Source: Anaerolinea sp.
GTDB lineage: Bacteria > Chloroflexota > Dehalococcoidia > Tepidiformales > Tepidiformaceae
Assembly (NCBI GenBank): GCA_013822275.1
Contig: PNKC01000001.1
Span: 1-64,000, forward strand
Length of the DNA stretch: 64,000 nucleotides
Reading direction: 5' to 3'
The notes beneath the pieces are model-generated. The model was not told the origin of the DNA, did no database searches, and saw nothing but the letters and a program-made list of their open reading frames with translations. The position numbers were made by a program, and so were the translations under genes. Positions 1 to 64,000 of the stretch are shown here, one piece after another (position 1 is the first letter of the stretch; every line of letters begins with the position of its first letter).

Positions 1-252
1 GCAACCGTGTTCTCGGTGGGCGCGTTCCTGCCAATCCTGGCGTTGAACTACGCGGGGGCGATTGCACGGGAGATGGCGATTTCCAATCCCGTGGAAAAGG
101 CCGTCGTCGTCCTTTACGTGGCCGTGGCCGCCGTGGCGATTGTCTTGCAGCGCTCGGACGTTAACCGGGAGCGGGTGGGAGCGGGCCGCCCGGACTCGCG
201 GACGAGGCGAGGCGCGCGAGGGCGGGCGCAGAACCCCATGCGGGGGACGTAG
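1..252 (+). CDS. Membrane protein, C-terminal fragment
   Basis: The reading frame is open from base 1, so this is the end of a gene that begins before the window. It shows two hydrophobic stretches, about residues 3-22 and 31-49, that look like the last two transmembrane helices of an integral membrane protein. They are followed by a roughly 30-residue Arg/Gly-rich cytoplasmic-type tail. No family motif is visible and I do not recognise the protein; a transporter is possible but unproven. Confidence 0.45.
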   Translation, partial: ATVFSVGAFLPILALNYAGAIAREMAISNPVEKAVVVLYVAVAAVAIVLQRSDVNRERVGAGRPDSRTRRGARGRAQNPMRGT

Positions 253-287
253 CAGGCGCGCTGCTGAGATGCCTGCACTCCGGCGCG

Positions 288-293
288 TATACT
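288..293 (+). promoter_or_regulatory. -10 element of a leaderless promoter (DinB-like gene)
   Basis: TATACT ends 6 nt before the ATG at 300, and no Shine-Dalgarno precedes that ATG. This places the transcript start at or next to the start codon. The same TANACT-N6-start arrangement recurs at several other genes in the window. Confidence 0.55.
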
Positions 294-299
294 CGGCGC

Positions 300-785
300 A
301 TGAGCAAGGAGTTGGCGGACGCGTTCTTCACCGTGGTCGACGAGTCGATCGGATGGATCCTCGAATGCACCGAGGGGCTGGATACGGCGCGGTTGAACTG
401 GAGGCCGGTGGAGGACGGCAACAGCCTCCACGCCATCGCCAACCACACCATGGCCAACGCCGAGCGGAACATCCTCTCCAGCTACCTGGGCAAGCCCTAT
501 GCATACGATCGTGCGGCGGAGTTCGCGGCCGAGGCGAAGGACGGGGACACGCCGCTCGGCCGACGTTGGGCGGAGTTGCGCGCGCGGATAGTTGCCGGGA
601 TGGCCGCGGCTGGGCCGGAAGCGTTCGACCGCGATTGCGACCACGTCCGCATGGTCCGCGTGAAAGGCTGGGAGGTGCTCGTGCAGGTGAGCCGCCACGC
701 TGCTGAGCATGTGGGCGAAGCGCGCCTCACCCGCCAACTGATTGAAGCCGCCAGTTCACAACGACGCGCCCCGGAGGTGCCCTGA
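300..785 (+). CDS. DinB/YfiT-like metal-binding protein
   Basis: This 161-aa protein has the four-helix-bundle pattern of the DinB superfamily. It carries an early Asp/Glu-rich helix, a His pair in HAIANHTMANAERN (about residues 42-55), and a C-terminal HAAEHVGEAR helix (about 135-144) whose histidines would complete the metal site. Family members are damage-induced proteins or thiol-dependent transferases, usually cytoplasmic. The specific substrate cannot be read from sequence. The ATG is 6 nt downstream of TATACT with no Shine-Dalgarno, so the mRNA is probably leaderless. The stop overlaps the start of the following aminotransferase by 1 nt, which suggests co-transcription. Confidence 0.8.
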   Translation: MSKELADAFFTVVDESIGWILECTEGLDTARLNWRPVEDGNSLHAIANHTMANAERNILSSYLGKPYAYDRAAEFAAEAKDGDTPLGRRWAELRARIVAGMAAAGPEAFDRDCDHVRMVRVKGWEVLVQVSRHAAEHVGEARLTRQLIEAASSQRRAPEVP

Positions 786-2179
786 TGACCAGCCTGCCAG
801 CGAGCCCAGCATTCGAGGACGAAATCGCAAGCTACCTGGAGCGGGGCCTTGAGCACCTCTGGGTGCATACCCAGCAGGCGACGGATCTCGCCCAGGAGGA
901 CGGGCTCAAGGTGTTCACGCGCGGCGAGGGCATCTACCTCTGGGACATGAAGGGCCGCCAGTTCATCGACGCGATGTCCGGCCTCTGGGTGGTGAATGCC
1001 GGGCACGGGCGGGCCGAGCTGGCTGAAACGGCCGCGAAGCAGATGCGCGAGATGGCCTACGTCAACACGTTCGCCTACACCAGCCGCCCGGCGATCGACC
1101 TGGCGACGAAGCTCGCCTCGCTCCTGCCGCCGTCGATCAATAAGCTCTTTTTCGTGAACTCCGGTTCGGAAGCGGTGGAGACGGCCATCCGCATGGCCAA
1201 GCACTACCAGTACAACATCGGCGAGAAGAAGCGCTACAAGGTGCTCGCCCGGCGCGGCTCCTACCACGGCACGACCGCCGGGGCGCTCTCGGTGAACGGC
1301 TCGGCCATGCTGAACCGCGCGCCCTGGGAGCCGCTCCTACCGGGCGTGGTTTTCGTGGAGAACGTGAACTGCTACCGCTGCCCGTTCGAAAAGACGTTTC
1401 CGGCCTGCGACACGTTCTGCGCGCGGACCATCGAGCGCACGATCCAGGCGGAGCGCCCGGAGACGATCGCGGCCTTCATCGCGGAGCCGATCTCCGCCGC
1501 GAACGCGGTCGCGATGCCGCCGCCGGACTACTGGCCGGCGATCCGCCGCCTCTGCGACAAGTACGGCATCCTGCTCATCGCTGACGAGGTGATCAACGGC
1601 TTCGGCCGCACGGGCAAGTGGTTCGCCAGCGAACTCTATGACTTCGAACCGGACCTGATGACGATGGCGAAGGGGCTCTCGTCCGGCTACCTGCCGATCG
1701 CCGCGCTCGGGATCAGCGACAAAGTCGCGAAGGAGTTCGAAGGTGACAAGAGCCGCACCTTCGGCGGCGGCATCACGTTCGGCACGCACCCCGTGGCCTG
1801 CGCGGTCGCCCTCGCCAACCTGGAGATCATCGAACGCGAGGGCTTGGTTGAGAACTCGGCCAGGAACGGCGCCTATCTCCAGTCTCGCCTGAACGGGCTG
1901 AAGGAGCGCCACCCCACGATCGGCGAGGTGCGCGGGCGGGGGCTGCTGCTTGGCGTGGAGATCGTGAAGGACCCGGCGACGAAGGAGCTCTTCCCGGAAT
2001 CGGCCGACCTCCCGGGGAAGCTCACGGCCGCGCTGATCAAGAACGGCATCCTATGCCGGGCTGGCAACGTCGTCAACTTTGCGCCACCGCTGGTGATCAG
2101 CGAAGCGCAGTGCGACGACCTCGCCGACCGCTTCGACGCGGCGCTCGCCGAGACCGAACAGCAATTTGGCATCGTCTAA
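785..2179 (+). CDS. Class III PLP-dependent aminotransferase (omega-transaminase type)
   Basis: This 464-aa cytoplasmic enzyme moves amino groups between amines or omega-amino acids and keto acids. Visible fold type I features are the SGSEAVETAIRMA phosphate/cofactor loop, YHGTT, LIADEV (Asp near residue 267, pyridine nitrogen contact) and the PLP lysine K296 in MAKGLSSGYLP. The GGITFGTHP segment contacts the PLP phosphate. Length is normal for the beta-alanine/GABA/putrescine/taurine-pyruvate transaminase group. Which amine it uses cannot be told. It overlaps the preceding DinB-like gene and is followed 21 nt later by an SDR, so the three may form a small catabolic operon. Confidence 0.88.
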   Translation: MTSLPASPAFEDEIASYLERGLEHLWVHTQQATDLAQEDGLKVFTRGEGIYLWDMKGRQFIDAMSGLWVVNAGHGRAELAETAAKQMREMAYVNTFAYTSRPAIDLATKLASLLPPSINKLFFVNSGSEAVETAIRMAKHYQYNIGEKKRYKVLARRGSYHGTTAGALSVNGSAMLNRAPWEPLLPGVVFVENVNCYRCPFEKTFPACDTFCARTIERTIQAERPETIAAFIAEPISAANAVAMPPPDYWPAIRRLCDKYGILLIADEVINGFGRTGKWFASELYDFEPDLMTMAKGLSSGYLPIAALGISDKVAKEFEGDKSRTFGGGITFGTHPVACAVALANLEIIEREGLVENSARNGAYLQSRLNGLKERHPTIGEVRGRGLLLGVEIVKDPATKELFPESADLPGKLTAALIKNGILCRAGNVVNFAPPLVISEAQCDDLADRFDAALAETEQQFGIV

Positions 2180-2200
2180 CAACGGGATGGGGGACAGGGA

Positions 2201-2941
2201 ATGAGACTGGCGGGCAAGTCGGCAATCGTCACGGGCGCGGCTTCAGGGATCGGGCGGGCGACGGCCCAGCTGTTCGCGGCGGAGGGCGCGAAAGTGCTGG
2301 CGGTGGACCTGCCGGGGACGGCGCTCGCCGAAGCACACAGCGGCATCGCCAGCATCAAACCGTTCGAAGCGGACATCGCCGACGAAATTGCTGGAGAGCG
2401 GATCGTCGCGGCCGCGGTCGATGCCTTCGGCGGGCTGGACATCCTGGTGAACAACGCCGGTACCGGCTCGAACGCGCTCGCCGAGGTGATGAGCCTCTCG
2501 GAATGGGACCGCGTCTTTTCCGTGAACATCCGCGGCACGTTCATGCTTTCAAAGGCGGCCATCCCGCACCTGCGCGCGAGCGGGGCGGGGCGCATCGTCA
2601 GCGTGGCCTCCGTGATGGCCGAGCATACGGACTACGGCCTCTCGGCGTACGCGGCATCGAAGGCGGGCGTCGCCGGGCTGACGCGCACGCTGGCGCTCGA
2701 GCTGGGCAAGTTCGGGGTAACCGCGAACTACGTCCTCCCGGGCGCCATCTACACGGGAATGACGCGCCAGAACTTCGACCAGGACCACATCCGCCAGGTC
2801 TGGGAGAAGAAGGCCGCCCTGCGCCGCCTTGGCCAGCCGCTCGACATCGCCCGCGGCATCCTCTTTCTCGCCTCGGAAGAAGGCGGATTCGTGACAGGCC
2901 ACGGGCTTGTGATCGATGGCGGGCTAACGCTGCGGACATAA
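2201..2941 (+). CDS. Short-chain dehydrogenase/reductase
   Basis: This 246-aa classical SDR is an NAD(P)-dependent alcohol/ketone oxidoreductase. It has the TGAASGIG nucleotide loop near the N-terminus, N84-N85-A86-G87, the active-site Ser region VSVASV, and the catalytic pair Y150-x3-K154. The family C-terminal signature VTGHGLVIDGG is also present. A GGGGACAGGGA purine tract just before the ATG supports this start. Its position 21 nt after the aminotransferase suggests a shared pathway in which an amine is transaminated and the resulting carbonyl is oxidised or reduced. Substrate is unknown. Confidence 0.88.
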   Translation: MRLAGKSAIVTGAASGIGRATAQLFAAEGAKVLAVDLPGTALAEAHSGIASIKPFEADIADEIAGERIVAAAVDAFGGLDILVNNAGTGSNALAEVMSLSEWDRVFSVNIRGTFMLSKAAIPHLRASGAGRIVSVASVMAEHTDYGLSAYAASKAGVAGLTRTLALELGKFGVTANYVLPGAIYTGMTRQNFDQDHIRQVWEKKAALRRLGQPLDIARGILFLASEEGGFVTGHGLVIDGGLTLRT

Positions 2942-3088
2942 GGAAATCCGTACGATCATGCTGGCGTGGGTGAACTGGCACTTGACTAGGGCAGGGAAGC
3001 TGTCGATAGTAATTGGGCAGGCGGCGATGCCTCTGCCTTTTTGCGGGGGTCTGGCCGTCAGCCCGTCGCCTGCCCCATATTTCCACTA

Positions 3089-3839
3089 ATGTACCTCCTG
3101 TACATGGATGAGTCTGGCTCCGCCGATACGGAATACTTCGTAGTTGGCGGGTTAGCCGTGCATGAGCAGGACTCGGTCTTGCTTGCGCGGGCGGCCGAGA
3201 ACCTGGCTCAGGCGTTTCCGTTGCCCGTCAGAGGGGCGGAGTTGCACGCATCACCCATTCGAAACGGTAGCCACCGATGGAGGAACGTTCCCAGGGACGC
3301 TCGACTCCAGGTTCTCGACGACGTGGCAACCCTGCTGCGGCGCCGCCCGGGCCGGAACCGGGACTCCTCCGATCCTCTTCGCCGTGGCGTTACACAAGGC
3401 GTCATTTCCGCAACATGATCCGTACGAACGGGTGTATGAGGAGTTCTTTGCGCGCTGCAATGGGCTAATCGGCCGACTGGCTTCAAATGGCGACATGCAC
3501 CGGTGCGTGGCTATCGCGGACAAGAGCAGACTCGAATCTCGACTTCAAGACCTGATGTCGGCATGGCGCACCCGCGGCGCCTCGACCGGTGCGGCGATTC
3601 GCCCGATGAGGGGTTATGCGGAGGTCCCGCTGTTTGTCGATAGCCATGCGAGCCGATGCGTTCAACTGGCGGACTTCGTCGCGTATTCGGTCTACCGCGC
3701 GTATGCCGCGGGAGATGATCGGCTGTTGGATCGCTTGATTGGCGGGTTCCACGCTGAGGACGGCGTCATCCACGGACTGGTCCATCTCGTTTCCCGTTAT
3801 CGCGAGTGCCTGTGCGCTGCGTGCAAGTCCCGCCAATAG
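3089..3839 (+). pseudogene. DUF3800 protein gene interrupted by a frameshift
   Basis: The first part reads MYLLYMDESGSADTEYFVVG from the ATG at 3089, the typical opening of DUF3800 proteins. That frame goes out of register around 3340-3365 and stops at 3418. The continuation lies one frame over (PPILFAVALHK, then VQLADFVAYSVYRAY near the C-terminus, the family's closing motif) and runs to the stop at 3839. Together the halves make a normal family length of about 250 residues. A single-base insertion in a G/C-rich run would explain it, either a true mutation or a sequencing/assembly error. DUF3800 proteins are RNase H-fold-like, often linked to mobile or defence loci; exact function is unknown. 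Confidence 0.75.
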
Positions 3840-3925
3840 GTCCTGGGGGAAGTCAACTTCGCTTTCATCCACAGTGTGTGCTGATCAGAGAACGCGGGCG
3901 GCTCCGACGCGATTCACCGCCCCGC

Positions 3926-4741
3926 TCAGGCCGTGTCGCGCTCGGGCCCTCGAAGCGTTGTGCCGCCGTCCACCACCAGGACCTGGCCGGTGATGTAGCG
4001 CGCCTGGTCCGAAAGCAGGAAGCGGACGGCGTTGCCGACATCCCAGCCCGTGCCTTCGATGCCGAGGAGCGACGCCCTGCGGCGGGCGTCGCGGGCGGGT
4101 TGGGGCATCGCTTCGCCGCCAACCATCGGTGTCAACACGGGCCCGGGCGCGACGCAGTTCACGCGGATGCCCTGCCGCCCGTGGTCGACCGCCATCGCCT
4201 TTGTCAGGCCGATTACCGCCGACTTCGAGACCGAGTAGGCGGTCAGTCCCCGCGGCATGAGGGCGGAAATCGAAGCGACATTGACGATAGCACCGCCACC
4301 GTCGGAGGCGAGCATTGCCGGGATGGCGTACTTCGAGACGAGGAACATGCTCTCCACGTTGATCTGCATCACGCGCCGCCAGGCCTCGGGCGACTCGTCC
4401 ACCACGCTCCCACGGCTGCCGATGCCGACGTTGTTGTCCAGCAGGTCGAGCCGCCCGAAGCGCTCCAGCGCGCGTTCGACCAGGGCTTCGCAGGCCACTT
4501 CATCGGTGACGTCAGCTTCGATGGCCTCCGCCATGCCACCCTCGGCGCCAATCATCTCCGCAGTGCGCTGAGCGAGTTCCAGCTCGCGGTCGACGGCAAG
4601 GACACTCGCCCCGGCGCGGGCGAGGAGGATGGCGGCGGCCCGCCCGTTGCCGATGCCATCGCCGGCGGCGCCCGCGCCGGTAACAACCGCGACCTTGCCG
4701 CGCAGGCCGAAGGGGTCGTCTGTGGCGGGTGCGTAGGGCAT
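3926..4741 (-). CDS. Short-chain dehydrogenase/reductase
   Basis: This 271-aa SDR oxidoreductase has the nucleotide loop TGAGAAGDGIGNG (about residues 21-33), slightly longer than the classical TGxxxGIG. It has DNNVG at 102-106 in place of NNAG, the Ser region NVASIS, and the catalytic Y169/K173 (YSVSK). Its C-terminus has the family VVDGG. An AGGAGG-like tract (CGGAGG) lies 4 nt before the ATG. It is transcribed away from the amidohydrolase at 4982. The intervening spacer holds heptanucleotide repeats 30 nt upstream of this start. Substrate is unknown. Confidence 0.87.
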   Translation of the reverse strand: MPYAPATDDPFGLRGKVAVVTGAGAAGDGIGNGRAAAILLARAGASVLAVDRELELAQRTAEMIGAEGGMAEAIEADVTDEVACEALVERALERFGRLDLLDNNVGIGSRGSVVDESPEAWRRVMQINVESMFLVSKYAIPAMLASDGGGAIVNVASISALMPRGLTAYSVSKSAVIGLTKAMAVDHGRQGIRVNCVAPGPVLTPMVGGEAMPQPARDARRRASLLGIEGTGWDVGNAVRFLLSDQARYITGQVLVVDGGTTLRGPERDTA

Positions 4742-4772
4742 GGGACCTCCGAGTTCGATTCACGATTGCCGA

Positions 4773-4821
4773 TTGGCTGTTGGCCGTTGGCCGTTGGCCG
4801 TTGGCCGTTGGCCGTTGGCCG
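4773..4821. repeat. Heptanucleotide tandem repeat, TTGGCCG family (7 units)
   Basis: Seven consecutive 7-bp units fill exactly 49 bp: one TTGGCTG variant and six TTGGCCG units. They lie in the divergent spacer between the SDR (start 4741) and the amidohydrolase (start 4982), next to less regular GATTGCC/GATTGGC units. Confidence 0.9.
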
Positions 4822-4845
4822 GGATGATACGCCGGGGAACGCTGC

Positions 4846-4921
4846 GCCATCAGAGCCCGGAGCGATCAATCGATTTTGGATTTTGGATTGTCGATTGGCC
4901 ATCAGAGCCCGGAGCGATCAA
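4846..4921. repeat. 24-bp direct repeat flanking GATTTTG heptamers
   Basis: Positions 4846-4869 and 4898-4921 are identical 24-bp copies 52 bp apart. Between them, 4872-4899 holds four 7-bp units (GATTTTG twice, then GATTGTC and GATTGGC). The heptamer unit belongs to the same family as the array inside the start of mutL, in inverted orientation. Confidence 0.8.
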
Positions 4922-4981
4922 GCGACGGGTTTGCAAGCGGCGTATAAACACGGGCTAGAAGCTAGAAGCCAGAGGCCCGCC

Positions 4982-5953
4982 ATGGACGAACCGATCCTCG
5001 AACCCGGACGCCGCATTTGCGACCCGCATCATCATCTTTGGGACCGCGGCGGCAACCGCTATCTGCTGGACGAATTGCTGGCCGATACCTCCAGCGGCCA
5101 CAACATTGTGAGCACCGTTTTCGTCGAGTGCCTCTCGATGTACCGCGCGGATGGTCCCGAGGAGATGAGGTGCGTTGGCGAGACGGAGTTCGTGCAGGGC
5201 GTGGCGGCGATGTCGGCCAGCGGCGGTTACGGCCCCACGCGCCACGCCGCGGGCATCGTCAGCCGCGCCAACCTCTCTCACCCAAACGCCGCAAAGGTGC
5301 TGGAGGCGCACATCGCGGCCAGCCCGAACCGCTTCCGGGGTGTGCGCGACGCAGCCGGGTGGCACCCCAGCCCGGATGTCCGCAACTCGCACACTAACCC
5401 GCCGGAGCACCTCTTCTTGCGGGAGGATTTTCGCCGCGGGTTTGCCCACCTTGCCCGCCTCGGGCTCAGCTTCGAAGCGTGGCTCTATCACCCCCAGATC
5501 CCGGAGGTGACGGCCCTCGCGCGGGCGTTCCCGGAGACGACGATCATCCTCAACCACTTCGGCGGGCCGCTCGGCATCGGGCCGTACGCGGGCCGCCAGA
5601 AGGAGGTCTTCGAGGAGTGGAAGCCAGCTCTCGATGAGCTCGCTACCTGCCCGAATGTGGTCGCCAAGCTGGGTGGCGTGAACATGCCGCTGAACGGGCT
5701 CTGGGCTTCGGACCGCGCCGCGCCGCCGGATTCGGAGGAGATCGTGGCGACCACGAAGCACTACTACGAGCACACGATCGACCGTTTCGGCCCCGGCCGC
5801 TGCATGTTCGAAAGCAACTTCCCTGTGGACAAGGCGCACGTTGGCTACGCGGAACTGTGGAACGCCTTCAAGCGGATGGCGGCGGGCTTCCGTGAAGACG
5901 AGAAGGACGCGATGTTCTACGGGACGGCGACGCGGGTCTACCGCCTGGAGTAG
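4982..5953 (+). CDS. Amidohydrolase family (amidohydrolase 2) metal-dependent hydrolase
   Basis: This 323-aa TIM-barrel hydrolase/decarboxylase-type protein belongs to the amidohydrolase 2 family. The metal-binding HxH motif is in CDPHHHLWD (about residues 13-21). A barrel His is in ILNHFGGP, and the terminal acidic residue is in FESNFPVDK. The ATG at 4982 is chosen because the domain begins there; the open frame upstream is antisense to the SDR gene and lacks domain character. Relatives act on lactones, cyclic amides or aromatic acids (ACMSD-like, 2-pyrone-4,6-dicarboxylate hydrolase-like). The actual substrate cannot be assigned. Confidence 0.82.
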   Translation: MDEPILEPGRRICDPHHHLWDRGGNRYLLDELLADTSSGHNIVSTVFVECLSMYRADGPEEMRCVGETEFVQGVAAMSASGGYGPTRHAAGIVSRANLSHPNAAKVLEAHIAASPNRFRGVRDAAGWHPSPDVRNSHTNPPEHLFLREDFRRGFAHLARLGLSFEAWLYHPQIPEVTALARAFPETTIILNHFGGPLGIGPYAGRQKEVFEEWKPALDELATCPNVVAKLGGVNMPLNGLWASDRAAPPDSEEIVATTKHYYEHTIDRFGPGRCMFESNFPVDKAHVGYAELWNAFKRMAAGFREDEKDAMFYGTATRVYRLE

Positions 5954-5992
5954 GGCTGCCCCGCAATCCGCGGATGGGCCAGCCGCATCGCG

Positions 5993-5998
5993 TACACT
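5993..5998 (+). promoter_or_regulatory. -10 element of a leaderless promoter (nucleotidyltransferase gene)
   Basis: TACACT ends 6 nt before the GTG start at 6005, with no Shine-Dalgarno between. It has the same spacing as the TATACT elements before the DinB-like, DUF433 and FmdB-like genes. Confidence 0.5.
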
Positions 5999-6004
5999 GC
6001 AAGC

Positions 6005-6643
6005 GTGCCAGCGCGCCCTCTGAGCATCGGCGAAGTCCTCCGCGACGCCCGCCTGGGCGACCTCCGCGCGCTTTTCGAAGGGCGGGAAGAGTACGACTTC
6101 TTCGGACTCACCCGGCGCCTGTTCGACCTGCTGGACGAGCGCCAGGTCGATTACGTGCTCGTGGGCGGGATGGCCATGCTCCAGTACGTTGACGGCCGCA
6201 ACACGCGCGACATCGACCTGATCCTCGCCCCCGAGAGCCTGGAGCGGTTGCCCGAGATCACCATCAGTTCACGCGAGGGTGAGTTCGTCCGCGGGGACTT
6301 CGAAGGCGTGCAGATCGACTTCCTCCTCACTTCGAACCGGCTCTTCAGGCTGGCAAGGGACGAGTACTCAGGGGTGCGTGAGTTCGCTGAGCGGCCCATC
6401 TGCTGCGCCACGCCCGAGGGGTTGGTCCTGCTGAAGCTGTTCGCGCTGCCATCGCTCTACCGGCAGGGGGACGGCGTCCGCGCCGCCATTTACGAAGCGG
6501 ACATCCGAGCGCTGCTCACGGCGGCGGACATTGACACGGACTCGATTCTCGCGACCCTATCGGCGGAAATGCTGGACACGGACGTGGCCGAACTCAGGCG
6601 GCTCGTGGACGACATTCGAGCTGGCATGAAGCGGTTCCAATAG
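6005..6643 (+). CDS. AbiEii-type nucleotidyltransferase-fold protein
   Basis: This 212-aa protein has the minimal nucleotidyltransferase signature: G54-G55 in VLVGGMAML, then D69 and D71 in TRDIDL, and a third acidic residue at D105 (VQIDFLL). That arrangement is typical of AbiEii-like toxins (type IV toxin-antitoxin) and related antibiotic nucleotidyltransferase-fold proteins, which transfer NMP to RNA or other targets. No recognisable AbiEi antitoxin gene lies next to it, so a toxin role is inference. It starts with GTG 6 nt after a TACACT box, and it ends 11 nt before the convergent MazF-like gene. Confidence 0.7.
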   Translation: MPARPLSIGEVLRDARLGDLRALFEGREEYDFFGLTRRLFDLLDERQVDYVLVGGMAMLQYVDGRNTRDIDLILAPESLERLPEITISSREGEFVRGDFEGVQIDFLLTSNRLFRLARDEYSGVREFAERPICCATPEGLVLLKLFALPSLYRQGDGVRAAIYEADIRALLTAADIDTDSILATLSAEMLDTDVAELRRLVDDIRAGMKRFQ

Positions 6644-6654
6644 TCAGGCCGCCG

Positions 6655-6981
6655 TTACCGGCCGAGTCCCAGCTGAACTCGAATCGCGCGTTCCACTCCT
6701 GCGAGTTCTTCCGCGGTGACCGCGCCAAGCCGGTTTCTCAGCCTGGTCTTACTGGCGGTCGAAATCTGGTTCGCAAGTGCTTTCTGCTGGCGTCCGCCCA
6801 CCGTAACGTAGGCCTCGGAGGCGAAAAGGCGGGCTACCTTCGTGGTCAGCGGCACGACCTGTACCCGGTTCAGCGACCGGTTGCTCGCATCATTGCTTAC
6901 GATTATGGCGGGGCGCGTTTTCTGGATCTCGCCGCCGGTGGTTTCGCCGAACTCGACCCACCACACCTCACCGCGGTTCAT
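6655..6981 (-). CDS. MazF/PemK-type mRNA interferase toxin
   Basis: This 108-aa protein starts [31 protein letters not shown], shown here only by its key parts: the RGEVWW strand and the KTRPAIIV strand with the conserved Arg-Pro, both diagnostic of the PemK/MazF fold. VVPLTTK and a later [11 protein letters not shown] segment match the remaining conserved strands. Such proteins cut mRNA at short sequences in the cytoplasm. The gene overlaps the end of the upstream antitoxin-like gene by 14 nt, the usual translationally coupled arrangement. The cleavage sequence cannot be predicted. Confidence 0.9.
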
Positions 6982-7198
6982 CAGCGATATCCGCGATCAG
7001 AGCCTCCGCCCATTCAAGTGCCTCCCGTTCGCCCTCTTCGTCCGCCGCCAGCTCCTCATAGTCTCGGACGAGGTCGTCATCCATGACATGGGGGCGAACC
7101 AGCGACTCGATGAACTGGCTAATATGGCCCTGGCCGACGCGGCGGTGAAGCCCGGCGTATACCTGTTCGTCAATTGTTATCGTCAGTTTGCGGTGCAT
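6968..7198 (-). CDS. MazE-like antitoxin, ribbon-helix-helix type
   Basis: This 76-aa protein begins [17 protein letters not shown], a short beta strand followed by a helix, as in ribbon-helix-helix repressors. Its C-terminal half is very acidic ([15 protein letters not shown]), as expected for a tail that wraps a MazF-type toxin. The ATG at 7198 is preferred over an upstream in-frame start because the domain begins there and the inverted repeat at 7201-7219 lies directly upstream. It neutralises the adjacent toxin and probably represses the shared promoter. The operator assignment is inference. Confidence 0.8.
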
Positions 7199-7200
7199 CT

Positions 7201-7219
7201 GTACGTATAGTACACGTAC
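7201..7219. promoter_or_regulatory. Inverted repeat, candidate toxin-antitoxin operator
   Basis: GTACGT (7201-7206) and ACGTAC (7214-7219) form a perfect 6-bp inverted repeat around 7 nt, starting 2 nt upstream of the antitoxin ATG. A TATACG -10-like hexamer on the minus strand lies inside it. Autoregulation by the antitoxin would fit this position. Confidence 0.5.
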
Positions 7220-7315
7220 GCCCGCGCGCCGAGAAGGCCCACGGATTTGCCACGCGCACATTCGTTCGCATCCCGCTAGAATGCGCTATCCACGGGCATG
7301 CAGGAGGGCCAGAGC

Positions 7316-9868
7316 GTGTCCACGCCCATCCGCCTCCAGTACCTCGAACTGAAGCAGCGCTACCCGGATACGATCCTCTTCTTCCGCCTGGGCGACTTCT
7401 ACGAGACGTTCGATGACGACGCGAAGCTCGTCGCGGGCGAACTGCAGATCACGCTGACCTCCAAGCCGATGGGAAAGGACCTGCGCGTGCCCCTCGCGGG
7501 CGTCCCCTACCACAGCATCGACGGGCACGTCGCGAAGCTGGTCGCGCGAGGCTACCGGGTTGCAATCTGCGAGCAGCTGGCCGACCCGGCGGAAGTGAAG
7601 GGAATCGTCCCGCGAGACGTGGTGCGCGTGGTGACTGCCGGGACGGTGACCTCGGACGCCTCGTTGGAAGCCGGCGCAGCGAACTACCTGGCGGCGCTCG
7701 CTGTCCGGAAAGGGGTCGCGGCGGCGGCACTTGCCGACATCACGACCGGCGAAGTCCGGCTTGTGCAGGGCTCGGAAGCTCCGCTTGAGCTGCTCCGCAG
7801 CGCGCCCTCCGAGCTGCTCGTTGAGCCGGACGAACAGCTTCCGGCCGGGCTAAAGGCGAACGTCGTGACCCGCCTGCCGCTGAGCGACTTCGCCGTCCAG
7901 GCGGAGCTCGCCCGGCAGTTCGGCGACCACGCGGTTGATGCGCTGGTTGAAGGGCCCGCGGAAGCAGCCGCGCTCGCCCAGCTCGTCTCGTATCTGCGCG
8001 AAACCTATGCTGCGGCGCTCGGCTCGTTGCAGCGCATCCGCCGCGTGGCTGCCGCCGGCATCCTCACGATCGACGAGCGGACGCTGCGGAACCTGGACGT
8101 GCTGCCCCAGCAGGGGCGCGAATCGTCGCTCATCGGCGTCCTCAACCGCTGCCGCTCGGCCATGGGCAGCCGCCTCCTGCGCGCCTGGCTTAGCCACCCC
8201 CTGCGCGACAAGGACGAACTCGAAGCGCGCTACGACGCCGTTGCCTGGGCCGTGGGCCACCCTATCGAACGCGAGCAGTGCCAGGCGGTCCTTCGAGGGA
8301 TGGCTGACATCGGCCGGTTGGCGGGGCGGGTTGGCGCCAGGTCAGCCGGGCCGCGTGACCTCGCCGGGCTGCGGCAGGGCCTGCGCGCGGTGCTGGACCT
8401 GGGCGCGCAGCTCGCCCGCACGGACGCAGCGCCGCTCATCGCCAAAGCGACCGCCGCGCTCGCCGGGGCCGCCGAGCCGTTGCTCTCGCTGGATGCCGCG
8501 CTTGATGACGACCCGCCGCCAACCTTCGACGAGGGCGGCGTCATCCGCCCCGGATTCACGCCGGAAATCGACTCCCTTCGCGGTCTCACGCGAGACGCCC
8601 GCGGCTTCCTTCTCGGCCTGGAGCGGCTGGAGCGCGAGCGGACCGGGATCAAGTCGTTGAAGGTGGGGCACAACAAGGTCTTTGGCTACTACATCGAAAT
8701 CAGCGCTTCGAACGCGGGCGCCGTGCCGGAGCACTACCAGCGCCGCCAGACTCTCGTCGGGGCCGAGCGCTACGTGACGGAGGAGTTGAAGGAGCACGAG
8801 TCTCGCCTGGTCGGTGCGCGCGACCGGCTGGTGGAGCTTGAGCGGCTCGCCTTCACGCAACTCGTGGAGACGCTCGCCGCCCACCTGGCCCAGCTCCAGG
8901 GCGTCGCCGAGGCGGTGGCGACCGTGGACCTCGTCCTCGCGCTGGGGGAAGTGGCTTCGGAGCGCGCCTACGTGCGCCCCACCATCGGCGCCGAGCGGGT
9001 CCGGATCGTCGATGGGCGCCACCCGGTGGTGGAAGCCGCGGAAGGCCACGGCCGGTTCGTGCCGAACGATTGCCTGATGGACGGGGACTGCCAGGTGATG
9101 CTGCTCACTGGCCCGAACATGGCGGGCAAGTCGACCTTCCTCCGGCAGGTTGCGCTGATCGCCCTGATGGCCCAGGCCGGCTCCTTCGTCCCGGCGGCCG
9201 AGGCTGAACTGCCGCTCTTCGACCGCATCTTCACCCGTATCGGCGCCCAGGACGACCTCGCGGCCGGTCAGTCCACGTTCATGGTGGAGATGGTGGAGAC
9301 GGCCCAGATCCTCCACCAGGCGACGCCGGACTCGCTCATCATCCTCGACGAAGTGGGCCGGGGGACAAGCACCTTCGACGGCATGGCGATCGCGCGGGCG
9401 GTCGTTGAGTTCGTCCACAACCGCAAGGAAGTGGCGGCGCGCACACTCTTCGCGACGCACTACCACGAACTCACCAGCCTCGCCGACGTGTTGCCGCGCG
9501 TGCGAAACGCCCACGTCTCCGTGCGCGAGGAGGGGGGCGAGGTGGTGTTCGAGCACCGCATCGTCCCCGGCCCCAGCGATCGCAGCTACGGCATCCACGT
9601 GGCGAGGTTGGCCGGCCTGCCAGGGGCGGTGATCAACCGCGCCGAGCACCTCCTGGCCGAGTTCGAAGCCCGCTCGGACGGCCTCCACCCTCACCGCACG
9701 GGCAACGGCCACGTCCGGCAACCGGCGCTCTTCGGTGGTCCTTCACCGGTGGAAGAGGCGCTCGCGAAGCTGGACGTGGACGGCCTGACGCCGATCGAGG
9801 CGATCCAGAAGCTGTATGAGCTTCGGGCGCTGATCGCGCCCGAAGCAGGCATGAGGAAAAAGGCATGA
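7316..9868 (+). CDS. mutS: DNA mismatch repair protein MutS
   Basis: This 850-aa MutS recognises mismatches in newly replicated DNA and recruits MutL. The mismatch-reading FYE motif is in RLGDFYETF (about residues 23-31). The P-loop GPNMAGKS sits at about 599-606, Walker B in LIILDEVGRGTSTFDG, and the switch His in ATHYHEL. The GTG at 7316 is chosen because AGGAGG lies 8 nt before it; an in-frame ATG at 7298 would put that Shine-Dalgarno inside the gene. The C-terminus runs into heptanucleotide repeat sequence and the stop overlaps mutL by 4 nt (ATGA). Confidence 0.97.
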   Translation: MSTPIRLQYLELKQRYPDTILFFRLGDFYETFDDDAKLVAGELQITLTSKPMGKDLRVPLAGVPYHSIDGHVAKLVARGYRVAICEQLADPAEVKGIVPRDVVRVVTAGTVTSDASLEAGAANYLAALAVRKGVAAAALADITTGEVRLVQGSEAPLELLRSAPSELLVEPDEQLPAGLKANVVTRLPLSDFAVQAELARQFGDHAVDALVEGPAEAAALAQLVSYLRETYAAALGSLQRIRRVAAAGILTIDERTLRNLDVLPQQGRESSLIGVLNRCRSAMGSRLLRAWLSHPLRDKDELEARYDAVAWAVGHPIEREQCQAVLRGMADIGRLAGRVGARSAGPRDLAGLRQGLRAVLDLGAQLARTDAAPLIAKATAALAGAAEPLLSLDAALDDDPPPTFDEGGVIRPGFTPEIDSLRGLTRDARGFLLGLERLERERTGIKSLKVGHNKVFGYYIEISASNAGAVPEHYQRRQTLVGAERYVTEELKEHESRLVGARDRLVELERLAFTQLVETLAAHLAQLQGVAEAVATVDLVLALGEVASERAYVRPTIGAERVRIVDGRHPVVEAAEGHGRFVPNDCLMDGDCQVMLLTGPNMAGKSTFLRQVALIALMAQAGSFVPAAEAELPLFDRIFTRIGAQDDLAAGQSTFMVEMVETAQILHQATPDSLIILDEVGRGTSTFDGMAIARAVVEFVHNRKEVAARTLFATHYHELTSLADVLPRVRNAHVSVREEGGEVVFEHRIVPGPSDRSYGIHVARLAGLPGAVINRAEHLLAEFEARSDGLHPHRTGNGHVRQPALFGGPSPVEEALAKLDVDGLTPIEAIQKLYELRALIAPEAGMRKKA

Positions 9869-9876
9869 GGCATGAG
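9849..9876. repeat. GCATGAG heptamers at the mutS/mutL junction
   Basis: Three GCATGAG units (9849-9855, 9863-9869, 9870-9876) span the last codons of mutS and the first codons of mutL. The mutS stop TGA and the mutL ATG both lie inside repeat units. It is the same family as the long array at 15031-15121. Confidence 0.75.
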
Positions 9877-11739
9877 AGGCCCGCCCCTCCCTCCCGGGCC
9901 CCCTCGGCCCCGGCTCGCCCGGCGAAGCCCTCGGACAGTCCGGACCTGAATCCAAAATCCAAGATCCAAAATCCAAAATCGATCCAGATCCTGCCGCCGG
10001 AGGTGGCGGCCCGGATTGCCGCTGGCGAAGTCATCGAGCGGCCGGTTTCGGTGGTGCGCGAACTGCTGGATAACGCCATTGATGCGGGGGCGACGCGGAT
10101 TAGCCTTGAGATCGAAGAAGGCGGGGTGAGCCTGATCCGCGTCACGGACGACGGCCGGGGTATCCCGCCGGAGCAGATTGAACTCGCCTTCGAACGCCAC
10201 GCAACCAGCAAGATCGAAGCAGTCAGCGACCTTGGCCATGTGCGCACCCTCGGCTTCCGGGGGGAGGCGCTGCCTTCCATCGCTTCCGCTGCCGATGTGG
10301 AGATCATCACCCGCGCCGCCAGTGAGCCGGTTGGCGTGATGGCGGTGCTGGTGGATGCGCGCGTGGTCCGGCGGGCCGCCCGTCCCGCGCCCGTGGGCAC
10401 CAGCTTCGCCGTCCGCGACCTCTTCGCCCGGCTGCCGGCGCGGCGCAAGTTCCTCGCCACCATCGCGGCGGAGACGCGCCAGGTGACGGTGCTCGCCTCG
10501 CACTACGCCCTCGCCTACCCGGGGATCGCGTTCCAGTTCAGTTCCGGCGGGCGGCGGGCCCTTACCACCAGCGGAGACGGCGACCTTCGCCACGCCTTCG
10601 CGGCGGTTTACGGAGCGGAGGTCGCTTCAGTGATGCTCGATGTGGACCACGAAGAGGAGGGTGTGCGGGTGACGGGGCTCGCCGGGCCGCCATCGCAGAA
10701 CCGCGGCAACCGCGCGGCCATTTCGATTTTCGTGAACGGGCGCTGGGTGCAGAGCCGCCCGCTCACCTTCGCTGTTGTCGATGCCTACCAGTCGCAGTTG
10801 CCGGTTGGGCGCCACCCGGTGGCCGCGCTCGCCGTTTCGATCGGCGATGAGGACGTGGATGTGAACGTCCACCCGGCGAAGGCGGAAGTGCGCTTCCGCG
10901 ATGAGCGGACGGTTGGCCGGGTTGTGCGCCGGGCGGTGGGGATGGCACTCGATGGCGCGCGCGTGGTCTCGTGGTTTGAACCACAAGCCGAGGGGCGGGA
11001 TCCAGCCGAGGATGGATCTTCGCAGGCACCTTCGCTGGAGCCAGGTGAGGCGCGGACCGGACAGCGCCTCAGCCTCCGGCTCGCGCCCCAGACGGTCCAG
11101 GGGCGAATGGAGATGTCTCGGGCCGCCGCGCAGACACCTTCTGCCCAACCCGCCCATCGCGACCTCCTGCCGCTGCTGCGCGTGGTCGGGCAGATGGGCG
11201 GGACGTACATCGTGGCGGAAGGGCCCGACGGGATGTATCTGCTGGATCAGCACGCCGCCCACGAGCGCGTGATGTACGACCGCCTGGTCCAGCGGCGGGA
11301 CTCAGAAGGGGCACGGCCATCGCAGCCGCTGCTCGAACCGCTGGTGGCCGAGCTCGACCCCGTGCAGGCGGCCGTGCTCGCCGAGCACCGTGACCACCTT
11401 GCCAGCCTTGGCCTGGATGCCGAACCGTTCGGCGACAACGCCTACCTGGTGCGGGCCATCCCTGCGGGCATCGGCGGGACCGATGTGGTGAGCGAGTTGC
11501 GGGCCGTGTTGGACCAGCTTGGCGGCGAGAGGCGCGTGAGCGACCCGTTCCGGCGGGCGGCGGCAACGGTCGCGTGTCACAGCAGCGTGCGCGCGGGCAT
11601 GGCGCTGGCGATGGACGAAATGCGCCGCCTGGTCGAGGACCTCGAACGCACGGCATCCCCGCGCACCTGCCCCCACGGGCGGCCGACGCTGGTGCACGTG
11701 GGCACTGAGTTGATTGAGCGGCAGTTCGGGCGGCGGTGA
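9865..11739 (+). CDS. mutL: DNA mismatch repair protein MutL (endonuclease type)
   Basis: This 624-aa MutL couples MutS mismatch recognition to strand removal. GHKL ATPase motifs are present: AAGEVIERP with RELLDNAIDAG, then DDGRGI and TLGFRGEALPSI. The C-terminal domain has DQHAAHERVMYD, the metal-dependent nicking motif with the last Glu replaced by Asp. ACHSSVRAG and CPHGRP also mark endonuclease-type MutL. The true domain begins at IQILPPEVA (about residue 41). The preceding 40 residues are low-complexity, and about 11 of them are encoded by a 7-bp repeat array. The ATG overlaps the mutS stop, so a later non-ATG start is possible. Confidence 0.95.
   Translation: MRHERPAPPSRAPSAPARPAKPSDSPDLNPKSKIQNPKSIQILPPEVAARIAAGEVIERPVSVVRELLDNAIDAGATRISLEIEEGGVSLIRVTDDGRGIPPEQIELAFERHATSKIEAVSDLGHVRTLGFRGEALPSIASAADVEIITRAASEPVGVMAVLVDARVVRRAARPAPVGTSFAVRDLFARLPARRKFLATIAAETRQVTVLASHYALAYPGIAFQFSSGGRRALTTSGDGDLRHAFAAVYGAEVASVMLDVDHEEEGVRVTGLAGPPSQNRGNRAAISIFVNGRWVQSRPLTFAVVDAYQSQLPVGRHPVAALAVSIGDEDVDVNVHPAKAEVRFRDERTVGRVVRRAVGMALDGARVVSWFEPQAEGRDPAEDGSSQAPSLEPGEARTGQRLSLRLAPQTVQGRMEMSRAAAQTPSAQPAHRDLLPLLRVVGQMGGTYIVAEGPDGMYLLDQHAAHERVMYDRLVQRRDSEGARPSQPLLEPLVAELDPVQAAVLAEHRDHLASLGLDAEPFGDNAYLVRAIPAGIGGTDVVSELRAVLDQLGGERRVSDPFRRAAATVACHSSVRAGMALAMDEMRRLVEDLERTASPRTCPHGRPTLVHVGTELIERQFGRR
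9949..9983. repeat. Heptamer array AATCCAA within the 5' end of mutL
   Basis: Five 7-bp units (AATCCAA, AATCCAA, GATCCAA, AATCCAA, AATCGAT) run without interruption. Because 7 is not a multiple of 3, translation gives a 7-residue period. The reverse complement shares 20 nt with the GATTTTG repeat near 4870. Confidence 0.85.
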
Positions 11740-11867
11740 ATCGGAGCCGCGACCGTCAGAGAGCGGTTGGGAGGATTCCTGCCATCTGACCTAGAATCAC
11801 TCGAACGCTCGCCTCGGCATGGACGCGACGTGTGGTAACCGCTCTCTTACGGTCGCGGCTCCGATTC
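11738..11867. repeat. 130-bp MITE-like or hairpin element with 31-bp inverted ends
   Basis: Arms 11738-11768 and 11837-11867 are inverted copies of 31 bp with one mismatch, enclosing 68 nt. The left arm begins inside the mutL stop codon, and the right arm ends 13 bp before the end of the convergent DUF433 gene. It could act as a bidirectional terminator, or be a miniature inverted-repeat element. No obvious target-site duplication flanks it and no second copy is visible in the window. Confidence 0.75.
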
Positions 11868-11880
11868 GATACGGTGGCGG

Positions 11881-12087
11881 TCATTGAGCTGGTTGCGGGA
11901 TGGTGCTGGCATATGTCAGAGCGGCTACCACGTCCTCACGTTCAAGTTCGGGGTAGGCCTCAAGTACGCGCTCAATCGTGTAGCCGCCCGCGAGCATACC
12001 GAGGATGTTCCGGACCATGATCCGCGTTCCGCGGATGCAGGGTTTGCCGCTACAGATCGCGGGGTCAGAAACGATGCGTTCGTCCAT
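11881..12087 (-). CDS. DUF433 domain protein (antitoxin-like)
   Basis: This 68-aa protein has the complete DUF433 pattern: an IVSDPAICSGKPCIRGTRI opening, then NILGMLAGGYTIERVLEAYPELEREDVVAAL. It folds as a small winged-helix-like domain. DUF433 proteins are usually antitoxins encoded beside a PIN-like DUF5615 toxin. Here no such partner follows; downstream is only the 130-bp inverted-repeat element and the end of mutL. Either the toxin was lost or this is a solitary regulator. The start lies 6 nt after a TATACT box with no Shine-Dalgarno, indicating a leaderless message. Confidence 0.85.
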   Translation of the reverse strand: MDERIVSDPAICSGKPCIRGTRIMVRNILGMLAGGYTIERVLEAYPELEREDVVAALTYASTIPQPAQ

Positions 12088-12093
12088 GCGGAC

Positions 12094-12099
12094 AGTATA
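12094..12099 (-). promoter_or_regulatory. -10 element of a leaderless promoter (DUF433 gene)
   Basis: On the minus strand TATACT ends exactly 6 nt before the DUF433 ATG (12087). No Shine-Dalgarno is present. Confidence 0.55.
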
Positions 12100-12130
12100 C
12101 GGCGGTCGCCAAGCCCCCTGCGGAGCGGCC

Positions 12131-13567
12131 CTATCCCTGGAGCTTTTGCCACTCCAGGAGGCGGGCGAGGGCGTGGCCGGCGCGGGCGATGGTTGGGTAG
12201 GTGGCAAGGCCGTTGTGCCAGCAGAGGGCCTGGAACTGCTCGGCCTGTTCGAACGCTTCGGCGCTGACGGATGGCCGGATGGCGACGACGACTGGTTTGC
12301 CGCCTTCTTCCTGCACCTTGCGCAGGGTCGCCACCTGGCGCTCCATCCGTCCGCGGACGTCCACCTGGCGAGCCATGGGGCCGCCGCCGAAACTGGTGTG
12401 GTAGAGGAGGACATCGATGTTCGGAGCCTTGGCGCAGGGCATGAGCGTGGCTTCGAAGCCGGTGTCTTCCCAGAGACTGGTGGTGTCGATCGGGTTGCGG
12501 ACACTCGTCCCCGCCTCGTGCGTGACTTTTGCGAGTTCCGCCTGCGTCTCTGGAAGGAGCGGCGGCACCTGCAGGCCGGCGGCGTCCAGGTCGTCGGCCG
12601 CGAGGACGCTCGCGCCGCCTCCTCCGCCGACCACGACAACGTTCGGCCCGCCCAGGCGCTTTACGAAGCGGAAGGTCACCGCAATGTCCACCAGTTCTTC
12701 CATGCTCTCGACGCGGAGGGCGCCGGCCTGCTTGCAGAGGCCGTCAAACACCTGGAGCGAGCCCGCCAGCGACGCGGTGTGTGAGTTTGCCGCGCGGGAG
12801 CCTGCCTCGGTCCGGCCGCTCTTGAGGATGGCGAGGGGCTTGGTCTTGCCCGCGCGGCGGATGGCCGTGGCAAGACGGGGGCCGTCCTGGATGCCTTCGA
12901 GGTAGGCGACGATGATCTCGGTCTCCGGGTCGTCCGTCAGGTAATCGATGAAATCCGCCGCGTTGAGGTCGGCGCCGTTGCCAAAACTGATGATCTTGGA
13001 AGCGCGGATGCCGCGGGGCACGGCGTAGCGAATGAATTCGCCCGCGTTCATGCCGGACTGGGAGACCATGCCGACCGGTCCCGCTTCGGGGATCTGGCCC
13101 TGCATCATGGCGAGGCGGGCGCCAGGGACGTAGAGGCCCATGCAGTTCGGGCCGATCATGCGGATCCCGGCTTCGCGCGCCCGCGCCACCACGGCCTGCT
13201 CCATCTTCGCTTTCTCGGCATCGCCGGTTTCGGTGAAGCCCGCGGTGAAAAGGTGGAGGACTTTCACGCCCTTGGCGATGCAGTCTTCGAGCAGTTGGGG
13301 GACGACGCGGGCGTTCACCGATGAAATGACGTAGTCGACTTCGTCCGGGATGTCCCGGAGCGACTTGTAGCACTTCAGCCCGCGGATCGCCGTTGCTGTT
13401 GGGTGGATCAGGAAGATGGGCCCGCGGAAGCCGATCTCTTGCAGAGAAGCGACGAAGCCGCCGCCGCCGAAGCCGGTGCCCTCCTTCGCCGACACGCCCG
13501 CTATGGCGATCGATTTCGGGTGAAAAACGTAGTCAAGCTTGGGCACGGTCAGCTCAGCAGCGGTCAC
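12131..13567 (-). CDS. Acyl-CoA synthetase (NDP-forming), CoA-binding and ligase domains
   Basis: This 478-aa protein resembles the alpha part of NDP-forming acyl-CoA synthetases, which interconvert acyl-CoA plus NDP and acid plus NTP. It starts with a Rossmann CoA-binding domain (FHPKSIAIAGVSAKEGTGFG) and continues with succinyl-CoA-ligase-like domains. IGPNCMGLYVP and MVSQSGMNA are typical, and SHTASLAG carries the probable phospho-His. The ATP-grasp beta half is absent from the polypeptide, so a partner subunit elsewhere would be needed. The GTG at 13567 is preferred because GGAG lies 8 nt before it. An in-frame GTG at 13600 is possible. Confidence 0.85.
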   Translation of the reverse strand: MTAAELTVPKLDYVFHPKSIAIAGVSAKEGTGFGGGGFVASLQEIGFRGPIFLIHPTATAIRGLKCYKSLRDIPDEVDYVISSVNARVVPQLLEDCIAKGVKVLHLFTAGFTETGDAEKAKMEQAVVARAREAGIRMIGPNCMGLYVPGARLAMMQGQIPEAGPVGMVSQSGMNAGEFIRYAVPRGIRASKIISFGNGADLNAADFIDYLTDDPETEIIVAYLEGIQDGPRLATAIRRAGKTKPLAILKSGRTEAGSRAANSHTASLAGSLQVFDGLCKQAGALRVESMEELVDIAVTFRFVKRLGGPNVVVVGGGGGASVLAADDLDAAGLQVPPLLPETQAELAKVTHEAGTSVRNPIDTTSLWEDTGFEATLMPCAKAPNIDVLLYHTSFGGGPMARQVDVRGRMERQVATLRKVQEEGGKPVVVAIRPSVSAEAFEQAEQFQALCWHNGLATYPTIARAGHALARLLEWQKLQG

Positions 13568-13752
13568 AGTCGCTTCTCCAGGACGTGGTTCGTCGCGCAC
13601 AGGGATCGCCGGGTCAAGGCGCTCCCCCCGGCGCCCCTGAGCTTACCAGAGCCGCGCGTTTCCGGCTTCTCGGCGGTGTCTTGCCTTTTCGAGCCTGTTA
13701 CCGGGCCCTCAACTATGCTGGACGGACCGGGGAGGGCCGCAGGCCGCGCATC

Positions 13753-14490
13753 ATGGCAATCCTATCCAGACTCGCAGGCGTGGCGTTCATCGTCGCCATC
13801 CCCATCTTCCTTGTGACGGCGAACGTCCGTTTTTTCGCGACCGAGACGCGCTTTTACGAGCGCGGCTTTCGCAAGTACGGGGCCGAGGAAGCAACCGGCA
13901 TTCCGCTCGACCAACTGGACCGCGCCGCGGGCGAAATCGTCAAGTATTTCGAAGACGACGCGGCAGCCCTGCGGATCATCGTCACCAAGGACGGCCAGGA
14001 AGTGTCGCTCTTCAGTACGCGTGAAATCGACCACATGCGCGACGTGAAGTCGCTGATGCGGCTCGTATTTCGCCTCAATGAATTCTCGCTTGCGTACATC
14101 CTGAGTTTCGTGGCGGCCGTCTACCTCTGGGCGAAGGAGCGGCCACTGCGGTCGCTCGCGCGGCAGGCGATGCTGGGGGTTGGCGTGGGCTTCGGGGCGC
14201 TGATCGTAGTTGGGGCCTTCGCCGTGACGGGGTTCGATGCGGCCTGGACGAAGTTCCACCAAATCGCTTTCAACAACGACCTCTGGCGGCTCGACCCTTC
14301 GCGCGACCACCTGATCCAGATGTTCCCGGAGGAGTTCTGGCAGGAGGCGACGTACCTGGTCGGTATCTTCACGCTCGCCGAGGCGGTCCTGATTGTGGCG
14401 CTGGCATCGACGTACCTGGTGCTGTCGCGGGGGCCAGCGAAGAGCAAAGAGCAAAGAGCGCAGAGCCGGGAACGCCAGGCGGAAGGCTGA
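13753..14490 (+). CDS. DUF1461 (TIGR01906-type) integral membrane protein
   Basis: This 245-aa membrane protein has about four to five hydrophobic helices, with an N-terminal one at residues 5-24, and a large extracytoplasmic loop between the first and second. The conserved family ending LDPSRDHLIQMFPEEFWQEA precedes the last helix. Function of the family is unknown. The final 17 residues (AKSKEQRAQSRERQAEG) are unlike the rest and are encoded by a 7-bp tandem repeat, so repeat expansion seems to have supplied the C-terminal tail. The ATG at 13753 is chosen as the start of the first helix. Confidence 0.8.
   Translation: MAILSRLAGVAFIVAIPIFLVTANVRFFATETRFYERGFRKYGAEEATGIPLDQLDRAAGEIVKYFEDDAAALRIIVTKDGQEVSLFSTREIDHMRDVKSLMRLVFRLNEFSLAYILSFVAAVYLWAKERPLRSLARQAMLGVGVGFGALIVVGAFAVTGFDAAWTKFHQIAFNNDLWRLDPSRDHLIQMFPEEFWQEATYLVGIFTLAEAVLIVALASTYLVLSRGPAKSKEQRAQSRERQAEG
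14437..14471. repeat. Heptamer array GCAAAGA inside the DUF1461 gene end
   Basis: Five 7-bp units (GCGAAGA, GCAAAGA, GCAAAGA, GCGCAGA, GCCGGGA) encode the basic C-terminal tail. Related units reappear at 49614-49641. Confidence 0.8.
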
Positions 14491-14509
14491 CGTCGCGTTG
14501 GGGGAGAGT

Positions 14510-14797
14510 GTGCTGCCTGGACTCAGCTTCGTGGCGGTGATGCTGGGCCCGGCTGTGGCGTCGGCGGTGTTCGCCGGCCGAGGGTCACAACTCAACGCGG
14601 CGATTGGGGCGGGCGCCGTATCCGCGCTCGTGGTCGCGGTCGTCACGTTCTCGCTGAACGCGGGCAACGGTGACTCGGGTACCATCCTGGCACTTGTGGC
14701 GGCTACCACGATGGGCATCGTCTCGTTCGGCCTGGCCTCCGTGGCGGCGTTGACGGCGTTCGGGCTGCGAAGCCGCGACGGACGGCGGAAGGCTTAA
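14510..14797 (+). CDS. Small membrane protein of unknown function
   Basis: About 95 residues with three hydrophobic segments (LSFVAVMLGPAVASAVFA, IGAGAVSALVVAVVTFSL, ILALVAATTMGIVSFGLASVAALTAF, roughly residues 4-85) and a short basic tail. I do not recognise a family. The start is uncertain: GTG 14510 follows a purine-rich GGGGGAGA but with short spacing, and TTG 14498 is an alternative. It follows the DUF1461 membrane gene closely and may be co-transcribed with it. Its end overlaps by 4 nt the end of the convergent FmdB-like gene. Confidence 0.5.
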   Translation: MLPGLSFVAVMLGPAVASAVFAGRGSQLNAAIGAGAVSALVVAVVTFSLNAGNGDSGTILALVAATTMGIVSFGLASVAALTAFGLRSRDGRRKA

Positions 14798-15015
14798 TTC
14801 GAACAGGCGCAGCCGCCGCCACCACCGCAGCAGCCGCCGCCGGCCGGCATGGAGAACTCTTCGCCGGCCCCCGTGCGCGCCATGGCGAACGCTGTGATCG
14901 TCCGTTCGGCCCGGTGGCCCTTCGTGCATGTGGTGGCAACGCCCGCCTGGGACATCGGCTTGCGTTTTTCGAATTTGTCGCGGCAGGTGGGGCAGTAGTA
15001 CTCGTAAATGGCCAT
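14794..15015 (-). CDS. FmdB-family zinc ribbon protein
   Basis: This 73-aa protein has the FmdB regulatory-domain pattern, MAIYEYYCPTC with a CxxC knuckle at residues 8-11. The second half is unusual: a single Cys and a His in TTCTKGH replace a clear second CxxC. The end is Gly/Cys-rich (GGGCCGGGGGCACSN), a tail seen in several family members and possibly metal-binding. Family role is poorly defined; members are proposed regulators or zinc proteins. The ATG lies 6 nt after TATACT, consistent with a leaderless mRNA. A 13-unit heptamer array starts just behind that box. Confidence 0.8.
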   Translation of the reverse strand: MAIYEYYCPTCRDKFEKRKPMSQAGVATTCTKGHRAERTITAFAMARTGAGEEFSMPAGGGCCGGGGGCACSN

Positions 15016-15021
15016 GGGGAG

Positions 15022-15027
15022 AGTATA
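15022..15027 (-). promoter_or_regulatory. -10 element of a leaderless promoter (FmdB-like gene)
   Basis: TATACT on the minus strand is 6 nt before the ATG at 15015. The heptamer array begins at 15031, only 3 bp behind the box, so the array occupies the whole -35 region. Confidence 0.55.
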
Positions 15028-15030
15028 GCG

Positions 15031-15121
15031 GAGGCACGAGGCATGAGGCATGAGGCATGAGGCACGAGGCATGAGGAATGAGGAATGAGGAATGAGGAAT
15101 GAGGAATGAGGAATGAGGAAT
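15031..15121. repeat. Heptanucleotide tandem repeat, GAGGCAT/GAGGAAT family (13 units)
   Basis: Thirteen uninterrupted 7-bp units cover exactly 91 bp: six GAGGCAT/GAGGCAC units followed by seven GAGGAAT units. The division into two blocks suggests stepwise expansion of different variants. It lies between two minus-strand genes and directly behind the promoter of the FmdB-like gene. Confidence 0.95.
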
Positions 15122-15132
15122 GAGACCTCGCG

Positions 15133-15438
15133 CTAGGCGGCGCGGTGGCCGCGGCGGCGGCGAGTGCGGGTTGCGGGCACTTCGCGGCGCTCCTCGGCGG
15201 CGGCGGCTTCCACTTCGGCTGCGATTTCCGGCAGCTCGGGGGCGGCCACTTCCACGATGACATCTGGTTCTTCCGTGACGGCAGCGGCGGGTTCGCTGAG
15301 AGCCGGGAGCCCGAGAGGCTGGCCGGAGAGGACGGCGCGGGTGATATCGTTTGCCGGTTCTACCCAATGGGCACTGTCGTCCCGGTGGAGGGAGACGAGG
15401 TTGAGCAGAGCCCGCCACCAGCGGAGGAGTAAGGGCAT
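15133..15438 (-). CDS. Hypothetical protein, Ala/Glu-rich
   Basis: A possible 101-aa product. It has an amphipathic, Trp-containing N-terminus (MPLLLRWWRALLNLV), a middle of ordinary composition, and an Ala/Glu-rich, then Arg-rich C-terminus (RTRRRRGHR). I recognise no family. The low-complexity second half could be a coiled coil or simply a consequence of high GC. Codon-level evidence is weak, and the start at 15438 has neither a clear Shine-Dalgarno nor a well-spaced -10 box. Treat as tentative. Confidence 0.35.
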   Translation of the reverse strand: MPLLLRWWRALLNLVSLHRDDSAHWVEPANDITRAVLSGQPLGLPALSEPAAAVTEEPDVIVEVAAPELPEIAAEVEAAAAEERREVPATRTRRRRGHRAA

Positions 15439-15485
15439 AAGGTGTAGACAATAACCCGCCTGTCCACCGAAGGGCAACTTCGGCC

Positions 15486-16271
15486 TCAGGGTTTCGCCTC
15501 GCCCGCGGCAGAGAGAAAGCGCAGGACCACCTCGTTCCATTCGGCGGCGCGTTCGAAGTAGGCGGAGTGGCCGGCGCCCTTGATTTCGTGGAACGCGGCG
15601 CCCGGGATGAGGGCCTGGGCTTCGCGGATCATCTCCGGTGAGGTGATGAGGTCGTGTTCGCCGACGACGAAGAGGACGGGGACGCCGAGGTTGCCGATGC
15701 CTTCGTGCATGCTCCCACGGTAGGTGGCCGGGGGGCGGCCGAGGAAGCCCCGTGGGCGCGGCGGGTTGAGGGCGTTGATCTGGCGGTAGAGGAGAGCGAG
15801 GCCGGGGTTTTCGACTTCGAACGGCTTGGCAAGGGCGTGCTCCCGCAGGCCGCCTTTGCCCCGCTCGTCCTTCAGTTCATCCTGAAGTTCACGCACGCGG
15901 TCGTTGGTTGAACCGGCGGTGGTGCCGCAGAGGACGAGGGAGCGGGCTCTGTGCGGTGCAAGCCGGGTGAGCCCGGCGACGGCGCGCCCGCCCATCGATT
16001 GGGCGACGACATGCGCCCGTCCGATGCCGAGATGCTCCATGAGGGCGACGAGGTCCGTGCCGAGGGAGAAGCGGCCGACGGCCATCTCTCCACGGGAGAG
16101 CCCCCAGCCGCGCGCGTCGTAGACGGTGCAGCGGTAGTGGCGGGCGAAGACGTTGACCTGTTGCCACCAGGAGAGGTGGTTACCGCCCGCCCCGTGGAGG
16201 AAGACGACGTCATCCCCTTTGCCGTGCTGTTCGTAATAGATGCGGGCGGCGTTGACCGTGGCGTAGGGCAC
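15486..16271 (-). CDS. Alpha/beta-fold hydrolase
   Basis: This 261-aa hydrolase has all three catalytic elements. The nucleophile S92 is in AQSMGGRA. An acidic residue lies in VGEHDLITS, and the His is in GAGHSAYFE near the C-terminus. The oxyanion-hole HGAGG is at about residues 26-30. It resembles cytoplasmic esterases and 3-oxoadipate enol-lactone-type hydrolases. The substrate is unknown. The GTG start is 6 nt downstream of TAAACT with no Shine-Dalgarno, again a leaderless pattern, and a heptamer array begins 3 bp behind that box. Confidence 0.88.
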   Translation of the reverse strand: MPYATVNAARIYYEQHGKGDDVVFLHGAGGNHLSWWQQVNVFARHYRCTVYDARGWGLSRGEMAVGRFSLGTDLVALMEHLGIGRAHVVAQSMGGRAVAGLTRLAPHRARSLVLCGTTAGSTNDRVRELQDELKDERGKGGLREHALAKPFEVENPGLALLYRQINALNPPRPRGFLGRPPATYRGSMHEGIGNLGVPVLFVVGEHDLITSPEMIREAQALIPGAAFHEIKGAGHSAYFERAAEWNEVVLRFLSAAGEAKP

Positions 16272-16277
16272 GGGGGC

Positions 16278-16283
16278 AGTTTA
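16278..16283 (-). promoter_or_regulatory. -10 element of a leaderless promoter (hydrolase gene)
   Basis: TAAACT on the minus strand ends 6 nt before the GTG at 16271. A heptamer array starts at 16286, 3 bp upstream of the box, as at the FmdB-like gene. Confidence 0.5.
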
Positions 16284-16285
16284 CA

Positions 16286-16327
16286 GGAATAGGGAATGAG
16301 GAATGAGGCGCGGGGCACGAGGCACGG
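16286..16327. repeat. Heptamer array GGAATGA/GGCACGA (6 units)
   Basis: Six contiguous 7-bp units (GGAATAG, GGAATGA, GGAATGA, GGCGCGG, GGCACGA, GGCACGG) are related to the array at 15031-15121. It fills most of the spacer between the hydrolase promoter and the next minus-strand gene. Confidence 0.8.
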
Positions 16328-16340
16328 GGGGAGCGAACTG

Positions 16341-16595
16341 CTAATACGGGTAGGTGTACGGAGGCTCATCGGGAGGAATGACGGGGGGCGCCGGGGCTGT
16401 TGGGCTGGGCGATGGCAGCGGCCGGGCGGCTGCAGCAGAATTCGCGGCGAGTCCCGCGAGGATGAGGCGATTCGGGAGGTTGGCGGCGGCTCTCGCTGAG
16501 TCCCCACTGGCGCCAACGGCGGCAAGGAGCGTCCCGCCCGCGAAGAGGATCAGCACGCCCAGGGGCAGGAACCCTGTTGACCAGACACGGCGCAT
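16341..16595 (-). CDS. Small single-pass membrane protein with Pro-rich tail
   Basis: About 84 residues. One hydrophobic segment near the N-terminus (FLPLGVLILFAGGTLLAAVG, about residues 9-28) looks like a signal anchor. It is followed by an Ala-rich stretch and a Pro/Ser-rich end (PSPSPTAPAPPVIPPDEPPYTYPY in outline). No known family. It is divergent from murI, with about 56 bp between the two starts. An upstream in-frame start at 16661 would overlap the murI start and is less likely. Confidence 0.5.
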   Translation of the reverse strand: MRRVWSTGFLPLGVLILFAGGTLLAAVGASGDSARAAANLPNRLILAGLAANSAAAARPLPSPSPTAPAPPVIPPDEPPYTYPY

Positions 16596-16637
16596 ATCAA
16601 CAGTACGGGGCAGGGGCGCGCCCGGATTGCCCCGTGG

Positions 16638-16643
16638 TATGCT
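16638..16643 (+). promoter_or_regulatory. Candidate -10 element for murI
   Basis: TATGCT ends 8 nt before the murI ATG, which has no Shine-Dalgarno. It fits the leaderless pattern but with slightly longer spacing. Confidence 0.35.
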
Positions 16644-16651
16644 CTGTGCCG

Positions 16652-17434
16652 ATGGATCCACGTGCCGTCGGCATCTTCGATTCCGGTGCCGGTGGGTTGA
16701 GCGTGCTGGGCTACTTCCGCGGTTTCGCGCCGCGCGAGCGCGTCGTCTACTTCGCCGATACGGCTTACTTCCCGTACGGACCGCGGCCTGCCGCGGAGGT
16801 GCGCAAGCGCTCGTTCGCCGTCACCAACCGGCTCCTGGCGAGCGGCGTGAAGCTGATCATCGTGGCCTGCAACACGGCCTCCGCGGCGGCGATCGAAGAC
16901 CTGCGGGGGGCGTTCCCGGTGCCCTTCGTTGGGATGGTGCCCGGCGTGAAGCCCGCCGCGAGTTCATCGAAGAGCGGGCGCGTGGCCATCCTCGCCACGC
17001 CGGGGACGCTCGACGGGGAGCTGTACGCGCGGGTGGTCGAGGAGTTCGGCGGGCGGGCGGCGATAACGAGCGTGGCGGGCACGGGGCTGGCCGAACTCGT
17101 GGAGCGTGGAGACGCTGGCACCCCGTCCGCACAGGCTGCTGTGCGGGGGGCGCTGGGCCCGGCAATAGCGGCCGGCGCGGACACGGTTGTACTGGGCTGC
17201 ACGCACTACCATTTCCTCACCGCAGACATCCTCGCGGAGTTCCCCGGCGTTTCCATAATCGATACCAGCCAAGCGGTGGCGCGGCGGGCCGTCCAGGTGC
17301 TTTCGGAGGCGGACGCGCTCGCGCCGGCATCCCAGGAGGGCGAATTGGACCTGATCGTCAGCGGAGACCGCAAGCAGTTCCGCCGGACGATGGCCCGGCT
17401 CGGCTTCGCACCAGCAGCAGTGGAGGCAACGTGA
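16652..17434 (+). CDS. murI: Glutamate racemase
   Basis: This 260-aa cytoplasmic enzyme makes D-glutamate for peptidoglycan. Both catalytic cysteines are visible, in VACNTASA and LGCTHYHF. The N-terminal FDSGAGGLSVL has the conserved Asp, and FADTAYFPYG is the usual substrate-contacting motif. Length is typical. The ATG at 16652 gives the conserved start (MDPRAVGIFDSG). The stop TGA overlaps the pyrF ATG by 1 nt, so murI-pyrF-DUF951-MFS form one tightly packed operon. Confidence 0.95.
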   Translation: MDPRAVGIFDSGAGGLSVLGYFRGFAPRERVVYFADTAYFPYGPRPAAEVRKRSFAVTNRLLASGVKLIIVACNTASAAAIEDLRGAFPVPFVGMVPGVKPAASSSKSGRVAILATPGTLDGELYARVVEEFGGRAAITSVAGTGLAELVERGDAGTPSAQAAVRGALGPAIAAGADTVVLGCTHYHFLTADILAEFPGVSIIDTSQAVARRAVQVLSEADALAPASQEGELDLIVSGDRKQFRRTMARLGFAPAAVEAT

Positions 17435-18225
17435 TGACCTACTTCGAGCGCCTTGGAGCGCGCAGCCGTCAGGTGAACTCGCTCGTCTGCGTGGGGCTTG
17501 ACCCGGACTTTAAGCGACATAAGGCCGGTGAGATCGCCGCCTACAACCGCGCTATCATCGAGGCGACCGCGCCCTACGCAGCCTGCTTTAAGCCGAACAT
17601 CGCCTTCTACGAGCAGTTCGGGCTGGATGGGCTGCGCGCGCTCGAAAAGACGTTGGAGGCGATACCTGCTGGCATCCCGGTCATCGGCGACGTCAAGCGC
17701 GGCGACATGGGCAACACAGCGGAGGCGTACGCCCGGGCGATGTTCGAACACTGGCGCTTTGACGCGGTCACGGTGAACGGCTACCAGGGTCTGGACGCTG
17801 TCGCGCCGTTCCTCGCTTACGAAGGGAAGGGTGTTTACGTCCTCTGCCGTACGTCGAACGAATCATCGCGCGAGTTCCAGGAGCTGCGGCTGGAAAACGG
17901 CCGCCAGCTCTTTGAAGAGATGGCGCTCACCGCAACCTCATGGTCGCCGGACGTGGGCCTGGTGGTGGGCGCGACGGCGCCGGCGGAGCTGGCGCGGGTG
18001 TGCGAACTCGTCCCATGGGCATCGCTGCTGATCCCGGGTGTTGGCGCCCAGGGCGGGAAGCCGGAGGAGGTCATCGCTGTCGCCGGCTACCGGCCGGGGT
18101 TGATGGTTGTGAACGCCTCCCGCTCGGTGATGTACGCCAGCTCGGGGCCAGATTTCGCCGAAGCTGCGGGACGGGCGGCGAAGCAGTTGCGCGACGACCT
18201 GGCCGGCGCGCCGTTGCCCGCGTGA
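17434..18225 (+). CDS. pyrF: Orotidine-5'-phosphate decarboxylase
   Basis: This 263-aa enzyme of the longer PyrF class (TIGR02127 type) converts OMP to UMP in pyrimidine synthesis. The catalytic DxKxxD-like motif is in IGDVKRGDMGNTA. CVGLDPD at the N-terminus and LIPGVGAQGG near the C-terminus are phosphate- and ring-binding segments. GGAGG lies 7 nt before the ATG. The gene overlaps murI by 1 nt upstream and the DUF951 gene by 4 nt downstream. Confidence 0.94.
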   Translation: MTYFERLGARSRQVNSLVCVGLDPDFKRHKAGEIAAYNRAIIEATAPYAACFKPNIAFYEQFGLDGLRALEKTLEAIPAGIPVIGDVKRGDMGNTAEAYARAMFEHWRFDAVTVNGYQGLDAVAPFLAYEGKGVYVLCRTSNESSREFQELRLENGRQLFEEMALTATSWSPDVGLVVGATAPAELARVCELVPWASLLIPGVGAQGGKPEEVIAVAGYRPGLMVVNASRSVMYASSGPDFAEAAGRAAKQLRDDLAGAPLPA

Positions 18226-18416
18226 GTCGCGAAATCGCCGCCGGGCAGGTGTACCGGATGCGGCGGCAGCACCCCTGCGGAGGGTGGGAATGGCGGGTCT
18301 TCCGCACGGGAGCGGATATCGGCATGGAGTGCCTCACCTGCCAGCGCCGGGTGATGCTGGAACGCCGGGTCTTCGAATCGCGGGTGAAGGTGCTCGTGCG
18401 GAGCGGCGATGCCTGA
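18222..18416 (+). CDS. DUF951 family protein
   Basis: This 64-aa protein has the DUF951 signature: a QVYRMRRQHPCGGWEWRVFR segment, then GADIGMECLTCQRRVML, with CxxC-type metal ligands and the HPCGG motif. The fold is a small beta domain proposed to bind nucleic acid; its cellular role is unknown. The GTG start overlaps the pyrF stop (GTGA), and the end overlaps the MFS gene by 8 nt, so translation is coupled. DUF951 is common in Firmicutes and Chloroflexota. Confidence 0.85.
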   Translation: MSREIAAGQVYRMRRQHPCGGWEWRVFRTGADIGMECLTCQRRVMLERRVFESRVKVLVRSGDA

Positions 18417-19740
18417 GCTTCCCACGCCGGTTGGGCATCCGGCGCGGCTGCCGCTCCTGCAGCAGCGGCCGTTCCGGATGCTCAGCTTCAGCCGCTTTTC
18501 ATCGCGCCTTGCCCAGAATGCGCTGAACTTTGCTCTCGTCCTCCTGATCGTTGACGAGACGGGCAAGGCGCTTCTCAGCTCGCTCCTGGTGCTTGCGCTG
18601 GTAGTCCCGGCGACGGTCGCGGGCATCGTCGCGGGGACGGCGGCGGATGTCCTCCCCAAGCGGCTGCTGGTCGTCCTCGGGGACCTCCTGCGGGCGGGGA
18701 TCTGCATCCTTTTTATCCAGGGCTCCGGGAGCGTGGCGACGTACTACATCGTGGCGGTGGCGCTGGCGACGGTCAGCCAGTTCGCCACCTCGGCCGAAGG
18801 CGCGATCCTGCCCGCCGTGGTTGACCGGGCGGACCTGGCGCGGGCGAACGCCATTGGCCATGCCGTAGGCGGCGGGGCCCAGCTTGCGGGGCTGGGGATC
18901 CTGACACCGGTGGCTTTGCGGCTGCTGGACAGCTCGGACATCCTCTTCGCGATCTCCGCCGGACTGTTTGTCCTCGCGGCCGGGCAGGCGGTGTTCATCG
19001 GGAGCACGCGCGGGGCGCCGCGCCTGGAGGTGGGCGGGCGCGCCGGAGGCGCCTGGTGGTTGACTGGCTGGCGGGCGATGCGCGCCGACACCGCGGTCAT
19101 GCACGCGGCGATCGAACTGACGATGCTCTCGACGGCGCTGATCATTTTGGGCGGGCTGATCCCGAAGTTCATCGAGGATGTCCTCGGTCTGCCAGTTGAC
19201 GTCGGCGCGCTGATCCTCACGCCGGCCGCGGTGGGCGTCGTCCTCGGCCTGCGCGTCGCCAGCTTCCTCGCCCACCGGATCCCCCATTCGCTCTTGAGCA
19301 GCGTTGGTTTCGGGACGTTTGTGGGGTTGCTGGGGCTGCTCTCCTTTGTAAACCAGGAGTCCGACTTCCTCAGCGGCTACGGCGTCTTTTCGTGGCTGGG
19401 GAGCATCCAGCTCGGCAGTTTCGACGGCGGCGGGTTGTTGGCGATGATATTGATGCTGCCGCTCGGCTTTTCCTATGCGCTGGTTTCGGTGGCGGGCCAG
19501 ACGGTGATGAACGACCGGGTGGCGCTGCACCTTCAGGGCCGGGTCGGCTCAACCCAGGCGGCGATGGCGGCGCTCACGTCGTCCATCCCGGTCGTGGCCG
19601 CGGGCTGGTTAAGCGACGCCGTTGGTGTCCAGCCGGTGATGGCGCTGGTTGCGCTGTTGATCGGGGTCGCGGCGGTGGCCGCCATCCGCGAGCCGCGCTG
19701 GCTGGCGCCCGCGCCGGCCCGCGCGGGTGAGGTTCATTGA
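18409..19740 (+). CDS. MFS transporter
   Basis: This 443-aa integral membrane protein has about twelve hydrophobic helices spread over its length. It has the early helix pattern of MFS_3/enterobactin-exporter-like families (FSRFSSRLAQNALNFALVLLI in outline) and a charged cytoplasmic loop after helix 2 (DVLPKRLLVVLGD). It probably exports or imports a small molecule with a proton gradient; the substrate cannot be inferred. The gene is the last in the murI operon, overlapping DUF951 by 8 nt. Confidence 0.85.
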   Translation: MPELPTPVGHPARLPLLQQRPFRMLSFSRFSSRLAQNALNFALVLLIVDETGKALLSSLLVLALVVPATVAGIVAGTAADVLPKRLLVVLGDLLRAGICILFIQGSGSVATYYIVAVALATVSQFATSAEGAILPAVVDRADLARANAIGHAVGGGAQLAGLGILTPVALRLLDSSDILFAISAGLFVLAAGQAVFIGSTRGAPRLEVGGRAGGAWWLTGWRAMRADTAVMHAAIELTMLSTALIILGGLIPKFIEDVLGLPVDVGALILTPAAVGVVLGLRVASFLAHRIPHSLLSSVGFGTFVGLLGLLSFVNQESDFLSGYGVFSWLGSIQLGSFDGGGLLAMILMLPLGFSYALVSVAGQTVMNDRVALHLQGRVGSTQAAMAALTSSIPVVAAGWLSDAVGVQPVMALVALLIGVAAVAAIREPRWLAPAPARAGEVH

Positions 19741-19802
19741 CCCCCCGATCAGGCCAGTCCTATCATCGAAGGAGAGCCGTCTGTGCTCTCGGGAGTACGC
19801 GC

Positions 19803-20342
19803 GTGAAGGAACTGAGCATTGAGAGCATCCGCCTCAGCCTCATGAACTACCAGCGCGTGGTGATCCTCCGGGAGAAGGAGTCGGACCGCTATCTCCCGAT
19901 CTGGATCGGGCCGGCTGAGGCGGACGCTATCGCCGTGCGGCTGCAGGATGTTTCAGTGGCCCGGCCGCTGACTCATGACCTGCTGCGGAACATGATCGAA
20001 CAGCTCGGGGGGCGCGTGGCCTATATCGTGGTGAGCGACCTTTCGAACGACACCTTCTTCGCGCGCATCGTCCTGGATGTGAACGGGGAAACGGTGGAAG
20101 TGGATTCGCGGCCGTCCGACGCGATCGCGCTGGCGGTGCGCGTGGATGCCCCGATCTACGCCGAAGATTCTGTCCTGGACCGAGCCGGCGTGGTGCTGGA
20201 CGAAGACGGGCAGCCGCGGGAAGCGGTTGGCCCCGACGGCGAGCCGCGGAAGCTGGACCCGGCTGAACTGGAGCGCCTTGGGGCGTTCAAGGACTTCATT
20301 GAAGGGCTGGACCTGGACGACTTCGACGAGCGAAAGGTGTAG
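19803..20342 (+). CDS. Bifunctional nuclease (DUF151) domain protein
   Basis: This 179-aa protein starts with VKELSIESIRLSLMN and contains YLPIWIGPAEADAIA and VDSRPSDAIALAVR, the hallmark motifs of the DUF151 bifunctional nuclease family, reported to have DNase and RNase activity. The C-terminus (ELERLGAFKDFIEGL) continues as an acidic helix. The GTG at 19803 is chosen because GGGAG lies 7 nt upstream and the domain begins at it. It is 61 nt upstream of atpZ and could be part of the same transcript. Confidence 0.9.
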   Translation: MKELSIESIRLSLMNYQRVVILREKESDRYLPIWIGPAEADAIAVRLQDVSVARPLTHDLLRNMIEQLGGRVAYIVVSDLSNDTFFARIVLDVNGETVEVDSRPSDAIALAVRVDAPIYAEDSVLDRAGVVLDEDGQPREAVGPDGEPRKLDPAELERLGAFKDFIEGLDLDDFDERKV

Positions 20343-20403
20343 CTGTTTCAGCCGCGGGATTGGCCTGAGTTTCGGTTGCGCATTGCTTCACAAGCAGACT
20401 AAG

Positions 20404-20673
20404 ATGCTCGGGGTCTGGAGTCCGGGCACCGGGGAGGCGAGCTTGGGCAGCTGGGTTGCTCCAACTGCTCAGTTACTCGGGGCGGGGTGGTTTTTTGCGA
20501 CCGCCATAATCCTCGGTGTTGTCCTTGGCCGTTGGGCCGATGGGAAGACCGGTCTTGAGCCCACATTCACGTTGATCGGAATCTTCCTCGGCCTTGCCGT
20601 TGCGCTCATCGGTGGCATCCGCATGTTGCAGCCGCTGATGAACCGGCCGGGTAACGAAGACTCGGAGCAGTAG
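20404..20673 (+). CDS. AtpZ/AtpI-type ATP synthase accessory membrane protein
   Basis: This 89-aa protein has two transmembrane helices, about residues 23-42 and 54-75. GVVLGRWADGKTGLEPTFTLIGIFLGL is the AtpZ-type pattern, in which a GxxxGxxxD helix is followed by a short loop and a second helix. Family members help assemble the c-ring or carry Mg/Ca into the cell. It is the first gene of the atp operon and ends directly before the TTG start of atpB. No strong Shine-Dalgarno precedes the ATG. Confidence 0.82.
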   Translation: MLGVWSPGTGEASLGSWVAPTAQLLGAGWFFATAIILGVVLGRWADGKTGLEPTFTLIGIFLGLAVALIGGIRMLQPLMNRPGNEDSEQ

Positions 20674-21990
20674 TTGAAGCTGGTCTATATCGTCGGTGGC
20701 ATCGTCGTCGTCCTCGGATGGCTTGCGATCGGCTTGCTGGTTGCCCAGGGCCCGCAGCCGGAGATCGTGGTGCCGGCCGAAACGATCACCACGGTTGGGC
20801 CGCTGAACCTGACGAACACGCTCATCACCGCCTGGATTGTGATGGCCTTTTTGGTGGTCGTCTCGCTCCTGGCGACGCGCTCAATGAAGCTCATCCCTTC
20901 CGGGCTGCAGAACTTCATCGAGTCCGTGATCGCTTTCCTGTACGGGCAGGTGGAGGACATCGCGGGGGCGAAGAATGCGCCCAGGTTCTTCATGGTGATC
21001 GCGACGTTCTTCCTCTTCATCATCGCGAGCAACTGGTTTGGCCTCTTCCCGATCTTCAACGCCATCGGCAAGACGGAGGACGTAGGGTTCGAGGTCTTCC
21101 ATGAGCTTTCCGCCGCCGACCCGGAAAAGCTGAAGCTGAAGGACGGCGTCTACGAAGAAGACCACAAGTTCGCCGGGACGAAGATGGAGAAGTCGGGCGG
21201 GATGGCGATCATCAAGCCGGGCGCCAAGGCGATTGACTTCGAAGTTAAGGCCGGGATGAACCCGGGCCAGGCGATGGACAGCTACACGGTGTTCCTCGCC
21301 CACGCCTTCGCCGGTCTGGAGGCTTCGGAAGAAGAGATCGCCCAACCAGCGGCGGAGCTCGTGAGGCAGGCGCGCGAGGCGCTGGCTGCCGAGGAGAAGG
21401 CGCCGAAGCTGCTCGTAGTCGAGGGGCACGGCGACGGGTCGGCCGGAGAGCACGGCGTGGCGAGCGCGGCGCTGGGAGATACGGTAACCGGTATCGATTT
21501 CTCGAAGAGCAAGCGTTTCGCGCTTGTCATCCCCTTCTTTCGCGGCGTCTACAGCGACCTGAACAACACACTGGCGCTTGGTATCTGCTCGTTCTTGATC
21601 GTCGAGTTCTGGGGCTTCCAGGCGCTTGGCTTTGGTTACCTGAGGAAGTTCTTCAACTTCTCAAGCCCGATCGCCGCGTTCGTAGGACTGCTGGAGCTGC
21701 TTTCGGAGTTTATCCGGATGATCAGCTTCGCCTTCCGGCTTTTCGGGAACATTTTTGCCGGAGAAGTACTGGTGTTAATGCTGACATTCCTGATGCCGTT
21801 CCTGTTCGTGGACATCATCTACGGGCTGGAACTGTTCGTCGGGTTTATCCAGGCGGCAGTGTTCGCGCTGCTGACGCTCGTCTTCGCGACCATGGCCGTG
21901 GAACACCACGGCGATGAGGAGCATCACGACGGGCACGACGGGGGCACGGCGGACGCCCACCACATCCCAGGAGCTGCACAGGCGGAGTAA
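20674..21990 (+). CDS. atpB: ATP synthase Fo subunit a with a large inserted domain
   Basis: This 438-aa subunit a forms the proton half-channels next to the c-ring. The essential Arg is in ISFAFRLFGNIFAGE near the C-terminal end. Transmembrane segments are clear before residue 130 (including FFLFIIASNWFGLFP) and after about 290 (DLNNTLALG onward). Usual length is 230-310 aa. The excess is a soluble insert of about 155 residues, roughly 131-285, in the loop expected outside the membrane, plus a His/Asp/Glu-rich C-terminal tail of about 28 residues. The start is TTG, with GGAG 6 nt upstream. Confidence 0.93.
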   Translation: MKLVYIVGGIVVVLGWLAIGLLVAQGPQPEIVVPAETITTVGPLNLTNTLITAWIVMAFLVVVSLLATRSMKLIPSGLQNFIESVIAFLYGQVEDIAGAKNAPRFFMVIATFFLFIIASNWFGLFPIFNAIGKTEDVGFEVFHELSAADPEKLKLKDGVYEEDHKFAGTKMEKSGGMAIIKPGAKAIDFEVKAGMNPGQAMDSYTVFLAHAFAGLEASEEEIAQPAAELVRQAREALAAEEKAPKLLVVEGHGDGSAGEHGVASAALGDTVTGIDFSKSKRFALVIPFFRGVYSDLNNTLALGICSFLIVEFWGFQALGFGYLRKFFNFSSPIAAFVGLLELLSEFIRMISFAFRLFGNIFAGEVLVLMLTFLMPFLFVDIIYGLELFVGFIQAAVFALLTLVFATMAVEHHGDEEHHDGHDGGTADAHHIPGAAQAE

Positions 21991-22329
<339 letters not shown>

Positions 22330-22354
22330 TCAGACCGCAGAACGGAGTCCCCGC

Positions 22355-22864
22355 ATGGACAAGGCAGTCGAAGCACTCGGACTGAACCTGCCCCAGCTCA
22401 TCGCGCAGATGGCGAACTTCTTCGTCCTGCTCCTCCTTCTTCGCCTGACGCTCTATAAGCCGATCCTCAAGATGTTGGCGGAGCGCAAGGAGAAGATCGC
22501 GGAGGGGCTGAACGCGGCGGAGATCGCGCGCGCTGAAGCGGCCGCTGCCCAGGCGAACATCCAGGCGCAGCTCGATGTTGCCCGCAAAGAGGGCCAGGAG
22601 ATCGTGGCCGGCGCGCAGACGATCGCCACGCGCATCCAGTCGGAAGCGCGCGAACAATCCGCCCGCGACCGCGAGGCGGCGCTGGAACGTGCCCGCACCG
22701 AGATCCAGCTTGAACGGGACCGCGCCGTTGCGGTGCTTCGGGGCGAGTTCGCCGCCATCACCGTCTCGGCTGCCGAGAAGGTGATCAACCAGTCCCTCGA
22801 CCGGCAGGCTCACCAGCGGATCATCGATGAGACGCTGGCCGAGTCTTCGTTTAGCGGGCAGTAG
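22355..22864 (+). CDS. atpF: ATP synthase Fo subunit b
   Basis: This 169-aa peripheral stalk protein has one N-terminal membrane helix (about residues 13-34, QLIAQMANFFVLLLLLRLTL). A long charged coiled coil rich in Ala, Glu and Arg follows and dimerises and reaches the F1 head. CGGAG lies 8 nt upstream of the ATG at 22355. It sits between atpE and atpH in the standard order and ends 2 nt before atpH. Confidence 0.95.
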   Translation: MDKAVEALGLNLPQLIAQMANFFVLLLLLRLTLYKPILKMLAERKEKIAEGLNAAEIARAEAAAAQANIQAQLDVARKEGQEIVAGAQTIATRIQSEAREQSARDREAALERARTEIQLERDRAVAVLRGEFAAITVSAAEKVINQSLDRQAHQRIIDETLAESSFSGQ

Positions 22865-22866
22865 CA

Positions 22867-23406
22867 ATGGCAGACGTCCAGGCGGCTAAACGGTACGCGC
22901 AGGCGGCTTTCCAGATAGCGACCGCGACCCCGGGCGCCAGCCTGGACCAGTGGCGTGCGGAGCTGCGGGAAATCGCCGAGGTGCTCAGCGATTCGGCCGC
23001 TTCTGGCCTCCTCGCCGACAGGAAAGTGCCGGTCGCCTCGCGGGTGGCGATGGTGGAGCGGATGCTGGACCTTTCGCCGCTGGCCCTCAACCTGGCGAGG
23101 CTCCTTGTGAGCAAGGGCCGCTCGCAGGATGCCCGCGCCGTGTCGGACGCCTTCAACAGGATGGCGGATGACTACGAGGGCATCGCCCATGCGAGCGTGA
23201 CGACAGCGGTAGAACTTACGCCGGAGCAGCTTTCGGCCATCGAGCAGCAGCTCAGCAGCAGCCTTGGGAAGCGGGTCCGTGCGGTTGGCGCGGTGGACCC
23301 GGCCATCATCGGCGGCCTCGTCGTCCGGGTGGGCGACAAACTGGTAGACGGCAGCGTCCGGACCCGCCTCAAGCGGCTCCGGCGTGAACTTGAAGGCGTG
23401 CGCTAA
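22867..23406 (+). CDS. atpH: ATP synthase F1 subunit delta
   Basis: This 179-aa delta (OSCP) subunit links the b-stalk to the top of the F1 head. It has the N-terminal helical-bundle beginning AAKRYAQAAFQIA. The C-terminal signature is IGGLVVRVGDKLVDGSVRTRLKRL. It follows atpF by 2 nt and precedes atpA by 40 nt. Confidence 0.94.
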   Translation: MADVQAAKRYAQAAFQIATATPGASLDQWRAELREIAEVLSDSAASGLLADRKVPVASRVAMVERMLDLSPLALNLARLLVSKGRSQDARAVSDAFNRMADDYEGIAHASVTTAVELTPEQLSAIEQQLSSSLGKRVRAVGAVDPAIIGGLVVRVGDKLVDGSVRTRLKRLRRELEGVR

Positions 23407-23446
23407 GTGCGTGACGCGGTGAACGGACGAGAGAGGAAGGGCCACT

Positions 23447-24949
<1,503 letters not shown>

Positions 24950-25047
24950 GCCAGCAGCCGGGGGGCGGCCACTTCCGTTGCCGCCCCTGCCCTTTCGAAC
25001 CAGCGCCCGTGGGGCGCGCCACACCAGCCAGACCGGGATAGCAACGA

Positions 25048-25926
25048 ATGGCAACGATCCGCCAGCTCAAGCGCCGCATCACCAGCGTGAAGAACACCGC
25101 GAAGATTACGAACGCGCTTCAGCTCGTGGCTGCATCGAAGATGCGCCGCGCCCAGGACCGCGCGCTCCAGGCGCGGCCGTACGCGGAAAAGCTTCGCATC
25201 GTCCTCGCCGGCCTGGCGACCAGGGAGGGCGGCGACAACAGCGCGGTCCATCCCCTGCTCGTTTCGCGGCCGGTCAAGACCGTCGCGATGCTGCACGTGA
25301 CGCCGGACCGGGGGCTTTGCGGCGGCCTGAACTCCAACATGAACCGCAGCGCGGGTACGTTCGTGGCCATGCAGCACGAGCCGGTCTCGGTGGTGGCGGT
25401 CGGCAAAAAGGGGCGCGACTTCTTCATCCGGGCCCACACGCACGTCACGGCGGAGTTCACGGACCTGGGCGATTACCCGACGCAGTCGGACACGCTTGGG
25501 ATCTCGCGGGTGATCATGGATGACTACCTGCACGGTGTCGTGGACCGCGTGTACATCAGCTTCCCGGAGCTCGTTTCGACGGCGAACCAGCGGCCGACGA
25601 TCCGGCAGCTCCTGCCGATTGAGCCGCCACAAATGGACAGTGCCGACGCCGCCGCGGAGTTCCGCCAGGGGTATATCTTCGAACCGTCACCGGACATCGT
25701 GCTCGCGAGGCTGCTGCCGCGGTACATTGAGATGCAGATCTACGAAGCGATCTTGCAGAATGCGGCCAGCTTCCAGTCCGCACAGATGGTCGCGATGAAG
25801 AACGCGACGGACAGCGCGAGGGACATCACGCGGGAACTGACGCTGACCTACAACAAGGCGCGCCAGGAACAGATTACGAAAGAACTACTCGACATCGTCG
25901 GCGGCGCGGCCGCCCTGGAGGACTAG
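25048..25926 (+). CDS. atpG: ATP synthase F1 subunit gamma
   Basis: This 292-aa central shaft protein has the conserved N-terminal coiled-coil start (IRQLKRRITSVKNTAKITNALQLVAASKMRRAQ in outline), DRGLCGGLNSN in the middle, and the C-terminal helix ending with RQEQITKELLDIVGGAAAL. It rotates inside the alpha3-beta3 head. Its stop is 2 nt before the start of a HAD phosphatase gene, where atpD would normally follow. Confidence 0.96.
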   Translation: MATIRQLKRRITSVKNTAKITNALQLVAASKMRRAQDRALQARPYAEKLRIVLAGLATREGGDNSAVHPLLVSRPVKTVAMLHVTPDRGLCGGLNSNMNRSAGTFVAMQHEPVSVVAVGKKGRDFFIRAHTHVTAEFTDLGDYPTQSDTLGISRVIMDDYLHGVVDRVYISFPELVSTANQRPTIRQLLPIEPPQMDSADAAAEFRQGYIFEPSPDIVLARLLPRYIEMQIYEAILQNAASFQSAQMVAMKNATDSARDITRELTLTYNKARQEQITKELLDIVGGAAALED

Positions 25927-25927
25927 G

Positions 25928-26577
25928 TTGGCTCGCTTTGCAGCAGTGATCTTCGACATGGACGGCGTCCTGGTGGACGGCGAGCCGCTGCATTTCCGGG
26001 CCGTCAACGAACTCCTGGCGACGGAAGGCAAAGCCATTTCCCTGGACGACTACAAGCCGTACATGGGCACGAAAACCGGTTGGGCGGACATGATCCGCGA
26101 CTACGGCCTTTCGAAGCCACGTGAGCACTATTCCGAGATCTACCGGGAGATGATCCTGCAGAGCTACCGCGCGAACAGCGAGCCCCTGCCCGGCGCGGTG
26201 GAACTGGTTAGCGCCCTCAACCGGGCAGGGATGCGTCTTGGCCTCGCTTCGTCGTCCATCCTGCCGTGGGTTGAAGCCTGTTTGCAGCGCATCGGTCTGG
26301 GTGATGCCTTCGCGAGCGTGACGACCGGGACGGACGTTGAGCAGGGTAAGCCGGCGCCGGACATCTATCTGCTGGCGGCCGGGCGGCTCGGTGTTGACCC
26401 CACCCGCTGCCTGGCGTTCGAAGACGCCCCGGCGGGCATCCTCAGCGCGAAAGCAGCGGGGATGGAGTGCTGGGCGGTGCGCACGGAATACACTCGCGGC
26501 CTGGCGCTGCCGGACCCCCACCGCGAATTTGAGAGCCTCACTGAAGTCGTCCTGGACGAGATTGTGCGGGCGGCGGC

Positions 26578-26581
<4 letters not shown>
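25928..26581 (+). CDS. HAD superfamily phosphatase, beta-phosphoglucomutase-like
   Basis: This 217-aa HAD hydrolase has the nucleophile motif FDMDGVLVDGEP (catalytic Asp with general acid two residues later). It has the cap domain, motif II in LGLASSS, the conserved Lys in GKPAPDIY, and motif IV AFEDAPAGILSAKAAGM. Relatives are sugar-phosphate phosphatases or mutases; substrate is unknown. It starts with TTG, 6 nt after GGAGG, and overlaps the next gene (ATGA). Its place between atpG and atpD is unusual and implies co-expression with the ATP synthase. Confidence 0.9.
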
Positions 26582-28769
<2,188 letters not shown>

Positions 28770-28773
28770 TCCC

Positions 28774-29214
28774 ATGCCGCTGACGGTTGAAATCGTCACG
28801 GCGGACCGCGTCGTCCGCGTTGAGCAGGGCGTCGATGTCCTCATCGCGCCCGGCAGCGAAGGCCAACTGGCCATCCTGCCGAAGCACGCGGCGCTCATGA
28901 CGACGCTCGACTACGGCGAGCTCGTCTTCAGGCGGGGCCAGGTCGAGGAGTCGTTCGCGATCACCGGCGGCTTCATGGAAGTGCGCAAGGACCGGGTGAC
29001 GATCCTGGCGGACCAGGCCGAAGCGGCGGAAGAGATCGACCTTGCCCGCGCCGAAGCGGCCCGTGCCCGTGCCGAGGAGCGCATCAAGCGGGGCCGCGAG
29101 CAGAACGCCCGCGACGTGGATATGGCCCGCGCCCAGGCGGCGCTTCAGCGTTCGCTGCTCCGGCTCAGGGTGGTCCAGCGCCGCCGCCGGACGGATGGCC
29201 GCCCGCGGATGTAG
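28774..29214 (+). CDS. atpC: ATP synthase F1 subunit epsilon
   Basis: This 146-aa subunit inhibits and couples the motor at the base of the gamma shaft. The N-terminal beta sandwich includes PGSEGQLAILPKHAALMTTLDYGEL and AITGGFMEVRKDRVTILAD. The C-terminal helical arm is long and Arg/Ala-rich. It lies 4 nt after atpD and is the last gene of the operon, followed directly by a candidate terminator hairpin. Confidence 0.95.
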   Translation: MPLTVEIVTADRVVRVEQGVDVLIAPGSEGQLAILPKHAALMTTLDYGELVFRRGQVEESFAITGGFMEVRKDRVTILADQAEAAEEIDLARAEAARARAEERIKRGREQNARDVDMARAQAALQRSLLRLRVVQRRRRTDGRPRM

Positions 29215-29217
29215 GGG

Positions 29218-29240
29218 GGCCGGCAGAGGCACGGCCTTTT
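29218..29240 (+). terminator. Candidate terminator after the atp operon
   Basis: GGCCG (29218-29222) and CGGCC (29232-29236) can pair, followed by TTTT. The stem is only 5 bp, but the position is 4 nt after the atpC stop and before a convergent gene. Confidence 0.4.
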
Positions 29241-29242
29241 CC

Positions 29243-29596
29243 TCAGGGCCCCGCCGACATTGAATCGGTAGGCCCGCCTTGCTCCGCGTCCGCTAAGCCG
29301 AAGCTGACCAGGATTGCCAACCACTCCTCGCCGAGGGCGTTCTGGCGAGCCCAGCCCTCCGATTCCGGGTAGGTCTCCCGAACGCGGTCCAGAGTTTGGA
29401 GCATCCGTTGGTGCAGCGCCTGCATTTCGGGTGGCGGGCGGACTTCCCCCAACGCAGCGCGGAGCCGAGCGGCCATTGCGCGGCCTGAGGCGGCGATTTC
29501 CGCGATCGGCGGTGGGGCGTTCGCCGCTTCCACCGACAGCATTCGCCACACTGTGGCCCGGTACGCTTCCGCCGCTGTTCCCGGGTCGTCAGCCAT
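29243..29596 (-). CDS. Hypothetical protein, helical
   Basis: About 117 residues, mostly predicted helix, Ala-rich with many charged residues, including a segment HQRMLQTLDRVRETYPESEGWARQNALGEEWLAILV. I recognise no family. Two ATGs lie close together (29602 and 29596). The second is 8 nt from a TAGGAT hexamer, which would suit a leaderless start. The gene is convergent with atpC and its start faces the membrane-protein gene at 29765. Confidence 0.5.
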   Translation of the reverse strand: MADDPGTAAEAYRATVWRMLSVEAANAPPPIAEIAASGRAMAARLRAALGEVRPPPEMQALHQRMLQTLDRVRETYPESEGWARQNALGEEWLAILVSFGLADAEQGGPTDSMSAGP

Positions 29597-29750
29597 CGCC
29601 ATTCATCCTAAACACGCGGCTCGCCATGGAGGACAGCTCCGCGAGACATGGTCCTCCCCCGGGGGGCGAAAGTTACCGGGCGGACGGGGGACTGGCAAGC
29701 GGATCGGTGCTGGGGCGCTGAAGTGGCCACGGAGCCAGGCGCTGGCGAAG

Positions 29751-29756
29751 TACGAT
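29751..29756 (+). promoter_or_regulatory. Candidate -10 element for a small membrane protein gene
   Basis: TACGAT ends 8 nt before the ATG at 29765. No Shine-Dalgarno is present. A weaker match to the leaderless pattern. Confidence 0.3.
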
Positions 29757-29764
29757 GTGGGCGG

Positions 29765-30169
29765 ATGTGGAAGGCCTGGTGTGGGCTCGCTGGTCTTGTT
29801 GCCGCGCTGGCGGTCGCGGTCGCGGCGTTCGCGATCCCGTGGCTGATGTTCCCGGACGCCGAGCACGATGTTGATGCCGCGACGGTGCGGTACACCAAAG
29901 GCCAGGCGCGCCTATGGTCGTCAATCCCGCCCCTGAGGCTCCAGATCACGGCCATCGAGCCAGCGACTGCGCCGTATTCGCCAGCGGCCACGGCAACCCT
30001 GAAATGGCGCACGATTTTCGGCGTGCGGTGGGGCACGACGGTCATCGAATCCGGCCAATCCCGGCAAGAGTGGAATGAGGCGGCTGGCATGCGGGTGTGG
30101 GCAGCGTTCATCGCTGCCGAGATTGGGCTGTTGGTGTGGGCTGGGTGGTGCTTCTGGACGAGCCCGTAG
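29765..30169 (+). CDS. Two-helix membrane protein of unknown function
   Basis: This 134-aa protein has an N-terminal membrane helix (about residues 5-27, GLAGLVAALAVAVAAFAIPWL) and a C-terminal helix (about 112-131, VWAAFIAAEIGLLVWAGWCFW). Between them is a soluble loop of about 80 residues that would lie outside the membrane if the N-terminus is inside. No known family. It ends at a bidirectional hairpin shared with the convergent methyltransferase gene. Confidence 0.5.
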   Translation: MWKAWCGLAGLVAALAVAVAAFAIPWLMFPDAEHDVDAATVRYTKGQARLWSSIPPLRLQITAIEPATAPYSPAATATLKWRTIFGVRWGTTVIESGQSRQEWNEAAGMRVWAAFIAAEIGLLVWAGWCFWTSP

Positions 30170-30224
30170 TACACAGCTGTGAAACCGGCGTTCGTTGGTC
30201 CGGCCCTGCGCCCTCACCCCCCGA

Positions 30225-30264
30225 CCCCCTCCCCTCCTTCCGCGGAAGGACGACGGGGAGGGGG
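30225..30264. terminator. Bidirectional hairpin between convergent genes
   Basis: A long G/C-rich inverted repeat centred on CCTTCCGCGGAAGG is flanked by C-runs on the left and G-runs on the right. It lies between the ends of genes at 30169 and 30311. The core palindrome CCTTCCGCGGAAGG recurs near 50360, so it may belong to a dispersed intergenic repeat family. Confidence 0.6.
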
Positions 30265-30310
30265 AGCGGACCACCATTGGCAGATCCAGCATCAAGCGCC
30301 GAGCGTCCTG

Positions 30311-30940
30311 CTACGCGCGCCGGCGGCCGACCACCACGTACATTGGGTCGGAGCCGGGGCCGGGGCTGATGTTGAACGCGTCCGGATGCTCGAAGGCACC
30401 GCTGAGGCGGAAGTAGAGGCCAATCAGGTCCGCGTGTTCGCGGTCGCCGAGCGCGCGCCAGACGGCCACTGCTTTGGTCGGAAACAGCCGGTTGGAGTAG
30501 GCGACAGCGAATGGCGCGCCGGGCTTCAACACGCGGCCAACCTCGGCGAACACTTCCACCGGCTTCGTCAGGTACTGGACGGAGACTGAGACGATGGCCG
30601 CATCGAATACGCCGTCATCAAACGGAAGCTCCGGTTCGAGATTGAGGTTGTGGACAACGCGAGAGGTGAGCAGCGGGTTCTGCTCCAACTCGTGGGCATT
30701 CATCCCCAGCCCCGTCAGTCCCACCAGTGCCAGCGTCTCCGGCAGGTGCGAGACCCAGCTCGACATCAGGTCCAGGACGTTGCTGCCGGGCTTGATAAGC
30801 TGCCCGTAGAACTTCGACAGCGCTCCGATCGCGGCGTCATCGATGTGCGTGACGAGGCGTGGCTCAACGTAGAAGGTGGAGTCGTCTGATTCGTCTTCGC
30901 GGGCGAAGTGCTCGGGCCGCAGCGGGTTCTCTTCGGTCAC
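30311..30940 (-). CDS. Class I SAM-dependent methyltransferase-like protein
   Basis: This 209-aa protein resembles methyltransferase type 11. VLDLMSSWVSHLPE occupies the motif I position, with Asp but without the usual GxGxG. FDAAIVSVSVQYLTKPVEVFAEVGRVLKPGAPFAVAYSN supplies motifs II and III. This SSWVSHLP variant occurs in a distinct subgroup of unknown substrate. The GTG at 30940 overlaps the stop of the monooxygenase gene (GTGA), so the two form a translationally coupled pair. An upstream in-frame extension lies inside that gene and is not used. Confidence 0.75.
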   Translation of the reverse strand: MTEENPLRPEHFAREDESDDSTFYVEPRLVTHIDDAAIGALSKFYGQLIKPGSNVLDLMSSWVSHLPETLALVGLTGLGMNAHELEQNPLLTSRVVHNLNLEPELPFDDGVFDAAIVSVSVQYLTKPVEVFAEVGRVLKPGAPFAVAYSNRLFPTKAVAVWRALGDREHADLIGLYFRLSGAFEHPDAFNISPGPGSDPMYVVVGRRRA

Positions 30941-31257
30941 GCGCCTGAAGCCGCGCCCGCTGTCTGCGTCAGGACGGCGTCGTAGAAGCGCGCACGGGGA
31001 TGAGGCGTGAGAATCCCCTCCGGCATCCGCCCGGCGTGCGCCTGCTTGAAGGATTCGGACTGCGTCCAGGCGATGAAGGCGGCGCGGGATTCCCAGACGG
31101 AGTGCGAGATGTAGTCGCCGGGGTCGTCGCCCTTGAGGAGGGCGAACTGGACGAAGCCGGGGTTCTGGTCGAGGTGGCTTTCGCGCGTGCGCCAAACCTC
31201 TTCGAACTCCGCCGCGCGGTCCGGGTTCACCTGGAACTGGTTCATGGCAATAAACAT
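30937..31257 (-). CDS. Antibiotic biosynthesis monooxygenase (ABM) domain protein, HmoA-like
   Basis: This 106-aa dimeric alpha+beta barrel protein starts MFIAMNQFQVNPDRAAEFE and contains the PGFVQFALLKGDD and SHSVWESRAAFIAWTQSE strands and helices usual for heme-degrading or quinol-oxidising ABM proteins. A His in AHAG could coordinate heme. The domain begins at the ATG at 31257; the frame upstream is not used because it overlaps serA. It is coupled to the methyltransferase gene by a 4-nt overlap. Confidence 0.8.
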   Translation of the reverse strand: MFIAMNQFQVNPDRAAEFEEVWRTRESHLDQNPGFVQFALLKGDDPGDYISHSVWESRAAFIAWTQSESFKQAHAGRMPEGILTPHPRARFYDAVLTQTAGAASGA

Positions 31258-31321
31258 CGGGTCCCCCACCGAGTTGATGGGGACAGCATACCGAAGTTGA
31301 GCGGGTCGTTGCGGAGTCGGG

Positions 31322-33100
31322 TTAGAAGGCCACCACGCGGACGTTGTAGATGCCGTCGATCGCTTCGATCTCGGCGATCTGCGCGTCGGTGGGGCACTCA
31401 TCGACGCCGATGAGCATGAGCGCCCGGGCCCGGCGTCCACGGCGGCCCACCTGCATGGAGCGGATGTTGATGTCGAAGCGGCCGAGGAGGGTGCCGATCT
31501 TGCCGATCATGCCCGGCCGGTCTTCGTTGTCGCAGGCGAGGAGGTAGGTCCCCGGTTCCGGCATCAGGTCCACGTCCAGGCCGTTGAGGATGACGACGTG
31601 CGGCTGGCCATGCTCCACCGTGCCGGCGACGGTCACTTCGGCTTCGCTGGTGCCAACTTTCACGTGGATCAGGTTGTGGAAGACTTCGTGCGAGGTGCGC
31701 TGGCGCTCTTCGATGTTCCAGCCGCGAGAGTGGGCGACGAGGCTGGCGTTGACGATGTTGACGTTCTCTTCGCTGATCGGCTTCATCAGGCCGCGGATGA
31801 CGGATGCCTTGAGCGGGGTGACGTCGAAGTCGGCGATCTCCCCGAAGTAGTCGATTTCGATGGAGGTGAGCTTGCCGGTGACGAGCTGGGTGGCGACGCT
31901 GCCGATGGTTTCGGCGACGGCCATGTAAGGGCCAACGACTTTGAGCGTTTCGGGCGCAAGCATGGGGGCGTTGACGGCATAACGGGCGGGCTTGCCGGCG
32001 AAGATCTCGACGATCTGCTCGGCCACGTCCAGGGCGACGCGCTCCTGGGCTTCCGCGGTGGAGGCGCCCAGGTGGGGGGTGATGATGATCCGCGGGTCGT
32101 GGAGAAGCGGGTTTTCTCCCGGTGGTTCGGCGGTGAAGACATCGACCGCGGCCCCGGCCACTTTGCCGGACTTCACCGCCTCGGCGAGCGCGGCTTCATC
32201 GATGATGCCGCCGCGGGCGACGTTGACGAGGCGCACGCCGTCCTTCATCCGGGCGATCTGCTCGGCGCCGATCATCCCATTCGTGGCTGCTGTCAGGGGC
32301 GGGTGCACGGTGATGAAGTCGGAGAGCATGATGAGTTGCTCGAAATCGACCGATTCCACGCCCATGGCTTTCGCGCGCTCGGCGGGGACGAAGGGGTCGG
32401 CGGCGAGGACGCGCATCTCCATCGCGACGGCGCGGCGAGCGACTTCGGAGCCGATCTTGCCGAGGCCGACGATGCCCAGCGTCTTGCCGCGGATCTCGGT
32501 GCCGATGTAGGTCTTGCGGTCCCATTTGCCTGCGCGCATCGAGGCGTCGGCCTGGGGGAGGTGGCGGGCAAGGGCCATGAGGAGGGCGACGGTGTGCTCG
32601 GCCGCGGCGATGGTATTCCCCTGGGGCGCGTTCACGACGATGATGCCGCGTTCGGTGGCGGCCGGGATATCGATGTTGTCCACGCCAACGCCGGCCCGGC
32701 CGATGACCACCATCTTGTTGGCGGCTTCAATGACGGCGCGGGTGACCTTCGTTTCGCTGCGGACGACGAGGGCGTCGTAGTTGCCGATCATCTCGATAAG
32801 GGAGTCGGCGGGCTGGCCCGTCTTGACGTCCACGTCGCCGGCGGCGCGAAGCAACTCGATGCCCTCGGGGGCGATGGGGTCGGCGATGAGGATGCGCGGG
32901 CGGGCAGTCTCAGGCATGGCGGGGGCGTTCTCCTTTAGGGTGACGAGCGCGAGTTCGACGGCCGCGGGGATGCGGACTTTGCCGGATTCCCAGCGGCTGA
33001 TCGTGCCCTGGTCCACGCCCAGGGCAGCGGCGATTGCCGATTGGGAGAGGCCCAGGTTCGAGCGGGTAGTGATAAACTCGGCGGCTTCCATGCCATGCAT
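31322..33100 (-). CDS. serA: D-3-phosphoglycerate dehydrogenase with N-terminal XRE helix-turn-helix domain
   Basis: This open frame encodes 592 aa. Residues 1-60 form an XRE-type helix-turn-helix (LGLSQSAIAAALGVDQGTISRWESGK). From residue 62 (MPETARPRILIAD) it is a full SerA: substrate and Rossmann domains (GIVGLGKIGSEVA), catalytic Arg in NVARGGIIDE, Glu in VFTAEPP, His in TPHLGAST, an intervening domain, and a C-terminal ACT domain (DRPGMIGKIGTLLG). It oxidises 3-phosphoglycerate in serine synthesis. AAGGAG lies 12 nt before codon 62, so SerA alone may also be made. A TGCAT-rich palindromic site lies upstream of the first ATG. Confidence 0.93.
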   Translation of the reverse strand: MHGMEAAEFITTRSNLGLSQSAIAAALGVDQGTISRWESGKVRIPAAVELALVTLKENAPAMPETARPRILIADPIAPEGIELLRAAGDVDVKTGQPADSLIEMIGNYDALVVRSETKVTRAVIEAANKMVVIGRAGVGVDNIDIPAATERGIIVVNAPQGNTIAAAEHTVALLMALARHLPQADASMRAGKWDRKTYIGTEIRGKTLGIVGLGKIGSEVARRAVAMEMRVLAADPFVPAERAKAMGVESVDFEQLIMLSDFITVHPPLTAATNGMIGAEQIARMKDGVRLVNVARGGIIDEAALAEAVKSGKVAGAAVDVFTAEPPGENPLLHDPRIIITPHLGASTAEAQERVALDVAEQIVEIFAGKPARYAVNAPMLAPETLKVVGPYMAVAETIGSVATQLVTGKLTSIEIDYFGEIADFDVTPLKASVIRGLMKPISEENVNIVNASLVAHSRGWNIEERQRTSHEVFHNLIHVKVGTSEAEVTVAGTVEHGQPHVVILNGLDVDLMPEPGTYLLACDNEDRPGMIGKIGTLLGRFDINIRSMQVGRRGRRARALMLIGVDECPTDAQIAEIEAIDGIYNVRVVAF

Positions 33101-33117
33101 TCTGCATTACGAGCATG

Positions 33118-33134
33118 TTGCATGCAATTTGCAT
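33118..33134. promoter_or_regulatory. Overlapping palindromes, candidate operator for the XRE-SerA gene
   Basis: TTGCATGCAA (33118-33127) and ATGCAATTTGCAT (33122-33134) are both perfect palindromes and overlap, starting 18 nt upstream of the ATG at 33100. More TGCAT units lie between them and the start codon. An XRE domain typically binds such dyads, so autoregulation is plausible. Confidence 0.5.
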
Positions 33135-33163
33135 AGCGCGTGGGGCGGCGCGAAAGAGCACAT

Positions 33164-33186
33164 GCCCGCCGCGTGGGACGGCGGGC
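33164..33186 (-). terminator. Hairpin between the aminotransferase and serA genes
   Basis: GCCCGCCG (33164-33171) and CGGCGGGC (33179-33186) form a perfect 8-bp stem with a 7-nt loop. It lies after the aminotransferase stop at 33213 and before the serA promoter. No clear T-tract follows. Confidence 0.45.
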
Positions 33187-33212
33187 GTAGCAGCGCTTCT
33201 GGGCCAATGAGC

Positions 33213-34301
33213 TTAGACGGCGGCCTTCTGCTCCGCCATCAGCTTCTCGACGACGTCGATGGCCTCTTTGACGTCCTGCTGGGAGACGAAGCCGAGGTGC
33301 CCGATGCGGAAGATCTTGCCATCGAGCTTGCCCTGGCCACCGCCGATGACGACACCGTGCTCTTCGCGCGCCTTCTTGCTGATCGCTTTGCCATCGACGC
33401 CTTCCGGCCACCAAACGGCGGTGACGGTGTTCGAGGCGAACTTCGGGTCCACCGGCACGAGCTTCAGGCCGAGCGACGTGACCCGGCCGCGGGTGTAGTC
33501 CGCGATCGCCTCATGGCGAGTGAATATGCCTTCCAGGCCTTCGGCGCGCATCAGTTCGAAGGCTTTGTCCATCTGGTAGTAGACGGACATGGCGGGTGTC
33601 CAGGGGTTCTGCAGCTTTTCCAGGGAATCGCGCGTCTTTACGGCGTCGAAGTAGAAGCGGGGCATTTTCGCCTCGGCGTTTGCCGCCCAGGCGCGTTCGC
33701 TCATGTAGAGAAACGCCAGGCCCGGCGGGACCATCCAGCCCTTCTGCGAGCCGCTGACGACGACATCCAGCTCCCAGCGCTCCACGGGGCAGGGGATTGA
33801 ACTCATGCTGCTGACCGCATCGACGATGATCAGCCGGTCGCGGGCGCGCACTTCCCTGGCGATCGCTTGGAGGGGGTTCGTGACGCCGGTCGAGGTTTCG
33901 TTGTGGGTGACGAGGACGGCCTTCAGGGACTTGTCCTCGTCCAGCATTTTGGCGATGACGGCCGGATCGGCGGCTTCGCCCCATTCGAGGGCGTAGCTGG
34001 TGACTTCGGCGCCGTAGGCCTTCGCGATGCTCTTGAGGCGTTCTCCGAAGGAGCCGATGGAGACGGAGAGCACCCTGTCGCCGGGGCTGAGGGTGTTGAC
34101 GATGGCCGCTTCCAGGCCGCCGGTGCCGGACGTGGTGATCGAAAGGACATCGGCGGAGCTGCCGAAGACCCAGTTCAGGCCGTCCGTGACGCGGCGGAGG
34201 ATCTGGGCGAATTCCGGGCCCCGGTGGTTCATCATCTGGCGTGCGCCAGCGGCAAGGACCTCGTCCGGGCAGGGCGTTGGTCCGGGGATGCGCAGATTCA
34301 A
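33213..34301 (-). CDS. Class V aminotransferase (serine/phosphoserine-pyruvate or alanine-glyoxylate type)
   Basis: This 362-aa PLP enzyme of the serine-pyruvate/alanine-glyoxylate group has IPGPTPCPDEV at the N-terminus, a TSGTGGLEAA cofactor loop, DAVSSMSS with the pyridine-contacting Asp, and the PLP lysine K187 in SGSQKGWMVPPG. Placed next to serA and on the same strand, it probably acts as the phosphoserine aminotransferase of serine synthesis, as known for this family in several bacteria and archaea lacking SerC. Glyoxylate transamination is the alternative. The start is TTG, with GGAG 7 nt upstream. Confidence 0.88.
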   Translation of the reverse strand: MNLRIPGPTPCPDEVLAAGARQMMNHRGPEFAQILRRVTDGLNWVFGSSADVLSITTSGTGGLEAAIVNTLSPGDRVLSVSIGSFGERLKSIAKAYGAEVTSYALEWGEAADPAVIAKMLDEDKSLKAVLVTHNETSTGVTNPLQAIAREVRARDRLIIVDAVSSMSSIPCPVERWELDVVVSGSQKGWMVPPGLAFLYMSERAWAANAEAKMPRFYFDAVKTRDSLEKLQNPWTPAMSVYYQMDKAFELMRAEGLEGIFTRHEAIADYTRGRVTSLGLKLVPVDPKFASNTVTAVWWPEGVDGKAISKKAREEHGVVIGGGQGKLDGKIFRIGHLGFVSQQDVKEAIDVVEKLMAEQKAAV

Positions 34302-34446
34302 GGGAGGACTCCAGTCGGTTGTGGTTTTATCGTCACGGGTAATCCGGGCGGGGTCAACCGGAGATGGGGCCGGTGGAGGCTGCCAAGGAACGTTCGATAG
34401 GTTTCGATCGGCGGGCCAATGTGGGGCGTGAGCAGCGCTGGCCAGC

Positions 34447-34452
34447 TACACT
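34447..34452 (+). promoter_or_regulatory. -10 element of a leaderless promoter (selA)
   Basis: TACACT ends 7 nt before the selA ATG at 34460; no Shine-Dalgarno is present. Confidence 0.45.
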
Positions 34453-34459
34453 CTCTGCC

Positions 34460-35821
34460 ATGGCCGACAACCGCCGCCAGGTCCCCTCGGTGGAGCGAGT
34501 CCTCGCCGGCTTGCGCGCCAACGGCCACGCCCAGCTGCCGGAGTCTCTCGCTACCGAGGCGGCGCGGACCGTGCTGGCACGCGTGCGGGCGAAGGCGGCC
34601 GGCGGCGGTGGGGTGCCTTCGTTGGAAGAACTCGTGGAGGCGGCGAGGGCAGAGGCGAGGGAGCGGGCCCGGCCTTCGTTGCGGCGGGTTATTAACGCGA
34701 CCGGCGTCATCCTCCAGACGAACCTTGGCCGGTCGCCGCTGAGTGAACGGGCGATCGGGGCGATGGTGGAGGCCGCCGCCGGCTACAGCAACCTGGAGTT
34801 CGACCTGGAGTCAGGGGTACGCGGCAGCCGTCATGACCACGTGCGCGCGATGATCCGGCGGGCGACCGGGGCCGAAGACGGGATGGTGGTGAACAACAAC
34901 GCGGCCGCGCTGTACATGGCCCTGCAGGTGTTTGCCAGGGGCCGCGAGGTGATCATCTCACGCGGGCAGGCGGTGGAGATCGGCGGCGGTTTCCGCATCC
35001 CGGATGTGCTTCGCCAGAGCGGCGCCATCCTGACAGAGGTTGGGACCACGAACCGGACGTATTCGCGCGACTATGAGGCGGCGTGGACAGACACCACGGC
35101 CGCGATCCTCCGCGTGCACACGTCCAACTTCAGGGTAACTGGGTTTACGGCGGAGGCGCCCCTGGCGGAGCTGGCGGCTGCCGCGCACCGCCTGGGCGGA
35201 CTGCTGATCGACGACATCGGCAGCGGCTGCCTGATCGACACGGTGCGCTACGGCATGGCACATGAGCCTACGGTGCAGGAGAGCCTCGCAGCAGGCGCGG
35301 ATCTCGTCCTGTTCAGTGGGGACAAACTGCTTGGCGGGCCGCAGTGCGGGATTATTGTGGGCCGCGCGGAACTGGTTGACCGGCTGCGGAGTCATCCCCT
35401 GGCGCGGGCCCTGCGAGTGGATAAGTTAACGATCGCGGCGCTGAACGCGACGCTGCGCGCTTATTGTGAGGGCACGGAGGCGACCGAAATCCCGGTCTGG
35501 CGCATGCTTGGCAGTGACCTGGCGGGGATCAAAAGGCGCGCCCGGAAGTGGGCGGCGGCGGCCGGTGAGTTTGGGGCGGCTATCCCGTCGCGGTCCATGG
35601 CGGGGGGTGGCTCGCTGCCCGGAGAAGGGGTCGCGACGTGGTGCGCGGCGGTTCGGGCGGCCCATCCGGAGGACATTGCAGCGGCGCTTCGCCGGTGCGA
35701 GCCGGCGATCGCCGGGCGCGTCGAGGATGGATGTTTCCTGCTCGACCCGCGCGCGGTCGAGCGGGAGGACGACGCTTACGTTGCGGCCAGGTTGCGTCAG
35801 GCGATCCATGGTGAGATATAG
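34460..35821 (+). CDS. selA: L-seryl-tRNA(Sec) selenium transferase
   Basis: This 453-aa PLP enzyme converts seryl-tRNA(Sec) to selenocysteinyl-tRNA(Sec) using selenophosphate. SelA hallmarks include RRVINATGVILQTNLGRSPLS near the N-terminus, GYSNLEFDLESGVRGSR, HTSNFRVTGF, and the PLP lysine in FSGDKLLGGPQCGIIVG. The length is typical. selB, selC and selD are not in this window, and no Sec-encoding TGA was recognised in the nearby molybdoenzymes. It lies divergent from the serine-synthesis genes. The ATG at 34460 is preferred over an upstream in-frame start because the domain begins there and a -10 box precedes it. Confidence 0.94.
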   Translation: MADNRRQVPSVERVLAGLRANGHAQLPESLATEAARTVLARVRAKAAGGGGVPSLEELVEAARAEARERARPSLRRVINATGVILQTNLGRSPLSERAIGAMVEAAAGYSNLEFDLESGVRGSRHDHVRAMIRRATGAEDGMVVNNNAAALYMALQVFARGREVIISRGQAVEIGGGFRIPDVLRQSGAILTEVGTTNRTYSRDYEAAWTDTTAAILRVHTSNFRVTGFTAEAPLAELAAAAHRLGGLLIDDIGSGCLIDTVRYGMAHEPTVQESLAAGADLVLFSGDKLLGGPQCGIIVGRAELVDRLRSHPLARALRVDKLTIAALNATLRAYCEGTEATEIPVWRMLGSDLAGIKRRARKWAAAAGEFGAAIPSRSMAGGGSLPGEGVATWCAAVRAAHPEDIAAALRRCEPAIAGRVEDGCFLLDPRAVEREDDAYVAARLRQAIHGEI

Positions 35822-35888
35822 GTGCAAGAAGGATCATCTATCGATTGATCCGATTGACCAGTCAGGGGAGCGGCCGTATATTCGGCGG

Positions 35889-35906
35889 TAGTTACGGATT
35901 TCACAA
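35889..35906. promoter_or_regulatory. Weak Rex-operator-like site upstream of rex
   Basis: TAGTTA-N6-TCACAA matches 10 of 12 positions of the Rex consensus TTGTGA-N6-TCACAA and ends 17 nt before the rex ATG. Matches this good are expected about twice by chance in 64 kb, so only the position supports it. Confidence 0.3.
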
Positions 35907-35923
35907 CCGGGTCCCCGTCCCCC

Positions 35924-36562
35924 ATGCCACTCGAAATCCCCGAAGTCGTGATCAACCGGCTGCCCGTCTACGCCAGAGCGCTCAGCGAGCTGGAGGCAAG
36001 GGGGGAGTCCGTCGTGAGTTCGCAGGCGCTGGGGGAGCTGCTGGACGTGACGCCGGCGCAGATCCGGAAAGATCTCTCTTACTTCGGCCGCTTCGGCAAG
36101 CAGGGGCGTGGCTACAACGTCCCTGGCCTGCTCACCAAGCTGCGCGAAATCCTGGGCATTGACCGCCAGTGGCGGGTCTGCCTGGTGGGGGTTGGCCGGC
36201 TCGGGCAAGCGATCGCCGAGTACGGGGGCTTTGGGCCACAGGGGTTCGTCGTGGTCGCCGCCTTCGATGCCAGCGGCGCGGTGGTGGGCACCAGGCTTGG
36301 CGACGTTGTCGTGCGCCATGCGGACAGTCTGGACGAGTTTCTGAAGGCGAACCGGGTGGACATCGGCATCGTCGCGGTGCCGGCGAACGAAGCGCAGCGG
36401 GTCGTCGACAGGTTGGTGGCCTCGGGGATCCACGCCATCCTCAACTACGCCCCAATCATGGCCCACGTGCCACGAGACGTGGTGATCCGCCACATTGACC
36501 CGGTCCTCGCGATGCAGAGCATGACCTTCTACATCTCGCGCCACGTGCCTCCGGGGGAGTAG
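35924..36562 (+). CDS. rex: Redox-sensing transcriptional repressor Rex
   Basis: This 212-aa repressor senses the NADH/NAD+ ratio. The N-terminal winged helix includes SSQALGELLDVTPAQIRKDLSYFGRFGKQGRGYNV, whose RKDLSYFG is a Rex signature. The Rossmann part has LVGVGRLGQAI, and the C-terminal swapped helix ends AMQSMTFYISRHVPPG. It represses respiration and fermentation genes until NADH rises. The last 16 codons are duplicated at 50580-50629 at the far end of an inserted element, so the present C-terminus was supplied by that element. Confidence 0.95.
   Translation: MPLEIPEVVINRLPVYARALSELEARGESVVSSQALGELLDVTPAQIRKDLSYFGRFGKQGRGYNVPGLLTKLREILGIDRQWRVCLVGVGRLGQAIAEYGGFGPQGFVVVAAFDASGAVVGTRLGDVVVRHADSLDEFLKANRVDIGIVAVPANEAQRVVDRLVASGIHAILNYAPIMAHVPRDVVIRHIDPVLAMQSMTFYISRHVPPGE
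36513..36549. other. Attachment site attL (37-bp repeat in the rex 3' end)
   Basis: Identical over 37 bp to 50580-50616. The match continues past it with two mismatches to the rex stop codon. It encodes the last residues of Rex, from the end of the Met-Gln segment through SRHVP. Confidence 0.88.
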
Positions 36563-36615
36563 GGAATTTTGAATCTGAGCGGGGGTGTTTTGGGCGGTGT
36601 TATTGATTAGATGGC

Positions 36616-36642
36616 TTAGCAATTGGTGCCCAAATGGTGCCA
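36616..36642. repeat. Left arm-type integrase-site repeat
   Basis: Contains TTAGCAATTGGTGCCCA and the 19-mer TGGTGCCCAAATGGTGCCA (36624-36642). Both recur near the right end (50432-50448 and 50459-50477) in the same orientation. Repeated TGGTGCC cores just inside each end are what arm-type binding sites look like. Confidence 0.7.
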
Positions 36643-36673
36643 CGATTTTTCGGAGTGTTGGTGGTGGCGGGTT

Positions 36674-37795
36674 TTAGTGGGCCTTTTTGAGGAGGGCTGA
36701 GAAGGCTTCGGCGGCCTGGCGCTGGTGGTCCTGGGTGGGGGTTACGTAGCGGTTCAGGGTGAACTTCACATCGCTGTGGCCGAGGCGGTCGCTGACGACT
36801 TTGGGGTTGATGCCGGCGCCCGCGAGGAGGGTGCCGTGGGTGTGGCGGAGGTCGTGGAAGCGGCAGGGCGCGAGTCCGGCTTTTTCGACGATGCGCTTGA
36901 AGTGAAGGTTGAAGCTGCCGAGGGGGATGGGTTCGCCAACTTCGTTGACGAAGACGAGATCTTCGGCGTTCGCCCAGGACTTGCCCCACTTGAGGCGGCG
37001 TTCTTTCTGGTTGCGATGGAGAGTGCGGAGCATTTCCGCGGTGTCGTTGGCGATGGCGATGGTCCGTCGCGACTTGGCGGTCTTCGGTTGGCCGTAGACG
37101 ACGCCGGTGCCGGGTTCGAAGCGGGCGCTGGCGGCGATGGTAATGGTGGGCGTGTCGAGGTCGACGGAGGACCACTTGAGGGCGAGGAGTTCGCCGCGGC
37201 GGGCGCCGGTGGCGAGGGCCAGTGCGATGACCGGGGCGAGGTCTGTGCCTTCGGCGGCGGCCTGTAGGGTTGCGATCTGGGCGGGTTCGAGGACGCGCAT
37301 GGCGGGTGTGGAATCCGGCTTCGGGCGGTCGACGCCTTCCACGGGGTTACGAGCGAGGACGCTGAGGCGGACGGCTCGTTGGAGGGCCATCTTGAGGACC
37401 GCGAAGACGTAGGTGGATGAGGCGGCGGATGTCTTCTTTTCGGCGCCCGCGAGGAGTTCCTGGATGTGGAGTGGCTTGACGCGGTTGAGGCGCATGGTGC
37501 CGATGGAGGGGCTGACGTAGATGCGGATGGCCTGGCGGTAGCGCGCGGTTGTCTGGGGGGTGGTCTTGTGGATGGAGAGCCAGTGGTGGAGGTACTCGTC
37601 GACTGTCATTTTGTGGGGTTCGACGTCGAAGCCCTGGTCGCGCTGGGAAAGGAGGTGAGTGAGGCGTCGTTCGGCGTCGTCGTGGCTGCCGTGGAAGGTT
37701 TCGGTGCGGCGAATGCGGCGACCGTCGAGGCTGCGGCCGACGTCGTAGGTGAGGCGCCAGGACTGGTTTCCGCGGTTGGTGATGGTGCCGGCCAT
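36674..37795 (-). CDS. Tyrosine-type site-specific integrase
   Basis: This 373-aa phage-family integrase catalyses integration and excision. It has an N-terminal arm-binding domain, a core-binding SAM-like domain (MTVDEYLHHWL at about 63-73) and a catalytic domain. The catalytic residues are visible: R199 in TGARRGE, K238 in QPKTAKS, H314 and R317 in HDLRHTHG, H340 in RLGHSD, and the nucleophile Y350 in NRYVTP. It sits 110 bp inside the left repeat, as usual for the enzyme responsible for that att site. Confidence 0.95.
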   Translation of the reverse strand: MAGTITNRGNQSWRLTYDVGRSLDGRRIRRTETFHGSHDDAERRLTHLLSQRDQGFDVEPHKMTVDEYLHHWLSIHKTTPQTTARYRQAIRIYVSPSIGTMRLNRVKPLHIQELLAGAEKKTSAASSTYVFAVLKMALQRAVRLSVLARNPVEGVDRPKPDSTPAMRVLEPAQIATLQAAAEGTDLAPVIALALATGARRGELLALKWSSVDLDTPTITIAASARFEPGTGVVYGQPKTAKSRRTIAIANDTAEMLRTLHRNQKERRLKWGKSWANAEDLVFVNEVGEPIPLGSFNLHFKRIVEKAGLAPCRFHDLRHTHGTLLAGAGINPKVVSDRLGHSDVKFTLNRYVTPTQDHQRQAAEAFSALLKKAH

Positions 37796-37797
37796 GG

Positions 37798-38769
37798 TTA
37801 CACCTCGGGTCCGGGTTTTGCCCGGTTCTTCTTAGACTTCTGTTTCATGCGTTTGGCGGCGTGGTAGCTCTTGCCGTGGGCGACACAGCAGAAGCGGAAG
37901 GTGCCGCTCACTTCCCACCTGTCGGAGACGAACACTTTCCGGCAGCGATGGTAGGTGCACCGGAGAATGATGGGTACCGGGAATGGAGGAACGATGGCCC
38001 CGAGGTTGGCGGCGACTGTGAACCACAGGGTTTGAAAGGGTGCAGGTGGACCCGGGACGATCTCGAAGGGTCCGGCCGGCGATGTGCCAATCGTTAGGTT
38101 TCCGAACTCGGCTAGTTGGGCTGCGGTCCAGATGCGAGCCATCACGAAGCGGAGGTCGATCCCGGGTGGGGCCGAAGCGCTCATGGCGACCAGCAACGCG
38201 GGGTCTTTTTCGAGGTTTTGGGCGAGGGCGTCCCAAAACGGGCTGGGTTCGGCGGCGCGGAGGGCGAGGCCCATGAAGAGGACGGCGCGCAACTTGCGGA
38301 GACGGCGAAGCAGGACGTGGGCGTCGACGCCAGGTCCGGTTCGGTCCCCCAAAACGTGGTTAGCGGCTAGGCCAAGATCGCCGATGGATCTTAAGAGCCC
38401 GAGAAGGTCGGCGGGCAGGGGGCTCTTTTCGTCGAGGTCTGCGGGCAGCGGCAGCCAATCGCTCCGACCGTCCGGCGTGGTGATGGCGTCTCCCAGCCAT
38501 GCTCGACGGTCGGCGGCAAGCCAGAGGATGGTCGTTTCGAGAAGTTGGTGGTCGAACACGACGCCGGTCCCTTTGCCGATCGCCCAGGCAATCCATGCGG
38601 TATTGGATGGTTGGCGCTTGGCGGGCTCCCGGTGCTCGACGATGGAGAGTTCCCAGGCGGGGAACTTGCGAGTCATGGCGGTCGTTGGGGCCGTGGGAAG
38701 GTTGAGGATGCGCTCGACCCCGTCTTTGAAGCCGGCAAAATCGTCGGAATCTTCTTTAGGTACTTCCAT
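37798..38769 (-). CDS. Unknown protein with C-terminal zinc-finger-like motif
   Basis: This 323-aa protein has no recognised N-terminal domain; the first 270 residues are of mixed helix composition. Near the C-terminus a CTYHRC knuckle is followed 18 residues later by FRFCCVAHGKSYHAAKRMKQ, which resembles CGNR-type zinc fingers of ABATE-like regulators. The extreme C-terminus is basic. The ATG at 38769 has AGGAAG 9 nt upstream and is preferred over an upstream TTG. The gene ends 2 nt before the integrase gene, so it is probably co-transcribed with it and may regulate the element. Confidence 0.6.
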   Translation of the reverse strand: MEVPKEDSDDFAGFKDGVERILNLPTAPTTAMTRKFPAWELSIVEHREPAKRQPSNTAWIAWAIGKGTGVVFDHQLLETTILWLAADRRAWLGDAITTPDGRSDWLPLPADLDEKSPLPADLLGLLRSIGDLGLAANHVLGDRTGPGVDAHVLLRRLRKLRAVLFMGLALRAAEPSPFWDALAQNLEKDPALLVAMSASAPPGIDLRFVMARIWTAAQLAEFGNLTIGTSPAGPFEIVPGPPAPFQTLWFTVAANLGAIVPPFPVPIILRCTYHRCRKVFVSDRWEVSGTFRFCCVAHGKSYHAAKRMKQKSKKNRAKPGPEV

Positions 38770-38839
38770 ATTCGGACTTCCTAAGTGCAAGGTAGCGCAT
38801 GACGGGCCGAGATAGCAAGACGCGGCCGTCCAGGAAGGA

Positions 38840-39040
38840 ATGCAGACGATGAGAGAGACGCAAGAGAAGCCGTATTTCGTGGGAATCGCGCAGGCGGCGA
38901 AGGTGCTTGGGATGAGCTACAGCGCGGTGTGGGATTCGCTGCGGCGCGGCGATTTCCCGGTGCAGAGCGTGCAGATCGGGACGAAGTGGCGGATCAGCCG
39001 GGCGGGGCTGGAAGCGCTGGCGGGCGAGGAGCGGGAGTAG
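38840..39040 (+). CDS. Excisionase-like helix-turn-helix protein
   Basis: This 66-aa protein has the MerR/excisionase-type HTH (VGIAQAAKVLGMSYSAVWDSLRRGDFPVQSVQIGTKWRISRAGLEAL in outline): a helix-turn-helix followed by a wing ending WRIS. Such proteins bend DNA at the att site and direct the integrase to excise. A second in-frame ATG at 38849 has better spacing from GGAAGG and may be the true start. It is divergent from the zinc-finger/integrase pair. Confidence 0.75.
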   Translation: MQTMRETQEKPYFVGIAQAAKVLGMSYSAVWDSLRRGDFPVQSVQIGTKWRISRAGLEALAGEERE

Positions 39041-39091
39041 ACGGTTAACGAGATCCGAACTCAGGACGGGAAATCAGGAGGGCGACACTCG

Positions 39092-40147
39092 TTGACGACA
39101 TCACGTGAGTCAATTGGCAGCATGTTGCTTTCGGAAGCGGAGCGTTCCGAGGTCCGGTGGCTGTGGCCGGGGTACATCCCGCTCGGCAAGCTCGTCATGG
39201 TCGATGGAGACCCAGGGGTTGGGAAGTCGACGCTGATTGGCGACATCGTGGCGCGGCTGACGACCGGGCGGGAGATGCCCGATGGGAGCCGGAGCGAGAC
39301 GGATGGGCCGGCCGGGGTGGTGATGCTCGCCGGCGAGGAAGATGCGGGAGATTCGATCCTGCCGCGGATGGAGGCCGCCGGCGGCGACTCAAGGCGAGTG
39401 CGGCTGCGGGTGTCCGTGCGCCGCGAGTACAGCGACCAATCTCCCACTATCGAAGACGCCGACCACATCGCTGACGACATCGCCCGGTCGCAGGCGCGGG
39501 CAGTGGTCATTGACCCATTTTCGGAGTTCCTGGTGAGCGGGCAGAGTACGATCAGCGACCCGGAGATACGGGAGGCGCTGCGGCCGTTGCGGCGGTTGGC
39601 ACAGGAAACGGGGGCGACGGTCATCGTGGTCCGACATCTGCGGAAGGGCGCGAACAAGCGGATGGTGCACGCTGGGGCCGGGTCGATGGGCATCATTGGG
39701 GCAGCGCGGGCCGCGCTCCTTTGCGACCGGAACCCGGCCAACCCGTCCGAGCGGCTGATGGTGGTGACGAAAAACAGCTATGGGCCGGAGGGGGCGAGCC
39801 AGCGCTACCGAATCGCCGGGGAGCGGGGAGCCGTGCGAGTGGAGTGGCTCGGACCTTCCGAGGTGCGTGCCCACGAACTCGAGGATGGTGGCGGAGCGCC
39901 GAGAACGGCGAAGCCTAAGGATGACGCGGCAGAGTGGATCGCTGCGCGGCTCGCGGAGGGGCCGGTGGCAACGACGGCGCTGCAGGAGGCTGCCACCGGT
40001 GACGGATTTGCCTGGCCCACGGTACGGCGGGCGGCCGAACGCCTCTGCGTGGTGAGGCAGAAGGCCGGGTTCCAGGGTGGCTGGGAATGGTCGCTGCCGG
40101 GCGAAGATGATCACGAGCCGGCGAAGATGATCATGTCTGGAGTGTGA
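39092..40147 (+). CDS. RepA-like RecA-fold ATPase of mobile element
   Basis: This 351-aa ATPase has the P-loop GDPGVGKST (about residues 39-47), a Walker B-like AVVIDPFSEF, and VIVVRHLRKGANK after it. This is the layout of hexameric RepA/DnaB-type helicases encoded by plasmids and integrative elements. The C-terminal third (AAEWIAARLAEGPVATTALQEAA) looks like a winged helix. It probably unwinds element DNA or helps its maintenance. TTG 39092 is preceded by AGGAGG with 9-nt spacing. Repeated TGATCA sites overlap and follow its 3' end. Confidence 0.78.
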   Translation: MTTSRESIGSMLLSEAERSEVRWLWPGYIPLGKLVMVDGDPGVGKSTLIGDIVARLTTGREMPDGSRSETDGPAGVVMLAGEEDAGDSILPRMEAAGGDSRRVRLRVSVRREYSDQSPTIEDADHIADDIARSQARAVVIDPFSEFLVSGQSTISDPEIREALRPLRRLAQETGATVIVVRHLRKGANKRMVHAGAGSMGIIGAARAALLCDRNPANPSERLMVVTKNSYGPEGASQRYRIAGERGAVRVEWLGPSEVRAHELEDGGGAPRTAKPKDDAAEWIAARLAEGPVATTALQEAATGDGFAWPTVRRAAERLCVVRQKAGFQGGWEWSLPGEDDHEPAKMIMSGV

Positions 40148-40175
40148 TCACCTTCGGGGAAGTTGATCATCTTCG
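40102..40175. repeat. TGATCA repeats and 12-bp inverted repeat at the ATPase gene end
   Basis: CGAAGATGATCA occurs at 40102-40113 and 40122-40133. Its exact inverse TGATCATCTTCG is at 40164-40175. A further TGATCA lies between, giving four TGATCA palindromes within about 75 bp. It may be a binding site or origin-like element for the ATPase, or a terminator-forming hairpin. Confidence 0.6.
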
Positions 40176-40314
40176 AGGGGCGTCGGGACATCGGCTGGCG
40201 CAGATGAGGTTGGTCCCCTATTGCACCAGGAAGGGCGGGCTTCGGCGTTCGGAGGAACGGCTTCGCCCGCCATGCGATATAAGAACCCGCAGCCTCGGGA
40301 AGGCCCCATCAGGG

Positions 40315-41775
40315 TTAGCTGGGTTGGCGGTGTGGGATCTTCACGACCAGTGTGGTGCCCGCTCCGGGGCGAGCGCGGACCGTCACTTCGCCTCCACAGA
40401 CGCGCGCTCGCTCGTGCATGCCCAAGAGCCCGAGCTTCGTGGTCCCGGCGAGGTTTTCGTGCGACGAGAAGCGAAAGCCCTGGCCGTCATCACGGATAGT
40501 GAGCGAGGTGCTTTCCGGCCGGTGATCGAGGGAAACCGTGACGGACGACGCCTGGGCATGCCGTTCAACGTTGCGAAGCGACTCTTGAGCGATTCGGAAA
40601 AGCGCGAGTTCGACATCCGGCAATAGCCGGCGAGGGTTGCCGTGTATGAGCAACTCCGCTGGTATCGCCGTCCGGTCGGTGAACTCTTTAGTCAGCCTTC
40701 GAATTGCTGGCGCAAGCCCGAGGTCATCCAGCACTGGCGGCCGAAGCCCCTGGGCATAGCCGCGGACTGACTCCGCGATCGCTCCGGCAAAGTCCCGCGC
40801 TTCGCGTAACGCATCCTTCACAGCGGGAGCGGCGCCGGGAGTGCCCGCACCGATCTCGTTGAGCTGCCGCCAGAGAAGAACCAACGACTGCACGGTGTCA
40901 TCGTGAAGTTCTTGGGCGAGGCGCTTCCGCTCCTCTTCCTGCGCGCGGACTACTTCCGCGGCGTAGGTCTCGAGCCCAACCTGGCGACGTTTCTGTTCAG
41001 TTACATCATGAAGCACAACCTGAGTGCCTCCGCCCGGCTCGGCCAGGGAAGTGCTCACGGGCTCCAGCCAGACTTCTTCTCCGTGTGGGCCGGCGACGAC
41101 GAACGCACCCTGCCGGGAAGTGGACGGCGAGCCTTCGCTCTCATCGGCAGCGGAAATTAACGAGCCCAGCCGTTTGCCCTTAAGGCTGCCGGTCGATGTC
41201 CTCAGCAGCCGGGCAGCGGCAGCGTTGGCCTCGAGAATCTCTCCCCCGGCATCGAGCAGAAGTACGCCCTCGGCCGAAGTTTCGAATAGCCCCCGGTACC
41301 TTCCTTCCGAAACGCCGAGAGCTTGCGAGACGGATTCAGCGTGCGCACGCGCCTTCATCTGGTGGTCCACGCGACTCCCGACGAACAGGCCCATCCCGTC
41401 GATGATGAACAGCTGCGACATCGAGCCGATCGTCTGTGAGCCATGATGCAGGAAAATCCAGTTGGGTACGGAGATGACGGTGCACCACAGCGCTGTCGCC
41501 AGCGCGCCGGACAGCCCGAAATAGAGGGCCGAGTACACCACCGGAATGGCGAACAGGGAGATGGGGAGGAAGTATGCATGGCCCAGCCATGGAAGGTAGC
41601 CAAAGAATTCCACCGAGTCATGGATCGCGGCGATGAACACGACCAGGACCTGGGTAGCCCAGAATCGCGGATTCTCCACCGGTGGGACCCATCGCCTGCT
41701 CAAGCGCACGGGAAGAGGCGCGTCCGTGGAACGCGCGGCCGGGACGGTGTCACGGGAACCGGCGAGCGACGTCAT
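40315..41775 (-). CDS. Sensor histidine kinase, NarX/DegS-type with PAS domain
   Basis: This 486-aa kinase starts with hydrophobic helices (about residues 35-130, including FWATQVLVVFIAAIHDSV and AIPVVYSALYFGLSGALATALW), followed by a PAS domain (RYRGLFETSAEGVLLLDAGGEILEANAAAARLL in outline). The HisKA_3 motif EERKRLAQELHDD holds the phospho-acceptor H291. The ATPase part has NVERHAQAS, RDDGQGF and LGLLGMHERA. It is the partner of the NarL-type regulator that overlaps its start by 4 nt. Position beside the molybdoenzyme operon resembles TtrS; the signal is unknown. Confidence 0.92.
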   Translation of the reverse strand: MTSLAGSRDTVPAARSTDAPLPVRLSRRWVPPVENPRFWATQVLVVFIAAIHDSVEFFGYLPWLGHAYFLPISLFAIPVVYSALYFGLSGALATALWCTVISVPNWIFLHHGSQTIGSMSQLFIIDGMGLFVGSRVDHQMKARAHAESVSQALGVSEGRYRGLFETSAEGVLLLDAGGEILEANAAAARLLRTSTGSLKGKRLGSLISAADESEGSPSTSRQGAFVVAGPHGEEVWLEPVSTSLAEPGGGTQVVLHDVTEQKRRQVGLETYAAEVVRAQEEERKRLAQELHDDTVQSLVLLWRQLNEIGAGTPGAAPAVKDALREARDFAGAIAESVRGYAQGLRPPVLDDLGLAPAIRRLTKEFTDRTAIPAELLIHGNPRRLLPDVELALFRIAQESLRNVERHAQASSVTVSLDHRPESTSLTIRDDGQGFRFSSHENLAGTTKLGLLGMHERARVCGGEVTVRARPGAGTTLVVKIPHRQPS

Positions 41776-42449
41776 TGCCCGTCCCCGCCGAACCAGCCGT
41801 GCGTAGCGGCATACATGGCGGCTTCGGTCCTGGATCGAAGGCCAAGGCGGCCGAAAATGGTTTCCAGATGCCCCTCGACGGTACGAACGCTGATGCTGAG
41901 TTGCGCAGCGATCTCCTTGTTTCGCAGGCCTCGGCACACGCAGCGGAGCACCTCGACCTCCTTCTCAGTGAGATGAAGGTCGTCCCGCGGCAGCTGGGGC
42001 GGGTGCGCCAGCAGACGAGCGACTTTGTGTGCGATGACCGGATGGATAACGGTCTCGCCGGCGTAGACCCGGCGGACTGCGTCTGCCAACTCCTCAGCCC
42101 CAATCGTCTTGAGGACGTAGCCGGAAGCGCCCGCTTCGAAGACCGCCCGAACGTAGTCATCGTCGTCAAACGCACTGACGATCAGCACCACCGTGCGTGG
42201 AAGACGGTCTTTGATCTCCGCGGTGGCTTCAACTCCGTTGAGTCCCGGCATCCGAATATCGAGCAACACCACGTCGGGCCGCAAAAGCAGGGCCCTGGAA
42301 ACGGCCGAGGCGCCGTCGGAAGCCTCGCCCACCACGGTGATGCCCGGCGACTGTTCGAGCAGGCGACGGGTCCCTTCGCGGACCAGCATGTGGTCCTCGG
42401 CGATGAGCACGCGTATCTCGGGAGTCGGCGGAGCGGGTGAAGGTGTCAT
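41772..42449 (-). CDS. LuxR/NarL-type response regulator
   Basis: This 225-aa regulator has a receiver domain with acidic pair E18-D19 and the phosphorylated D64 in LLDIRMPG. The C-terminal LuxR helix-turn-helix is LTEKEVEVLRCVCRGLRNKEIAAQLSISVRTVEGHLETIF in outline. It is translated first and overlaps the sensor kinase by 4 nt. It is divergent from the molybdoenzyme operon starting at 42705, with a 255-bp shared promoter region, so it probably activates that operon. An imperfect dyad at 42519-42564 is a candidate target. Confidence 0.92.
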   Translation of the reverse strand: MTPSPAPPTPEIRVLIAEDHMLVREGTRRLLEQSPGITVVGEASDGASAVSRALLLRPDVVLLDIRMPGLNGVEATAEIKDRLPRTVVLIVSAFDDDDYVRAVFEAGASGYVLKTIGAEELADAVRRVYAGETVIHPVIAHKVARLLAHPPQLPRDDLHLTEKEVEVLRCVCRGLRNKEIAAQLSISVRTVEGHLETIFGRLGLRSRTEAAMYAATHGWFGGDGQ

Positions 42450-42518
42450 GGCTTCTTCGGCCCCAGTGTATCCCAGCGGGCTCCGCGTGTGGGGCGAGAA
42501 ACCCCCCGCGAGAAGCGG

Positions 42519-42564
42519 GTGTTTTCACGGGGGTGTAATCCGCCCGTTCAGCCCGTAGAAACAC
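42519..42564. promoter_or_regulatory. Imperfect dyad in the regulator/operon divergent spacer
   Basis: GTGTTTTCACGGG (42519-42531) and CCCGTAGAAACAC (42552-42564) pair with two mismatches across a 20-nt spacer. It is midway between the response regulator and the FeS gene, so it could bind the regulator. The rest of the 255-bp spacer shows no gene. Confidence 0.4.
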
Positions 42565-42704
42565 GCCTTCCCGGACGGGCCCGAGGGCCGAGACTACCAC
42601 AAGCGGGCCTCAGATTTGGCCGACCTTGGTCCGTTGGCTGACGCGCATTCCGTTCGCATCGGCCGCGATTCGCCGGTGTGGGTCGCCCGGCACGGAAGGA
42701 TGAC

Positions 42705-43679
42705 ATGGCAAAAACAAGTCGTCGCAAGCTGCTCAAGGGTGCGGCGGCCAGCGTGTCAACACTGGCGCTGGCCGCTACTCCGCTATCCCGCGCGATTCCG
42801 GTCCAGGCCTCCGAAGCAATCGGACCTGCGCCGGGTGTTCTTGCCCGGAGGGGACGCAATCTCAGTGCCGCACTGGCCGAGAGGGGCGCGCCGTCCGGCG
42901 GGTTGCTTCCGGCTACGCACGCCATCTCAGTCCCGTTGCCCACCGGCAGCGGGACGGCCGTCGCAGCGCAACAGGCCGCCGCATCCGCGGAAAGTTCGGT
43001 CGTGCGGATGCAGGCGGAATTGAAGCGGGCGATGGAGAAGCCAATCGCCCAGCGCAAGTGGACGATGGTCATCGACCAACGGAAGTGCGTCGGCTGTAGC
43101 GCCTGCACCGTAGCGTGCATCGCGGAGAACAACCTGCCGCCCGGGATCGCCTACCGGCCGGTGCTCGAGGAAGAGATCGGGGAGTACCCGAAGGTGACGC
43201 GTCGCTTCACCCCTCGCCCCTGCATGCACTGCGATGAGCCTCCATGCGTGCCGGTCTGTCCTGTCGGGGCGACCTATAAGCGGCCCGACGGCGTCGTTGT
43301 TATCAATTACGACAGGTGCATCGGCTGTCGCTACTGCATCGTGGCCTGCCCGTACGGCGCTCGATCCTTCGACTTCGGCGAGCACTACACGGACGGGACC
43401 CCCGGCCGCCAACCGTACGAAGAAAGCCCTGCGCTGGAGTATGGCAAGGAGTGGAGCCGCAGCTCCGTGGAGGGCATAACCCGAAAGTGCCACTTCTGCG
43501 TGCACCGGCTCAACGCCGGGATGCTGCCCGCCTGCGTGACAACGTGCATCGGTGAAGCGACCTACTTCGGCGACCTTAACGACCCGGAGAGCCTCGTGAC
43601 CGAGCTGGTTACAAGCGGCCGGGCTGTACGGCTCAAGGAAGAACTGGGCACGAAGCCCAACGTCTACTACCTGGTGTAA
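42705..43679 (+). CDS. 4Fe-4S electron-transfer subunit of a TtrB/SrdB-like reductase (element copy)
   Basis: This 324-aa protein starts with a Tat signal ([12 protein letters not shown] at about residues 5-16), so the folded subunit is exported. About 60 linker residues follow. Four cysteine clusters of the DmsB/PsrB/TtrB type are then visible: [35 protein letters not shown] and CHFC with a later CVTTC. It passes electrons between the NrfD membrane subunit and the molybdenum subunit. GGAAGGA precedes the ATG. It is gene 1 of the FeS-NrfD-Mo operon on the integrated element. Confidence 0.92.
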
Positions 43680-43693
43680 GAGGAGGTTGGGCT

Positions 43694-44971
43694 ATGTCTG
43701 CCAAAGTACTCAAGTCAGCGTTCTGGGGAGTCGGCGTTGCGCTGGTGCTCGCCGGGTCGTGGGCCTGGATCGACCGCTGGGTCAACGGGGAGAAGAACGC
43801 TAATTACGGCAGCCTTGTCCCCTGGGGACTCTGGGTTGCCGCATACATCTACTTCATTGGATTGAGCGCAGGGTCGTTCCTCGTGTCGTCGCTGGTCTAT
43901 GTGTTCCAGCTCAAGCGATTCGAGTCGATTGGACGCCTCGCGCTCTTCTCAGCAGTGGTGACACTAATTCTCGCCCTGCTCTCAATTTCAGCAGATCTCG
44001 GGCACCCGTTCCGCGCCTGGCATGTGTTGGTATACCCGAACTTCGGTTCGCCCATGGCCTGGATGATCTGGCTCTATAGCGCCTACTTCGCGGTGATCAT
44101 GCTCGAGCTCTGGTTCGTGCTTCGCTACGACCTGGTGGTCGCATCGAAATCCGCGGGGTTCAGAGGCACGTTCTATCGCATGCTCGTGTTCGGTAGCCGC
44201 GATGAGTCTCCAGAGACACTGGCGAGCGACCGCCAGATCGTCCGGATCCTCGCGACGATTGGCGTCCCGGTCGCCATCATGTTCCATGGTGGTGTTGGTG
44301 CCCTGTTCGGTGTGATTTCCGCTCGGCCGGCCTGGCACGGCGGTCTTTTCCCAATCCTCTTCCTGGTGTCTGCCCTCGCGAGCGGTGGGGCACTGCTGGC
44401 GATCGTCAGCGCGGTGTTCCAGGACGGATTACGCCGCAATCGCGACACGGTGCTCGCTTTGGGTACTCTCGTCCTCGGGCTTCTCGCCATCGACCTGCTT
44501 CTTCAGATTTCGGAAACGCTCGTCGGCTTCTATGGAAACGAGCCTGCCAGGATCGCGAACCTCAAGACGATCTACGGCGGCCCGTACTGGTGGGTCTTCT
44601 GGGTCTGGCAGTTGGGTCTCGGCACACTCGTTCCACTTGCCTTGCTCGTGTTGCCAGCAACGCGGAAGGACCCCAGGGTCGTGGCAGGCGCGTGTGGGCT
44701 GATTGCCGTCGGCTTCCTCGCCGTCCGCCTCAACATCGTCATCCCGGGCCTGGCTGACGAGCAGTTGGCCGGCCTTAGCGAGGCGTTCTCGTCTCCCCGG
44801 CTCACTACGGATTACGTGCCGAGCACGATCGAGTTCCTGTTCACTGCCGGCCTCGTAGGTATCGGCTTGCTGCTCTTTGGCCTGGGCGAATGGCTCATGC
44901 CTCACGGCGGCGAGCCGTCTGCTGGTGAAGCTCCAGCTGTTGGGACGGAGGGTTCACATGTCACAGCTTGA
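43694..44971 (+). CDS. NrfD/PsrC/TtrC-like quinone-linked membrane subunit (element copy)
   Basis: This 425-aa integral membrane protein has eight to ten helices and the NrfD-type start: a helix, then NYGSLVPWGLWVAAYIYFIGLSAGSFLVSSLVY in outline. Conserved segments ADLGHPFRAWHVL and HGGVGALFGVISARPAWHG are seen. It anchors the reductase and exchanges electrons with the quinone pool. AGGAGG lies upstream of the ATG. It overlaps the molybdenum subunit gene by 14 nt, so translation is coupled. No heme-binding pattern is evident. Confidence 0.9.
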   Translation: MSAKVLKSAFWGVGVALVLAGSWAWIDRWVNGEKNANYGSLVPWGLWVAAYIYFIGLSAGSFLVSSLVYVFQLKRFESIGRLALFSAVVTLILALLSISADLGHPFRAWHVLVYPNFGSPMAWMIWLYSAYFAVIMLELWFVLRYDLVVASKSAGFRGTFYRMLVFGSRDESPETLASDRQIVRILATIGVPVAIMFHGGVGALFGVISARPAWHGGLFPILFLVSALASGGALLAIVSAVFQDGLRRNRDTVLALGTLVLGLLAIDLLLQISETLVGFYGNEPARIANLKTIYGGPYWWVFWVWQLGLGTLVPLALLVLPATRKDPRVVAGACGLIAVGFLAVRLNIVIPGLADEQLAGLSEAFSSPRLTTDYVPSTIEFLFTAGLVGIGLLLFGLGEWLMPHGGEPSAGEAPAVGTEGSHVTA

Positions 44972-47900
44972 TCCGAAAACGATTGGCCGGCGGCGCCTGC
45001 TCAAATTGGGCGGCGGGGGGGTACTCGGTGTAGCGGCGGCAGCGGCCTTGTCTGGAGTTGGTACCAGGTCGGACAACTACCAGACCAAGGAAGCGGCGGC
45101 GGGCGAATACCCGCTGGCCAAGCCCGAGAACATCATCTACACGGTCTGCCGGCTCTGCAACGTGCATTGCCCCATCAAGGTGAAGGTCTCGGACGGTGTG
45201 GCCGTCAAGGTGGACGGCAGCGGGTACTCGGCTCAGAGCATGTATCCGCATCTCGCCTACGCCACGGCGCCGTCCGCGGCCGCCACTGTCGACGGGCGGC
45301 TTTGCCCCAAGGGTCAGAGCGCAATCCAGTACATCTACGACCCCTACCGCATCGTCAAAGTCCTTAAGCGGGCCGGTCCGCGAGGCTCGGGCAAATGGTC
45401 GACTATCCCATTCGACCAGGCCATCAAGGAGATCGTGTCGGGTGGCAAGCTCTTCTCCAACATCGCCGGAGAAGAACAGCGGGAGGTCGAGGGACTGAAT
45501 TCCATCTGGGCTCTTCGGGATAACGCGGTTGCAACGAAGATGGGCGACGACGTGAAGAAGATCCTCGCCGAGAAGGACGCCGCCAAGAAGAAGGCCCTCG
45601 TCGACAAGTTCAAGACCGATTACGCCAAGGACCTGGACAAGCTGATCGATCCCGAACACCCGGACTTCGGCCCCAAGAACAACCAGTTCATCTTCGAGGG
45701 CGGGCGCATGGAGCCCGGCCGGCAGGCGGTCTTCGATCGCGCACTGAAGAACGCCTTCGGGTCGGTCAACCTCTACCACGCGGGCGGCTCCATGTGTTCG
45801 GCCTCGGTCTACCAGGCGAAGACGGAGATGACCAACGAGTTCGTCGAAGGCAAGTGGACGAACGGCAAGAAGGAGTCCGCTCCCGATGCCTTGAACACGG
45901 AGTTCATCCTCGCCTTCGGTATCAACTACTTCGAAGGCCGCGGTGTCACTCCTTACGCTGGGCGCGTCACCGACGGGCTCGTCAGCGGACGCCTGAAGGT
46001 GGCCGTCGTCGACCCCCGGCTTTCCAAGATGGCGGCGAAAGCCTGGAAGTGGTTGCCGGTGAAACCGGGCGCGGACGGTGCGCTGGCGATGGGCATGATC
46101 CGCTGGATCATCGAAAACGAGCGATTTGACCTTCGGTACCTGCGGAACGCCACCAAGGCTGCAGCGATCGCGGACGGTGAGCCGACGGTCTCGAACGCAA
46201 CCTGGCTGGTCAGGCTCGACGACAATGGCAAGGCGAGTGTGTTTCTTCATGGCTCGGAGATCGCCATCGCCTCTAAGGAACAGCGTCCGACCGCGGACGG
46301 CAAAGAGTGGACCTTCGATCCGTTTGTGGTGATCAAGGATGGGAAGCCGGCCGCGTTTGATCCGTCCGACCAGAGGACCGTCGTTGAGGGTGATCTCCTG
46401 GTGGACACGACGGTGGGAGGCGTGCGCGTGAAGAGCGCCTTCCAACTCCTTCGCGACGAGGCTTTCTCCAAGAGCCTCGAAGAATGGGCGACGATCAGCG
46501 GCATTCCGGCGCGCGACATTGCCGCGGTGGCGCTCGAGTTCACGAGTCACGGCAAGAAGGCGGGGACAGGCGAGTACCGCGGCGTTGCCGCCCATTCCAA
46601 CGGCTTCTCCGCCACCCAGGCTATCTTCTCGCTCAACCTGCTCATCGGAAACATCGGATGGAGAGGCGGCCTGAGCGCTGGCGGCGGCGAGTGGGACAAC
46701 ATGGGCGGGAAGACCGGCCAGCCGTACAACCTGACCAAGCTTCATCCAGGAAAGTTCACTGGCTTCGGCCTCATGCTGACCCGCCAGGGCAGTAAGTACG
46801 ACGAGAGCACGATCTTTGCCGGCTACCCGGCGAAGCGGCCTTGGATCCCGATCCCCGGCGGTGCCATCCGCAACGAAATCTACCCGTCGATGGTGGATGG
46901 CTACCCATACAAAGCCAAGGCCCTCTTCACCTACAAGGCCAACACCATAACTCAGGCACCTGGTGGCCAGGCGTACATCAACGCCCTCAAGGACACGAAC
47001 ACTCTGCCCCTGTTCTTCTCGTGTGACATCGGGATAGGGGAGACGTCGATGTACGCCGACTACATCTTCCCCGACACCTCGGTGTGGGAGCGCTGGGGTT
47101 TCCCCGGGAGCATTCCCGAGGTCCCGCAGCGGCTGAGCAAGGTGCGGCAACCAGCGATTTCGCCCATCCCAGAGTCAGTCAAGGTGTTCGGCGAAGAGAT
47201 GCCGATCTGCGCTGAGTCGATCTGCCTCGCACTGGCCGAGCAGCTGAAACTTCCCGGGTTCGGCCCGAACGGGTTGGCCGAGGGCATGGACTTCAAGCGA
47301 CCCGAGGACTTCTACCTCAAGAGGGTGGCCAATATCGCTTTCGGTGAAAGGGCCGACGGCACTGACGGCGTACCCGACGCCAGCGAGGAAGAAGTGAACC
47401 TCTTCGCCGCGAGCCGGACCCACCTTTCGAGTGCGGTCTTTGACCTGGCGCGCTGGCAGAAGACAGTGAAGCCGGAACTCTGGCGGAAGGTGGTCTACGT
47501 TCTCAACCGGGGCGGGCGTTTCCAGGACTTCGATGCCGGCTGGAAGGGCTCACTCCTCGCCAACGAGCCGCGGAAGGTCTTCTCGTCTGAGGAGGAGTGG
47601 CGCCAGGACCTGCTCGACACCGAGCAGTTGTCCGCTCAGCCGAAGGGAGTCATGGCGTTCTACGCCGAGAACGTCGCGAAGGCGAAGAACTCGATGACCG
47701 GAGCAAGTTTCTCCGGCGTCGCCCACTGGGAGCCACCAGCCGACCTTCTCGGCAAGGCCCTGCCTGTAAGCGACGGCGAACTCAACCTGACTAGCTACAA
47801 AGAGGTCGGTCAGGGGCACTCGCGGACCGCATCCGGCTACTGGGTACTGGGTACGCATCCCGAAAGCCTCCTCTACATCAACAAGACGGACGCCGACCAG

Positions 47901-48248
47901 CGCCATCTAAGCAGTGGTGACCGGGTGAGATTGACATCGCGCACCGTCCCGGGATCGATCGATCTCGGAAACGGCGCGACTGCTGAAATGACCACCCGCG
48001 TCAAGGTAACCCAGGGCATTCGGCCGGGTGTCTTAGCCCTGGCAGGGGGATACGGGCACTGGGCGATGGGAGCCCGGGACGTCGTCATTGACGGCAAGGT
48101 AGTCAAAGGTGACGCGCGCCGCGGTAAGAGCATGCACCCGAACATGGTGGTCGCCGCTGACCCCCAGGTCCCGACTGCTGTTACCGCGGAACTCATCGCA
48201 GGGAACATCGCCACCTACGACGCGACGGTGAAGATCGCGAAGGTGTAA
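44958..48248 (+). CDS. Molybdopterin oxidoreductase catalytic subunit, TtrA/SrdA-like (element copy)
   Basis: This 1096-aa protein of the DMSO-reductase family has a Tat signal (GRRRLLKLGGGG). Its FeS site is C64-x2-C67-x3-C71 with C116 in LCPKGQ, and the probable Mo ligand is C280 in GSMCSASVYQ. Large size, the GGKLFSNIAGEEQREVEGL insertion and the B-C-A gene order match tetrathionate (TtrA) and selenate (SrdA) reductases; some TtrA-like enzymes reduce arsenate. The substrate is therefore open. No Sec codon occurs at the ligand position. GGAGG precedes the ATG at 44958. A strong hairpin follows the stop. Confidence 0.9.
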   Translation: MSQLDPKTIGRRRLLKLGGGGVLGVAAAAALSGVGTRSDNYQTKEAAAGEYPLAKPENIIYTVCRLCNVHCPIKVKVSDGVAVKVDGSGYSAQSMYPHLAYATAPSAAATVDGRLCPKGQSAIQYIYDPYRIVKVLKRAGPRGSGKWSTIPFDQAIKEIVSGGKLFSNIAGEEQREVEGLNSIWALRDNAVATKMGDDVKKILAEKDAAKKKALVDKFKTDYAKDLDKLIDPEHPDFGPKNNQFIFEGGRMEPGRQAVFDRALKNAFGSVNLYHAGGSMCSASVYQAKTEMTNEFVEGKWTNGKKESAPDALNTEFILAFGINYFEGRGVTPYAGRVTDGLVSGRLKVAVVDPRLSKMAAKAWKWLPVKPGADGALAMGMIRWIIENERFDLRYLRNATKAAAIADGEPTVSNATWLVRLDDNGKASVFLHGSEIAIASKEQRPTADGKEWTFDPFVVIKDGKPAAFDPSDQRTVVEGDLLVDTTVGGVRVKSAFQLLRDEAFSKSLEEWATISGIPARDIAAVALEFTSHGKKAGTGEYRGVAAHSNGFSATQAIFSLNLLIGNIGWRGGLSAGGGEWDNMGGKTGQPYNLTKLHPGKFTGFGLMLTRQGSKYDESTIFAGYPAKRPWIPIPGGAIRNEIYPSMVDGYPYKAKALFTYKANTITQAPGGQAYINALKDTNTLPLFFSCDIGIGETSMYADYIFPDTSVWERWGFPGSIPEVPQRLSKVRQPAISPIPESVKVFGEEMPICAESICLALAEQLKLPGFGPNGLAEGMDFKRPEDFYLKRVANIAFGERADGTDGVPDASEEEVNLFAASRTHLSSAVFDLARWQKTVKPELWRKVVYVLNRGGRFQDFDAGWKGSLLANEPRKVFSSEEEWRQDLLDTEQLSAQPKGVMAFYAENVAKAKNSMTGASFSGVAHWEPPADLLGKALPVSDGELNLTSYKEVGQGHSRTASGYWVLGTHPESLLYINKTDADQRHLSSGDRVRLTSRTVPGSIDLGNGATAEMTTRVKVTQGIRPGVLALAGGYGHWAMGARDVVIDGKVVKGDARRGKSMHPNMVVAADPQVPTAVTAELIAGNIATYDATVKIAKV

Positions 48249-48259
48249 GGAGCGGAAAG

Positions 48260-48297
48260 CGAGCCCTGCCCGTCTCGGAGGAAACGGGCAGGGCTCG
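48260..48297 (+). terminator. Strong hairpin after the element's molybdoenzyme operon
   Basis: CGAGCCCTGCCCGT (48260-48273) and ACGGGCAGGGCTCG (48284-48297) form a perfect 14-bp stem with a 10-nt loop, 12 nt after the stop. No T-run follows. A degenerate version of the same hairpin follows the chromosomal operon at 56511-56548. Confidence 0.75.
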
Positions 48298-48468
48298 ACA
48301 AACTCGCCCCCGGCCGAGGCGGTGCGTCCGCCAACCTAGCGACGTGGGCCGTTTCTGGACCGCTAGCCTAAGTACGGGGTCACAAGTTCGGCGTGCGCCA
48401 AGAGTCACCGGGCAACCGCGACCGGCATCAGCTGAGGGGGACCAACGTTGACACATACTCCACGGACC

Positions 48469-49556
48469 ATGAGCGACACCGTCTCTGCGCAACCCTTACG
48501 AACCCTGGTTGGTAGGCCCATCGGCCCCTAGGTCATCTGCGTCCGTGGCCCCTCGCGCTCGGGCAAGACGTCCCTTTGTGAACGGCTTGTGGCAGGGCTG
48601 GTGCAGTCCGGACTACGGGTGGCGTACCTCAAACGGACTCACCACGTGCTGGACCTGCCTGGCAAGAGTTCCGCGCGCGTGTGGGCGAACGAACCCGCCT
48701 TGATGGTCCTCCGGGCAACCGACCGCCTGCAGGTGACCACCATGCGGGAGATGGGACCGCCAGAGACCTGCTTGAGCAAGTGCCCCCGGACATCGATGTG
48801 GTACTTCTTGAGACGCACGAGCGGGAACCCTACCCGACCATCCTGTCGGCGGAGCTACAACCGGCGGACGGCGAGGCCGTCATCGGGTCCTGGCGCCTCG
48901 CCGGGCTTGACGCCGCTGTCGAGCAGCTTGTGCCTCTAGTCGCGTCCATGGTCCCAAGGGACCATCCGCTTGATAAGACCCTGCGAATAGCACTCGCCTT
49001 TCACGGTGGGCACGCGTGTCCCGGAATGGTCCTCGGCGCCAGGCTCGCCGTCACTGCGGGCCGCGCCCTCGAGCTCACGCTCCCAGACCGGCGAAAGCGG
49101 CTGTTCGTTACCTCGGAGACGGACCGTTGCGGGGCTGACGCGATCCAAACCATCACGGGGTGCAGACCGGGCAAGAGGACGATGGAGTTTTCCGACTACG
49201 GGAAGCTTGCGGCACGGTTCCTGGACACCGAGACCGGCCGTGCTATTCGTGTAGCCACCAGGAGTGGGCTTCGGGACATCGCATGGAAGCGCTTCCCCGA
49301 TGCCGACCGGCACGCCTCCCAGATGCGCGCCTACCTGGAGCTACCGGTAGAAGAACTGTTCTCGATCACGCCAACCGAATGGTCGCTTGGCCTGTACGAA
49401 CAACCAGGGCCACCCATCCGCCGCGTTGAATGCGCAGATTGCAGTGAGGAGGTTTCAGACGGGCGAGAGGTACCGGCGGCACGGGGTTCGCTGTGTCAGC
49501 CCTGCGCGGACTCGTCCCAAGTGCCCGGCGGAACGGCCGCGCAGCGAGGAACGTGA
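48469..49556 (+). pseudogene. Broken mobB-fmdE fusion gene (element copy)
   Basis: Its frame begins with ATG 48469. Codon 21 is TAG (48529-48531), where the intact homologue at 58489-59577 has Gln. The frame then continues through GPSRSGKTSLCERL and the MobB region, and shifts by one base around 48735-48745 (DRLQVTT versus GDGTARDLLEQVP). The FmdE half (FHGGHACPGM, SETDRCGADAIQT) and the zinc-ribbon end (CADCSEEVSDG) remain readable in the second frame to 49556. With one nonsense codon and one frameshift it is most likely inactive, although the FmdE part could be translated from an internal start. Confidence 0.85.
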
Positions 49557-49613
49557 GCCGCCCGCGAGCGCCGTCGCGGGTGCGGTTCAAGCTCGGGGGA
49601 GACGGGCGGGTAG

Positions 49614-49641
49614 GCGAAGCGCAGAGAGCAGAGAGCCCGGA
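49614..49641. repeat. Short heptamer array GCAGAGA
   Basis: Four 7-bp units (GCGAAGC, GCAGAGA, GCAGAGA, GCCCGGA) are related to the array at 14437-14471. Confidence 0.6.
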
Positions 49642-50021
49642 GAGGAAACGAATCGGAAAACGAATCGCGTTTGAGCAACGATTTGGGCCAAACGTTGCGT
49701 CTGTCCGAGTCTGAGGGACGCCGAGAGAGGCTGCGTCTGTCGTAGATCGCGTGTTCGCGCGCGAGGGAACGAATCGGGATCGAGGGGCGCGCGGCCGCGA
49801 GTTACGCGGCAGGGGCGCGGAGCGGAGACGGCGGCGCCTCGGCGGCTGGCCGTTCGGAGCGGAGCGCCCAAGGGACGGCGATCCAGCCGGACCCGCGCGC
49901 CCATCGCCTGCGGCGACAGCCGCGCACTTCGGAGCGAAAGCGGAGTGGTCGTCGCCCGGCGCACGAAGGCGGCATTGACCCCATGCCGCCGCGAGCGCCC
50001 CGCCGGAGGGCGCCGGGCGAG

Positions 50022-50059
50022 GTTGGCCCGCCGGTGGTGGCGGTTGGAGGCGGGCCAAC
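50022..50059. repeat. 11-bp perfect inverted repeat (hairpin)
   Basis: GTTGGCCCGCC (50022-50032) and GGCGGGCCAAC (50049-50059) pair perfectly around a 16-nt loop. There is no gene next to it. It could be a terminator remnant or protein-binding dyad. Confidence 0.5.
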
Positions 50060-50431
50060 GCACCTCGGAGCCGGTCGCGCGGAAGGGCCGGGGAAGGAGC
50101 AGGTCCGGCGGAGTTATTCGCCCCGCCGCAGCGGACCAGGGCGTGACGGTGGCGTCCGGAGCGGACGGAGCCTGGCTTGCGCGGGGCTGGCCGGTTTCGA
50201 AGGGCTCACAACCACTCAGGGCCAGACCGGTGCAAGCGGCGTAGGGAGCGGCGGGCGGCGGCGTGACGCCTGTCCCTGCCGTTGCGCGAAGCGGGCGTGC
50301 GGCTGGTGGTGATGGGTGCTGGCGGGAGCCCGGTTGGCGCGGCGGCGCCCCTCGGAGTCCTTCCGCGGAAGGACGGAGTTCGGGGGGCGTCGTGGGCTTT
50401 CATCGCGAGCGAATTTGGGCCAGAATCTGTG

Positions 50432-50477
50432 TTAGCAATTGGTGCCCATTTGGTGCCATGGTGCCCAAATGGTGCCA
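50432..50477. repeat. Right arm-type integrase-site repeats
   Basis: TTAGCAATTGGTGCCCA (50432-50448) and TGGTGCCCAAATGGTGCCA (50459-50477) are exact copies of sequences inside the left end, with an extra TGGTGCC between them. They lie about 100 bp inside the right att repeat. Confidence 0.7.
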
Positions 50478-50579
50478 TTGCGGGCACCAAATCAGCCGAG
50501 CAAAGCCGAAGAATTATGGTCATTAGCGAATCTAGGAGCGCGTTTGGGACGAGCAAAGATTAAGAGAAAAGAGGGCTGT

Positions 50580-50616
50580 TGCAGAGCATGACCTTCTACA
50601 TCTCGCGCCACGTGCC
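50580..50616. other. Attachment site attR (original rex 3' end)
   Basis: 37 bp identical to 36513-36549. In frame it reads QSMTFYISRHVPPGA followed by a TAG at 50627-50629. This is the displaced original end of rex, with GA where the present gene has GE. Confidence 0.88.
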
Positions 50617-50869
50617 GCCGGGGGCGTAGAGGGGCTTTGACGCTCTGGCGAAGGGGCGTGGGGTGGGCATGGCGGGCTCCCGAGGGTTTGGTGGCTGACC
50701 TGGCACGCGGTGCGGCGTGCCGCAGGTGTCGCTGTGAGCCGGGCGGAAACGGGGCCGGCAGCGGAGCCTGACCGCTTGGTGCCTGTCGCCGGTCGAAAGG
50801 CCCCAATTGCGGGATCGACTGGACGGGGACGCGCTCTCCATTTTCGAAGCTTAATAGGGCAGGCGCGGA

Positions 50870-50887
50870 ATGTGACGTTCATCACAA
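50870..50887. promoter_or_regulatory. Rex/CRP-FNR-type operator before the chromosomal molybdoenzyme operon
   Basis: TGTGACGTTCATCACA (50871-50886) is a palindrome of the form TGTGA-N6-TCACA. With flanks it matches 11 of 12 positions of the Rex consensus TTGTGA-N6-TCACAA and also the CRP/FNR-family half-sites. It ends 31 nt before the ATG at 50917, where a repressor would block the promoter. Confidence 0.6.
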
Positions 50888-50916
50888 GCCGTGCCTCACA
50901 CACTCAGGAGGCTGGG

Positions 50917-51864
50917 ATGCAGAAGTCATCGCGGAGGAAGCTGCTGCGAGGTGCGCTGGTTGCGGCGGCCGGGGGCGCGGCCCTTTCTGTTGGCAAAGTG
51001 GCAGCCATTGAAAACGGGCCAGGGCCGGCGGCAACTACCGCTCTTCGGACCAAGAACCTTGCCGGGGCGCTTCGAGAACGGGGCGCGGCCCGCGAACCTT
51101 TCCCGCGGCCAGCGCCAGCGGTGTTGCCGGCGACACAGCCCCTCGCAGCTGCCCAGGCGGCAGTTGGGACGCCCACCTCCGCTGTTGCCCGCATGCAGGA
51201 GGAACTCGTCCGCGCCATGGCGAAGCCGATGGAACAGCGGAAGTGGGCCATGGGCATCGACCTCGGCAAGTGCGTCGGCTGCAGTGCCTGCACAATCGCG
51301 TGCATCGCGGAGAATCACCTGCCGCCAGGAGTGGTGTACAGGCCAGTTCTCGAAGAGGAGATCGGGCTGTATCCAAACGTTACTCGCCGATTCACACCGC
51401 GGCCCTGCATGCAGTGTGAGGAGCCACCCTGTGTCCCCGTCTGTCCGGTTAACGCAACCAGCAAGCGGCCCGACGGCGTGGTGGAGATCAACTACGACAA
51501 GTGCATCGGATGCCGCTACTGCGTGGTTGCCTGTCCCTACGGGGCTCGCTATTTCGACTTCGGCGACCAGTATTCCGATGGCACCCCGGCGAAGCAGCCC
51601 TACGAAGAGTCGCACGGGCCCGAGTACGGGCGTGATTGGTCGCGCGAATCGGTCGAGGGCGTGGTGAGGAAGTGCCAGTTCTGCCTCCACCGGCTGAATG
51701 CCGGCATGCTGCCGGCCTGTGTCACCACCTGTATTGGAGGCGCGACCTACTTCGGCGACCGTAACGACCCGGACAGCCTCATCAACGAACTCGAGGCCAG
51801 CGGCCGGGCGTTCAGACTCAAAGAAGATCTGGGCACCAAGCCCAAGGTCTTCTACCTGCTCTAG
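50917..51864 (+). CDS. 4Fe-4S electron-transfer subunit of a TtrB/SrdB-like reductase (chromosomal copy)
   Basis: This 315-aa paralogue of the gene at 42705 has a Tat signal ([16 protein letters not shown]) and a similar Ala/Pro-rich linker. The four ferredoxin clusters are [35 protein letters not shown] and CQFC with CVTTC. The ferredoxin part is closely similar to the element copy, while signal and linker differ. An AGGAGG box stands 6 nt before the ATG at 50917. It lies just outside attR, so before the insertion it was the first gene downstream of rex. Confidence 0.92.
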
Positions 51865-51875
51865 GAGGGCTGGAG

Positions 51876-53210
51876 ATGGCAACAGTTGCAAAGATTGGTT
51901 TCCCGGCTGGGGCCGTGCGCCCCTCCGCTCCCAGGATCTGGTTCACGGCGTTCGCGCTCGTTTGGGCAGTGGCTTTCGCAGCCGGGTTAGTTGGGCTCGC
52001 CCAGCGAATTACCGAGGGGCACAGGCCGGCGGACTACGGGACGTACGTAACCTGGGGTCTCTGGGTGGCCGTCTACCAGTACCTGGTCGTGATGGCTGCC
52101 GGGGCATTCCTCATAGCGGCAGCTATCTACCTCCTCCGCCTGAAGGCCCTGCAACGGGTAGCGCCAGCAGCGTTGCTCCTCGGCATCGTCAGCCTGCTTG
52201 CAGGGATGATTCTGGTTCTGCTCGACCTGGGCCGCATGGAGCGCTTCTGGCGCGTCGTGCTCGCCCCGGACTGGAGCTCCATCATCGCCTGGGTTGTGGT
52301 GGCGTACATGACTTTCCTGGTGGTGAGCGCGGCCGCTCTCTGGCTTGTCCTCCGGCCAGCCCTGGCGGAACGCAGCCGGGAGCAGGGCCTGCGGGCGGGC
52401 GTGGCCCGTGCTCTCGTCTTTGGCCGGCGTGATGTCACTGCGCAGGCACGCGAACGGGACCTGCGCACGGTTCGCCTGCTCATGATCCTGGGGATCGTGC
52501 CCGCTATAGGCTTCACTGGTGGCGAGGGGGCTCTCTTCGGGGTGCTGGGAGCAAGGCCATTCTGGAACAGCTCCATGTTCCCAATCGCGTTCTTGGCAGC
52601 CGCCGTCGTCACTGCCGGCGCGGCACTCACAGTCCTCACAGCCTTCTTCGCCCCGGGCCATTCGGGAGACAAACACGATGTCGTCCAGTTCCTGGCACGG
52701 CTGACACTCTTTGCCCTGGGTGTTCTCCTGGTTCTCGAATTCGCCGAGTACTCGATCGGCCTCTACGCCTCGCTCCCGGCTCAAGAGGACGCTTACGGGG
52801 AGATCCTCACTGGTGATTACTGGTGGAGCTTCTGGCTGATTCACCTGGTCGCCGGCGCAGCCGTACCCTTCGCGATCCTGGCCTTGCGGGGCAAGTCGAC
52901 GGCCTGGCTCGGGGCAGCCGCCGTCCTGGCAGCCGCGGGAGTGTTCACTGTACGGCTGAACGCTGTCATCCCTGGCCAGGTCATCCCTCAGTTCGAGAGC
53001 CTGCGCGACGCCTTCAGCGACAAACGCCTCGATTTCCAATACTCCCCAAGCTCGATGGAGTGGCTGGTCAGCCTGTTCGTGGTCAGCCTCGCGGTCCTGC
53101 TCTTCTATGTGGGATACCAGCTCTTGCCGGTCTCTGGCGCGCGGCCGGGGGAACAGCCGGACATCCGCCCCGGGACAAGCGGCGCCACAACGCTCGATGG
53201 AGGTCAGTGA
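51876..53210 (+). CDS. NrfD/PsrC/TtrC-like quinone-linked membrane subunit (chromosomal copy)
   Basis: This 444-aa integral membrane protein has about nine to ten helices. The NrfD-type features DYGTYVTWGLWVAVYQYLVVMAAGAFLIAAAIYLL (outline), LLDLGRMERFWRVVL and FTGGEGALFGVLGARPFW correspond to those of the element copy. It anchors the complex and connects it to quinones. GGAG lies upstream of the ATG. It ends 2 nt before the GTG of the molybdenum subunit. Confidence 0.9.
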   Translation: MATVAKIGFPAGAVRPSAPRIWFTAFALVWAVAFAAGLVGLAQRITEGHRPADYGTYVTWGLWVAVYQYLVVMAAGAFLIAAAIYLLRLKALQRVAPAALLLGIVSLLAGMILVLLDLGRMERFWRVVLAPDWSSIIAWVVVAYMTFLVVSAAALWLVLRPALAERSREQGLRAGVARALVFGRRDVTAQARERDLRTVRLLMILGIVPAIGFTGGEGALFGVLGARPFWNSSMFPIAFLAAAVVTAGAALTVLTAFFAPGHSGDKHDVVQFLARLTLFALGVLLVLEFAEYSIGLYASLPAQEDAYGEILTGDYWWSFWLIHLVAGAAVPFAILALRGKSTAWLGAAAVLAAAGVFTVRLNAVIPGQVIPQFESLRDAFSDKRLDFQYSPSSMEWLVSLFVVSLAVLLFYVGYQLLPVSGARPGEQPDIRPGTSGATTLDGGQ

Positions 53211-53212
53211 CA

Positions 53213-56200
53213 GTGTCGGAACATGACGTAGAGACTTCAGAAGGCGGGATCAGCCGCCGCGATTTCGTGAAAACCTCGGTGTTCCTGGGCGCTGCCGCGG
53301 CGGTGACCGCGCCTGTCCCGTGGCTTCTGGATACCTTTGGGGACAGCCCTTCGAGCGCAATCAAGCCGACCCGCGAGTATCTGCTTGCACGGCCCGAGAA
53401 CATCATCTACACCGTCTGCCAGCAGTGCAATACGCAATGCGGGATCAAGGCGAAGATCCACGACGGCACGGTGGTGAAGATCGACGGCAATCCCTTCTCG
53501 CCATGGACTGCCCAGCCGCACGTCCCCTACAAGACACCGGTCTTCGAAACGGCGAAGGTGGACGGTTTTATCTGCCCGAAAGGGCAGGCGAGCCTTCAGA
53601 GTTCCTACGACCCTTATCGCATCGTGAAGGTCCTCAAACGCGACGGCCCGCGCGGGTCCAACCGCTGGCAGAGTATCCCGTTCGAAAAGGCGATCAGCGA
53701 GATCGTGGCCGGCGGCAAGCTCTTCGCCCACGTGAAGGGTGAAGAGAACCGCCAGGTGGCCGGGCTGAATGAGTTGTGGGCTCTGCGCGATCCGAAGGTG
53801 GCGAAGGCCATGGCGGACGACGTCAAGGAGATCCTCGCGAAGAAGACGCCGGAAGAAAAGCAGAAGGCTGTTGAGCAATTCAAGGAGAAGCATAAGGCCA
53901 ACCTCGACAAGCTCATTGATCCCGACCATCCCGATTTCGGACCAAAGAACAACCAGGTCAACTTTACCTGGGGGCGCCTCAAGGGAGGCCGCGCGGACTT
54001 CATCCACCGCTTCTTCGGTGACTCCCTCGGAACGGTCAACCGGCACGGCCACACAACGGTCTGCCAGGGGTCGCTGTATTTTGCCGGGAAGGCCTTGAGC
54101 GAACAGTACAAAGAGGGCAAGTGGGCCGACGGGAAGAAGTTCTTCTGGCAGGCCGACCTCGAGTCGTCGGAGTTTGTCATCTTCGTGGGCGTCAACCCAT
54201 TCGAGGCCAGCCAGGGTCCCAGCCTTCGCGCATCTCGAATCACGGCGGGTCTCAGCCAGGGGAAGTTCAAGTACGCGGTGGTTGACCCTCGCATGTCGCG
54301 CACGGCGTCGAAGGCGTGGAAGTGGCTGCCCATCGCGCCCGGGGGCGACCTGGCGATGGCTCTGGCGATGACCCGGTGGATCATCGAGAACAAGCGCTAC
54401 GACGCGAAGTATCTTTCGAACGCCAACAAGGCTGCCGCGGCGGCGGATAAAGAGCCCACCTGGAGCAATGCCAGCTGGCTCGTCAAGCTTGAAAAGGATG
54501 GTTCCCCGGGGAAGTTCGTCCGCGCCTCGGAGCTGGGGATCGCGGGGAAGGAGTCGCGCGCGACGGCAGACGGCAAGGGTACATACGAGTTCGACGGCTT
54601 CGCCGTCATGAAAGATGGCAAGCCTATCGCCTTCGACGCGAACGATTCGAAGATTCCGGTGGAAGGCGACCTGCTCGTGTCCACCGAGGTCAACGGCGTG
54701 AAGGTCAAGAGCGCCCTCCAGGTCATGATGGACAACGCCTCAGCCAAGAGCGTGGACGAGTGGGCCGCCCTCTGCGGGCTGAAGGCGAAAGACATCGTCG
54801 CGCTCGCCGATGAATTCACAAGCTACGGGAAGAAAGCCGGCGTGGACGTCCATCGGGGAGTGTCGCAGCACACGAATGGCTTCTACGGGTGTTCCGCGTG
54901 GCTCTCACTCAACACTCTGATTGGAAACATTGACCACAAGGGCGGAATGGCGGGCGGTTCCTCGTGGGATGCCGCGGGCACAAAGGAAGGGCAGCCATAC
55001 CCGGTTGCCTCGCTCCACCCATCAAAGGCGGCGCCCTTCGGCATCGACATCATTCGCACAAACACCAAGTACGAGGAGAGCACGATCTTCAAGGGCTATC
55101 CAGCGGCCCGGCAGTGGTACCCACTCGCGTCGGACATCTACCAGGAAGTCATCCCCTCCGGCGCGACGGGCTACCCCTATCCCATCAAGGCGCTGTTTCT
55201 CTACATGGGGACTCCGGCCTACTCCAACCCGGCCAGCCAAACCCAGATAGCGGCCCTGGCCGATCCCAACAAGATCCCGCTTGTGATCACGAGTGACATC
55301 GCTATCGGCGAGACAAGCATGTATGCGGACTACATCTTCCCCGACGCGGCGAACCTCGAGCGATGGGAGATGGCGGGCACGCAGTTCTCGGTCGTGTGGA
55401 AGGTCCAGCCAATACGGCAACCGGCGATCGCGCCTCCCAACGATGTCGTGAAGGTCTTCGGAGAGGAGATGCCGATCTCACTGGAGAGCATGCTCCTCGG
55501 ACTCGCGGAGAAGCTCGGGCTTCCGGGCTTTGGCCCCGGCGGCCTTGCCGCCGCGGGCGATCTGACACGGCCAGAACACTTCTACCTGAAGATGGTCGCC
55601 AACGTTGCCTTCGGTGAAAAGAAGGACGGTTCAGAAGCCGTGCCAGATGCCGATGATGCGGAAGCGGACCTGTTCGTGCGCTCGCGCTCGCACATTTCCG
55701 GGCATTCGTTCGACCCCAAGGTGTGGGCGGCATCGGTCAAGCCAGAACTGTGGCGTAAGGTCGTGTACGTTCTCAACCGCGGTGGGCGCTTCGACGATTA
55801 CGCCGATGCCTACGAGGGAACCCTGCTGAAGCGCAAATACGGGGCGCAGGTCAACCTCTACCAGGAAAAGACCGCTGGTACGAAGAGTGCGATGACAGGC
55901 AAGGCATACAGCGGGATCCCCATCTATGAAGCGTCCGGAACCGACCTCATGGGCAATCAGATCAAGGATGACAGTTACGACCTGCAGCTGATCACGCACA
56001 AGGAAGTGTTCCACACCAAGAGCCGCACGGTGGCGAACCCTTGGCTGCAAGCACTGCTCCCGGCGGGTGTGTTTGTCATGAACACGGCCGATGCGAAGCG
56101 CTTGAAGTTGCGGGACGGTGACGAGGTCCGAGTCACCTCCGCGACCAATCTCGAGGGCACGTGGGACCTTAAGAATGGCCAGAAGAATCCGATGGTCGGC

Positions 56201-56452
56201 ACGTTGAAAGTAATCGAGGGCATACGCCCGGGCGTCGTCAGCTTCTCTCTTGGGCACGGTCATTGGGCCTACGGTGCCAGCGATGTGACGGTCGACGGCA
56301 AGACGATCAAGGGACAGCCCAGCCGCGGCAAAGGCCTTCACGCCAACGCCGCAATGCGGACCGATCCCACCATCAGGGACATGTGCCTGACCGATCCCAT
56401 TGGGGCGAGCGCCGTTTTCTTCGACACTCGTATCAGGGTCGAAAAGGTGTAG
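53213..56452 (+). CDS. Molybdopterin oxidoreductase catalytic subunit, TtrA/SrdA-like (chromosomal copy)
   Basis: This 1079-aa exported DMSO-reductase-family enzyme has a Tat signal (SRRDFVKTSVFLG). Its FeS ligands are C69, C72 and C76 (YTVCQQCNTQCG) and C121 (ICPKGQ), and the probable Mo ligand is C284 in TTVCQGSLYF. GGKLFAHVKGEENRQVAGL is the TtrA/SrdA-type insertion. The GTG at 53213 is preceded by GGAGG with 9-nt spacing. Being upstream of arsC and acr3, arsenate reduction or arsenite oxidation is a reasonable hypothesis, but tetrathionate, selenate or a related oxyanion cannot be excluded. Confidence 0.9.
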   Translation: MSEHDVETSEGGISRRDFVKTSVFLGAAAAVTAPVPWLLDTFGDSPSSAIKPTREYLLARPENIIYTVCQQCNTQCGIKAKIHDGTVVKIDGNPFSPWTAQPHVPYKTPVFETAKVDGFICPKGQASLQSSYDPYRIVKVLKRDGPRGSNRWQSIPFEKAISEIVAGGKLFAHVKGEENRQVAGLNELWALRDPKVAKAMADDVKEILAKKTPEEKQKAVEQFKEKHKANLDKLIDPDHPDFGPKNNQVNFTWGRLKGGRADFIHRFFGDSLGTVNRHGHTTVCQGSLYFAGKALSEQYKEGKWADGKKFFWQADLESSEFVIFVGVNPFEASQGPSLRASRITAGLSQGKFKYAVVDPRMSRTASKAWKWLPIAPGGDLAMALAMTRWIIENKRYDAKYLSNANKAAAAADKEPTWSNASWLVKLEKDGSPGKFVRASELGIAGKESRATADGKGTYEFDGFAVMKDGKPIAFDANDSKIPVEGDLLVSTEVNGVKVKSALQVMMDNASAKSVDEWAALCGLKAKDIVALADEFTSYGKKAGVDVHRGVSQHTNGFYGCSAWLSLNTLIGNIDHKGGMAGGSSWDAAGTKEGQPYPVASLHPSKAAPFGIDIIRTNTKYEESTIFKGYPAARQWYPLASDIYQEVIPSGATGYPYPIKALFLYMGTPAYSNPASQTQIAALADPNKIPLVITSDIAIGETSMYADYIFPDAANLERWEMAGTQFSVVWKVQPIRQPAIAPPNDVVKVFGEEMPISLESMLLGLAEKLGLPGFGPGGLAAAGDLTRPEHFYLKMVANVAFGEKKDGSEAVPDADDAEADLFVRSRSHISGHSFDPKVWAASVKPELWRKVVYVLNRGGRFDDYADAYEGTLLKRKYGAQVNLYQEKTAGTKSAMTGKAYSGIPIYEASGTDLMGNQIKDDSYDLQLITHKEVFHTKSRTVANPWLQALLPAGVFVMNTADAKRLKLRDGDEVRVTSATNLEGTWDLKNGQKNPMVGTLKVIEGIRPGVVSFSLGHGHWAYGASDVTVDGKTIKGQPSRGKGLHANAAMRTDPTIRDMCLTDPIGASAVFFDTRIRVEKV

Positions 56453-56510
56453 TGAGCTGGCCCGCCACGGATGGCGCCGTCGTGACCCTCACCAGGGTGT
56501 TGCCGGAAGG

Positions 56511-56548
56511 AGAGCCCTGTCCGTCCCCTCCGAGGCGGGCAAGGCTCG
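56511..56548 (+). terminator. Degenerate hairpin after the chromosomal molybdoenzyme operon
   Basis: GAGCCCTGTCCGT and the inverse of GAGCCTTGCCCGC can pair imperfectly. It is visibly related to the perfect hairpin at 48260-48297 after the element copy, which suggests the two operons descend from one ancestor that included the terminator. Confidence 0.5.
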
Positions 56549-56668
56549 ATTTCCGGCTTTCGGCGCGGGCCGCTGACTGGCGCGAACGCCAGCGGCGCTG
56601 CTAACCGTCCGTTAACCACCCCGGCCCACGATGGCCGTTCAAGCTACGTACGCCTCGGAGGTTAGGGC

Positions 56669-57289
56669 TTGTCCCGGATCGACACCGTTCAACGCATCGA
56701 AGCCATGATCGACAGCCTGGCCGAAGAGTTCGCTGGCAGCTTCAGTCGTGAGACCATCCAACAGTGCGCCTCCGACTCCTACGAATCGCTCCAGCCGGGC
56801 GTAGTGGCGGACTTTATCCCGGTGTTGGTCTACCGCTTCACGCGGGAGAGACTGCGCGCACAACTGCAGGCGGGGGGACAGGTGCACAAAGACAAGCCGG
56901 AGGTCCTGTTCGTCTGCGTCCACAACGCCGGCCGCTCCCAGATGGCCGCCGTTTTGACGGAGGCGCTCAGCGGCGGGAGGGTGAGCGTGCGTTCCGCCGG
57001 CTCCGCCCCTGCCGGCGAGATTAACCCGGTTGTCGTACAGGTAATGAACGAGCATGGCATGGACCTTGCCCAGGAGTTCCCCAAGCCGCTGACCGACGAA
57101 GCCGTCGAGGCGGCGGATGTTGTCGTGACGATGGGCTGTGGTGACGCGTTCCCCGTGTATCCGGGCAAGCGCTACGTGGACTGGCAACTCGACGACCCCG
57201 CGGGGCAACCACTGGATACCGTCCGCCGCATCCGCGATGACATCGAAGGGCGGGTCCGGGCGCTGCTCGCGGAGCTTCTTGCCGAGTGA
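56669..57289 (+). CDS. arsC: Arsenate reductase, LMW-phosphatase type, with N-terminal helical domain
   Basis: This 206-aa protein has two parts. Residues 1-65 form an all-helical domain (SLAEEFAGSFSRETIQQCASDSYESL in outline) found fused to several phosphatase-like arsenate reductases. Residues 75-206 are the catalytic domain, with the P-loop CVHNAGRSQ, a later Cys in TMGCGDAFP, and an Asp in VDWQLDDPAG. It reduces cytoplasmic arsenate to arsenite, usually with thioredoxin. The start is TTG, with GGAGG 7 nt upstream. It is followed by acr3, giving a classical resistance pair. Confidence 0.9.
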   Translation: MSRIDTVQRIEAMIDSLAEEFAGSFSRETIQQCASDSYESLQPGVVADFIPVLVYRFTRERLRAQLQAGGQVHKDKPEVLFVCVHNAGRSQMAAVLTEALSGGRVSVRSAGSAPAGEINPVVVQVMNEHGMDLAQEFPKPLTDEAVEAADVVVTMGCGDAFPVYPGKRYVDWQLDDPAGQPLDTVRRIRDDIEGRVRALLAELLAE

Positions 57290-57355
57290 GCACGCCCGGT
57301 GCGAGCTGTGCTCCCGGTGCGTGCCGTGTTGGACGTGACGGGGCGATGGCGGAAG

Positions 57356-58468
57356 ATGCAGCCGATGCAAACCGCGACTGAAGCAACCGCCGCGTTTGAG
57401 CACTCGATAGTTGGCCAGCTTTCGACCCTGAACCGGTTTCTCCCGGTGTGGATCGGCCTCGCGATGGTCGCCGGTTTGGCCCTCGGGAGAGTCTTTCCTG
57501 GCCTCAACGACCAGCTCGACCGGGTCAAGGTCGATACAACCTCCCTGCCGATTGCCATCGGCCTCCTGGGGATGATGTACCCGGTGCTGGCGAAAGTGCG
57601 GTACGACCGCCTGCAGGGAGTGACGGCGGATAAGCCGCTGGTGGTCTCCTCGCTGCTCCTGAACTGGGTTGTTGGGCCGGCGCTGATGTTCGCGCTTGCG
57701 TGGGTGTTCCTGCCGGACCTGCCGGAGTTCCGGACGGGCCTCATCCTCGTTGGGCTGGCGCGTTGCATTGCGATGGTCCTGATCTGGAACTCGCTCGCCT
57801 GCGGCGATACCGAGGCGGGCGCCGTGCTGGTGGTCCTGAACTCGGTATTCCAGGTCGCCGCCTATGCGCTGCTCGGGTACTTCTACCTTGAACTGCTGCC
57901 CGGCTGGCTCGGGCTGGACACGACATCGGTAGACTTCGTCCTCTGGGATATCGCGAAGTCGGTCCTGATCTTCCTCGGCGTGCCGCTTGTCCTGGGCTTT
58001 CTGACCAGCGTGGTTGGCAGGCGGCGGAAGGGTGACCGGTGGTATGAGGAGCGATTCCTGCCGCGGATTGGCCCCTGGGCGCTGTACAGCCTTCTCTTCA
58101 CGATCGTGATCCTCTTCGCGATTCAGGGCGACGCGATCACCTCGCAACCGCTGGATGTGGCCCGCATTGCGTTGCCGCTGGTGGTCTACTTCGCACTGAT
58201 GTGGACTTCGGCCTTCGCCTGGGGCCGCGCCCAGGGACTTTCCTATCCGAAAACGGCAACGCTCGCGTTCACGGCCGCCGGCAACAACTTCGAACTCGCG
58301 ATCGCCGTCGCCATCGCGACCTTCGGCGTCAGCTCGGGGCAGGCGCTGGCCGGCGTCGTTGGCCCACTGATCGAGGTGCCCGCGCTGGTGGCGCTGGTGT
58401 ACGTGTCGCTGTGGGCGCGCCGGCGCTTCTTCGCGGCGGGCGGGGAACCGATCCCGGCGCGGGCGTAG
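57356..58468 (+). CDS. acr3: Arsenite efflux transporter Acr3
   Basis: This 370-aa membrane protein has about ten helices. The ACR3 signature GLARCIAMVLIWNSLACGD contains the essential Cys, and AFTAAGNNFELAIAVAIATFG lies near the C-terminus. It exports arsenite using the proton gradient. The ATG at 57356 follows the arsC stop by 66 nt; a second ATG 9 nt later is equally possible, and upstream in-frame starts add no domain sequence. Together with arsC it protects against arsenite produced inside the cell. Confidence 0.92.
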   Translation: MQPMQTATEATAAFEHSIVGQLSTLNRFLPVWIGLAMVAGLALGRVFPGLNDQLDRVKVDTTSLPIAIGLLGMMYPVLAKVRYDRLQGVTADKPLVVSSLLLNWVVGPALMFALAWVFLPDLPEFRTGLILVGLARCIAMVLIWNSLACGDTEAGAVLVVLNSVFQVAAYALLGYFYLELLPGWLGLDTTSVDFVLWDIAKSVLIFLGVPLVLGFLTSVVGRRRKGDRWYEERFLPRIGPWALYSLLFTIVILFAIQGDAITSQPLDVARIALPLVVYFALMWTSAFAWGRAQGLSYPKTATLAFTAAGNNFELAIAVAIATFGVSSGQALAGVVGPLIEVPALVALVYVSLWARRRFFAAGGEPIPARA

Positions 58469-58488
58469 GGCGTCGCGAAATGGGGGAG

Positions 58489-59577
58489 TCAGACCTCCCG
58501 CTGGGCGGTTGTGCCGCCGCGGGCTGTGTCCGGGCCGGCGCAGGCCTGGCAGAGGAGGCCTCGCGCGGCGGGCACTTCGCGTCCGTCTGACACTTCCTCG
58601 CCGCAGTCCGCGCACTCAACGCGGCGGACTGGGGGGCCGGGTTGTTCGTACAGGCCGAGCGACCATTGCACGGGGCTGATGGTGAACAGCTCCTCCGCCG
58701 GCAGATCGAGGTAGGCGCGCATCTGGGATGCGTGCCGGTCTGGGCCGGGGAAACGGTCCCTGGCGATGTCGCGAAGCCCGCTCCTGGTGGAAACGCGGAT
58801 GGCGCGGCCGGTCTCGGCGTCCAGGAAGCGTGCCGCCAGTTTGCCGTAGTCGAGGAACTTCATCGTCCGCTTGCCGGGCCGGCAGCCGGTGACCGTTTGG
58901 ATTGCGTCCGCGCCACAGCGGTCCGTTTCCGAGACGACGAAGAGCCGCTTGCGCCGGTCAGGGAGGGCGAGTTCCAGGGCCCGGCCAGCAGTGACCGCGA
59001 GCCGGGCGCCGAGGACCATGCCGGGGCAGGCGTGCCCGCCGTGGAAGGCGAGGGCGATGCGCAGCGTCCTGTCGAGGGCGCGGTCTCGCGGGACGAGCGA
59101 TGCAATGGTTGCGAGGTGTTGCGCGGCGGCAGCGTCGATCCCGTCGAGGCTCCAGGAGCCGATGACGAGTTCGCCCTCCACGGGTTCGGCGTCTTCCGAA
59201 AGGATGGCCGGGTAGGGCTCCGGCGCGTGGGTTTCGAAGAGGACGACATCGATGTCGTGAGGGACCTGCTGGAGGAGTTCCGCGGCCGTCCCTTCGCCTG
59301 GACCGTGGGTAACCTGCAGCCGGTCGGTTGCGCGGAGGACCATCAGGGCGGGGCCGGTGTCCCAGAGGCGGGCGGAGCTCTTGCCGGGCAGGTCGAGGAG
59401 GTGGTGGGTGCGCTTGAGGTAGGCGACGCGCAGGCCGGATTGTCCGAGTCCCGCGACGAGCCGCTCGCAGAGCGAGGTTTTGCCCGAGCGCGAAGGGCCG
59501 CGGACGCAGATGACCTGGGGCCCGATCGGCCGTCCAACGAGGATTCCTGGCGTTGGCGTGATGACAGTCTTGCTCAT
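58489..59577 (-). CDS. MobB-FmdE fusion protein with C-terminal zinc ribbon
   Basis: This 362-aa protein joins three units. Residues 14-120 are MobB-like (P-loop GPSRSGKTS, then VAYLKRTHH). Residues about 165-310 are an FmdE-like domain (AFHGGHACPGMVLGARLA, SETDRCGADAIQ, GKRTMKFLDYGK). The end has a CADCGEEVSDG...LCQACAG zinc ribbon. MobB helps load molybdopterin guanine dinucleotide, and FmdE-like proteins accompany Mo/W enzymes. It is therefore probably a maturation factor for the molybdoenzymes. It is convergent with acr3. A broken copy lies on the element at 48469. Confidence 0.85.
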   Translation of the reverse strand: MSKTVITPTPGILVGRPIGPQVICVRGPSRSGKTSLCERLVAGLGQSGLRVAYLKRTHHLLDLPGKSSARLWDTGPALMVLRATDRLQVTHGPGEGTAAELLQQVPHDIDVVLFETHAPEPYPAILSEDAEPVEGELVIGSWSLDGIDAAAAQHLATIASLVPRDRALDRTLRIALAFHGGHACPGMVLGARLAVTAGRALELALPDRRKRLFVVSETDRCGADAIQTVTGCRPGKRTMKFLDYGKLAARFLDAETGRAIRVSTRSGLRDIARDRFPGPDRHASQMRAYLDLPAEELFTISPVQWSLGLYEQPGPPVRRVECADCGEEVSDGREVPAARGLLCQACAGPDTARGGTTAQREV

Positions 59578-59839
59578 GGTTTTCGCAGTTTGTCGCAAAG
59601 TTGGTCCCCCGCAACTGTTGCCGGTCATACTGACGGGGTGTTTCAAGCGGTGCGCGAGACGAACGGCCCCGCCGTGGGGGCTGGAAGTCGCTAAACGTGG
59701 TGGCCGGAGATGCCTGCCCGGCGCCCCTGGTGCCAAAATGGCGCTGAGCGGCCATGAAAGAGAACGGGACGATTGGAGGCTGCGGTTGACGGCGCGCCCG
59801 CGGACGGCCGGCCGACATACGCACCCGGGCAGGTCCCGG

Positions 59840-60574
59840 TTGAATAAGGCTGAGCCCGGCGGGAAGCAGCCGTTCGCAGAGTTCGTGCCACGGTTGCGTG
59901 AGCGGTATGAAGCCAACCGCGATGCAGCCACTGCCGCGCCGATGGCGGCCTACATGCGAGGGAAGTTCGAGTTCCTCGGGATCAAGGGGCCGCTGGCCCA
60001 CAGGCTGCTCCGGGAAGCGCTGGCGGGGCTCACCCGGCCCACCCAGGCCGAGCTTCAGGAAGCGGCGGAGGCCCTCTGGGCGCTTCCCGAGCGCGAGTAC
60101 AAATACGCCGGGGCCGCGATCTTGAGGAGGTACGTCGCGGCCTGCGACGCGTCGTTCCTGCCCGTTGCCCAGGAGCTCATCTTGACGAAGCCATGGTGGG
60201 ACACGGTGGATGCGCTGGCGGCGAACGTGGTCGGCCCGCTCGTGGCACGGCACCCCGAACTTGGTGCGGTGATGGACGAATGGATCTTGAGCGAGGACAT
60301 CTGGCTCGCCCGCACAGCGCTGCTTCACCAACTGAAGTACAGGGCCCGCACAGACGCGGCGAAGCTCACGCGGTATTGCCTTCTGCGTGGTGGCGACAAG
60401 GAGTTCTTCATCCGCAAGGCGATCGGCTGGGCGCTGCGCGAGTATTCGAAGACGGACGCGGACGCGGTCCGGGCATTCGTGGCGCGGCACGACGGCGAAC
60501 TTTCCGGCCTTTCGAAGCGCGAGGCGTTGCTGTGGCTCAACGGGCGGAAGCCGAAGGCGCGGACCGCGGATTAG
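59840..60574 (+). CDS. DNA alkylation repair protein, AlkD-like
   Basis: From TTG 59840 this encodes 244 aa of HEAT-like helical repeats typical of AlkD: PMAAYMRGKFEFLGIKGP near the N-terminus, ALWALPEREYKYAGAAIL, then WWDTVDALAANVVGPLV and KEFFIRKAIGWALREYSKTD. It removes alkylated bases such as 3- and 7-methylpurines. An in-frame ATG at 59738 would add 34 Arg-rich residues without family resemblance; the TTG gives the usual length. The N-terminal end is thus uncertain. Confidence 0.85.
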   Translation: MNKAEPGGKQPFAEFVPRLRERYEANRDAATAAPMAAYMRGKFEFLGIKGPLAHRLLREALAGLTRPTQAELQEAAEALWALPEREYKYAGAAILRRYVAACDASFLPVAQELILTKPWWDTVDALAANVVGPLVARHPELGAVMDEWILSEDIWLARTALLHQLKYRARTDAAKLTRYCLLRGGDKEFFIRKAIGWALREYSKTDADAVRAFVARHDGELSGLSKREALLWLNGRKPKARTAD

Positions 60575-60622
60575 CGTTCCGCACCGGCGACGTTCAGCGG
60601 CAGAGAGTCTGCAGGTTGACTT

Positions 60623-60643
60623 ATACATAGCAGCGCAATGTAT
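60623..60643. promoter_or_regulatory. Inverted repeat, candidate PadR operator
   Basis: ATACAT (60623-60628) and ATGTAT (60638-60643) form a perfect inverted repeat. ATACAT/ATGTAT half-sites are typical for PadR regulators. It overlaps the promoter region of the padR-like gene, so autorepression is plausible. Confidence 0.55.
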
Positions 60644-60646
60644 CAT
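60641..60646 (+). promoter_or_regulatory. -10 element of a candidate leaderless promoter (PadR gene)
   Basis: TATCAT ends 6 nt before the ATG at 60653, and TTGACT lies 19 nt upstream of it (60616-60621) as a possible -35. The operator above overlaps this region. Confidence 0.45.
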
Positions 60647-60652
60647 GCCTCT

Positions 60653-61036
60653 ATGCAAGCGAAAAGAGACGTCCGAATTGGGAAGGACCTCGTCGCTGCT
60701 TCGGCTATGCCCCTCGTCCTGGCCATTCTCGACGAGGGCGAGAGTTACGGGTACGCCATCTTGAAGCGGATCGATGAGCTGTCCGGCGGAGAGCTGGAGT
60801 GGACCGACGGGATGCTGTATCCCCTTCTTCATCGGCTTGACCGGCTCGGCTACGTCGAGGCGAGGTGGGACTCGCCGCCGGGTGGCCGGCGGCGCAGGTA
60901 CTACCGCATCACTCCAGGGGGCCGGCACGCTCTCTCCGAGCAGCGCCGCCAGTGGGAGGTGGTCTCGGGGGCTCTCGAGAGCGCCTGGCATTCTTTTCAG
61001 GCCGCCAGCTCCGCTCTTGGCAGAGTCGAGGGGTGA
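60653..61036 (+). CDS. PadR-family transcriptional regulator
   Basis: This 127-aa protein has the PadR winged helix: MPLVLAILDEGESYGYAILKRI, WTDGMLYPLLHRLDRLGYVEARWD and RRRYYRITPGGRHAL (outline), followed by a dimerisation helix. The ATG at 60653 is preferred over 60638 because the latter lies in the operator-like dyad and a -10 box stands 6 nt before 60653. Followed 5 nt later by a permease-prefix membrane protein, a common pairing in which PadR controls the neighbouring membrane system. Confidence 0.9.
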   Translation: MQAKRDVRIGKDLVAASAMPLVLAILDEGESYGYAILKRIDELSGGELEWTDGMLYPLLHRLDRLGYVEARWDSPPGGRRRRYYRITPGGRHALSEQRRQWEVVSGALESAWHSFQAASSALGRVEG

Positions 61037-61041
61037 CTGCG

Positions 61042-62442
61042 ATGGAATCAACAATCGATCCAGGTATCGAGGCCCAGATCAGGGAATGGCGGTCTTACCT
61101 GTTGCGCCGCAGGACGATCCATCACATTGACGTCGACGAACTCGAGGACCATCTACGAACCGCGATCTCGGAGCTCGGAGCGGCCGGCCTCAGCGGAGAC
61201 GAGTCCTTCCTCGTTGCCATCAAGCGGATTGGCGGAGTGAACGAGCTGTCCAGAGAGTTCGCCCGCGAGCGCTCGAGTCAGCTGTGGAAGCAGCTTGTCC
61301 TCGGCGGCGACAGCGTCGGCGAGCGCTCGCCTTCGGAGTACGTCCCGCTCCTCATCACGATCTGCTTCGCCATCGGCGCCGCTGTGGCGTTCAAGCTCCC
61401 CGCCGCGTTCGGGATCAACCCGTTTGACTCCGGAACTTCCGATAGCGCGAATGGCGACGCTGACGCGTCATTTTACTTGCGTAACGCCTCGCTGTTGGCC
61501 CTGCCGTTTCTCATTGGCTTTCTTGCATGGAAGCGGAGTCTTCCGGCACGTGTGATCGCCGGGTTGGCCGTACCTTTCGTCGCAGCTGCCATCCTGGTGA
61601 ATGCATTCCCCTTCCAAAGAGGCGGCGACACGGAGGTACTTGCGGCCCTCCACCTGCCGATAATTCTGTGGCTTGTTGCGGGCGTGGCGTACCTGGGCGG
61701 TGCCTGGCGGTCCGATGCCCCCCGGATGGATTTCGTCCGGTTCACGGGTGAGTGGTTCATTTACTACACCCTCATCGCGTTCGGCGGAGTTGTCCTCACG
61801 GCCTTGACCCAGGGTGTCTTCGAGGCAATTGGAATCGACGTAGCTCCCATCATCACTTCGTGGGTGCTGCCGTGCGGCGCAGTGGGTGCGCTGGTCGTGG
61901 TCGCCTGGTTGGTCGAGGCGAAGCAGAGCGTCGTCGAGAACATGGCCCCGGTCCTGACCAGCGTCTTTACCCCGTTGTTCGCAGTGATGCTGGTTGCGGC
62001 AATCCTCGGCATGGCACTGACCAGGAACTTCATCGACGCCGAACGTGATGTGCTTATCCTCTTCGATGTGCTCCTGGTGATTGTCCTCGGGCTGGTCCTC
62101 TATTCGATCTCTGCCCGTAGTTCGGATGCGAGGCCCACGCTCATGGACGCGGTCCAACTGGTCCTGGTCGTGAGCGCCCTCGTGATCGACATGCTGGCGC
62201 TGGTGGCGATGCTCAGCCGTATCACGGAGTTTGGCATTACGCCCAACCGCGCTGCCGGGCTCGGGCTCAACGTGATCCTGCTCGGGAACCTGGTGTGGTC
62301 AGCGTGGCTCCTGGCAGCTTTCCTCCGCCGAAAGCGGGTGTTCTCGGACCTGGAGCGCTGGCAGACCACCTACATTCCCGTGTACGCGGTCTGGGCAGCC
62401 ATCGTGGTGGCCGTGTTCCCGCCGCTCTTCTCCTTCGCCTGA
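61042..62442 (+). CDS. Membrane protein with permease prefix domain 1
   Basis: This 466-aa protein starts with a helical soluble domain (about residues 1-85: EAQIREWRSYLLRRRTIHHIDVDELEDHLR in outline, then LSGDESFLVAIKRIGGVNELSREFA), known as permease prefix domain 1 and typical of PadR-linked membrane proteins. About ten to eleven transmembrane helices follow, with no ABC or other catalytic domain. The function is unknown; stress or antibiotic sensing is possible. It lies 5 nt behind the padR-like gene and its stop is within a strong hairpin. Confidence 0.8.
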   Translation: MESTIDPGIEAQIREWRSYLLRRRTIHHIDVDELEDHLRTAISELGAAGLSGDESFLVAIKRIGGVNELSREFARERSSQLWKQLVLGGDSVGERSPSEYVPLLITICFAIGAAVAFKLPAAFGINPFDSGTSDSANGDADASFYLRNASLLALPFLIGFLAWKRSLPARVIAGLAVPFVAAAILVNAFPFQRGGDTEVLAALHLPIILWLVAGVAYLGGAWRSDAPRMDFVRFTGEWFIYYTLIAFGGVVLTALTQGVFEAIGIDVAPIITSWVLPCGAVGALVVVAWLVEAKQSVVENMAPVLTSVFTPLFAVMLVAAILGMALTRNFIDAERDVLILFDVLLVIVLGLVLYSISARSSDARPTLMDAVQLVLVVSALVIDMLALVAMLSRITEFGITPNRAAGLGLNVILLGNLVWSAWLLAAFLRRKRVFSDLERWQTTYIPVYAVWAAIVVAVFPPLFSFA

Positions 62443-62457
62443 CGCCGTGGCGTCAGG
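62438..62457. terminator. Short hairpin at the end of the permease gene
   Basis: CCTGACGCC and GGCGTCAGG form a perfect 9-bp stem around 2 nt, overlapping the stop codon. The following convergent spacer to mreB (about 170 bp) holds no gene. Confidence 0.5.
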
Positions 62458-62626
62458 TGCGAGCACGCCGGGTTGCGAATCGCGAGGAGGCGGCCAGTGT
62501 TGCGCGCAGGCAGGAGGCAAGGCCGGGGCTGACTTCCGCTCCAGGGAAGGGGGGCGGCCGGCACGGTTCCGCCAGCGCCCTCTGCGAGACGCCGGCGGGG
62601 CGGAAGCCGGGGGCCGGGATTGCGGA

Positions 62627-63688
62627 TTAGCGTTCGGGCGTTGGGAAGAGGCCAACCAGGTTCTCTTCCTCGGTCGGCAAGCTGCGCTTGATCACGTCGA
62701 GGTGGTCCAGGGCGATGCCTGCGCCAATGGCAACGCATTCGAGCGGGTTGTCCGCGACGTAACAGGGGACGCCCGTCTCCTGCGTCAGCAGTTCGTCCAT
62801 GTGACGAAGGAGGGCGCCGCCGCCGGTGAGGACGATGCCGCGGTCGATGACGTCGGCGGCAAGTTCCGGGGGGGTCTTTTCGAGGACGGCGCGGACGGTC
62901 TGGACGATGGTGCCGAGGCAGTCCTGAATAGCCTGGGAGACTTCGACGCTGTTGAGGGTGATGGTCTTCGGGAGCCCGGAAAGCTGATCGCGGCCACGCA
63001 CCTGCGTGCCGAGACCTTCATCCAGGGGGATGGCGCTGCCGATGGCGATCTTGATCTCTTCGGCCGTCTTCTCGCCGATGATGAGGTTGTGGCGGCGCCG
63101 TACGTAGGCCATGAGGGCCTCGTCGATCCGGTCACCGGCCATGCGCACCGATTCGCTGACCACGATGCCGTAAAGGGAGATGACGGCCGCCTCGGTCCGG
63201 CCGCCGCCGATGTTGACGATCATGTTGCCGCGCGCCGTGCCGATGGGGATGCGCGCGCCGATGGCCGCCGCGAGTGGCTCGGGGACGAGGTGCGCGGGTT
63301 TGCGGGCGCCGGCCTGCTCGGACGCGTCGCGGACGGCGCGCTGTTCAACGCTGGTGACTCCCGCGGGGACGGTGACCATCACCTCCGGACGGATGAGGTT
63401 GAACTTGCCGGTGATGTGGCCGATGAAATAGCGGAGCATGGCCTCGGTGGTGAGGTAGTCGGCGATGACGCCATCGCGCATGGGCCGGATGACACTGATC
63501 GAACCGGGCGTGCGGCCCTGCATCGCGCGCGCTTCGTTGCCGACGGCGACGATCGCGTTGTCGCGGTTGTGCCGGGCGACGACGGAGGGCTCGTTGACGA
63601 CGATGCCGTGGCCTTTGACGTAGACGAGGATGTTGGCTGTGCCGAGGTCGATGCCGGCTTTTTTGGCCGCGAAGAACTCCATCGCCAT
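62627..63688 (-). CDS. mreB: Rod shape-determining protein MreB
   Basis: This 353-aa actin homologue organises cell-wall synthesis along the membrane. It has the phosphate-1 motif GIDLGTANI, the connect motif [14 protein letters not shown], phosphate-2 [16 protein letters not shown], and the adenosine motif [17 protein letters not shown]. The N-terminus is [14 protein letters not shown], without an amphipathic helix of the Gram-negative type. It overlaps the upstream murA stop by 1 nt, so cell-wall precursor synthesis and shape control are co-transcribed. Confidence 0.94.
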
Positions 63689-64000
63689 CAGGTGCGCTCC
63701 ACGGTGACGCCGAGCGCGCGGAGCTTGCTGTCGAGCTGTTCGTATCCGCGGTCCAGGTGGCCGATCTCTTCGATGACGGTGCGGCCCTGGGCGACGAGGG
63801 CGGCGAGCATGACGGCCGCGCCGGCCCGGACATCCAGGGCGCGCACGGTGGCGCCGTGGAGCACGGTTGGCCCGCTGACGATCGCGGATGAACCGGTGCT
63901 GACGATTTCCGCACCCATCTTGCGCAGTTCACCGACGTAGAGCATGCGGTTATCGAAGACGCGTTCGTGGATGATGGAGACGCCGGCGGCCTGGGTGAGG
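63688..64000 (-). CDS. murA: UDP-N-acetylglucosamine 1-carboxyvinyltransferase, C-terminal fragment
   Basis: The last 103 residues of MurA, open at the window end. [20 protein letters not shown] is the strongly conserved C-terminal segment. [42 protein letters not shown] (outline) closes the domain. The enzyme adds enolpyruvate to UDP-GlcNAc in the first step of peptidoglycan synthesis. The start lies beyond the window. Confidence 0.93.

Follow-up and report, generated by a model that had tools for sequence, protein, structure and literature searches.

The short tandem arrays of the window (the whole stretch of 64 kb that was analysed) are filed here with the known bacterial heptanucleotide repeats of the long SSR/STRR kind. 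They are probably word-specific, dispersed repeats whose modules were copied between sites and then reshaped by slippage, mostly without being selected. In the window's genome, arrays of about 3–13 units are scattered mostly over intergenic sites, tandem 7-base units clearly exceed units of any other length, and a small set of consensus units ("words") returns at many loci. This genome is a MAG of 3.28 Mb with 66% GC, 288 contigs and 77% completeness, and the window covers contig 1 from its start to 64 kb. Among named relatives, the best match of the window's MutL comes from a Dehalococcoidia MAG (70% identity), which places the uncultured host in that part of the Chloroflexota.

Arrays in the window were detected with Tandem Repeats Finder (TRF) and by direct reading of the letters. 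All of the 7-bp arrays listed in a first-pass annotation were found at their sites, with slightly shifted coordinates. Three of them are strong. The first (4756–4821, plus strand) keeps a single 7-base register while its unit drifts from CGATTNN to CCGTTGG, the TTGGCCG copies following CGATTCA, CGATTGC and CGATTGG; its part from 4768 to 4821 has a TRF score of 92, and it lies between the divergent genes of an SDR oxidoreductase (minus strand, start at 4741) and an amidohydrolase (plus strand, start at 4983). The second is a GATTTTG array on the minus strand (9949–9980), which can be read as CAAAATC or as AATCCAA on the plus strand. It is in frame in the mutL reading frame and encodes NPKSKIQNPKS, a non-conserved N-terminal extension, and the MutL family model begins downstream of it, at residue 36–40. 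The third and longest (15031–15124, plus strand; 13.4 copies, 95%, TRF score 125) consists of GAGGCAT/GAGGCAC blocks followed by seven GAGGAAT units and lies immediately upstream of a TATACT box and the ATG of a minus-strand gene; its family has 42 matches in the genome.

The remaining arrays of the window all have their word on the plus strand. TRF and reading identified a second GATTTTG array at 4872–4897, with a dispersed element on either side (copies at 4852 and 4904), and a GAGCAAA/GAGCAGA array at 14436–14466, in the part of a membrane protein gene that encodes the C-terminal tail. A short GCTAGAA array within the leader of the amidohydrolase gene (4954–4977) was absent from the earlier list. 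Weak when taken singly, and credible only through the recurrence of their words elsewhere, are a GGCATGA array with 73% matches at the overlap of the mutS stop and the mutL start (9847–9876), two degenerate stretches of GAGGAAT and GAGGCAC upstream of a minus-strand alpha/beta hydrolase gene (16285–16326), and 2.3 copies of GCAGAGA (49621–49636), which are near chance alone and belong to the word family of the array at 14436. Genes surrounding the window's arrays are ordinary ones, namely mutS, mutL, and those for the SDR oxidoreductase, the alpha/beta hydrolase, the membrane protein and pyrF. An Rfam scan of window positions 4000–17000 gave no family at the gathering score, and two window arrays that were folded did no better than shuffles. 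In cyanobacteria, small dispersed repeats occur inside heptamer arrays.

The predominance of one unit length was measured in an 811-kb sample, which equals 25% of the assembly and was drawn from its largest contigs. At a score of at least 16, period 7 accounted for 25 arrays in these 811 kb, while periods 5, 6, 8 and 9, whose equal frequency would have spoken against a special role of seven, yielded 0, 0, 1 and 1. The period spectrum of this sample also peaks at 14 and 21, both of them multiples of 7. Exact runs of at least 14 matching positions, counted in 464 kb, gave a similar picture, with 8 for period 7, none for periods 2–6 and 8, and one for period 9; a block-shuffled control yielded no such run. 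The initial statement that all arrays have a period of 7 holds well for the window's genome, in which a single octamer array was found, but not for the related genus G022, where 9 period-8 arrays exist beside 27 period-7 arrays.

The arrays of the window's genome draw on a limited vocabulary. The 40 arrays analysed represent 20 distinct consensus words, which belong to the families GAGGMAY, GAGCARA, ACTCRGG/GAGTSCT, GATTNNN and GGCYGTY as well as some rarer ones. Array pairs that differ by at most one mismatch number 75; when the letters of the words are shuffled the mean is 15, and with random heptamers from the flanks it is 28. Three tandem copies of GGAATGA match the genome 18 times and three of GAGCAAA 23 times, whereas the letter-reversed controls match nowhere. 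The earlier proposal of a conserved period with an unconserved sequence is borne out in its first half by the near-exclusive period and contradicted in its second half by the recurrence of a few words. Related genera carry words of the window's genome at other sites, again with letter-reversed controls nearly absent, and four exact words are common to this genome and its relative G041, compared with 0.27 for shuffled words. Among close relatives, the occurrence of words is nevertheless patchy. A GGCTGTY array at locus L069 is missing from the orthologous interval of G022 (L182), and the mutS-mutL junction, which holds two arrays in 131 bp in the window, measures 51 bp and has none in the nearest named relative (L083). 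The relative's junction is array-free but for a single GGCATGAG, and this lone copy might represent a seed, although it is one case only.

When units are aligned in register, one or two of the seven positions take up the bulk of the substitutions in most word families. In the window's genome, a single position received 12 of the 16 substitutions in GCTCTTT and 12 of the 19 in CCGTTGG; in relatives, the corresponding figures are 38 of 55 for AGTTCCC and 29 of 35 for ACTCAGC. The word CTGCGTN of the unclassified genome G043 has 29 of 36 substitutions at one position, where the bases are G (16), C (11), A (10) and T (8). Five positions without any change in 45 units are hard to obtain from neutral drift. 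Chi-square values for this position bias are overstated, as units within one genome are related, and GATTTTG in the window's genome showed no concentration of substitutions at particular positions. No description of position-specific freedom across many words of one genome was found in the open-licence literature, which is not proof of novelty.

A rough gene prediction from codon usage places 33 of the 40 arrays in intergenic DNA, which makes up 12% of the sequence, and 6 in coding sequence; as in heptanucleotide long SSRs and STRRs, the arrays are thus mainly intergenic and spread over many loci. Read by eye, the start of an array often coincides with a stop codon, or its end with a TATACT box. 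In three genomes, TGA-bearing words were found with the word strand equal to the coding strand in a ratio of 36:15 behind stops and of 14:28 before starts (P = 0.0004). Such a polarity at gene ends is what selection against false starts, together with tolerance of harmless stops, would be expected to leave behind.

In relatives, many arrays are arranged in mirrored pairs that make up inverted, hairpin-like elements. The arrays of G015 consist mostly of modules of 25–32 bases, and across a spacer of 25–60 bp the left and right words lie on opposite strands in 20 of 21 cases, against an overall strand balance of 42:47; in 15 of the 20 cases with flipped polarity the two flanking words differ. 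The spacer itself is palindromic and recurs between genes, as GGCAACCCC...GGGGTTGCC or a near variant. GATTTTG and GAGTGCT arrays of other Chloroflexota families are likewise mirrored about short spacers, and three mirrored elements (two from these families and one from G015) fold far better than shuffles, with z values of -7 to -12. Searching for a reverse-complement copy of at least 12 nt within 250 bp of an array identified inverted partners for 55% of the arrays in mirrored Chloroflexota loci, which had been chosen by a GATTTTG search, for 16–31% in G043, G015 and G022, and for 10% in G041. These values are to be read against a baseline of 11–19% in G015 and G022, where an array drawn at random from the rest of the genome pairs at this rate because modules cluster. 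Inverted arms were rejected for the window's own genome, in which none of the 40 arrays has such a partner; its arrays are therefore single arms. No description of the G015 polarity rule was found in the open-licence literature, which again does not prove novelty.

The preferred scenario accommodates these observations in two steps. A short multi-unit module would be copied into an intergenic site from another place in the genome; alternatively, a process with a preference for these words might give rise to it. Replication slippage in 7-base steps would then make the new arrays longer or shorter and more uniform. Most arrays would be without a selected function, and selection would mainly remove those that fall into coding sequence or are wrongly oriented near gene ends, since TGA- or ATG-bearing orientations supply stops or false starts. 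Module copying is what one 30-base composite in G022 points to, as it is present at eight places and has unrelated flanks in the six that were fully read. The order of unit variants in this composite looked striking and conserved, but is only marginally non-random once all orders are counted. Against the scenario, no target duplication was seen around modules read by eye, and Y1 transposase and reverse transcriptase genes were rejected as correlates of the arrays, as neither correlates with them across the genomes examined. It is also against the scenario that the mirrored arms are known from relatives only and not from the window's genome, and that the mutS-mutL array may derive from the local GGCATGAG, which would fit slippage from a seed.

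Replication slippage alone, with chance local duplications nucleating and expanding and a length of 7 bp favoured by the polymerase footprint, is an unlikely account of the whole. It would explain the near-exclusive period 7, the GGCATGAG seed at the relative's array-free junction, and, in the window's genome, the block structure and the surplus of identical adjacent units. There, 57 of 118 neighbouring units are identical compared with 41 expected from shuffling within arrays (P = 0.0005), and slippage therefore lengthens arrays in this genome. Identical neighbouring units are not in excess in G022, however, and pure slippage predicts neither words that recur while their reversed controls hardly occur nor substitutions at fixed positions; the polarity flip across the cores of G015, moreover, is mostly between different words. 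It is argued here that slippage explains the length of the arrays but not the recurrence, free positions, dispersal or polarity of their words. Of the slippage originally put forward, a signature of local unit duplication in the window's genome is borne out. That words have fixed and free positions, and that promoters and gene ends lie near arrays, could also be expected of a selected binding array, in which one or more proteins would recognise a 6-base motif repeated every 7 bases, selection thereby holding most positions and leaving one free, for example in nucleoid organisation or gene regulation. This is quite improbable, as the many words per genome would require numerous proteins or one of very broad tolerance, the arrays are patchy among close relatives, and the neighbours of the window's arrays are functionally unrelated. 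Phase variation, by which 7-base slippage would switch an adjoining gene on or off, is very unlikely. Because seven cannot be divided evenly by three, a change in copy number of the arrays inside reading frames (14436 and 9949) would shift the frame, and some arrays adjoin promoters, but 33 of 40 are intergenic, many of them directly behind stop codons, and most genes next to arrays in the window are housekeeping genes.

The other mechanism suggested at the outset was an enzyme copying 7 nt. A templated writer, that is, a telomerase-like or other reverse transcriptase producing 7-base units from RNA templates, would agree with the fixed unit length, with a set of words per lineage and with a single free position, which could be an untemplated base, and the window's genome does contain one RVT_1 match. 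It is nonetheless extremely unlikely. The two array-richest relatives, G015 (94% complete) and G022 (89%), were found to be without an RVT_1 match in a search covering reverse transcriptase only, whereas genomes without the words tested do have one; in the sense of a reverse transcriptase, the suggestion was not upheld. More broadly, a dedicated writer might in each cycle copy most of the unit faithfully and leave one position untemplated, and would add modules, each some four units long, that run outward from palindromic cores with a fixed polarity. We attach little probability to this version, under which the words would represent each lineage's set of templates rather than neutral products of slippage. 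Whatever the mechanism, it must account for word recurrence, free positions and the flip of polarity at the core, each of which can be checked in any set of genomes. Reports of a heptamer excess in bacteria go back years, with no explanation offered beyond a guess at polymerase slippage.

This footprint hypothesis is cited for bacterial heptamer repeats in studies describing heptanucleotide long SSRs such as GGGAATC in Xanthomonas and GGGGA(C/T)T in Nostoc (PMC4692102) and TAACTGA repeats in Beggiatoaceae and cyanobacteria (PMC4679880). The window's arrays share with such repeats the period of 7, the intergenic position, the many loci, the patchy phylogeny and the heptamer excess, but differ in their words, in the coexistence of several word families and in their position-specific variation. 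The P6b stem of the Nostoc trnL intron is built from degenerate heptamers of Class I (TDNGATT) and Class II (NNTGAGT; PMC4476775), which also have fixed and free positions; TTGGATT and GCTGAGT of the window's genome fit the two patterns, and the arrays of relatives likewise form two arms of a stem. In contrast, the window's arrays lie between or at the ends of protein genes rather than in a tRNA-Leu(UAA) group I intron, and a complementary arm is lacking in this genome (0 of 40). From the same phylum, genome-scattered (GATAGRA)n satellites with one free position (R) have been described in Chloroflexus aurantiacus, where the authors suggest transposition (PMC6749651), though there a single, different word is involved instead of several. 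The constant-length tandem repeat families of Bacillus resemble the arrays in their fixed length and in the presence of several sequence families per genome, but their units are much longer (52 or 20–21 nt; PMC8161180). The repeated intergenic palindrome that forms the G015 core recalls REP/BIME elements, which differ from it in that the G015 core has heptamer arms of fixed polarity, and no Y1 (RAYT-type) transposase was found in G015, the bearer of these cores.

A universal vocabulary across phyla was ruled out, as exact sharing of words is nil with G043 and non-significant with cyanobacterial plasmids, the cyanobacterial stretches in this comparison having been selected by a match. Only single words, namely GATTTTG, GAGGAAT and CTGAGTN, are widely shared across phyla. 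Of 400 Chloroflexota genomes, 9, which belong to several families, hold 286 matches to three tandem copies of GATTTTG, compared with 2 for the control, and the birth of arrays could be watched in Chloroflexota with dozens of GATTTTG arrays as well as in the genus of G015 and G022. The same triplet of GATTTTG occurs 13 times in a Planctomycetaceae MAG, compared with 0 for the control.

At the mutS-mutL junction, the start of the mutL reading frame falls within heptamer arrays (window positions 9865-9980). The annotated mutL start or N-terminus is probably array-derived, because the match to the MutL family model begins only at residue 36-40 of the reading frame. Several arrays are directly terminated by a TATACT box situated a few bases ahead of a start codon, as found at window positions 15017-15031 (minus strand) and at the loci L070 (6427) and L131 (6650). 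These array ends look as though leaderless promoters bound the arrays.

Dispersed elements were also found next to heptamer arrays. Two copies of an intergenic element, AGAGCCCGGAGCGATCAAGCGACGGGT, flank the GATTTTG array of the window (4852-4873 and 4904-4925); the element has 19 matches across the genome when up to three mismatches are allowed, and several of the further copies are located less than 200 bp from a heptamer array. A second dispersed element, CAGGAGCGTGTCCGTACCGYGCGCGACAGCAAGCGG, occurs at L054 (17976) and L069 (16372), where it lies immediately to the right of one array built from CTGTCGT and another built from GGCTGTY.

A single array of 205 bases in another genome, G333 (L250, 7-211), changes its word several times, from among ATTTTGG, ATTTCGG, ATTCGCA and ATTTTGC, while the 7-base register is kept throughout. 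Arrays of period 8 with words of their own, for example GGCGTAAC, ACACCTAG and CCGATACN, were identified in the array-rich relative G022 (L170, L171, L177, L179 and L180), in the unclassified genome G043 (L120-L124) and at L057 (9520-9564). The word CCGATACN is common to the window's genome and the unrelated G043.

Heptamer modules and arrays are also carried by plasmids. A plasmid of Kovacikia minuta (L226, 16252-16407) exhibits a row of four modules, each of another word (ATTTTGA, CTGAGTG, CTTCTGG and TCTGCCC), which resembles the module rows of G015, another array-rich relative. CTGAGTN arrays are present as well in two gammaproteobacterial plasmids, from Erwinia sp. E602 (L228) and Legionella antarctica (L229), close to genes for an IS110 transposase and a tyrosine recombinase.
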